DNA of 32,747 nt from Clostridia bacterium (GTDB taxonomy: Bacteria; Bacillota; Clostridia; UBA1212; UBA1255), in the NCBI GenBank assembly GCA_017620915.1, contig JAFZSK010000047.1:1-32747 (forward strand). Reading direction: 5' to 3'. The translations under genes were made by a program, and so were the position numbers. Each line of letters opens with the position of its first letter. Position 1 is the stretch's first letter. This document shows, one piece after another, positions 1 to 32,747 of the stretch. Under the pieces are notes generated by a model, which was given only the letters and a program-made list of their open reading frames with translations, made no database searches and had not been told where the DNA came from.

Positions 1-360
1 GCTATGTTCGCGGCTCCTTCTTGAGCGAGGATTGAAGGTGGCTTCGGCCTCGAAAAACATAGCAAATAGCCTTTTTTGTAAAAGTACTATGTTTTGAGTG
101 CCGGTTTTATAGGGAAGAATGAGCGAGAACGTTCAAAAAAGACATAGCAAAACTGTAAAAACGGCAATCTGCTATGTCTCAGTCAAAAATAAACCCCAAA
201 AATGAGCAAGAATCGATAGACCGAGCGGAGCGGCCGAACAGATCCGGCCGCGGAACTCACGAGCAAGGAGGTGCGGCCTCCATATCGAGCGTGTATTCCG
301 GCCGCGTCTATAATTTGCAAATCAACCGCCAAATCCGTATAATTCGACGTGAATATAACC
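1..360. repeat. Non-coding repeat region with 85-bp spaced palindromic arms
   Basis: No convincing gene lies here. The 7-mer CTATGTT/CTATGTC begins at 2, 87 and 172, an exact 85-bp spacing. Its complement ACATAGC begins at 57 and 142, also 85 bp apart. The result is two complete units (CTATGT ... ACATAGC) and the start of a third. Inside each unit a degenerate TGAGCGAG/TGAGCAAG word occurs (22, 120, 203). From about 225 the repeat gives way to a GC-rich palindrome (225-254) and then AT-rich DNA leading to the sigma factor gene. The block probably extends left of the window. What the repeat does is unknown. Confidence 0.6.
225..254. repeat. Dispersed GC-rich palindrome, copy 1
   Basis: GCGGAGCGGCC at 225-235 is followed after nine bases by CGGCCGCGGA at 245-254, so GCGGCC and GGCCGC can pair as a hairpin. 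The same two blocks, with a four-base gap, recur at 18276-18300. Two copies 18 kb apart in intergenic DNA point to a small dispersed repeat. Confidence 0.5.
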
Positions 361-482
361 CATCAATTTATTGTCATATATAGTGAGGGGCGGTCTGCAG
401 GCGGCGGTCGGCCGTGGCGTACGACAACGGCGTTGACCGCCGCGCGGCAGGCAGCAGGCTCCTCACAAGAATGGAGACACCG

Positions 483-1055
483 GTGACAGACAGGGAGATC
501 ATCAAAAAGCTCGAGGCGCGGGACGAAAGTGCGTTGACCGAGCTGTCGGGCAGGTACGGAAAGCAGTTGAAGGGTATTGCCCTCGGCATACTCGGCAGCG
601 ACGCCGACGCGGAGGAGTGCCTCAACGACGCGTACCTGAAAGTGTGGAACGCCATACCGCCCGCGGCGCCGGACGATCTGCAGGCGTACGTTTCGGCCGT
701 TGTGCGCAACACCGCGGTCAATATGTACCATGCCGCGCACCGGCAGAAAGATATCCCGGCTGAGCGCCTCGTACCGCTGGAGGACGCCGAGACCGACGGG
801 CACGCCGGGACGCTCGCGACGGACAATTGCGCGGCGGAGGCGGAACTGGGCGCGTTGGCGGAGGCGATGGCGCGGTACATCAAAACTCTGCCGGAGCGCG
901 ATCAGAAGGTGTTCGTGGCCCGCTACCGGTACGAGGCGAGCATCGCGCAAATTGCCCGCAAACTCGGGATCCCCGCCGGCACGGTGATGTCTACGCTGTT
1001 CCGCCTGCGCAAAGGGCTCGCGGCGTTTCTGAAGAAAGAAGGAATCGACATATGA
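483..1055 (+). CDS. ECF-type RNA polymerase sigma factor (sigma-70 family)
   Basis: A 190-aa alternative sigma factor, expected to direct RNA polymerase to a small regulon in response to an envelope signal. The region 2 core is seen near residues 40-60 (DAEECLNDAYLKVWN). The region 4 helix-turn-helix is seen near residues 130-180 (LPERDQKVFVARYRYE, then IAQIARKLGIPAGTVMS). The linker between them is short, as in ECF sigmas. The GTG at 483 is preferred as start because GGAG at 473-476 sits six bases before it; the ATG at 471 is an alternative. The stop overlaps the next gene's start (ATGA), so the two are translationally coupled. That pairing with a one-helix membrane protein is the classic sigma/anti-sigma layout. 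The target promoters are not known. Confidence 0.88.
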   Translation: MTDREIIKKLEARDESALTELSGRYGKQLKGIALGILGSDADAEECLNDAYLKVWNAIPPAAPDDLQAYVSAVVRNTAVNMYHAAHRQKDIPAERLVPLEDAETDGHAGTLATDNCAAEAELGALAEAMARYIKTLPERDQKVFVARYRYEASIAQIARKLGIPAGTVMSTLFRLRKGLAAFLKKEGIDI

Positions 1056-2515
1056 ATAAACGCACGATAATAAAAGCGGCGCAGGAGCTGCCGGCGGATG
1101 TGGCGGCGTTGTGCCCGGAATTCGCGGATGGGGCGGAGGCAAAGGTCGGCCGCGCAGCCCGCGGGGTCAATAAGGGCGTGATCAGCCGGGTGGTATTGCC
1201 GCTGGTGCTGCTGGGGGCCGGATTGACCGCGGCGATCGTTACGGCGGCGGTACTGAAGCGCGGCGCACACGGCCCGGGCGGCAGCGCGCCCGGCGGGGAC
1301 AATATTGCCGCCTCCGCGACCGAATCTCCCGCGACGGCGGGGCCACATGGCAAAGATCTCGCATACACGCCGGACTATGATACCCGCAGCACGCTCCATG
1401 TGTACGAATTTAAAGAGATCCTGGCGCGCGACGGCTACCACCGGGACGGCGGCATGGACAAAAACTACAATGTTTCCGACGCAATTTTCAGCAATATTAC
1501 GCCTAAAGGCATGCTGGAAGAGAATCCGGATGTGGAACTGTTCTACAGCAAAACCAGCGGGGCGTGTTTTTTGAAGGTCAAAAACGAGCTGTACCGCTGT
1601 GATACTTTCGGAGGGGAGTATCAGCATTTGTGCTACTGGGATTACGACGGCAACGGTACAAAAGATCTGGTGATGCATTACACTTTCGGCTCCGGAATAC
1701 CGTATGAGGGCGTTTCGGTGACCGACCTGACGACAATGGAGAGTAAAGCGATCCAAAGCGTTAATCTGCTCGAAAGTAAATGGTCCAATTTTGAATTTGA
1801 CGGAGAAAACATCTATATAGACGGCAAAAAGTGTACGTATTCTCGCGGGCTGTTCTTCCTGGATGATAACGTTATACTGGTCAATAGTATTTCATTAAAT
1901 GATTATATATTCGGAAAGACCGACATCAAAGGACGGGTCGAGGGTGAAGAACTGTTCATTGAATTTCAGTCATCGAATGAAGACAGTCTCTCGGCTTCGG
2001 ATTTCAGATTGTTGTGCTCGATCGTTGACGGCCTGGCATATTATCGCAAGGGGCCCACGTTCGATAAAGTTCAGATAAAAATAGTCTCTCCGTCCGGGTC
2101 AACGCTGTATGAGACCGAACAACCCGGCTCCGCGTTTGCGCTCGCGTCAACGTACCCGCGTTCCTCCGTGACCGGCGAAACGGTCAATACAGAGGCCCTG
2201 CAGACACGACTGCCGCGCTCCGGTCAATCTACCGTGCTAAGCGCAACGCTGGCTTCCGGGGTCTTTTATGACTATATCATTATCCGGCTCGAATGCGAGG
2301 ATATGGCGGCGGTTGCCGCGGTCATGAACAATTATTGCGAAGCGGCCCTCAACTTTGCGCTCGAAGAGTACGAAAGACCGTGCTGTGTCCTTGAATTTAC
2401 GGCCCCCGGCTCCGACGAGCGGCAGATCTACGCGGTCATAAATGCCGAACTCGGTTCCACCCGGGTCTGGATCGCGCCCGAGCTGTCGGGCAGTTTCGGG
2501 CCGCCGTCGCCTTGA
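1052..2515 (+). CDS. One-helix membrane protein, putative anti-sigma factor or sensor
   Basis: A 487-aa protein with a cytoplasmic N-terminus of about 45 residues, one membrane helix at about 47-68 (VVLPLVLLGAGL...) and a large external domain. Its ATG overlaps the sigma factor's stop by four bases, and this arrangement is the main reason to suggest it binds and holds that sigma factor. No zinc-binding HxxxCxxC anti-sigma motif is visible. The external part carries an aspartate-rich loop at about residue 197 (DYDGNGTKD), like calcium-binding loops of FG-GAP or dockerin type. The open frame continues upstream to 827, but that part overlaps the sigma gene in another frame and is not taken as coding. 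Base composition falls toward AT from about 1740 to 2060, unlike its ends. The anti-sigma role is inferred. Confidence 0.7.
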   Translation: MNKRTIIKAAQELPADVAALCPEFADGAEAKVGRAARGVNKGVISRVVLPLVLLGAGLTAAIVTAAVLKRGAHGPGGSAPGGDNIAASATESPATAGPHGKDLAYTPDYDTRSTLHVYEFKEILARDGYHRDGGMDKNYNVSDAIFSNITPKGMLEENPDVELFYSKTSGACFLKVKNELYRCDTFGGEYQHLCYWDYDGNGTKDLVMHYTFGSGIPYEGVSVTDLTTMESKAIQSVNLLESKWSNFEFDGENIYIDGKKCTYSRGLFFLDDNVILVNSISLNDYIFGKTDIKGRVEGEELFIEFQSSNEDSLSASDFRLLCSIVDGLAYYRKGPTFDKVQIKIVSPSGSTLYETEQPGSAFALASTYPRSSVTGETVNTEALQTRLPRSGQSTVLSATLASGVFYDYIIIRLECEDMAAVAAVMNNYCEAALNFALEEYERPCCVLEFTAPGSDERQIYAVINAELGSTRVWIAPELSGSFGPPSP

Positions 2516-2534
2516 TCACCCGTAATAACTTGGT

Positions 2535-2728
2535 GTTGACCGCAATTTCTTCTTTTCAAGATTGCGGTCAACGTATTAATTAAAAACAATGACCGCAATT
2601 CCACATTTTTAAAATTGCGGTCAACGCAGCGAACCAAAATAATGACCGCAATTCCATATATTCAAAATTGCGGTCAACGCACCGAGCAATAATAGTGACC
2701 GCAATTCCTTCTTTTCAGAATTGCGGTC
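2535..2728. repeat. Tandem array of four hairpins (TTGACCGCAAT type)
   Basis: Four copies of a palindrome with arms GACCGCAATT and AATTGCGGTC occur in tandem. Left arms begin at 2539, 2591, 2643 and 2697; right arms end at 2570, 2622, 2675 and 2728. The period is 52-54 bp. In copy 1 the arms are GTTGACCGCAAT and ATTGCGGTCAAC, 12 bp each and perfect (2535-2546 and 2561-2572). Loops are pyrimidine-rich on the left and vary. The AT-rich DNA between hairpins (about 16-20 bp) also varies, so selection seems to act on the arms. The array fills the gap between the putative anti-sigma gene and the ABC exporter. It could be a stacked terminator, a protein-binding array or a REP-like element. Confidence 0.85.
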
Positions 2729-2771
2729 AATGATAAACTCGCTATTCGGTTTTTAGATCCTCATTTGCCCC

Positions 2772-2800
2772 TTGCCCTTTGCAATTTCTCACTTTATAAT
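2772..2800 (+). promoter_or_regulatory. Candidate promoter for the ABC exporter
   Basis: TTGCCC at 2772-2777 and a perfect TATAAT at 2795-2800 are separated by 17 bp. A leader of about 45 bases follows, with a perfect 7-bp hairpin (GATCCGC at 2819-2825, GCGGATC at 2829-2835) just before the ribosome binding site. Confidence 0.5.
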
Positions 2801-2852
2801 AGCGTTAGATAAAACGCAGATCCGCGATGCGGATCCGGAAAGGGGCGAACGC

Positions 2853-4625
2853 ATGGGGCGCAAAGGTAAAACGGCAACGACGGAAACAGCGCCGCGGCCG
2901 CCGCATTTATTTAAGAGGTTCGTGGCGTATTACGGGCCGCATAGAAAGTTGTTCGCGCTGGATATGCTGGCGGCGCTGTTTATTGCCGCCATCGGGATGG
3001 TGTATCCCGTTGTCACCAACCGCATGCTCAACGACCTGATCCCGGAGCGCAAATACCGGGCGGTGGTCATTGCCGGAATAATCGTGTTGACCCTGTATCT
3101 GATCCGGATGCTGCTCCGGTATTTTGTGCAGTATTACGGCCATATGATCGGCGTAGGCATGCAGGAACAGATGCGGTCAGACTTGTTCGCGCATCTGCAG
3201 AAGCTGCCGTTCCGGTTTTTTGACGATCACGAAACGGGCAAGATCATGACCCGCCTCACCAGCGACCTGTTCGACGTGAGCGAACTGGCGCACCACGGAC
3301 CCGAGAACCTGTTCATCAGCGGCATAATGATCATCGGCTCGTTCGTGTATCTGAGTACGATCAATATAACATTGACGCTGATCATATTCGTGTGCGCGCC
3401 GATATTGGCGGTCGTTGCCGGCATCTGCCGCAAAAAGATGCGCGACGCCTTTGCCGAACGCCGCAAGACCACCGCGATGATCAACGCCTCCATCGAGAGC
3501 TCGGTCACCGGCATCCGTGTCACCAAAGCGTTCAATAACTCCGCTGCGGAGCAGGCCAAATTCGAAGAGACCAACTCGCAGTTCCGCGAAGCCTGCCGCA
3601 AATCGTACCGGGCAATGGCAGTCTTCCACTCCTCGACGTCTTTCATCACCGACGCGTTCAACGTAGTGATTCTGATCGCGGGCGGCCTGTTTCTGTACGC
3701 GGGCAAGATCAGTTTCGGCGATTATTCCACGTTTATCGTGTCCGTGAACCTGTTCATTTCGCCCATCACCACGCTGATCGGATTTATGGAACAGTATTAG
3801 AACGGCGTGACAGGGTTCGCGCGGTTTCTGGAGATCCTGGACGTGCCGCCGGAAGTTGACGATCCGGAGGCAGTTGACCTCGACACCGTGCGCGGCGAGA
3901 TCCGGTTTGATCACGTTTCGTTCCGGTATGAGGGCAATTCGGACGTGCTGAACGACGTGAGCTTCACTGTGGCGCGCGGTCAGAAGCTGGCGCTGGTGGG
4001 GCCGTCGGGCGGCGGCAAGACCACGATCTGCCACCTGATCCCGGCGTTTTATGAATTGACCGAAGGCACGATCAGTATAGACGGCATTGACATCCGGAAG
4101 CTGAAAAAGGCGTCGCTGCGGGACGCGGTAGGCATCGTGCAGCAGGACGTGTTCCTGTTTGGCGGTACGATCCGGGACAACATCCTGTACGGGCGGCCGG
4201 GGGCAACGGAGGCGGAGATGATCGAAGCGGCCAAGCGCGCCCGTATCCACGACTTCGTGACGTCGCTGGAACACGGTTACGACAGCGAGATAGGGGAGCG
4301 GGGCGTCAAATTGTCCGGCGGCCAGAAGCAGCGGATATCGATCGCCCGCGTGTTCCTCAAAAACCCCGCGATCCTGATCTTGGACGAGGCCACGTCCGCG
4401 CTGGATACCACCACCGAGATCCTGATCCAGGACGCGCTGGACGAGCTGTGTGAGGGGCGGACAACGATCGTAGTCGCTCATCGGCTCTCCACCGTGAAGA
4501 CCGCGGACGAGATCGCCGTGGTGTCGGGCGGCAACATCATCGAACGCGGCACCCACGAAGAACTGATGGAGCTGGAGAACGGGATATACAAAGAACTTTA
4601 CACGCTGCAGTTCCGAGGGAACTGA
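2853..4625 (+). pseudogene. ABC exporter (membrane + ATPase half-transporter) interrupted by one TAG
   Basis: Read through, this is one 590-residue frame, the normal length of a homodimeric-type ABC exporter. The membrane domain spans residues about 20-315. The ATPase domain carries Walker A GPSGGGKTT (about 383), signature LSGGQKQRI (about 487), Walker B ILILDEATSALD and the H-loop in VVAHRLST. A single TAG at 3798-3800 (codon 316) sits between MEQY and NG. Related exporters commonly have Gln there, so one CAG-to-TAG change would explain it. No frameshift is involved; the frame resumes at once. The downstream half could start at GTG 3807, but no Shine-Dalgarno sequence is seen. The upstream start is ATG 2853 after AAAGGGG. 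It may be a recent nonsense mutation, a read-through codon or a sequence error. Substrate is unknown. Confidence 0.8.
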
Positions 4626-4626
4626 A

Positions 4627-4653
4627 TGGCAAATTGCAAATGGCAAATGGCAA
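4627..4653. repeat. Short AAATGGCAAATTGC-type direct repeats
   Basis: The gap after the ABC gene consists of overlapping copies of GGCAAAT/TGCAAAT. A related string in the opposite orientation (CATTTGCC...TTTGCAATTT) lies at 2762-2786, upstream of the same gene, so similar repeat tracts flank the exporter. Function is unknown. Confidence 0.4.
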
Positions 4654-4665
4654 GGGAGACAGGAA

Positions 4666-5277
4666 ATGAATTTTGTGGATGTGATGCAATCCTTTGACCT
4701 GACGGTACTGGACCGGCTGCAGACGCTGGAGCCCGGCAGCTTCGCGGAAAGGATCTGGAAATTTATAACGTTGTTCGCGGAGAGCGGGATCTTCTGGATC
4801 GTGCTGGCGGTGGTGCTGCTGCTGTTCCGGCGCACGCGCAGGTGGGGGCTGGCGATGGGTATTGCCCTCACGCTCGGGCTGATCGTGGGCAATATGGTGC
4901 TGAAAAACGCCGTGGCCCGCATCCGGCCGTACGATATCAATACCTATTATCCGCTTATTATTGACCGCCTGACCGACTATTCGTTCCCGTCCGGCCACAC
5001 CATGGGCGCGCTGGGGCCGGCGCTGGCAATATTCTGGCACAACAAAAAAGCGGGCATCCCCGCGGTGATCTTCGCGCTGCTGATCTCCATCTCGCGGCTG
5101 CACCTGTACGCGCATTATCCCAGCGACGTGCTGGGCGGCGCGGTGGTGGCGCTGTTCACTTCGCTGGCGGGCTGGCTGCTGTCGGAGCTGATAATGAACA
5201 AACTGGAGCCGAAGTTGGACGGGCTCAGTGCGCGTGTAAAAGAGAAAGCGCGTTCCCGCAAAGGATCTTCTCAGTGA
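4666..5277 (+). CDS. PAP2-family membrane phosphatase
   Basis: A 203-aa multi-helix membrane protein of the PAP2 (type 2 phosphatidic acid phosphatase) superfamily, which removes phosphate from lipid phosphates such as undecaprenyl pyrophosphate or phosphatidic acid at the membrane surface. All three signature motifs are present in order: KNAVARIRP at about residue 79, SFPSGHT at about 106 and SRLHLYAHYPSDVLGG at about 143. The catalytic histidines are in the second and third. At least four hydrophobic segments surround them. The start at ATG 4666 follows GGGAG by eight bases. It lies 40 bp after the exporter and may share its transcript. Its 3' end overlaps the convergent amidohydrolase by 53 bp. 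The true substrate cannot be told from sequence; a BacA-like undecaprenyl role is possible. Confidence 0.88.
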   Translation: MNFVDVMQSFDLTVLDRLQTLEPGSFAERIWKFITLFAESGIFWIVLAVVLLLFRRTRRWGLAMGIALTLGLIVGNMVLKNAVARIRPYDINTYYPLIIDRLTDYSFPSGHTMGALGPALAIFWHNKKAGIPAVIFALLISISRLHLYAHYPSDVLGGAVVALFTSLAGWLLSELIMNKLEPKLDGLSARVKEKARSRKGSSQ

Positions 5278-6031
5278 GCGCGTCGCTCAGACCGAGTTCG
5301 ACCACATATTGAACGGATCTCGCCGGGTCTTCCCAGGGACAATCGCTGCCGAGCAGGATGTTGTCCGCGGAATGCGCGGCGATTATTTTGCGCGCGAGCT
5401 CCGGCGCAAGACCCATCGTGGCGGCCATGGCGGTGTCAAAGTAAACGTTGTCCCGGCCCGCCAGCTCGGCGAGCACGTCTTCCCACATCCGGAGTCCGCC
5501 GAAGTGGGCAAAGCACATGCGCAGGCGCGGAAACGCGGCGGCGACTTTGGCGGCACGGGCCGGCGGACAATGCACATGCTCCGGACTGTAGCAATCCCAC
5601 CCGGAATGGAACGTCACGAACAGCCCCAGTTCTTCCAGCGCGCAATACACGGGCCACAGCCGCCGGTCGTCGATCATGAATCCCTGATAATCCGGGTGCA
5701 GTTTGATGCCCTTGAGGCCCAGTGCTTTGCAGCGCTTCAGCTCGTCAGGCGCGTCGGGCGAGTCCGGGTGTACCGAGCCGAATCCGATTAGTTTGCCGCC
5801 GGTCCGGGCTTCGAGTCCGGCGGCGGTGTCGTTGATCGTGTGCTCCTGCCCGGGGCGGGTGGCAATATTCAGACACACGCTCCGGTCGATCCCGTTTTTG
5901 ACCATTTTGTCCAGCGTATCCGCCGCGGTGCCGTCGGTGAAGGGGTCAATACCGGATATTGCCGCCAGCCGGCCCACCGCCTTCGGCGCCAGTTTGTCCG
6001 GGAATGTGTGTACGTGAAAATCGATGATCAT
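5225..6031 (-). CDS. Amidohydrolase-family metal-dependent hydrolase (TIM-barrel)
   Basis: A 268-aa cytoplasmic enzyme of the amidohydrolase-2 type (COG2159-like), which contains metal-dependent hydrolases and decarboxylases. Metal-ligand motifs are in the expected order: DFHVHTF at residues 4-10, then GIKLHPD, TFHSGWD, CFAHFGG and GSDCPW. The substrate is not predictable. The open frame runs up to 6109, but the ATG at 6031 is chosen because the protein then opens with MIIDFHVH, typical of the family. The ribosome binding site is weak. The gene overlaps the end of the convergent PAP2 gene and is divergent from the oxidoreductase at 6193. Confidence 0.85.
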   Translation of the reverse strand: MIIDFHVHTFPDKLAPKAVGRLAAISGIDPFTDGTAADTLDKMVKNGIDRSVCLNIATRPGQEHTINDTAAGLEARTGGKLIGFGSVHPDSPDAPDELKRCKALGLKGIKLHPDYQGFMIDDRRLWPVYCALEELGLFVTFHSGWDCYSPEHVHCPPARAAKVAAAFPRLRMCFAHFGGLRMWEDVLAELAGRDNVYFDTAMAATMGLAPELARKIIAAHSADNILLGSDCPWEDPARSVQYVVELGLSDALTEKILCGNALSLLHAH

Positions 6032-6055
6032 TGCCTGCTGCCTTTCTGCCGCGTC

Positions 6056-6073
6056 CGAATTCTGCCGAATTCG
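6056..6073. promoter_or_regulatory. Inverted repeat in the divergent promoter region, possible operator
   Basis: CGAATTC (6056-6062) and GAATTCG (6067-6073) form a 7-bp inverted repeat with a four-base centre. It lies between the amidohydrolase start and that gene's candidate -10. The position fits an operator, but no regulator gene is adjacent. Confidence 0.3.
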
Positions 6074-6080
6074 AGATAAA

Positions 6081-6110
6081 ATAATACCACTTTGGCAGGG
6101 GAAAGGCAAA
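6081..6110 (-). promoter_or_regulatory. Candidate promoter for the amidohydrolase
   Basis: On the minus strand TTTGCC (6110-6105) and TATTAT (6086-6081) are separated by 18 bp, about 50 bases upstream of the start. The -35 is a weak match. Confidence 0.35.
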
Positions 6111-6124
6111 CGATGACGGATATC

Positions 6125-6153
6125 TTGAAAAGCACGCGGCCTGACTATATAAT
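6125..6153 (+). promoter_or_regulatory. Promoter for the Gfo/Idh/MocA oxidoreductase
   Basis: TTGAAA at 6125-6130 and a perfect TATAAT at 6148-6153, 17 bp apart, lie 40 bases ahead of the gene. This is a strong sigma-A-type match. Confidence 0.6.
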
Positions 6154-6192
6154 TGAGCAGTCAACTCGATAAGAGAAAAAGGAGATATGGAA

Positions 6193-7257
6193 ATGGACAA
6201 TAACATCACTTTAGCGGTCATAGGCTGCGGCCGGATCGCGAACGCGGCGCATCTTCCGGTGCTTTCCAACCTTGACCACGTCAGGATCAAATATGCCTGC
6301 GACCTCATTCGGGAAAAGGCGGAAAGAGCGAAAACAGATTTCCCGAAGATCGAACAGGTCATAACCGATTATAAAATTGCCCTCGATGATCCGGAGGTGG
6401 ACGCGGTCTTCGTATTGACCCCGAATTATTCGCATTATCAGGTAGCGATGGATGCGATGCGAGCGGGGAAACACGTCATGTGCGAAAAACCGGTCACCGT
6501 AAACTATGAACTGTCGGCGGAGATGGCGAAGGCGGCGGATAAATACGGCCGGATCCTCAACATCGGCGTCTGCAACAGATACCACAGATCGGTGGAGATG
6601 CTGCGCGACCTGAATGCGCAGGGCCGCTTTGGAAAACTGTATCACGTTTACTGCTCCTTCCGTTCGTTCCGCTCAATTCCCGGCCTCGGAGGGGCGTTCA
6701 CCACAAAAGCGCAGTCCGGCGGGGGCGTGCTGATCGACTGGGGCATCCATTTCTTCGACCTGATCCTGTACATCCTCGGCGAGCCCAAGCTGCTCTCCGC
6801 CACCTGCGACGCGTACAACGAAATGGCGAAAGACATGAAAGCATACAAATACCGCGGCATGTGGGCGGAGGATACGGCGGATATCAAGCACGGGACCAAT
6901 GATGTTGACGACTTCATCACCGGTTATATCCGCACGGACAAGGCCGGGATCAGTTTTAACGGCGCATGGGCCCAGAATATTGACAAAAGCGAGATGTTCA
7001 TAGATTTTCTCGGGGACAAAGCCGGCGCCCGGCTCTCGTACGGCGGCAAATTTGAGATCTACGACGGCAATACGCTGGAGACGATCCGCCCCGAATATGA
7101 TATTCCGGACATGTACCGCCTTGAAGATCAGGCGTTTATCGAATCAGTAAAGACCGGGGTAAAAAACCGGAGCAACGTTGACAGCGTCCTCAACAGCATG
7201 CTGCTTCTGGATACTCTGTACAGATCGGCGGACGAAAAACGTGAGATCGCGTTGTGA
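6193..7257 (+). CDS. Gfo/Idh/MocA-family NAD(P)-dependent oxidoreductase
   Basis: A 354-aa cytoplasmic dehydrogenase of the glucose-fructose oxidoreductase / inositol dehydrogenase family. The N-terminal Rossmann motif is AVIGCGRIANAAH, and the family's CEKPVT motif, with the lysine that helps catalysis, follows at about residue 100. A GGGVLIDWGIHFFD segment corresponds to the conserved catalytic-histidine helix. The ATG at 6193 is chosen over 6187 because GGAG (6181-6184) lies eight bases before it. Such enzymes oxidise or epimerise sugars, inositols or sugar acids; the substrate is open. The downstream GH71/99-like lipoprotein hints at glycan or sugar metabolism, but that gene has its own promoter overlapping this gene's stop. 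Confidence 0.9.
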   Translation: MDNNITLAVIGCGRIANAAHLPVLSNLDHVRIKYACDLIREKAERAKTDFPKIEQVITDYKIALDDPEVDAVFVLTPNYSHYQVAMDAMRAGKHVMCEKPVTVNYELSAEMAKAADKYGRILNIGVCNRYHRSVEMLRDLNAQGRFGKLYHVYCSFRSFRSIPGLGGAFTTKAQSGGGVLIDWGIHFFDLILYILGEPKLLSATCDAYNEMAKDMKAYKYRGMWAEDTADIKHGTNDVDDFITGYIRTDKAGISFNGAWAQNIDKSEMFIDFLGDKAGARLSYGGKFEIYDGNTLETIRPEYDIPDMYRLEDQAFIESVKTGVKNRSNVDSVLNSMLLLDTLYRSADEKREIAL

Positions 7258-7287
7258 TTGACAATTCCGCCTCCTGTGGGGTACAAT
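7258..7287 (+). promoter_or_regulatory. Promoter for the GH71/99-like lipoprotein
   Basis: A perfect TTGACA at 7258-7263 and TACAAT at 7282-7287, 18 bp apart. The start of the -35 falls at the stop codon of the preceding gene, so the lipoprotein can be transcribed separately. Confidence 0.6.
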
Positions 7288-7336
7288 ATTGACGCTGAAA
7301 GAACCGATGATCCGCGAAAGGAGATTATCAGTAACA

Positions 7337-9253
7337 ATGAAAAGAATGCTCGTTTTGATATTGGCGGCGGTACTGCTGCTCACGGCCGCGTGGGGCTGCA
7401 ATATGGTCCGGCCGAATGACGGCAAAGGCGAGGAGAAGCCCGCCGAGATCGCAAGATATAACGGACCGTATTCGGACGTTGACGGAACGTATTACGGGAT
7501 CGATGACCTGGGCCGGGTAGTTGCCACTGACGCGGACGCCGGGGAACCCAAAGACCGCAAAGTAGGCATATTCTACTTCCTGTGGCAGGGCCAGCACGGC
7601 ACCGCGGGTCCGTACGACAACTACAAGATCGTTATGGAACATCCGGAGGCCATCGAGTCCGAGTCCAAGTGGCTCAAGGCGGGCGGCGGTTCCGTGGGTG
7701 CGCACCATTTCTGGGGCGAGCCGATGTTCGGGTACTACACCTCCAACGACACCTGGGTCATGAGAAAGCATTGCCAGATGCTCACTGACGCGGGCGTAGA
7801 CTTCCTGGTGTTCGATACTACGAACGCGGTGGACTACGGCGCACAGGCCAAAAAGCTGATCGAAGTCTGGTATGAATATTTAGAGGCGGGTTACGATGTG
7901 CCCAAGCTCTCGTTCTACACCAACTCCGCGTCCGGTTCCACGATCAACACGATCTACAAGAACATTTACGGCAACAAAAAACTGCACGATAAATTCCCGC
8001 GGCTGGATGAGCTGTTCTACAACTGGGACGGCAAGCCCATGATCATCGGCGATCCCGACGATAAGGCGCTCTCTCAGGAATGCCGCGAGTATTTCCGCAT
8101 CAAACATACGGTCTGGCCCAACGACGAACGGTACGACGACGGTTTTCCCTGGATGGAATTTGACCGCAATATGACGGACCGCGCGGTATACGGCCTCGAC
8201 GGACGCAAGGAAGTGGTCAACGTTTCCATCGCACAGCATGACCACACCTGCCTGATGTCCGCCACCGCCTGGTACGGCAAGAACGACCGCACCCGCAGCT
8301 GGCACGACGGCGCGAACGACACCTCTGAAGACGCGATCCTGTACGGCTACAACTTCGCGGAGCAGTGGGAGTGGGCGCTCAGCGTTGACCCCGAAATGAT
8401 CTTCGTGACCGGCTGGAACGAGTGGGTCGCCCAGCGTCAGTCGCCGTCTAAAGCGTTCCCGATCCAGTTCGTTGACTGCTGCGATCCCAACACCAGCCGC
8501 GACGCCGAGCCCATGAACGGACTGTTCGGCGACAACTACTACATGCAGCTCATTCACTACATCCGCCTGTACAAGGGCGCCAGATCGCGCGTTAACGTCG
8601 GCGACAATATCACCATCGACGTGGACGGCAGCTTCGATCAGTGGGACAACGCGGCGATCACCGCCAAATACACCGACTACGCGAATGACACCGTGAACCG
8701 TAAATCCGCGGGCTTCGGCAAACTTAAGTATCTCGACGAGACCGGCCGCAACGACTTCGTCGCCTTCAAGATGGCGCGCGACGCGGACTACATCTACTTC
8801 TACGCGCAGACTGCCGCGGACATCACTCCCGCTACCGATGACAACTGGATGACGCTGTTCATCTCTTCCGGTGCGGAGGGCAATGCCGTCTGGGCACAGC
8901 TGTTCGACTACGCCGTGAACCTGGAGAAGCCCAACGGCAACGAGGCAGTCATTTCTAAGTACAACGCCGACGGCACCTGGACGCAGGCCGGCACCGCCAA
9001 GATGAAAGTTGAAGGCAACAAACTGATGCTGGCGGTCTCCCGCGAAGTGCTGGGCAATGCCGGCGCTGACACCGTGCTGGACCTCAAGTTCAAGTGGGCG
9101 GACAACTACCAGCTCACCGAAGACGGCAAACTGGATGTATTCTCCTTCTACAAGAACGGCGACGCGGCGCCCATCGGCCGCCTGGCGTACCTGTACTCGG
9201 AGAAGATCTATGAAGCGAAAACTGCGGAAGGCGAGACCGCGGACGCCGAGTAA
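7337..9253 (+). CDS. Secreted lipoprotein with GH71/GH99-like domain and C-terminal carbohydrate-binding-like domain
   Basis: A 638-aa exported protein. It opens with MKR, a hydrophobic stretch and a probable lipobox Cys at residue 21 (TAAWGC, a relaxed match). The central part resembles the GH71/GH99-like group: GIFYFLWQGQH, then GAHHFWGEP with FGYY, AGVDFLVFDTT, and near residue 358 the hallmark TGWNEW. From about residue 428 a separate beta-rich domain starts (DVDGSFDQWDNAAIT), similar to CBM9/DOMON-type modules that follow a linker in glycan-active proteins. Start ATG 7337 is chosen for the signal peptide; AAAGGAG lies 13 bases upstream, a long spacing. It probably acts on surface or environmental glycans. 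Family membership is from motif memory, and catalytic activity is not assured. Confidence 0.75.
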   Translation: MKRMLVLILAAVLLLTAAWGCNMVRPNDGKGEEKPAEIARYNGPYSDVDGTYYGIDDLGRVVATDADAGEPKDRKVGIFYFLWQGQHGTAGPYDNYKIVMEHPEAIESESKWLKAGGGSVGAHHFWGEPMFGYYTSNDTWVMRKHCQMLTDAGVDFLVFDTTNAVDYGAQAKKLIEVWYEYLEAGYDVPKLSFYTNSASGSTINTIYKNIYGNKKLHDKFPRLDELFYNWDGKPMIIGDPDDKALSQECREYFRIKHTVWPNDERYDDGFPWMEFDRNMTDRAVYGLDGRKEVVNVSIAQHDHTCLMSATAWYGKNDRTRSWHDGANDTSEDAILYGYNFAEQWEWALSVDPEMIFVTGWNEWVAQRQSPSKAFPIQFVDCCDPNTSRDAEPMNGLFGDNYYMQLIHYIRLYKGARSRVNVGDNITIDVDGSFDQWDNAAITAKYTDYANDTVNRKSAGFGKLKYLDETGRNDFVAFKMARDADYIYFYAQTAADITPATDDNWMTLFISSGAEGNAVWAQLFDYAVNLEKPNGNEAVISKYNADGTWTQAGTAKMKVEGNKLMLAVSREVLGNAGADTVLDLKFKWADNYQLTEDGKLDVFSFYKNGDAAPIGRLAYLYSEKIYEAKTAEGETADAE

Positions 9254-9267
9254 GCGGATCTGGGATA

Positions 9268-9960
9268 ATGCATATTTTTCTGATCAGACACGGAGAATCG
9301 CTCACCAATGTGGGGGAGAATTATGAGAAGCGGATGCCGGATCATATTGTCCCCCTCACCGAAAAGGGCGTGATGCAGGCGCGCAGAGCCGGGGAGTGGC
9401 TGGCGGAGTATTGCCGCCGGACGAACGTTGACCTCGGCCGCGCGCGTATCTGGCGCAGCCCGTATCTGCGCACCCGCCAGACGTCCGACATATTCAACGA
9501 ATACTTGCACATCAACAGCATCCGCGAAGACATCACGCTGATCGAACAGCAGTTCGGCATGTTCGATGCCGTGCCCCGGGAGCGCTGGGGCGAGCTGTAT
9601 CCCCGCGAATACGAGGAGTACCTCCGCCAGCAGGCCAATTACGGCCGGTTTTACGCGCGGCTGCCGCTGGGCGAGAGCCCCTTCGACGTGGCGATCCGCA
9701 TTCATCAATTCATGGGTACCATCCACCGCGACCGGGATCGCGAGGGCATCGATACCCTTTTTATTTTTTCTCACGGCACCACGCTGCGCGCATTTCTGCT
9801 GCGCTGGTTCCATTATTCGCCCGAGTGGTATCATAACGAGCCTAAACCGGACAACTGCTGGATCCGCGAGATCGACCACCACACCGACCAGGGGTATATA
9901 AATATCGAGGCGTGTGAGGCGGCGGACGCGGCCGAAGGGACCGAGGCGTGCGATGATTGA
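9268..9960 (+). CDS. Histidine phosphatase family protein (phosphoglycerate mutase-like)
   Basis: A 230-aa cytoplasmic phosphatase of the histidine phosphatase superfamily. The catalytic RHGES is at residues 7-11, with His8 the phospho-acceptor. The second-half FSHGTT supplies the other active-site histidine. RSPYLRTRQTSD corresponds to the conserved SxxxRxxQT segment. Family members act on sugar phosphates, nucleotides or phosphoproteins; which applies here is not clear. It lies 14 bp after the lipoprotein with only a weak ribosome binding site, so it may be co-transcribed. Its last eight bases overlap the start of the unknown gene at 9953, suggesting the two products work together. Confidence 0.88.
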   Translation: MHIFLIRHGESLTNVGENYEKRMPDHIVPLTEKGVMQARRAGEWLAEYCRRTNVDLGRARIWRSPYLRTRQTSDIFNEYLHINSIREDITLIEQQFGMFDAVPRERWGELYPREYEEYLRQQANYGRFYARLPLGESPFDVAIRIHQFMGTIHRDRDREGIDTLFIFSHGTTLRAFLLRWFHYSPEWYHNEPKPDNCWIREIDHHTDQGYINIEACEAADAAEGTEACDD

Positions 9961-11491
9961 GCTGGACGCGTTTTTTTACGAGGACAATTATTACCTGTTT
10001 CCGGGCGATGTGGTCAATATTGACGGCCTCGTCCGTTATATCCGCCGCGGCAGTCCGGACCTGGAAGTCCGGCTGCTGTCCCGGGACAACTGCGTGCCGC
10101 CCTGTTTTCCCCACAGCGCGGTCAGAGACAGCGTGATCCGAAATATTGACGTCCGCTATATCTTTCCGGCGCGCGTGATGCTGATGGAGCAGGACGAATA
10201 CGACGCGCGGCTGCGGAAAATGCTGGAGACGCAGTGCAGGTATTGCCACCGTTATTCCGGCGACGTGTCGCGCCCCGCGGATTACTACACCGAAACGCCG
10301 CTGCTGGAACCGTGCCCCGACCGCCTTTCGAAAGAAGAATTTTCCGCCGCGGGCAAACTGCGCACCGGCTACGAGCCGTATTTCTCCGTGGACGATTTCT
10401 GGAACGATTTCATGCAGAAACAGGAGGGACTCGAGGCGGCGATCGACCACGGCGAGATGGCGCGGGCCACGGCAGACGTTTCGGACCTGCTGTACAGCGC
10501 GGGCTTTTCCGAGTATCTGTTTCCGGCGCTGTCAATGTTTTCCTACACCGACGCGCAGGGCAGCCACGTCCGGCGCTACATCCTGATGCTCACCGGCGCG
10601 GGGTTTTTGTGCGCCAACATGGTGGCCGCGTATTTCGCCCGGATGGTGCCGGAAAAAGTCAAAAAACACTGGGACGTGTATCCGTACGTGATCCGCGGGT
10701 TGTACAGCTACTGGCCGGGGGTCACGGAGCTGGACGTTGCCGCTGCGCCGCCCATGCTGCGCGTGACTTACCTGGAGCAGCAGGACAGTTTTCAGGTGTT
10801 CGTATTTGCCGACTGGGACGCGGATAAAGTTGCGGAACTGATGCCTCCGGATTACATTCCGCCCGCGGACCTGTCCGATGAGGACGTGCCCGGCATCGTG
10901 TTCTGCGCCAACTACCTGTATTTATGCGGCATCATCGGCGAAGACCGGCTGCGCGGCGCGTGCCTCGAGCTGGCAATGTTTCCCGCCTCCGAACTCGTGC
11001 CCGACGGCAGTACGGTGACGCCCGAGGAGTTTGACCGGATGATCGATCTGCAGATCCGCGACAAGAGCAAACTGCTCCCGGAGCGCACGATGAAAGTGAT
11101 CGAGCTGGAGGGCGTGGCGGAACTGCGCAACGTGTCTTTTGTGGAGACCGCCTCCGATCAGCTCACGTTCGACCTGCTGCTGGGCGGGGACAACGTCCTG
11201 TCCTACATGTGGGAACGCGAGATCGCCGTGGGCGTGCTGCGGCTTAAAACGCTGCCGGACGCCGATATGCTGGACTATCTGCGCACCCGTCTGATCCAGA
11301 CGCTGGAAGAGCCCGGGGCCGCGCAGCTGTTCGGCATTTCCACCGGGGAGGACGGCGCGTATTTTGACCTGCTGGTCTGGGACAAATTCGTGACCAAACG
11401 CACACTGAAACGCATAGCGCCGATGTTCCGTCCGTTCGGGGCGGAATTTACACTGACGCTGGGCGAGGACCGGGAATCGTTCGCGCTGTGA
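9953..11491 (+). CDS. Hypothetical protein, 512 aa, coupled to the histidine phosphatase
   Basis: I do not recognise this protein. It begins at ATG 9953 (MIELDAFFYEDNYYLF), overlapping the preceding stop by eight bases, which implies translational coupling. It is acidic, has no signal peptide and no membrane helix, so it is probably cytoplasmic. A CRYC motif near residue 94 could be part of a metal site, but no second CxxC pair is seen. The rest looks like a mixed alpha/beta protein with many aromatic residues. The C-terminal 150 residues (from about EGVAELRNVSFVE) read like a separate compact domain. The gene is convergent with the C1 operon and ends five bases from that operon's last gene. 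No function is proposed. Confidence 0.8.
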   Translation: MIELDAFFYEDNYYLFPGDVVNIDGLVRYIRRGSPDLEVRLLSRDNCVPPCFPHSAVRDSVIRNIDVRYIFPARVMLMEQDEYDARLRKMLETQCRYCHRYSGDVSRPADYYTETPLLEPCPDRLSKEEFSAAGKLRTGYEPYFSVDDFWNDFMQKQEGLEAAIDHGEMARATADVSDLLYSAGFSEYLFPALSMFSYTDAQGSHVRRYILMLTGAGFLCANMVAAYFARMVPEKVKKHWDVYPYVIRGLYSYWPGVTELDVAAAPPMLRVTYLEQQDSFQVFVFADWDADKVAELMPPDYIPPADLSDEDVPGIVFCANYLYLCGIIGEDRLRGACLELAMFPASELVPDGSTVTPEEFDRMIDLQIRDKSKLLPERTMKVIELEGVAELRNVSFVETASDQLTFDLLLGGDNVLSYMWEREIAVGVLRLKTLPDADMLDYLRTRLIQTLEEPGAAQLFGISTGEDGAYFDLLVWDKFVTKRTLKRIAPMFRPFGAEFTLTLGEDRESFAL

Positions 11492-11496
11492 GACAG

Positions 11497-12303
11497 TTAT
11501 TTCTGAATTCCGAAAAGATCTTCCCGGTACGCTGACAGGTACTCGATGCAGTATTCGTCGATCCCGAGCAGCGCCTCCGCGGCATACACGCCCCCGAGCA
11601 TATCCCGGTTCAGCGGATCCATTATCGCGCTGTCCATGCCGAACATCATGGCGCCGATCAGAAACGCGTGGTTGAGCGCTTTCCGGTAGGGGAGCCCGAA
11701 GGAAATATTCGAAAGCCCGCTGACGATATGCGAATCTGGATATTCTTCGCGGATCTGTCTGGCCGCGCCGATGAAATTCAGAAAGCTGTCCGGCGACGTA
11801 CCCACCGTGAACACCATGGGATCGAAATACAGCCGGTCAATAGCGATGCCGTATTCACCGGCCTTTTTAACGAGACGGTGGAAGTTGTCCATGCGTTTTT
11901 TCACGTCGTCCGGTATGCCCGTATCGTCCAGCAGCAGTGCTACGATCTTCCAGTTCTTTTTGTCCGCGACGGCGGAGAATATTTTGTCCGCCTTATTTCC
12001 CTCGAGAGAGACCGAGTTGATCATGCCGGGATTTTTGCAGGCCGGGATGCACTCCAGGATCGTGTCCGGATCCGGGCTGTCCAGGCTGAACTTTACGTCG
12101 GAGTGATCGGCCTGAATGAGCCCGATCATCCATTTCAGTATGTCCGCATCGCCTTCGTGCACGCCGGAGCAGACGTCCAGGTAGTCCGATCTGCTGTCCA
12201 GCTGCCGCGTTGCCAGCGTGCGGATAAACTCGCCGTCGCGCTTTTGTATTGCCTCCGCCACGGACTTTATCGCGCCGTTAAGTTTTTCTCCGATAATGAT
12301 CAT
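11497..12303 (-). CDS. Methyltetrahydrofolate:corrinoid methyltransferase (AcsE/MtgA-like)
   Basis: A 268-aa TIM-barrel protein of the pterin-binding (dihydropteroate synthase-like) family, closest by eye to methyl-THF:corrinoid/iron-sulfur protein methyltransferases. It moves a methyl group between methyl-THF and a corrinoid protein. Key segments are IIIGEKLNG at the N-terminus, YLDVCSGVHEGD (pterin-binding Asp), FDPMVFTVGT and the diagnostic GLSNISFGLPYRK. Full length for the family. It is the last gene of the metF-etfB-etfA operon: its ATG overlaps the etfA stop, with GGAGG (12314-12310) six bases upstream. No corrinoid protein is encoded in the window, so the partner lies elsewhere. Both AcsE (acetyl-CoA pathway) and MtgA-like (methyl-compound use) roles fit. 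Confidence 0.85.
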   Translation of the reverse strand: MIIIGEKLNGAIKSVAEAIQKRDGEFIRTLATRQLDSRSDYLDVCSGVHEGDADILKWMIGLIQADHSDVKFSLDSPDPDTILECIPACKNPGMINSVSLEGNKADKIFSAVADKKNWKIVALLLDDTGIPDDVKKRMDNFHRLVKKAGEYGIAIDRLYFDPMVFTVGTSPDSFLNFIGAARQIREEYPDSHIVSGLSNISFGLPYRKALNHAFLIGAMMFGMDSAIMDPLNRDMLGGVYAAEALLGIDEYCIEYLSAYREDLFGIQK

Positions 12304-13325
12304 AATGATCCTCCTTTGTTCAGTTCTTTTATGAGTTCCGGTATGATTTCGAAAAGGTCGCCTTTGACCGAAACGTCCGCCAGCTTCATCATCGGCGTCG
12401 TGTCGTCGATGTCGATGGCAACGATAGTCTTGCAGGATTGCATGCCCACCAGATGCTGGATCTGGCCGGAGATGCCGCAGGCAATGTAAACGTCGGTCTG
12501 GACCGTGGCGCCCGTCTGACCGATCTGGTGGGGGTAGGCGATCCAGCCGTTGTCAACGGCAGCCCGGCTCGCGCCCACCGCGCCGCCGAGCTGTTTCGCG
12601 AACGCTTCGAGCAGGCGGAAGCCGTCAGGGCCTTTCATTGCCCGCCCGCCGGCAACGATGATGCGCGCCTCGCTGAGGTTCACCGTAGGTTCGCGCCGTT
12701 CGACGGTCTGCAGGATCTCTTTTATATTCAGCGTATCCGAGGCCAGAATGCTTTCCCGGATCAGTCTGCCGGTCCGGCCCGGTTCCGGGGAAGGCATCGG
12801 CATCACTTTGGGGCGGACGGTCGCCATCTGCGGCCGGTAGTCCGTGCACTTGATCGTGGCCATGATATTGCCTCCGAAGGCCGGCCGGGTCTGAAGCAGA
12901 TTTCCGCTGTCGGGATCGATGGCAAGTCCCGTGCAGTCTGCGGTGAGTCCGGTGTGGATCCGGCTCGCAAGGCGCGGGATCAGCGCACGTCCGCGGGAGG
13001 TAGCGGCGCACAGGACGATCTCGGGGCGGTATTTTTCGACCAGCCTTTCGAGCACATGGCACTCCAGTTCGTCGTTGAACGCCCGCATCCTCGCGTCGTC
13101 CACGGCAACGATCACGTCCGCGCCGTACGCATAAAGCGCGTCCAGATGTTCCGAAAAGCCGCTGCCGAGGACAACGGTCCATACCTCGCACCCTCCGGCC
13201 GCCGCGAGCTCGCGCGCTTTGCCCAGCAGCTCGTACGAGACGGGGTGTATGTCCCCGCCGGCACACTCAGAAACCGTCCAGACGTTCCGGTACGACCGGC
13301 GGTCGAATTCGTCAATAATTTTCAT
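12300..13325 (-). CDS. etfA: Electron transfer flavoprotein, alpha subunit
   Basis: A 341-aa ETF alpha subunit, partner of the beta subunit encoded just upstream. The C-terminal FAD-binding domain shows the standard order: IIVAGGRAMKGPDGF, GASRAAVDNGW, YPHQIGQTGATV, ACGISGQIQHLVGM and the ending AIDIDDTTPMMKLAD. The N-terminal part has the usual alternating alpha/beta fold (VWTVVLGSG, CAATSRGRALIPRLA). No N-terminal ferredoxin domain is present. The start at ATG 13325 has GGAGG (13337-13333) seven bases before it and overlaps the etfB stop. There is no acyl-CoA dehydrogenase in the operon; the partners are a methylene-THF reductase and a methyl-THF methyltransferase, an unusual setting for an ETF. 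Confidence 0.93.
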   Translation of the reverse strand: MKIIDEFDRRSYRNVWTVSECAGGDIHPVSYELLGKARELAAAGGCEVWTVVLGSGFSEHLDALYAYGADVIVAVDDARMRAFNDELECHVLERLVEKYRPEIVLCAATSRGRALIPRLASRIHTGLTADCTGLAIDPDSGNLLQTRPAFGGNIMATIKCTDYRPQMATVRPKVMPMPSPEPGRTGRLIRESILASDTLNIKEILQTVERREPTVNLSEARIIVAGGRAMKGPDGFRLLEAFAKQLGGAVGASRAAVDNGWIAYPHQIGQTGATVQTDVYIACGISGQIQHLVGMQSCKTIVAIDIDDTTPMMKLADVSVKGDLFEIIPELIKELNKGGSL

Positions 13326-14137
13326 ACGCTTTCCTCCCTGACGTCTGCCCGGATCAGCCCGCGGCGGAACAGCTCTTCGGTCAATGCTTTCGCGGCTTCT
13401 GAAGGCGCCGCGCAGATGCGGACGGAGGCGCCGGCGCGCACGGCGGGGGGCTCCGTTTTTACCACGCGCGTCGGGGAGGCGTTCAACCCGATCTTATCCG
13501 GCTCGGCGCCAATATCCTCCGGCGACCAGACCGCGATCTCCGCCGCCCGCGCTTTTCGGGCGTTCCGGAGCGTGGGGATGCGGGGCACGTTGATGTCTTT
13601 CAGCACGGTGATCAATGCGGGAAACCGCAGTTTCAGCACGTCGTAACCGGTTTCGTTCATGCGCGACACCGTGATGCTGTCCGGGCAGATATCGTCGACC
13701 GAGGAGACGTTGGCGGCCTGCATGATGTCCAGCTTTGCGGCAATGCCAGGTCCCACTTGGGCGGTGTCGCCGTCAACGGCCTGTTTTCCGCAAATGATCA
13801 GTTCCGCGCCGCCGATCCGTTCGATCGCCTTCGCCAGGGCGTAGCTCGTTGCCCACGTATCCGAGCCGGCAAACCCTCTGCCGCTCAGCAGCACCGCCCG
13901 GTCCGCGCCCATTGACAGCGCTTCGACCAGCACATTTTTAGCGTTTTCCGGCCCCATCGAAAGGGCAACGACCTCGCCCCCGCACCGTTCCCGTATCCGG
14001 AGCGCCTCCTCCACCGCGTACAGATCGAACGGATTCAGGATCGCTTTCGTGCCTTCCCGCACGATCCGTTTGGTCTCGGGATCGATCTTCGCGTCGGTAG
14101 TCGCGGGGACCTGTTTGACACAGACTACGATTCTCAT
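13322..14137 (-). CDS. etfB: Electron transfer flavoprotein, beta subunit
   Basis: A 271-aa ETF beta subunit that pairs with EtfA to carry electrons through flavins. It opens with MRIVVCVKQVPATTD, followed by ILNPFDLYAVEEALRI and LSMGPENAKNVLVEAL. The nucleotide-binding loop reads GKQAVDGDTAQVGPG, the form familiar from clostridial ETFs, many of which bind NADH and a second FAD and can bifurcate. Whether this one bifurcates cannot be settled by eye. ATG 14137 is preferred: GGAGGG (14150-14145) lies seven bases upstream and the start overlaps the metF stop as TGATG. A GTG at 14140 would add one residue. Confidence 0.93.
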   Translation of the reverse strand: MRIVVCVKQVPATTDAKIDPETKRIVREGTKAILNPFDLYAVEEALRIRERCGGEVVALSMGPENAKNVLVEALSMGADRAVLLSGRGFAGSDTWATSYALAKAIERIGGAELIICGKQAVDGDTAQVGPGIAAKLDIMQAANVSSVDDICPDSITVSRMNETGYDVLKLRFPALITVLKDINVPRIPTLRNARKARAAEIAVWSPEDIGAEPDKIGLNASPTRVVKTEPPAVRAGASVRICAAPSEAAKALTEELFRRGLIRADVREESV

Positions 14138-14961
14138 CACGTTGCCCTCCTCGCCGCGCCGGCCGCCATCTCCTCGATGACCGTGTACTGGGTCTTAAAG
14201 CCCAGCAGGGAAAGGTACATTCCGCAGGACGGATAATATTCCCGCAGCTGCCCGAGGGTCGCGACCGGATCGAACGCCGCGTCTTCGGGGATGGGATAGC
14301 CTACCACGTCCGAGAGCAGGAACAGTTTTTTGGACATCCACGCCTCGATGAACACCGGCAGCCCGGGGTATTCGGAAAGCAGCCGGTCCGTCACCGCGTT
14401 CCGGTCAATGATCGGCTGCGTGATCACAAATGACGCGCCGGCGTCAATTTTGCGCTTCAGTTTTTCGAATTCGTGCGCCTCCGGCTCATACGGGTTAAAC
14501 GCGACTCCCACCGTGAACGCGGGGTAGTGCTGCCGGATGTACCGGGTAAGTTCCACCGACGTTACGGAAGCGGTGTTTTTTGCTTCCACGTCGGAAGGCC
14601 GCAGCTTCGGCAGCCGGGGCGAACCGTCGCCGCTGATCGCGAGGATCGAGCGAATGCCCAGCTTTTCGCAGGCAGAGAGGATACCGTCCAGATCTTCTTT
14701 GGTGTGAAATGTGTTCAGGTGGATAAGAACCTGATCCGGCCGCGCGCGGAGCCCGAGTTCCTCGATGCACTCGTTGCCCTGGAACGCCAGGAGGCCCATC
14801 GCGTTGTCGGTTATCGACGCCGTGAATCCGCTTTCCATCACCCGCTCGAATTTGGACGCGAACAGTCCCAGGTCATCTTCCAGTTTCTGCGAGTCCTGCT
14901 TCGGCGGGATGAGTTCGACGTGAAAACCGGCGGGTCGTATCCGGTCGTTGATTGGTGTCAT
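14137..14961 (-). CDS. metF: Methylenetetrahydrofolate reductase family protein
   Basis: A 274-aa TIM-barrel flavoprotein-type methylene-THF reductase, interconverting 5,10-methylene-THF and 5-methyl-THF. Family landmarks are FHVELIPPK (catalytic Glu region), SITDNAMG, VLIHLNTFHT, AISGDGSPRLP in place of the usual LRGD-type loop, and GASFVITQPIID. The length matches the catalytic domain alone, with no eukaryotic-type regulatory extension. It is the first gene of a four-gene overlapping operon, with etfB and etfA directly after it. No MetV-type partner gene is seen. This order suggests that the ETF supplies or accepts its electrons. The start (ATG 14961) has only a weak ribosome binding site after a leader of about 90 bases. 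Confidence 0.88.
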   Translation of the reverse strand: MTPINDRIRPAGFHVELIPPKQDSQKLEDDLGLFASKFERVMESGFTASITDNAMGLLAFQGNECIEELGLRARPDQVLIHLNTFHTKEDLDGILSACEKLGIRSILAISGDGSPRLPKLRPSDVEAKNTASVTSVELTRYIRQHYPAFTVGVAFNPYEPEAHEFEKLKRKIDAGASFVITQPIIDRNAVTDRLLSEYPGLPVFIEAWMSKKLFLLSDVVGYPIPEDAAFDPVATLGQLREYYPSCGMYLSLLGFKTQYTVIEEMAAGAARRAT

Positions 14962-15056
14962 GCTGTTACCATGCCGGGCGGCAACGGCTCCGGTCTGAAT
15001 GAAAGCGGACGCCGCTGGATTGCCCGCTTTGTTTGTCAGTTCGTTCTTCCGTCAAT

Positions 15057-15086
15057 AACATATCAAAATGATAGGTAATTTGTCAA
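15057..15086 (-). promoter_or_regulatory. Candidate promoter of the metF-etfBA-methyltransferase operon
   Basis: On the minus strand a perfect TTGACA (15086-15081) and TATGTT (15062-15057) are separated by 18 bp. This leaves a leader of about 90 bases before metF. The leader shows GC-rich complementary segments but no riboswitch family that I recognise. Confidence 0.5.
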
Positions 15087-15125
15087 GCGGCAATTTTCGT
15101 TGGGAGGACCTCCACTTATTATTAT

Positions 15126-15154
15126 TTGACCTTTCCCTTGGAAAGTGGTACAAT
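15126..15154 (+). promoter_or_regulatory. Promoter for the Pro/Thr-linker membrane protein
   Basis: TTGACC at 15126-15131 and TACAAT at 15149-15154 are 17 bp apart. It is divergent from the C1 operon promoter, with about 40 bp between the two -35 boxes. Confidence 0.55.
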
Positions 15155-15246
15155 TCGCGCATCTTTCCGCATTTTTCGCGGAAAGAGGGTAAAAATGGTG
15201 AAAATTGACCGCACCGGCACGGATCCGGGCGGCGGAAAACACAAAA

Positions 15247-16479
15247 ATGGACGGAGAACCTGCAAAAAATTCAGACAGAGTGCTGAACAAGGTGAGATTG
15301 GCGGCGACGGTCACGGCAGTGGCGGCGCTCGTCGTTGTCTTCTTTTGCGGGTTTGCGGCGTCCGGCAGTATTGACCGCGTGAACAGCAGGGCGGCGGAAC
15401 GAAGCTCGTTCATTCTGATCGAACCGCAGACGGAAGCGCCTTCACCCACAGCGGCGCTGACGCTCACGCCGGCCCCGACGGCCACGCCAAGCCCCACTCC
15501 TACGCCGACTCCGACGGCCACGCCGAGCCCCACGCCTACGCCTACGCCGACTCCGACGGCGACGCCGAGCCCTACGCCCACGCCCGTCCCTACACCGAGC
15601 CCCACGCCCACGCCGACGCGCAAACCGGCGACGCCAACGCCGCGCCCGACCAAAACGCCGACTCCGACGGCACTCGTGACGGGTATTGACCCCGCCGCCG
15701 TGTTCCGGTCACAGCGCAGTTTCGGCGCCGCGGAGGTCTCCGAAGGCTGCTTTCGCGTGATCTTTGACCCCGGTGCCGACGTATATTACAGCAAGGCGGA
15801 TTTCGTAAATGCGCTGCTCACCGATTTTTACTACTATGTGCGCGTGCGCAACGGCGGCAAATTCCCGTCAAGCAAGTACAACTCGCTCGAAACGTATCTT
15901 TCGTACCTGACGTCGTATAACGGCGTAATGAACAATTTTGAACCGCTCTCGGACAACATTTGCGGCTACTTCCTTTCGAAAGATCCGTTCGGCGATCTGG
16001 CAAACCAGAAATACAAAAAAGGCTTCGTCGGTTTTTGCTTCCAGAACGGGCGCTACGTCGATTTCTTCTATTACATTAAGGAAGCTTTTTATTACTGGCG
16101 CACCGAGGAAGGCTACGGCCTGGGCGATCCGGAAAAGCGCGAGCGGGGCAGAGACATGCTGTCTGAGTCGTGGGCGCCGTTCGTGGATATGTGCAAGATC
16201 TTTTACTACAACGCGCAGACCATACAGCCCCTCTATCCGAAGAGCACCCGCACTTATAAACTGGTGCGCGACTTCCCGTTCGCGGCGACCCCCGACCGGA
16301 CGCTGCCGACGGAGTACGATCCGAATACGGGCATTATCATTGACGTCAAATTGACGCGGCCCGGGTACACGTTCCGGGGCTGGTACCGCGATCCCGGGTG
16401 TACGGGCGAAGCGGTGACGGCGCTGCCCGCAGGAACAACAGGAGACATCACACTTTACGCCGGCTGGGTCAAAAACTGA
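15247..16479 (+). CDS. Membrane-anchored surface protein with Pro/Thr linker and C-terminal InlB-type repeat
   Basis: A 410-aa protein with a short cytoplasmic start, one membrane helix at about residues 15-38 ([19 protein letters not shown]), a linker of about 75 residues made of PTPTPT / PSPTPT / PTAT units, then a folded domain rich in Tyr and Phe ([26 protein letters not shown]). It ends with a Listeria-Bacteroides (InlB B / Flg_new) style repeat: [15 protein letters not shown] then DITLYAGW. It should sit outside the cell, held off the membrane by the stiff linker. The central domain is not recognised. Start ATG 15247 has a modest GGCGGAAA upstream; a better ribosome binding site precedes ATG 15195 in another frame. 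Confidence 0.75.
15430..15680 (+). repeat. Coding tandem repeat for the Pro/Thr linker
   Basis: The DNA is built from six-base CCNACN units (ACGCCG, ACTCCG, CCCACG), with a larger block containing ACGGCCACGCCGAGCCC repeated about three times. It encodes the PT/PS linker. Such repeats tend to vary in length between strains. The antisense open frame of Gly/Val repeats is a by-product. Confidence 0.8.
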
Positions 16480-16528
16480 TCCGGACCGCGCGGGGACAAT
16501 GACATACAGAACGGAGGCGCCGATCAAA

Positions 16529-18211
16529 ATGGCAATATTCGAAAAATTCGTCAACCGCTCCGAATTCACATCGTACGAGGACATGAAAGCCAATCTGCGA
16601 ATTACCGTGCCGGAGGACTTCAACTTCGCGTACGACGTACTGGACGTCATTGCCGCCGAAACGCCCGAAAACCGGGCCATGGTCTGGTGCGACGACACCG
16701 GCGCGGAGCGTGTGTTCACATACCGGGAGATGTCGGTATTGTCCATGCGCGCTGCCAATTACTTCGCTTCCCTGGGCATACGCAAGGGCGACAGCGTGGT
16801 GCTGGTGCTGAAGCGGCACTACCAGTTCTGGTACGCGTTGATGGGACTTCACCGCCTCGGTGCCATCGCGGTGCCGGCAACGCACCTGCTCACGGCCAAA
16901 GACCTGGAATACCGTTTCCTGCGCGCGGACGTGAAGGCGATCGTATGCACCACGGATCACGATTTCTATAAACAGGTGGATATAGCGCAGCTGACTTCGC
17001 CTACGCTGAAGCTGAAGCTCTACGCGGGCGGACACGGCAGCGTGCCGGAAGGTGACTGGCTGGATTTTGACGCCGGCGTCGCCGCCGCTCCGGAGCAGTT
17101 CCCGCGCCCTTCGGGCGATGCCGCGGTGCACAACGACGACACCATGCTCCTGTATTTCACTTCGGGCACTTCGGGCTATCCGAAAATGGTCATCCACGAT
17201 TTCGCGTACCCGCTGGGGCACATAATCACGGCGGGGTACTGGCACAACGTCCGCGAAGGCGGCCTGCACATGACTGTGGCGGAGACGGGCTGGGCCAAGG
17301 CGGTCTGGGGCAAACTTTACGGTCAATGGCTGGGCGAGAGCGCGATCTTCGTGTACGATATGGAGAAGTTTGACCCCAACAAGCTGCTGCAGAAGATGCA
17401 GGACTATAAATTGACCACGTTCTGCTCACCGCCCACGATGTACCGCTTCATGATGAAAGAAGATATGAAGAGCTACGACCTGTCGACGCTCAAAGAATTG
17501 ACCGTGGCAGGCGAAGCGCTGAACCCGGAAGTGTTCAACCGCATCAAAGACGCCACCGGCATCGAGATGCGCGAGTGCTACGGCCAGACCGAAGTCGTGG
17601 CGCTGGTCTGCACCTTCCCGTGGATGAAGAAAAAGCCGGGCTCCATGGGCAAACCGTCACCGTGCTACGACGTGGATATCGTGGACAACGACATGCGCTC
17701 CTGCTACCCCGGCGAAGTCGGCGAGATCGTGATCAACACCTCCCGCGGCCGCCCCATCGGCATGTTCAAAGGCTACCACAAGGACCCGGAACTGACCGCG
17801 GAAGTGTGGCACGACGGCTATTATCACACCTGCGACCTCGCGTACCGCGACGAGGAAGGTTATTACTGGTACGTGGGCCGCAAGGATGACGTGATCAAAA
17901 GCTCCGGCTACCGCATCGGTCCCTTCGAGGTGGAATCTGCGCTCATGACCCATCCGGCGGTATTGGAATGCGCGATCACCGGCGTACCGGATGAATTGCG
18001 CGGCCAGGTGGTCAAAGCGACGATCGTGCTGGCCCGCGGCTGGACGGCGTCGGATGAACTGAAAAAGGAACTGCAGAATCACGTCAAGCGGACAACAGCG
18101 CCGTACAAATACCCCCGCGTCGTTGAATTCGTGGACGAGCTGCCCAAGACTATCAGCGGCAAGATCCGCCGCGTGGAGATCAGAGATAAGGACGCCAAGA
18201 AAAGTCTTTGA
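16529..18211 (+). CDS. Acyl-CoA synthetase (AMP-forming, acetyl/medium-chain type)
   Basis: A 560-aa member of the ANL superfamily that joins a carboxylic acid to CoA through an acyl-adenylate, using ATP. The P-loop-like motif TSGTSGYPK is at about residue 211, ECYGQTE follows at about 350, then YHTCDLAYRDEEGYYWYVGR with KSSGYRIGPFEVES (hinge and A8 motif), and the C-terminal catalytic lysine in TISGKIRR at about residue 545. The N-terminus (FEKFVNRSEF, VPEDFNFAYDVLD) matches the medium-chain/acetyl synthetase group of Clostridia. Start ATG 16529 is chosen for this N-terminus and for GGAGG at 16513-16517; ATG 16499 in the same frame is an alternative. The acid used is unknown. Confidence 0.92.
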   Translation: MAIFEKFVNRSEFTSYEDMKANLRITVPEDFNFAYDVLDVIAAETPENRAMVWCDDTGAERVFTYREMSVLSMRAANYFASLGIRKGDSVVLVLKRHYQFWYALMGLHRLGAIAVPATHLLTAKDLEYRFLRADVKAIVCTTDHDFYKQVDIAQLTSPTLKLKLYAGGHGSVPEGDWLDFDAGVAAAPEQFPRPSGDAAVHNDDTMLLYFTSGTSGYPKMVIHDFAYPLGHIITAGYWHNVREGGLHMTVAETGWAKAVWGKLYGQWLGESAIFVYDMEKFDPNKLLQKMQDYKLTTFCSPPTMYRFMMKEDMKSYDLSTLKELTVAGEALNPEVFNRIKDATGIEMRECYGQTEVVALVCTFPWMKKKPGSMGKPSPCYDVDIVDNDMRSCYPGEVGEIVINTSRGRPIGMFKGYHKDPELTAEVWHDGYYHTCDLAYRDEEGYYWYVGRKDDVIKSSGYRIGPFEVESALMTHPAVLECAITGVPDELRGQVVKATIVLARGWTASDELKKELQNHVKRTTAPYKYPRVVEFVDELPKTISGKIRRVEIRDKDAKKSL

Positions 18212-18271
18212 ATAGAATTAGGTTTAGTCTTTGAATAGAAAATTAGGTTTAGTGCCTTTGTAGAATTAGGG
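18203..18271 (+). repeat. Three tandem 21-25 bp repeats overlapping a stop codon
   Basis: AGTCTTTGAATAGAATTAGG-type units occupy 18203-18225, 18226-18250 and 18251-18271 (the last diverged). The first includes the last codons and TGA of the acyl-CoA synthetase. Each unit carries TTTGAATAGA or a variant. This looks like a local duplication of the gene's 3' end. Confidence 0.7.
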
Positions 18272-18275
18272 AATT

Positions 18276-18300
18276 GCGGAGCGGCCTGACCGGCCGCGGA
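18276..18300. repeat. Dispersed GC-rich palindrome, copy 2
   Basis: GCGGAGCGGCC and CGGCCGCGGA are separated by four bases. Both blocks are identical to those at 225-254, and GCGGCC/GGCCGC can pair. Confidence 0.5.
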
Positions 18301-18317
18301 TCTAACAAGATAAAAAT

Positions 18318-18355
18318 CGGGCGGATAAGTCAGCGACTCATCCGCCCGGTTTTTT
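18318..18355. terminator. Bidirectional rho-independent terminator
   Basis: A perfect 9-bp stem, CGGGCGGAT (18318-18326) with ATCCGCCCG (18340-18348), is followed by a run of six T (18350-18355). On the other strand the stem is followed by ATTTTTA. It sits between the convergent acyl-CoA synthetase and the surface protein gene and can serve both. Confidence 0.88.
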
Positions 18356-18382
18356 AGATCAACAGATCAGTAGATCAGTAGA

Positions 18383-19900
18383 TCAATAAGATTTCTTGCG
18401 TGCGAACACGACCGCGGCGCCCATTGTCAGTACGACAAGGACAGCGATCATCGCCACAGAAGCGTCGCCGGTAGCGGGCTGCGGAGCATCGCCGGCCACG
18501 ACGTTGATGGTCCAGATGGTCTCTGTACCGGCGTCGGTGGTAACGAACGCTTCAACAGTGTAAACGCCTTCGGTCACGGGGAACATGATGGCGTAGCGGG
18601 AAGCTTCGGTCGCACCCTTCTCGGCAGCCGCGTTGATAACGCCCGGCTCAGCCTCGAAGACGAAGGAAGGATCGGAAACTTCCTGGCCGTTGACTCTGTA
18701 GCCGAAGCCTTTGATCGGAGAAGTGGTGCCGACCCAGCCCCAGATCTTGAGCTCTTTGCCTACATCGGCTTTGAGGTCAACATCGGTAACTGCGTCGTTG
18801 CCGCCAAACTTCGCTCTGTCCGCGCCGTCGATCATCAGCTGATCGCGGGAAACGGCCTTAATGAAGCTTTCAACTACCGGCGGCTCATCGGTGGTAGCAG
18901 GCTGCGCATTTTCGTTCAGGACAAGGAACATACCAACCTGGGGATAGAACGAAGCCTCAACACCGTTTTTGAACACTTCGTGATCGCCTTCAACGGCGCC
19001 GAAAGCCCAGAAGCCAAAGCTCTTCTCACCGGTGGCGGTGAATTCGACCAGGTAATCGCCGGCCGGAAGATCTTTAGAAAGAGTGAAGACCGCGTTCTGG
19101 TTGTCCGGATGGCCGATCACTTCGCCGGAAGCGAGAACATCACCTGCTACGGAATCATCGTAATCGCCGGTCCATTTATAGACTTCCGCGATCGCATCGC
19201 TGCCTTCGCCGGAAGCATTGCCCCACGTCGGGCTGTTGAAACCGATGACCTGATGAAGCATATAGTCTGCCGGAACGGTAAGCACGATCGCGATCGGACC
19301 GCTGAGGGCATCCTGAGGATCAGCGGAAGCAGTGCCATCGTAAAGCGAAACGGTCACTTCCTGAGGCTTGACGCCCAGGTCAACGAAGCCCTGACCGTTG
19401 TCAGTCGTCCAGAGACCGATCATCATGTGTCCGCGCTCATTGACGATGAATCCTTCGGGAAGCTGGCCGTTGCCGTACGCAAAGAACGCGTACTGGCCTT
19501 CGGGAACAGTAAATCTGAAGGTGTAGACGCCGGCACTGAGGGTCTTACCGAGATCAACTTCAACATTGGGGACGTCGCCGGATCCGTTTTCCTCGTTGAA
19601 CAACTCGAAAGAGCCGGTATAAACAACGCTTTCGCCGGAAAGGATCTTGAATGTTACCTGCGCGTGTGGTGTAGCCCAGATCTTGGGGAACAGAACTTTG
19701 CTAAAAGAAACATCCGTCTTGAACTTCACGGTACCGGTCAGGGGTGAATCGTGGCCGATCCGGAAAGTAGTATTAAACGGATCTTCCACATAATCGCCGG
19801 TATGATTCCACACATAGTGTCCTTCATCCGCGAAAGCGTTGATGGATACCAGCGTGCAAACCAATGCCAGTGTCATGAGAATGGCAAGCAGTTTTTTCAT
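18383..19900 (-). CDS. Secreted beta-rich surface protein with sortase-like C-terminus (PATGD)
   Basis: A 505-aa exported protein. It has a signal peptide (MKKLLAILMTLALVCTLVS...AFA). It ends with PATGD, a hydrophobic segment and the basic tail ARKKSY, the layout of sortase-anchored proteins although PATGD is not the canonical LPxTG. Two similar beta-sandwich segments come first (one around AGVYTFRFTVPEGQ, one around AGDYLVEFTATGEK), then a segment with WGWVGTTSPIKGFGYRVNG and EPGVINA. Both segment types recur, in the opposite order, in the protein at 31305-32486. The start is firm: AGGAGG (19913-19908) lies seven bases upstream. Likely a cell-wall-linked binding protein; ligand unknown. No sortase gene is in the window. 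Confidence 0.82.
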   Translation of the reverse strand: MKKLLAILMTLALVCTLVSINAFADEGHYVWNHTGDYVEDPFNTTFRIGHDSPLTGTVKFKTDVSFSKVLFPKIWATPHAQVTFKILSGESVVYTGSFELFNEENGSGDVPNVEVDLGKTLSAGVYTFRFTVPEGQYAFFAYGNGQLPEGFIVNERGHMMIGLWTTDNGQGFVDLGVKPQEVTVSLYDGTASADPQDALSGPIAIVLTVPADYMLHQVIGFNSPTWGNASGEGSDAIAEVYKWTGDYDDSVAGDVLASGEVIGHPDNQNAVFTLSKDLPAGDYLVEFTATGEKSFGFWAFGAVEGDHEVFKNGVEASFYPQVGMFLVLNENAQPATTDEPPVVESFIKAVSRDQLMIDGADRAKFGGNDAVTDVDLKADVGKELKIWGWVGTTSPIKGFGYRVNGQEVSDPSFVFEAEPGVINAAAEKGATEASRYAIMFPVTEGVYTVEAFVTTDAGTETIWTINVVAGDAPQPATGDASVAMIAVLVVLTMGAAVVFARKKSY

Positions 19901-19944
19901 GGTTAAACCTCCTAAATAAGCTGTGTGTTTTGAACACTGGCAAT

Positions 19945-19974
19945 ATTGTATCAGTTATAATGGCGCGGAGTCAA
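19945..19974 (-). promoter_or_regulatory. Promoter for the 505-aa surface protein
   Basis: Minus strand TTGACT (19974-19969), 18 bp, TACAAT (19950-19945). The leader is about 40 bases and ends in a strong AGGAGG site. Confidence 0.6.
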
Positions 19975-20076
19975 CTGTTTTTTCGAACTATTACTACATT
20001 TTTAAAGCGATTTTTGCCGGAAGGCTGTTTTTTACCGGAATCATGGTAAGCCCACTGCGCGGCAATTCTATAATTA

Positions 20077-20105
20077 TTGAAAAACGGGACAAAAAATGGT
20101 AAAAT
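20077..20105 (+). promoter_or_regulatory. Promoter for the 144-aa membrane protein and following genes
   Basis: TTGAAA at 20077-20082, 17 bp, TAAAAT at 20100-20105. A GGAGGTGA ribosome binding site follows at 20116-20123. Confidence 0.55.
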
Positions 20106-20130
20106 CCGCCTGTACGGAGGTGAACTTCGG

Positions 20131-20565
20131 GTGAGGCAGAAAAAAAGCATAAAAAGCGCCGTAATCATGCAGGCTGCGGCAGTCGCGGTCCGGTGGGTCT
20201 GCGCGGTTTTGCTGCTGGCGGTATTGACGGCAACGGCGGCATTGTCCGCAGTCCGGGCGGCTGAAGAAGGCGAGGGGGAACTCGATGCGGCGGTCACGGA
20301 AGCGCCGGAGAACAGTATTGCCCCCGAAGCCACGGAGGAACCCACCGCGACGCCGGATCCCGACGCCACCCCGATACCCACGTATAACGGCAACGTTATC
20401 AAATTCGAGGTGCCCGAAGGCGGCGGCAAAAAGAACACCTCCTCGGCCGGCGGCATAATAATGATCATAATTATCGCGCTGGCGTTCATTTCGGTGGCCA
20501 GCGGCATCGTAGAGAAGATCGTGCGCTACTACAAGGGGCGCGACGACCGATTCAGCCGGGAATGA
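20131..20565 (+). CDS. Small membrane protein with acidic Pro/Thr ectodomain
   Basis: A 144-aa protein of unknown role. The GTG at 20131 follows GGAGGTGA by seven bases. A long hydrophobic stretch near residues 18-42 (WVCAVLLLAVLTATAAL) ends in AVRAAEE and may be a cleavable signal. An acidic Glu/Pro/Thr segment (TEEPTATPDPDATPIPT) follows, then a second helix (IIMIIIIALAFISVASGIV) and a basic cytoplasmic tail (RYYKGRDDRFSRE). If the signal is cleaved it is a type I membrane protein with a short outside part. It precedes nnrD by 15 bp, so they may share a transcript, but no functional link is evident. Confidence 0.75.
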   Translation: MRQKKSIKSAVIMQAAAVAVRWVCAVLLLAVLTATAALSAVRAAEEGEGELDAAVTEAPENSIAPEATEEPTATPDPDATPIPTYNGNVIKFEVPEGGGKKNTSSAGGIIMIIIIALAFISVASGIVEKIVRYYKGRDDRFSRE

Positions 20566-20580
20566 CCGGCAAAGAACGAT

Positions 20581-21513
20581 ATGACACGGATCGAAGCGCA
20601 GGCGGCAATCGAATACTACCTCGGACAGTTCCGGGCGGACGTCAATAAATACGACCGCGGCCGGGTATTCGTCATTGCGGGAAGCCGCGGCATGAGCGGG
20701 GCGGCAATATTGTCCGCCCGGGCCGCCATGCGCTCCGGTGCCGGGCTGGTCTACTCCGTGCTGCCGGGCGGGCTGCTGCCGGGCGTGGAACCGGCGCTGC
20801 TTGAGGCGCTCAAATGCCCCGTGGGCGATCCGGATAAAGGGTACTTCGCCGCGGAAGACGCGGCCCGGCTGAAAGAACTGGCGGCGCGCGCCGACGCAGT
20901 GGTGCTGGGCCCCGGACTGGGCAGAAACGAGAGTACGCTCGCGCTGGTGCAGGAGCTGGTTGCGGACCCGGAATTTGCGCCGGACGCGCGGGCGATCATC
21001 CTGGACGCGGATGGTTTGTACGCGTTCAAAGGACGCGCTTCGGAGCTGGCGGAAGCGGCGGCGCGGCGGAACGGGCAGTTCATATTGACGCCCCACGAAG
21101 GGGAAATGGCGGGATTGCTGGAATTGACCGCCGCGGAAGTGCGGGCGGAGCGCGCAGAATGCGTGACGAAGCTGGCGGAGCTGCTGGGCGGCGGCGCGGC
21201 GGTGCTGAAGGGCCGCGAGACGTTGACCGCGACTTTCAGCCGGACCGGCGCGGAGATATACGTCAACACTGCGGGAGGCCCGGGCCTGGCCACCGGCGGC
21301 AGCGGCGACGTGCTGGCGGGGCTCATTGCCGGGCTGGCCGCGTCGGACCGCGCGCGGGCAGGCAATTGCCAACCGCTCATAAATATAGTAAACTATGGGG
21401 TGGCCCTGCACGGGCTGGCCGGAGATATATTGACCGCGCGCCGCGGGGTGCGATACCTTACGGCCGGGGACATAATAGAAGGACTGGGAGAAATTCGGAA
21501 CTATGCTGGATAA
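20581..21513 (+). CDS. nnrD: ADP-dependent (S)-NAD(P)H-hydrate dehydratase
   Basis: A 310-aa ribokinase-fold enzyme that repairs hydrated NADH/NADPH using ADP. Visible landmarks are GRVFVIAGSRGMSGAAILSA with AAMRSGAGLV, VVLGPGLGRN, LDADGLYAF, LTPHEGEMAGLL and the nucleotide-site GGSGDVLAGLIAGL. Only the dehydratase domain is present; the epimerase domain (NnrE) often fused in bacteria is absent and not adjacent. Its end overlaps the alanine racemase start by 11 bp. An nnr gene next to alr is a common arrangement in Clostridia. Confidence 0.9.
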   Translation: MTRIEAQAAIEYYLGQFRADVNKYDRGRVFVIAGSRGMSGAAILSARAAMRSGAGLVYSVLPGGLLPGVEPALLEALKCPVGDPDKGYFAAEDAARLKELAARADAVVLGPGLGRNESTLALVQELVADPEFAPDARAIILDADGLYAFKGRASELAEAAARRNGQFILTPHEGEMAGLLELTAAEVRAERAECVTKLAELLGGGAAVLKGRETLTATFSRTGAEIYVNTAGGPGLATGGSGDVLAGLIAGLAASDRARAGNCQPLINIVNYGVALHGLAGDILTARRGVRYLTAGDIIEGLGEIRNYAG

Positions 21514-22723
21514 CACGAGAGCCTGGGCGGAGATCGATCTGGACGCCATTGCCCGCAATACACGGGCGGTGCGCCGCGTAACTTCGCCGGATGCCAAACT
21601 GATCGGAGTGGTCAAAGCCGACGCGTACGGCCACGGCGCGGTGCATGTTGCCCACTGCCTGCTGGAAAACGGTACGGATATGCTGGCAGTGTCGCAGATC
21701 GATGAGGCGCTGCAGCTGCGGCTCTGCGGCATCAGCGCGCCGATACTGATCCTGAGCGACGCCGAACCCGAACGCGCGGCGGAACTGGTGCGCTTCGAGA
21801 TCACGCAGACCGTGTTCTCGCCGGAGATGGCGGAGAGCGTGTCCAAAGCCGCGGCGGAACTGGGCAAGACTGCCCGGATCCATATCAAACTCGATTCCGG
21901 CATGGGGCGCGTGGGCTTCCGCACCGAAGACCCGGATACCGTGCCCGCGATACTGAAGATCGCCGCGCTGCCGGGCATCTGCGTGGAGGGACTGTTTACC
22001 CACTTCGCGATCTCCGACGAATCCGGCGGCAAAGCGTACACCCGGGCCCAGTTCGATCGCTTCATGCGGGTGGCGGGCGAACTGGAAAGCGCGGGGCTGC
22101 ATATACCCATCAAGCATGTGGCCAACAGCGCCGCCATCCTCCGCTTCCCGGACATGCACCTGGACGCGGTGCGCGCAGGTATAATACTGTACGGCATGTA
22201 CCCGTCCGACACCACCCGCGCCGATACGGAGAAGACTGCGCCTGAGGGATTCAGCCTGGAGCCCGCCATGGCGTTCAAAGCGAAGATCACCGCGGTCAAA
22301 AAAGTGCCCGCGGGCACATTCCTGAGCTACGGCTGCACGTACTGCACCGAGGAAGAGCGCATGATCGCCACCGTGCCGGTGGGCTATGCGGACGGCTACG
22401 CGCGCTCGCTGGGGAACCGGGCGGAAGTGCTGATACACGGCAAACGGGTGCCGGTGCGCGGCCGCGTATGCATGGACCAGTGTCTGACGGACGTGACCGA
22501 ACTGTTCCGCGCCGGCGACGAAGTGAAGCCGGGCGACGAGGCGGTGCTGTTCGGCCGGCAGGGGGACGATTATATATCTCCCGAAGAACTGGCAAAACTG
22601 GAAGACACTATAAACTATGAGATCATCTGCAGCCTGAGCAAGCGGATACCGCGCAAGTTCATCCGGAACGGCGGCGAATATTCGGTATCCAACGTGCTGC
22701 TGGACGGCTGCGGGAGAGGATAA
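21503..22723 (+). CDS. alr: Alanine racemase
   Basis: A 406-aa PLP enzyme that makes D-alanine from L-alanine for peptidoglycan. The PLP-binding lysine is Lys38 in VVKADAYGHG. Other landmarks are HIKLDSGMGRVGF, THFAISDE, HVANSAAILRFP, VRAGIILYGMYPS, the catalytic tyrosine in LSYGCTY, VPVGYADGYARSLGN and RVCMDQCLTDVT. The last is unusual only in having CLTDVT where many have xMVDVT. Full length for the family. It overlaps nnrD by 11 bp, so the two are likely coupled. Confidence 0.95.
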   Translation: MLDNTRAWAEIDLDAIARNTRAVRRVTSPDAKLIGVVKADAYGHGAVHVAHCLLENGTDMLAVSQIDEALQLRLCGISAPILILSDAEPERAAELVRFEITQTVFSPEMAESVSKAAAELGKTARIHIKLDSGMGRVGFRTEDPDTVPAILKIAALPGICVEGLFTHFAISDESGGKAYTRAQFDRFMRVAGELESAGLHIPIKHVANSAAILRFPDMHLDAVRAGIILYGMYPSDTTRADTEKTAPEGFSLEPAMAFKAKITAVKKVPAGTFLSYGCTYCTEEERMIATVPVGYADGYARSLGNRAEVLIHGKRVPVRGRVCMDQCLTDVTELFRAGDEVKPGDEAVLFGRQGDDYISPEELAKLEDTINYEIICSLSKRIPRKFIRNGGEYSVSNVLLDGCGRG

Positions 22724-22744
22724 CAAGAAAGGCGGAAGAAAACA

Positions 22745-24418
22745 ATGAAAAAAGTCAGAATCTTAGCGTTTTTACTGGCGTGCGTGATGCTGGCCGCGCT
22801 GGCAGGCTGCAAGACGACAGGCGGCAACGATGCCACGGCACGCCCGGGCACGACCGAACTGCCCACGGAAGAACCGACCGAAGCGCCGACCGAAGCGCCC
22901 GAGACCGGCATTGACGAACCCCTCGACCTGCCGTACGCTGCGGCGTTCAAGGTCTCGAAAGTATTCACCAAAAACATGGTGGTACAACGTAATGAATATA
23001 TCCGCGTCTGGGGCTGGGCAGACGAGAGCGAGAACGGCAAAAAAGTGTCCGGCGAATTCCTGGGCATGTTTACCGAAGCCGAGATCAAGGACGGCGAATG
23101 GGAGCTGGTCTTCAAGAAAAAGCAACCCGCCAACCCGGAGCTGGGCAACTCGCTGCGCGTCTACACCGACACTCAGGAAGAGATCTTCGAGGACGTACTG
23201 GTAGGCGACGTGTACATGGTTATGGGCCAGTCCAACTGCGCGTACAGCATGACCGGTCACTGGGCGGTCGTGGATAAGAACGACGAAGAGAAGTTCGGTC
23301 AGAAGACGATCGACAAGACATTGCCCATCCGCCTGCACTACAATTCGCAGTCTATTGCCACCAAACTGAAGCGGGGCACTACGGACGTCAACGTTGACGT
23401 CGGCCATCGCACCAGCTGGAAGGCCGCCAGCTCCGGTTCGCTCGCCAACTTCACCGCTATCGGCTACCTGTTCGCCGCCAACTACGTCCGCGCCACCGAG
23501 GGCAAAGTACCGGTAGGCCTCATCGAGATCGACGGCAACGGCCGCCCCATCGGCGCCTTCGTGCCCAACGAAGTGGCGGAACAGTGCCATACCGACACCT
23601 GGAACGCGAGCAAAGGCTACTATGTCACCGAAGGCGTCAACGCCGAATGGGGCCGCTTCCTGTACAACGAGTACATGGCGCCCTTTGAGAAATTCCCGAT
23701 CGCCGGCGTGATATGGTACCAGGGCGAGAGCGATTTCCAGGATCATCTGCTGGCGAAGTATGTTGACACCTTCACCGCGCTCATGACGTACATGCGCGGC
23801 ACCCATAACCTCATTCACAAAGACTTCCCCGTGTACTTCGTGGAGTTCCCGTCCATTTACCAGAAGCCCGCGTCCTTCACCGGCCAGTGGCACTATATGG
23901 ATCTGGGCAAGATCCGCGCCAAGATGGGCGAGATCGTCACCACGCTCCCGAACAGCTATCAGATCGTGTCCTGCGATTGCTGGCACGACAAAACGTACTT
24001 CAACAGCCTGCATCCCGACTGCAAGTATGAGCAGGGTCTGCGCGGCGCCAATATTGCCCTCGCGGTCAACGGCGAAGCGGGCATGACGCTTGAACAGGCC
24101 ACCGGCCCGATCGTTGAATCCGTATCGTTCAGCAAAGACGGCAAGACCGCCACGATCAAGTTCAAAAACGTGGGCGAAGGCCTCAAGACCACCGACGGCG
24201 AGGATCCGAGAGGCTTCCTGGGCTGCCCCGCGGTCAACAAACCCACCATGAAAGTCACCGCGAAGATCACCGGCAAAGACACGGTTGAAGTCACCGGTAT
24301 GAGCGAGATGCGGGGCGTGGCGTACAACGCGGTGTCCGAGAACTACTTCGGCGACGAGATCAATCTGGCTAACAGCTACGGCCAGCCCGCCGGCGCGTTC
24401 ATGCTGCCGCGCGAATGA
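22745..24418 (+). CDS. Lipoprotein, sialate O-acetylesterase-like (SASA/SGNH fold)
   Basis: A 557-aa exported lipoprotein with signal peptide and lipobox LAALAGC (Cys at residue 21), then an acidic Glu/Pro/Thr linker (TEEPTEAPTEAPE). The mature part follows the sialate O-acetylesterase plan: an N-terminal beta domain with FTKNMVVQR, the nucleophile motif MGQSN at about residue 160, VIWYQGESD at about 323 and the catalytic histidine in LHPDCKYEQGLRG at about 422. It would remove acetyl groups from sialic acid, hemicellulose or peptidoglycan sugars outside the cell. The start follows AAAGGCGG. It lies 22 bp after alr and overlaps the pyrophosphorylase by four bases. Confidence 0.85.
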   Translation: MKKVRILAFLLACVMLAALAGCKTTGGNDATARPGTTELPTEEPTEAPTEAPETGIDEPLDLPYAAAFKVSKVFTKNMVVQRNEYIRVWGWADESENGKKVSGEFLGMFTEAEIKDGEWELVFKKKQPANPELGNSLRVYTDTQEEIFEDVLVGDVYMVMGQSNCAYSMTGHWAVVDKNDEEKFGQKTIDKTLPIRLHYNSQSIATKLKRGTTDVNVDVGHRTSWKAASSGSLANFTAIGYLFAANYVRATEGKVPVGLIEIDGNGRPIGAFVPNEVAEQCHTDTWNASKGYYVTEGVNAEWGRFLYNEYMAPFEKFPIAGVIWYQGESDFQDHLLAKYVDTFTALMTYMRGTHNLIHKDFPVYFVEFPSIYQKPASFTGQWHYMDLGKIRAKMGEIVTTLPNSYQIVSCDCWHDKTYFNSLHPDCKYEQGLRGANIALAVNGEAGMTLEQATGPIVESVSFSKDGKTATIKFKNVGEGLKTTDGEDPRGFLGCPAVNKPTMKVTAKITGKDTVEVTGMSEMRGVAYNAVSENYFGDEINLANSYGQPAGAFMLPRE

Positions 24419-25713
24419 CGGCAATAATATCTGCAATGGAATTGGATCTTATAAAGAAAAAACTCGAAGCGTACGGTCAGTCGCGGCTGCTGGAGGGTCT
24501 CGGAGATCCCCGCTTCTGCGACGACTGCCGCGCGGAGTTTATCAAAAAGCTGGAAGGCATTGACTTCGATCTGGTGCGGCGGCTCTACGAGCAGGCTGCG
24601 GCGGGCGCTTCCCCTGCCGGGGCGGGTACGGACGGCGGTCCGGAACAGATCGCGCCGATACCGGTGACGGACAGCGGGAAATTGACGCCGGAACAGCGGG
24701 GGCAATACATTGCCGCCGGCGAAGCGATCATTGCCCGCGGTGAATTCGCGGCGGTGACAATGGCCGGCGGCCAGGGCACGCGCCTCGGCCACAACGGCCC
24801 GAAAGGCACCTACGACATCGGTGTCGCCGAACATTCGCTGTTCGAGATCCAGGCCTCCCGGCTGCTGCGCCGCGCCGCCTGTTCCGCGAACGGCCGCCAG
24901 ATCCCGTGGTACATAATGACCAGCGAGGAGAACGACGCCGCCACCCGCGAATTCTTCGCGTTGCACGGCTATTTCGGCTACGATCCGGCGAACGTGCGCT
25001 TCTTCACGCAGTTCATGCTGCCCATGGTGGCGTTCGACGGCGGGATCGTGCGCGACGGGCCGCTCAGCGTCAAAATGGGCGCCGACGGCCACGGCGGGAT
25101 CTTCCGGGCAATGCACGCCCACGGCATCACCGCGGACATGAAGGCGCGCGGCGTGAAATATGTGTTTATCGGCGGCATCGACAACGTGCTGGTCAAACTC
25201 TGCGACCCGCTGTTCATCGGCTTCACCGCGGCCTGCGGCACGCCCTGCGCAGGCAAATCGCTGATCAAGCGCGACCCGTACGAAAAAGCGGGCGTGTTCT
25301 GCCTCCGGAACGGCCGGCCGTCGGTGATCGAGTACACCGAGATCTCGAAAGAGATGGCGGAGGCCCGGGACGCGCGGGGCGAGTTCGTGTACGGGGACGC
25401 GCATATATTGTGCAATATGTTCACCGTTGACGCCCTCGACGCCGCGGGGAGCGAGGGACTGCCGTATCACGTGGCGGTCAAGAAGACTAAGTATATTGAC
25501 GACCGGGGCCAATTGGCCGAACCCGCGGCGCCCAACGCGTACAAATTCGAGGCGTTCATTTTCGACGCCTTCAGCCGCGCGGACAACATGGGCATCCTCC
25601 GCGTCCGCCGCGAAGACGAGTTTGCGCCGGTGAAGAACCGCGAAGGGGAAGACAGCCCCGACACCGCACGCGCGCTGTATGAGTCCGCCCGGGAGCGGGG
25701 CGCGCTGGACTGA
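24415..25713 (+). CDS. UDP-sugar pyrophosphorylase (UDPGP / UAP family)
   Basis: A 432-aa nucleotidyltransferase of the eukaryote-like UDPGP/AGX family that makes a UDP-sugar from UTP and a sugar-1-phosphate. The nucleotide-binding signature MAGGQGTRLG with GPKGTYDIG is at about residues 115-133. Then come IPWYIMTSEEN, GADGHGGIFRAM, YVFIGGIDNVLVKLCDP (metal-binding Asp), KFEAFIFDAF and FAPVKN near the end. UDP-GlcNAc is a likely product for this family, but UDP-Glc or UDP-GalNAc are possible. ATG 24415 overlaps the previous stop (ATGA), implying coupling; ATG 24436 is an alternative. The TTGC/TTGAC-rich codon choice noted elsewhere is clear here. Confidence 0.88.
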   Translation: MTAIISAMELDLIKKKLEAYGQSRLLEGLGDPRFCDDCRAEFIKKLEGIDFDLVRRLYEQAAAGASPAGAGTDGGPEQIAPIPVTDSGKLTPEQRGQYIAAGEAIIARGEFAAVTMAGGQGTRLGHNGPKGTYDIGVAEHSLFEIQASRLLRRAACSANGRQIPWYIMTSEENDAATREFFALHGYFGYDPANVRFFTQFMLPMVAFDGGIVRDGPLSVKMGADGHGGIFRAMHAHGITADMKARGVKYVFIGGIDNVLVKLCDPLFIGFTAACGTPCAGKSLIKRDPYEKAGVFCLRNGRPSVIEYTEISKEMAEARDARGEFVYGDAHILCNMFTVDALDAAGSEGLPYHVAVKKTKYIDDRGQLAEPAAPNAYKFEAFIFDAFSRADNMGILRVRREDEFAPVKNREGEDSPDTARALYESARERGALD

Positions 25714-25741
25714 GGGGAACGCAAAAACTGTTTATTGAACT

Positions 25742-26425
25742 ATGAACAAAGGACGCAACATCGCTATATTGATGGCCTGTCTGCTGGTGCTGAGCCTGCT
25801 GACGCTGTTGACGCGCTCGTTCGGGGGCAACGATACGGCGGTCGTTGACAACGTCCGCTACGTCCGCGACTCCGACGCGTTGTCAACGGTGACGCTGTAC
25901 GAATTCTACTTCGTCGGCACCGAAGTGATGGAAGGCGACCTGGAGCAGCTGGACGACGGCCGCTACCGCTTCACGCTGCGGTACCGGATCCCGATCGAGC
26001 GCAATGAAGATGAGATAGACATCGACCAGAACGATGAACTGCCGGACTACACACTGGAACCGTACGGCTACACGTACTACCTGACCGGCGATTCCGAGAA
26101 GACCGCGGAGGTGACCTGGGAGTACGCGGAGGGCTTCGGGCCGGAGTTCGGCGAACAGCCCTGGGAGCGGTTCAGCCCGAAGGTATTCAAAACGATGATC
26201 TTCGGCCGCAAACCGCCGCTCACGATCCCGCAGGCGCTGCTGGTGGCGGCGATCGCCGCGGGCGGCGCGCTGATCATCTTCTACGCGGAGGAACTCTGGC
26301 ACTTTTTCGGCCGCAAGGGCGAAGACGAGATACCCGAGTGGCACGACATGGACAAGTATAAGCGCATCGGCGGCATCGTCATCGCGACTGCAGTAGTGCT
26401 GCTTATAGTGTTCATTATCATTTAA
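25742..26425 (+). CDS. Hypothetical membrane protein with three helices
   Basis: A 227-aa protein not recognised. A hydrophobic N-terminus (IAILMACLLVLSLLTLL) acts as signal or anchor. About 125 residues of acidic, probably external sequence follow (NEDEIDIDQNDELPDYTLE). Then come a helix at about 160-180 (LLVAAIAAGGALIIFYA), a short charged cytoplasmic loop (GRKGEDEIPEWHDMDKYKR) and a C-terminal helix (GGIVIATAVVLLIVFIII). The upstream gap has no clear ribosome binding site. It lies between the pyrophosphorylase and the hprK cluster with no functional clue. Confidence 0.75.
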   Translation: MNKGRNIAILMACLLVLSLLTLLTRSFGGNDTAVVDNVRYVRDSDALSTVTLYEFYFVGTEVMEGDLEQLDDGRYRFTLRYRIPIERNEDEIDIDQNDELPDYTLEPYGYTYYLTGDSEKTAEVTWEYAEGFGPEFGEQPWERFSPKVFKTMIFGRKPPLTIPQALLVAAIAAGGALIIFYAEELWHFFGRKGEDEIPEWHDMDKYKRIGGIVIATAVVLLIVFIII

Positions 26426-26426
26426 C

Positions 26427-26475
26427 ATGGGGGACAGATCCTTTCCTTAAAGGATCCAAGAGGTCTGTCCCCCAT
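26427..26475. terminator. Nested palindrome (GGGGGACAGA type), possible terminator or mobile-repeat remnant
   Basis: Perfect 12-bp outer arms, ATGGGGGACAGA (26427-26438) and TCTGTCCCCCAT (26464-26475), enclose a second 8-bp hairpin GATCCTTT (26437-26444) / AAAGGATC (26449-26456). No T-run follows, so it is not a standard rho-independent terminator. Similar GGGGGACAG palindromes occur near transposon-type repeats in many bacteria, from general knowledge. Confidence 0.6.
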
Positions 26476-26481
26476 ACAACT

Positions 26482-26577
26482 GAAGTCACGCGGCTACGCC
26501 GCGGGGACACCACGAAGTCACGCGGCTGCGCCGCGGGGACACCACGAAGTCACGCGGCTGCGCCGCGGGGACACCTT
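26482..26577 (+). repeat. Three perfect-length 32-bp tandem repeats, each with a GC hairpin
   Basis: Units start at 26482, 26514 and 26546 and begin GAAGTCACGCGGC. Each holds CGCGGC-TGC-GCCGCG (TAC in unit 1), a 6-bp stem with a three-base loop. Units 1 and 2 differ at one base. The array ends one base before the GGAGG ribosome binding site of hprK, and the last two bases of unit 3 (TT instead of AC) mark the junction. Confidence 0.85.
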
Positions 26578-26587
26578 GGAGGCAGCG

Positions 26588-27547
26588 ATGGAGACCTATT
26601 CCGTAAGCCTTGACCGCATAATCAAAGAGATGCAACTGCGCGTGCTCTCGGGCGGCGAACTCACCGCCGGCGTCAACATCACCACCCCCGACCTGAACCG
26701 GCCCGGCCTGGAGATCACCGGCTACACCGAAGACTTCACCCACGACCGCGTGCAGCTGATGGGCAATTCCGAAATGCTGTACCTGCGCGGATTGACGCCG
26801 GAGGTCCGGGAGGCGCGGCTGGAAAAATTGTTTGCTATGGGGTTCCCGTGCCTGATAATTGCCCGCGCGCTGGAACCGTTCCCGGAAATGCTGACGCTCG
26901 CCGAAAAGTACAGTATACCGGTGCTGGGGGCGGATATTGCCACCACGTCGCTGTACAGCGAACTGAACCGGTACCTGTGCGTGCAGCTGGCGCCGCGGGT
27001 GGCCATCCACGCGGGCCTCGTCGAAGTGTACGGCGAAGGCGTGCTGATCGAAGGCAAGAGCGGCGTGGGCAAAAGCGAGACCATGCTGGAACTCATCAAA
27101 CGCGGGCACCGGCTGGTGGCGGACGACCTGGTGGAGATCCGCCGGGTGTCGCATAAGACGCTGGTGGGCAGCGCGCCGGACATCATTCGCCATCTGATCG
27201 AGATCCGCGGTGTGGGCTTCGTGGACGTGAAGCGGCTGTACGGCATCGGCGCGGTCAAGATGACTGAGAACATACAGCTGGTCATCCAGCTGGAGAAGTG
27301 GGTCGAAGGCAAAGAGTACGAACGCGTGGGGCTGGAGGACAAATACACCGAGATCCTCGGCATCAAGGTGCCCTGCGTCACCATCCCGGTCATGCCCGGC
27401 CGCAACCTGGCCGTGATCGTGGAGGCGGCGACAATGAACAACCGCCAGAAAATGATGGGCTACAACGCGGCCAAAGAACTGAACAAACGCGTATTCGAAA
27501 ACGGCGGGATGCCGGAAGGCGGCAGCGGGTACAGCCCGTATTATTGA
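26588..27547 (+). CDS. hprK: HPr kinase/phosphorylase
   Basis: A 319-aa bifunctional enzyme that phosphorylates and dephosphorylates Ser46 of HPr, the master switch of carbon catabolite control in Bacillota. Walker A GKSGVGKS is at residues 156-163, preceded by the conserved histidine in HAGLVEVYGEG, then RLVADDLVEIRR and the family signature EIRGVGFVDVKRLYG. Start ATG 26588 is fixed by GGAGG five bases upstream (26578-26582). It heads hprK-murB-rapZ, a common Clostridia order. Its leader is the three-hairpin repeat, which could affect expression. Confidence 0.95.
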   Translation: METYSVSLDRIIKEMQLRVLSGGELTAGVNITTPDLNRPGLEITGYTEDFTHDRVQLMGNSEMLYLRGLTPEVREARLEKLFAMGFPCLIIARALEPFPEMLTLAEKYSIPVLGADIATTSLYSELNRYLCVQLAPRVAIHAGLVEVYGEGVLIEGKSGVGKSETMLELIKRGHRLVADDLVEIRRVSHKTLVGSAPDIIRHLIEIRGVGFVDVKRLYGIGAVKMTENIQLVIQLEKWVEGKEYERVGLEDKYTEILGIKVPCVTIPVMPGRNLAVIVEAATMNNRQKMMGYNAAKELNKRVFENGGMPEGGSGYSPYY

Positions 27548-27556
27548 GGAGAGAGT

Positions 27557-28483
27557 ATGTACAAAAGATTATGCGCAATTGCCGGCGAAGAAAATGCCTC
27601 GCGCCACGCGAAGCTGGACCGTCTGACCACGTTCCGGATCGGCGGCGAAGCTGACTATCTGGTGAATGTAAGCTCCGCGGATGTGCTGGGGAGCATCCTC
27701 CGGCTGTGCCGCGACGAGCAGGTGCCGGTGTACGTGATGGGGCGCGGCAGCAATCTGGTATTCGACGACGCGGGCTTTCGCGGCGTGGTGATAAGGCTGT
27801 GCGACAGCGACGAATGCTTCCGCATCGTGGAGGAGGACAACGACACCGCGCTCATTTACGCTTTCGCCGGCGCGGCGCTGACGCGGCTGGCAATATTCGC
27901 GTTCGAACACGGATTGTCCGGACTGGAATTCGCGTCCGGCATTCCGGGCAGCGTAGGCGGCGGCGTAGTCATGGACGCCGGGGCGTACGGGGGGCAGCTG
28001 GCGGACTGCGTTGTCCGCAGCGAATACGTGCGCCGGGAGCCGGATTACGAGGCGGGCGTGTTTGACGGCGAGGAGCAGCGGTTCGGATACCGGACATCCG
28101 TATACCAGAGCGGTGATTATATCGTCACCGGCGCGTACTTCCGGCTGCGCAAAGGCCGCGAAAAAGCGGAGATCGGCGCCGAGATGCGCGAGCTCAACGG
28201 CCGCCGGCGCGACAAGCAGCCGCTGGAATATCCCAGCGCGGGCAGCGCGTTCAAACGGCCCTTGGGAGATTACGCGGGCAGACTTATAGAAGCGTCGGGA
28301 CTGCGCGGCTACCGCATCGGCGGCGCGCAGGTGTCGGAAAAGCATTGCGGCTTCATCGTGAACCGCGGCGGCGCCACGGCGGCGGACGTGCGGGCACTGG
28401 TGGACGCGGTGCGTGAAAAAGTGTACGCGGACTCCGGCGTACTGCTGGAACCGGAGATCAAATTCGTAGGGGAGCGTGGCTGA
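27557..28483 (+). CDS. murB: UDP-N-acetylenolpyruvoylglucosamine reductase
   Basis: A 308-aa FAD enzyme of peptidoglycan synthesis that uses NADPH to make UDP-MurNAc. Landmarks are TTFRIGGEADYLV, VMGRGSNLVFDD, LEFASGIPGSVGGGVVMDAGAYGG, FGYRTSVYQSG, the catalytic PSAGSAFKRP and the terminal glutamate in LEPEIKFVGE. The presence of YRTSVYQ and the length fit the shorter type II MurB of Gram-positives. GAGGAGAG precedes the ATG, and it starts nine bases after hprK. The product is cytoplasmic. Confidence 0.95.
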   Translation: MYKRLCAIAGEENASRHAKLDRLTTFRIGGEADYLVNVSSADVLGSILRLCRDEQVPVYVMGRGSNLVFDDAGFRGVVIRLCDSDECFRIVEEDNDTALIYAFAGAALTRLAIFAFEHGLSGLEFASGIPGSVGGGVVMDAGAYGGQLADCVVRSEYVRREPDYEAGVFDGEEQRFGYRTSVYQSGDYIVTGAYFRLRKGREKAEIGAEMRELNGRRRDKQPLEYPSAGSAFKRPLGDYAGRLIEASGLRGYRIGGAQVSEKHCGFIVNRGGATAADVRALVDAVREKVYADSGVLLEPEIKFVGERG

Positions 28484-28485
28484 GC

Positions 28486-29340
28486 GTGGAATTCGTTGTC
28501 ATCACCGGAATGTCCGGCGCGGGCAAGACCCAGACCGTGAAGTTTATGGAGGATATGGGGTATTTTTGCGTTGACAACCTGCCCACGTTCCTCCTTCCGA
28601 AATTCGCCGAACTGTGCGGCGGCAGCGAACTGGGCCACGGTCAGTACGCCCTGGTGCTGGACGTGCGCGGCGGCGATTTCGTACAGGAACTGCTGGAGTT
28701 TTCCGCGCAAATGAAAAAACAGCAGATCCAGGTGCGCATACTGTTCCTGGACTGCTCCGACGCGGCGCTGATCAGCCGCCATTCCGAGAACAAAAAGCTG
28801 CACCCGCTGGCGAAGGACGGCAATAACGCCGAAGCCATTGCCCGGGAACGCGAGATACTGGCGCCGCTGCGCGAACGGTCGGATTACGTGATCGATACGA
28901 CACTGCTCACCACCTGGGATCTGAAAAAGCGGATCCGCTCCATTTTCGGCGACGGCGTCGGGGCGGGAGAGATGCTGGTGGAGATCGTATCCTTCGGCTA
29001 CAAATACGGCGTGCCGGCCAACGCGGACCTGATGTTCGACGTGCGCTTTCTGAACAACCCGTACTACGTGCCGGAGCTGCGCGGACTCACGGGCAATGAT
29101 AAGGCGGTGTACTCGTACATCTTCACCGATCCGGCGGCGCGGGAGTTTCTGGACAAAACCGCGGAACTGCTGGACTTCCTGATCCCGCTGTACCGCAAAG
29201 AGAGCAAGCAGGCGCTGGTGATCGCCGTAGGCTGCACGGGCGGGCATCACCGCAGCGTGACGATGGCCAACGAGCTCACCCGGCTGCTTTCCGAGCGCGG
29301 AGTCAATGTCACGCTTGTCCACCGTGACATCGGCCGCTGA
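28486..29340 (+). CDS. rapZ: RapZ/YvcJ-family nucleotide-binding protein
   Basis: A 284-aa P-loop ATP/GTP-binding protein of the RapZ (YvcJ) family. Walker A GMSGAGKT is at residues 8-15 (GTG start at 28486). FMEDMGYFCVDNLP, LDCSDAALISRHSE with KKLHPL, the Walker-B-like region and the C-terminal GCTGGHHRSVTMANEL are all present. In E. coli RapZ guides RNase E to the GlmZ RNA controlling amino-sugar synthesis; in Bacillota the role is less clear. Only two bases separate it from murB. The usual next genes in Clostridia, yvcK and whiA, are missing here. Confidence 0.93.
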   Translation: MEFVVITGMSGAGKTQTVKFMEDMGYFCVDNLPTFLLPKFAELCGGSELGHGQYALVLDVRGGDFVQELLEFSAQMKKQQIQVRILFLDCSDAALISRHSENKKLHPLAKDGNNAEAIAREREILAPLRERSDYVIDTTLLTTWDLKKRIRSIFGDGVGAGEMLVEIVSFGYKYGVPANADLMFDVRFLNNPYYVPELRGLTGNDKAVYSYIFTDPAAREFLDKTAELLDFLIPLYRKESKQALVIAVGCTGGHHRSVTMANELTRLLSERGVNVTLVHRDIGR

Positions 29341-29350
29341 AAATTTAATG

Positions 29351-29379
29351 TTGACGCCGGAATAAATATATGTTAGAAT
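29351..29379 (+). promoter_or_regulatory. Promoter for the 227-aa lipoprotein
   Basis: TTGACG at 29351-29356, 17 bp, TAGAAT at 29374-29379, followed by a GGAGG site at 29408-29412. Confidence 0.55.
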
Positions 29380-29420
29380 AAGGCGCTGTATGAAGTAATT
29401 CAGCTTTGGAGGTAAACAAA

Positions 29421-30104
29421 ATGACAAATAAAAATCGTGTAAAAGTTCTGGTAGCCGTTCTGCTCGTCGTGGTGATGAGCCTTTCTATGTTTGCTTGCAA
29501 GAAGAAGAACGATTATGTAGAGAAGAAGAACTACGAGAAATTTTATGACAACAACCGTTATTATTACGTTGTCTACTATCCCGATGACTGGACCGTTACC
29601 GTCGGTGAAGGCGGCCTGGAGCTGGCGGAACTGGATTATAACGGCGAAGCATACCTTTGCTGCAAACTGTTCCCTGCCGATCAGGGCGGTAATGTAGAAG
29701 ATATTAAAGCGGCGTTCACGATCTACAAGATCAACACGAACAGCATGATGAACACCATCAACGACTTCGGCGACAAACTGATGGATGTAAACTCTCAGTA
29801 TTACCTTAACGAGGTGTTTGTTGAAGAAGGTCTGGAAAGAACGTCCTTCAACTTCAAGGATGACAAGGCTTCGAAAGAGAATCCGAACCACTTCCAGTTC
29901 AACACCGCGAACTACGAGTTCGTCAGAGGCGGCGAAGAGTGGAGAGGTAAATTCTATGTTTCTTCCTCCAACAATACCTGGATGTTCATCGTCTGCGTCG
30001 AATCTGTCGCGTCTGACTGGGACCAGGGTGCGCAGTACTACGAGATCTTCAAAAACATGATGCACGACTTCTCGTTCCGCGGCTTTGAAGAGTCTAAAGA
30101 CTGA
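29421..30104 (+). CDS. Lipoprotein of unknown function
   Basis: A 227-aa secreted lipoprotein. A signal peptide of about 26 residues ends in MSLSMFAC, where Cys is the lipidated residue, and the KKKNDYVEKK segment follows. The mature domain is rich in Tyr, Phe and Asn (NNRYYYVVYYPDDWTVTVGEGG), reminiscent of PsbP-like/DUF1795 lipid- or protein-binding folds, but this is a weak impression. ATG 29421 sits eight bases after GGAGG. It has its own promoter and a strong terminator, so it is a single-gene unit. Its lower GC content and even codon use differ from the flanking GC-rich genes and suggest high expression or a different history. Confidence 0.8.
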   Translation: MTNKNRVKVLVAVLLVVVMSLSMFACKKKNDYVEKKNYEKFYDNNRYYYVVYYPDDWTVTVGEGGLELAELDYNGEAYLCCKLFPADQGGNVEDIKAAFTIYKINTNSMMNTINDFGDKLMDVNSQYYLNEVFVEEGLERTSFNFKDDKASKENPNHFQFNTANYEFVRGGEEWRGKFYVSSSNNTWMFIVCVESVASDWDQGAQYYEIFKNMMHDFSFRGFEESKD

Positions 30105-30141
30105 TAAGCAAGTACATTTAATGATAGTTTACTAAACAGCG

Positions 30142-30174
30142 CAGCGGTCCTTTTCCGGGACCGCTGTTGTTTTT
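30142..30174 (+). terminator. Rho-independent terminator after the lipoprotein
   Basis: A 9-bp stem, CAGCGGTCC (30142-30150) with GGACCGCTG (30158-30166), is followed by TTGTTTTT (30167-30174). Confidence 0.88.
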
Positions 30175-30211
30175 GACCGCTGTTGCGGGAATGCCGGAAG
30201 GGAGTTTGCGC

Positions 30212-31192
30212 GTGGTCGAATTCACTGTCAACGAAAAAGAAAACGGCCGGACACTGGAAAACGTGTTCTTCGCGCGCTTTCCGGGGGTGCCCGCGAGCGT
30301 GTTTTTCCGCGCGCTCCGGAAGCGGGATCTCAAGGTCAACGGCGCCCGCACCGGCGATGCCCGCCTCCGGCTGACCGGCGGCGACCGGGTCACGGCGTAT
30401 GTTGACGCGGACAATGCTCCCGGCACCGCTCCAGACGCACAAAATAGCCCTTTTAAGGCAGTTTCCTCTATATACGAGAGTGAGTATATTCTGATCGCCG
30501 AAAAGCCGCAGGGGCTCCTCAGCGAGCCAGATCCGGAGCGGCCCGGCGAGCCGTCGCTGATCGATTTTTATAAAGGCGGGGAACTGTGCCACCGCCTGGA
30601 CCGGAATACGGGCGGCCTGATCTTTATCAGCAAGCGGCCCGAATACACCGCTTCGGTGAAAGCGGCGCTCAACGCGCGTTATTATAAAAAGATCTATGCG
30701 GTGCGCGCGGTGGGAGAGCTTAAGCAAATATTGCCCGCCGACGGCAGCTGGCGCCGGTTCGACGCGTTTCTGGTGAAGCATCCGGGTGAGAGCCGCGTGC
30801 GCGTGACGGACGCTCCGGAGCGCGGGTCAAAGCCGGTCGCGGCCTGTTTCCGCTATCTGGGCAGCCGGACGGTGAACGGCGTCACGCTGAGCGACGCGGA
30901 GGCAATGCTCATTACCGGCCGTACCCACCAGATCCGCGCGCAGCTGGCGCATCTGGGCTTCCCGGTCGCCGGCGACGGCAAATACGGTTCCGAAAAGGTC
31001 AACCGCCTCACCGGCCTCCGGTACCAGGCGCTGTGGGCGTGCCGTTACGAGTACGATCCTAAGCATGAGGCGCTGCCGGAATCGGATCGGGACAACGGGG
31101 CGAACACGGGCGGCGCCGCAGCGCTCCCGGAAGGCGGCTGGCCCGCGCTTTTGCCGCAAACGACATTCGAGTCGGAGCCGCGGTTTCGCTGA
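30212..31192 (+). CDS. RluA/RluD-family RNA pseudouridine synthase
   Basis: A 326-aa cytoplasmic enzyme converting uridine to pseudouridine in rRNA or tRNA. An S4-like RNA-binding domain is at residues about 10-65 (SVFFRALRKRDLKVNG). The catalytic domain carries HRLDRNTGG with the essential Asp at about residue 130, YYKKIYAVRA, and GRTHQIRAQLAHLGFPVAGD near residue 240. The TG(G) after the Asp differs from the usual TSG. GTG 30212 is chosen because GGAG at 30201-30204 precedes it by seven bases; the frame opens further upstream into the terminator. The last 30 residues are a poorly conserved tail. Which RNA site it modifies is unknown. Confidence 0.9.
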   Translation: MVEFTVNEKENGRTLENVFFARFPGVPASVFFRALRKRDLKVNGARTGDARLRLTGGDRVTAYVDADNAPGTAPDAQNSPFKAVSSIYESEYILIAEKPQGLLSEPDPERPGEPSLIDFYKGGELCHRLDRNTGGLIFISKRPEYTASVKAALNARYYKKIYAVRAVGELKQILPADGSWRRFDAFLVKHPGESRVRVTDAPERGSKPVAACFRYLGSRTVNGVTLSDAEAMLITGRTHQIRAQLAHLGFPVAGDGKYGSEKVNRLTGLRYQALWACRYEYDPKHEALPESDRDNGANTGGAAALPEGGWPALLPQTTFESEPRFR

Positions 31193-31232
31193 CGGCCGCG
31201 CCTTTCTGCCTGATCCGCCGCTTGAAACGATC

Positions 31233-31263
31233 AAAAAAACCGGACCCGAAGGTCCGGTTTTTT
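31233..31263. terminator. Bidirectional rho-independent terminator
   Basis: CCGGACC (31240-31246), loop CGAA, GGTCCGG (31251-31257), flanked by seven A before and six T after. It separates the convergent pseudouridine synthase and surface protein genes and can stop both transcripts. Confidence 0.92.
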
Positions 31264-31304
31264 CATCATTTAGAGCTTCAGCACGTCGATGCGTGCTTTA
31301 AGTC

Positions 31305-32486
31305 TCAGAAGGATCTCTTCTTCGCGAACACGACCGCAGCGCCCATAGCGAGAACGGCGATCACTGCGATCATAGCGACGGCAGCGTCACCGGTCTTCGG
31401 AATGGTCTCGGTGGGAACGTCGGTGTTCTCGGGATTGGCGACAAAGAAGTCACCGTCAACGATCTCAGCATTGAGAACAATGTTGAAAGCGTCGTTCTGA
31501 TATTCGAAATTAGCAGCGGCAGGATTGTCGATCTTCGGAAGAACAAGGTAAGGTTTCTTATCCGAAGGAGCTTCCTCGTTGGCAGCCTGGAGAGATTCGG
31601 TGTACTCGGGGTTGGTGAGCGTGAACTTAACTACGTAAGTGCCGGCAGGCATATCTTCGCCAAGGTCAAACGCAAACGCAGGATTGTTATCGCCGTCGGA
31701 GACAACTTCTTTGACCTTCAGAGGAGTCTGAGCAACAGTGTTCTCCATGTTGTAAGCGAATTTGAAGAGTTCGCATTTCCACTCAGCCTTCGGGCCGTTG
31801 CCGACCGTGGGGTTGGAAGCCCAGTAGATGCCAAGGTTGATGGCGTTGAACGCACCCGCTGTGGTGAATTTAACAGCAGCAGACGGATTGCCCGCGTTGA
31901 TCCAAGTACCGATGGCGCCGCCGCCGTTGTCAAGGATCGCCTTTGCGCCGTATGTTTCTACGGGAGCAACACCGGAGCCGTAGTTACCGTTGATGGAGAA
32001 CTCAATAGCCTCGTAGATATCGCCGTCAACGCTCTTCGCAACGACAGTGATGAGCTGAGGATCTTCGTTCTGAAGCAGGGGAACAAGAACTTCCATTCTC
32101 ATTTCGCCGCCGGCATTGATGACGGGACCTTCAGCCTCTCTCTTGAAGCTTTCGTCAAATACCGGTTCGCCGCCGTTGATCTTATAGCCGATCTCAGCGA
32201 TGTCGGTCTCTTTAAGACCCATCCAGCCGCGAACGGTAAGATTCTGATGGATGCCGGTGATCGGGTTGGCTTCGATCTTTTCGTTGGCAGCGCCGTCAGC
32301 GCCCCAGCCCATATCCATATGGGATACGCCGTCAAGATAGAACGTATCAAAAGACAAATCAAAATCGGTCGTGTTGCGGGCTACTTTCGTGGTGTCGCCG
32401 TCAACGTGATCCAAAGCGAACACGGAAACGGTCATGGTGCCCAGGACTAAAGCAACTGCAAGAAGAATGACAAGTGCTTTTTTCAT
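31305..32486 (-). CDS. Secreted surface protein with sortase-like C-terminus (PKTGD)
   Basis: A 393-aa exported protein with a signal peptide (MKKALVILLAVALVLG...VFA) and the C-terminus IPKTGD, hydrophobic helix, AKKRSF. This is a closer sortase-type sorting signal than the related protein at 18383-19900. Its first half carries RGWMGLKETDIAEIGYKING and EGPVINA. Its second half carries FKFAYNMENT and DMPAGTYVVKFT. Both segments match parts of the 505-aa protein, in the reverse order. The tails are nearly the same (AVAMIAV and MGAAVVFA). Start ATG 32486 has AGGAGG (32500-32495) eight bases upstream. Lower GC and even codon use suggest a highly expressed gene. Ligand and anchoring enzyme are unknown. 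Confidence 0.83.
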   Translation of the reverse strand: MKKALVILLAVALVLGTMTVSVFALDHVDGDTTKVARNTTDFDLSFDTFYLDGVSHMDMGWGADGAANEKIEANPITGIHQNLTVRGWMGLKETDIAEIGYKINGGEPVFDESFKREAEGPVINAGGEMRMEVLVPLLQNEDPQLITVVAKSVDGDIYEAIEFSINGNYGSGVAPVETYGAKAILDNGGGAIGTWINAGNPSAAVKFTTAGAFNAINLGIYWASNPTVGNGPKAEWKCELFKFAYNMENTVAQTPLKVKEVVSDGDNNPAFAFDLGEDMPAGTYVVKFTLTNPEYTESLQAANEEAPSDKKPYLVLPKIDNPAAANFEYQNDAFNIVLNAEIVDGDFFVANPENTDVPTETIPKTGDAAVAMIAVIAVLAMGAAVVFAKKRSF

Positions 32487-32511
32487 TTTTTAAACCTCCT
32501 AAAAATTCCTT

Positions 32512-32528
32512 CGGCAGTACATCTGCCG
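32512..32528. promoter_or_regulatory. Leader hairpin before the 393-aa surface protein
   Basis: CGGCAG (32512-32517) and CTGCCG (32523-32528) form a 6-bp stem with a five-base loop in the leader, just upstream of the ribosome binding site. Such 5' hairpins often stabilise mRNAs; no riboswitch is recognised. Confidence 0.4.
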
Positions 32529-32540
32529 ATAGTTATAAAT

Positions 32541-32570
32541 ATTATAGCATTTGAAACAACCGTTTTGCAA
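32541..32570 (-). promoter_or_regulatory. Promoter for the 393-aa surface protein
   Basis: Minus strand TTGCAA (32570-32565), 18 bp, perfect TATAAT (32546-32541), about 55 bases ahead of the start. Confidence 0.55.
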
Positions 32571-32605
32571 CTGTTTTTTTTCGGCTCCGCACAATAAAAA
32601 ACCGG

Positions 32606-32687
32606 AAGTAAATTCCCAAAGTAACTCCCACAGTAGGATTTGCGATGGGATTTACTTTGAGATGCTTTGTGTGGTTGAATTTACTTT
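32606..32687. repeat. Cluster of AAAGTAAATTCCC-type words, direct and inverted
   Basis: AAGTAAATTCCC (32606-32617) and a variant AAAGTAACTCCC (32618-32629) face GGGATTTACTTT (32647-32658) and GAATTTACTTT (32677-32687). The first and third can pair over about 11 bp. The cluster lies just before the partial gene at 32716 and could be an operator or hairpin controlling it. Confidence 0.55.
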
Positions 32688-32715
32688 AAGAAATTATTCT
32701 TAAGGAGGCCGTGTT

Positions 32716-32747
32716 ATGGCAAAAAAAACAAACCCCAAAAAGAACAA
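32716..32747 (+). CDS. Start of a gene cut by the window end
   Basis: ATG 32716 follows AAGGAGG (32702-32708) by seven bases, an excellent ribosome binding site. Only ten codons are visible (MAKKTNPKKN), which are strongly basic. Too little remains to name it; small basic proteins such as spore, ribosomal or DNA-binding proteins start like this. Confidence 0.5.
   Translation, partial: MAKKTNPKKN

Follow-up and report, generated by a model that had tools for sequence, protein, structure and literature searches.

Evenly stepped palindromic arrays dispersed in a genus of uncultured Clostridia, with one array upstream of an ABC exporter gene

The analyzed stretch of DNA (hereafter the window), comprising all 32,747 nucleotides of contig JAFZSK010000047.1 of a Clostridia bacterium, carries an array of four hairpins which begins 20 bp past the stop codon of the last ORF of the upstream operon and ends approximately 120 bp ahead of an ABC exporter gene (Table 1). 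The genes identified beside the array are a sigma factor gene, the next ORF, the exporter gene, and a PAP2 gene. An earlier sequence-only reading of the locus had placed the array between a sigma/anti-sigma pair and an ABC exporter. The exporter and the ECF-like sigma factor (Pfam Sigma70 r2 and r4) were confirmed, but the ORF that follows the sigma factor gene has no Pfam match and is an anti-sigma candidate by its position only. The exporter gene (2853-4625) is broken by one in-frame TAG codon (3798-3800), which may be a genuine nonsense mutation or stem from faulty assembly; its orthologues in six congeners are open across 609-631 aa. At the start of the contig (window positions 1-180), further alternating inverted repeats (GCTATGTT/AACATAGC) were found, which apparently belong to a different repeat family.

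Table 1. Parts of the hairpin array and the adjacent promoter-like site in the window
Feature	Position	Strand	Basis
Hairpin unit 1	2535..2572	+	stem 12, loop 14; GTTGACCGCAAT..ATTGCGGTCAAC; covariance model R1, 56.5 bits
Linker 1, A-rich	2573..2587	+	sequence
Hairpin unit 2	2588..2625	+	fold; R1, 51.2 bits
Linker 2, A-rich	2626..2640	+	sequence
Hairpin unit 3	2641..2678	+	fold; R1, 50.3 bits
Linker 3, A-rich	2679..2693	+	sequence
Hairpin unit 4	2694..2731	+	fold; R1, 51.6 bits
Whole element	2531..2742	+	edges common to the array on contig C58: left GGTGTTGACC, right AATGATAAA
Promoter-like site between array and exporter gene	2772..2800	+	consensus match only, 10/12

The array of four hairpins, as originally noticed from the letters, was borne out, and its units follow one another with a step of exactly 53 bp throughout (2535-2731). 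Folded as single-stranded DNA, each hairpin reaches -11 to -13 kcal/mol on either strand (z from -5.2 to -7.7 versus dinucleotide shuffles), and for the whole array folded as RNA (z -9.5) none of the 200 shuffles was equally good. The Rfam scan of the window gave no family match at the gathering score. Several details of the first description had to be refined. The arms are indeed kept in all four copies as far as TGACCGCAAT/ATTGCGGTCA is concerned, but the inner AATT of the arm is disrupted in copy 1 (GATT). The loops and linkers, which had been said simply to differ, are not random: the former are rich in pyrimidines, and the latter are akin to the linkers of other arrays (roughly GCAYCGAGC, then A-rich). 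Linkers given as 16-20 bp and AT-rich are 15-17 nt long and A-rich. Finally, clear T-runs are absent, as stated, from the + strand, but only from that strand, as on the - strand the A-rich linkers form T-rich tails.

A DNA search with the window array as the query revealed seven additional places in the source genome (G000). A covariance model (R1) built from 24 hairpins gave 102 matches in this genome at E up to 0.1, approximately 65 of which are strong same-strand hairpins forming about 20 arrays; beyond the examined stretches, this census rests on model matches. The genomes are fragmented metagenome-assembled genomes (MAGs) and many arrays, in G000 among others, lie at contig ends; therefore, they probably broke the assembly. 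The matches of a broader, genus-wide model (R2) across the seven genomes of the genus numbered 90, 78, 77, 43, 9, 4, and 0. In other genera of the order there were none, except for five matches on one 3-kb contig (G026:C145; L107) of a genome from another family, which carries a tmRNA gene and an array resembling those of the source genus and is probably misbinned. De novo tandem-repeat scans detected no 53/54-bp hairpin arrays in stretches of the congener G002 (173 kb) or in G007, representing another genus of the family (400 kb). The relatives retrieved through plsX, a neighbouring gene, are MAGs of rumen Clostridia; the nearest of them (96%) is an "uncultured Ruminococcus" of rumen origin. 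Carriage by mobile replicons was also considered: viral contigs yielded five single, chance-like pattern matches (the two inspected are not arrays) and a plasmid search gave no match, and both phage and plasmid carriage were rejected.

The stems fall into several families, which differ between species and between arrays. Of the main stems in G000, TGACCGCAAT was found in the window, on contig C58, and in part of the array on C49; GGAGGCCGCAAT in most arrays; GGAGGCCGAAA/TTTCGGCCTACG on C111, C11, C34, and C69, and in part of the arrays on C31 and C121; and TCAGCCACAA on C31, C34, C86, and C42. The stems of G003 are TGTAGCCGCAA, and those of G001 and G004 are TACGGCCGCAA. An array on contig C14 (L200:816-1175) consists of about seven 53-bp units whose stems (GCGGTATCCC/GGGATACCGC) were missed by the family model; its early units contain a second palindrome within the loop. 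The arrays are mosaic, since arm types (designated A-D) are mixed within them: A with B on C49, B with C on C121, and D with C on C31 and C34, family C units terminating arrays of B and D. The middle unit on C49 combines the 5' arm of one family with the 3' arm of the other.

The positions of the arrays turn over between species. In the readable congeners (the G003 contig stops 226 bp upstream), the orthologous exporter is not immediately preceded by an array, and the upstream gene at this locus is also different. Uniqueness to the locus and absence from close relatives, which the sequence-only reading had named as the outcome that would speak against it, thus apply to this one site, but the family is found at dozens of further sites and in most of the species that make up the genus. 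Upstream of rplM, arrays are present in G000 and G003, with differing arms and in opposite orientation, and there are none in five other congeners; upstream of mntR, both genomes again have arrays with differing arms. The arms are thus replaced from one species to the next, either through concerted evolution or because insertion has recurred at preferred sites. A 4-kb segment (L091:369-4433 / L096:1-4074) is 98% identical between G000 and G003, which elsewhere share approximately 82-84%, reflecting either recent gene transfer or cross-binning, and it ends in one unit in G000 versus four in G003; therefore, the number of units changes in whole steps. Selection on the palindrome had initially been preferred to recent duplication. 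This does not hold as far as duplication is concerned: tandem duplication is clearly involved, as shown by this segment and by several other arrays with near-identical units.

The geometry of the unit is nearly fixed (stem of 11-12 bp, loop of 14 nt, linker of about 15). Of 150 hairpins, 144 have a 14-nt loop, and the loops are 79% C+T. Neighbouring units of G000 (37 close cases) are spaced by 53 bp in 31 cases, by 54 bp in five, and by 52 bp in one; the spacing is 53 bp in 30/30 cases in G003 and 54 bp in 18/19 in G004, and in G001 steps of 54 and 53 bp alternate, giving a higher unit of 107 bp. Among the unbiased G000 stretches, a period of 53 was found in the C14 array only, and a Fisher test of period versus hairpin content was set aside, as most loci had been picked for matches.

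What is kept in the stem is its pairing, in agreement with the initial view that the palindrome is the conserved object. In 123 distinct hairpins, 91% of the stem cells are paired, cells changed on both sides number 223 versus 72 in shuffles, and compensatory changes occur at 9 of the 12 pairs, in an alignment that was fitted to the model and hence leans towards structure. The covariation signal is lost when the partner is slid by 1-3 columns, and earlier alignments made without the model (one of them by hand) agree on it. One-sided changes comprise 22 of the G-U and 16 of the A-C type, without a clear strand preference; as the two are about equal, they lend no support to one folded strand as the acting form.

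Near-equal one-sided changes are expected of a double-stranded dyad, and the period of 53-54 bp is close to five helical turns (5 x 10.5 bp) and is retained over several arm types and species, even in the C14 array with its stems outside the family model. These features would suit a set of in-phase sites recognised by a DNA-binding protein of the cell (acting on the nucleoid, gyrase, segregation, or a domain boundary), in which the five-turn spacing is selected. We consider this explanation unlikely, given that the copy number spans 90 to 0 in congeners, that array positions turn over fast, and that no part of the unit changes faster than the arms, whose sequence such a protein would recognise.

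Arrays are situated upstream of ssrA (tmRNA), rplM, and mntR/feoA, as well as downstream of acpP and rny. Among 13 multi-unit arrays for which both neighbours were readable, eight lie between co-directional, four between divergent, and one between convergent genes, as judged from gene calls of a home-made codon model, and the orientation of arrays relative to genes is random, without strand preference. The proximity of the window array to the stop codon of the upstream operon and the T-rich tails that follow the stems on the - strand could point to a transcription terminator or an mRNA-stabilising 3' element. In the window, however, these tails and the upstream operon are on opposite strands, so that a stem with a T-run in the sense of the upstream gene, as at the 3' ends of intrinsic terminators, was not observed, and 14-nt loops are long by the standards of such signals. 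As arrays occur in divergent contexts and upstream of ssrA, rplM, and mntR, a general terminator role is excluded. It is thus very improbable that the arrays are 3' elements of this kind, which upholds the initial statement that the array is not simply a terminator.

The closest resemblance is to the BIME-2/REP arrays of enterobacteria, which are associated with RAYT transposases. The common features include a short palindrome in many intergenic copies, tandem order, mosaic composition, and species-specific stems with compensatory changes, the last being expected from RAYT-REP coevolution (PMC2817692). Moreover, RAYT-like Y1 genes are present in five of the seven genomes of the genus and in none of nine from other genera of the family, i.e., within the same limits as the arrays, and some arm types start with GGAG or GTAG. 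The arrays could accordingly be classical REP/BIME elements moved by the RAYT (Y1) transposase of the genome. However, the single Y1 gene of G000 (C76; L029:4199-4987) lies between inverted GGTCTGTCCC/GGGACAGACC and not between array hairpins; this palindrome is probably the cognate REP of the source genus. In congeners, too, different palindromes surround the Y1 genes (the GGGGACAGG type in two cases), and a rayt gene between two inverted array repeats was found neither in G000 nor in its congeners. Since the definition of RAYTs relies on inverted REPs at their flanks (PMC2817692), membership of the REP/RAYT class fails on that feature. Binding of gyrase, IHF, or Pol I is a further hallmark of REP/BIME elements. 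Furthermore, G002 encodes three Y1 genes and has no R2 match, while in G003, which has many arrays, a Y1 gene was not found (this genome is only approximately 70% complete). A constant GTAG, GTGG, or CGTC head outside the stem is also absent: the arm families are TGACC, GGAGGCC, TCAGCC, TGTAGCC, and TACGGCC, and any GTAG or GGAG lies within the stem. Other GTAG-/CGTC-tagged REP families, which comprise palindromes of 20-40 bp reiterated in tandem as dimers and clusters (PMC3733652), are similar in that organization but carry the tag; the text of that survey does not mention Firmicutes or Clostridia. Unlike BIME-2/REP, the arrays have long (14-nt) loops and a very regular 53/54-bp period, the cognate RAYT is not linked to the repeat, and the host is a genus of uncultured Clostridia. 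Overall, RAYT-driven dispersal is a rather doubtful explanation.

Another comparison may be made with the NIME of Neisseria (dRS3 and RS), which are likewise intergenic mosaic arrays of short inverted repeats with variable segments between them (PMC3898611) and, like the arrays described here, mix several repeat types. The dRS3 palindrome of 20 bp, ATTCCC(N8)GGGAAT, which alternates with RS segments of 30-160 bp without a fixed length, is absent from the sequence of all units, and the clostridial arrays combine a fixed step with a palindrome that itself differs from species to species. The arrays thus differ from both BIMEs and NIMEs in the fixed 53/54-bp step, the 14-nt pyrimidine loop, and the species-specific stems, and literature searches did not find a matching clostridial family. 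Tandem order, even spacing, and palindromes would also fit a CRISPR-like or an integron attC array. In CRISPRs, identical repeats are separated by unique spacers similar in length to the repeat, whereas the 15-nt segments between the hairpins recur across units and arrays and hence are not stored spacers. The initial statement that the array is not a typical CRISPR is thereby upheld. Conserved end boxes of the attC type were not seen by inspection across the arm types and there are no cassettes between the units, which makes both identities scarcely credible.

We propose that the window array is probably one copy of a family of genus-restricted, interspersed, BIME/NIME-like palindromic arrays that are amplified, dispersed, exchanged, and homogenised. 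The palindromic unit (12-bp stem, 14-nt loop, and linker of about 15 bp) would be amplified in tandem in whole 53/54-bp steps, presumably by replication slippage or recombination, dispersed into intergenic regions, and swapped between arrays to give mosaics, and homogenisation within each genome would provide each species with its own stem sequences. The unit may act as DNA (a double-stranded dyad, a cruciform, or a hairpin in DNA that is single-stranded during replication) rather than as a signal in transcripts, and the upkeep of the arrays may be largely neutral or selfish. The array family could not be linked to any mobility enzyme, and no clean pair of empty and filled sites with target duplication was found in the compared loci. 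A selected cellular role (nucleoid, gyrase, or replication) would give a similar pattern and explain the period better than neutral amplification. There is also some chance, albeit a modest one, that the arrays represent a new repeat class in which the geometry and not the sequence is conserved, the stems are replaced in each species (with the C14 stems as another family in the same genome), and a non-RAYT factor recognises or builds the array with a fixed ruler, so that the five-turn step is retained.

The proposed array family adds dispersed palindromes from uncultured rumen Clostridia, the stems, loops, and linkers of which can be traced across sister species. The point of interest is that the step remains close to five turns of the helix although the stems change in sequence. 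The family is a natural test case for whether sequence or spacing is the property that preserves repeats of this kind. It also supplies loci in which gain and loss of units are directly countable, and the arrays probably account for many contig breaks in the MAGs of the source genus. A separate dispersed repeat of approximately 110 bp (L089:4583-4694) was observed in more than a dozen copies in G000, and some copies are present in congeners.
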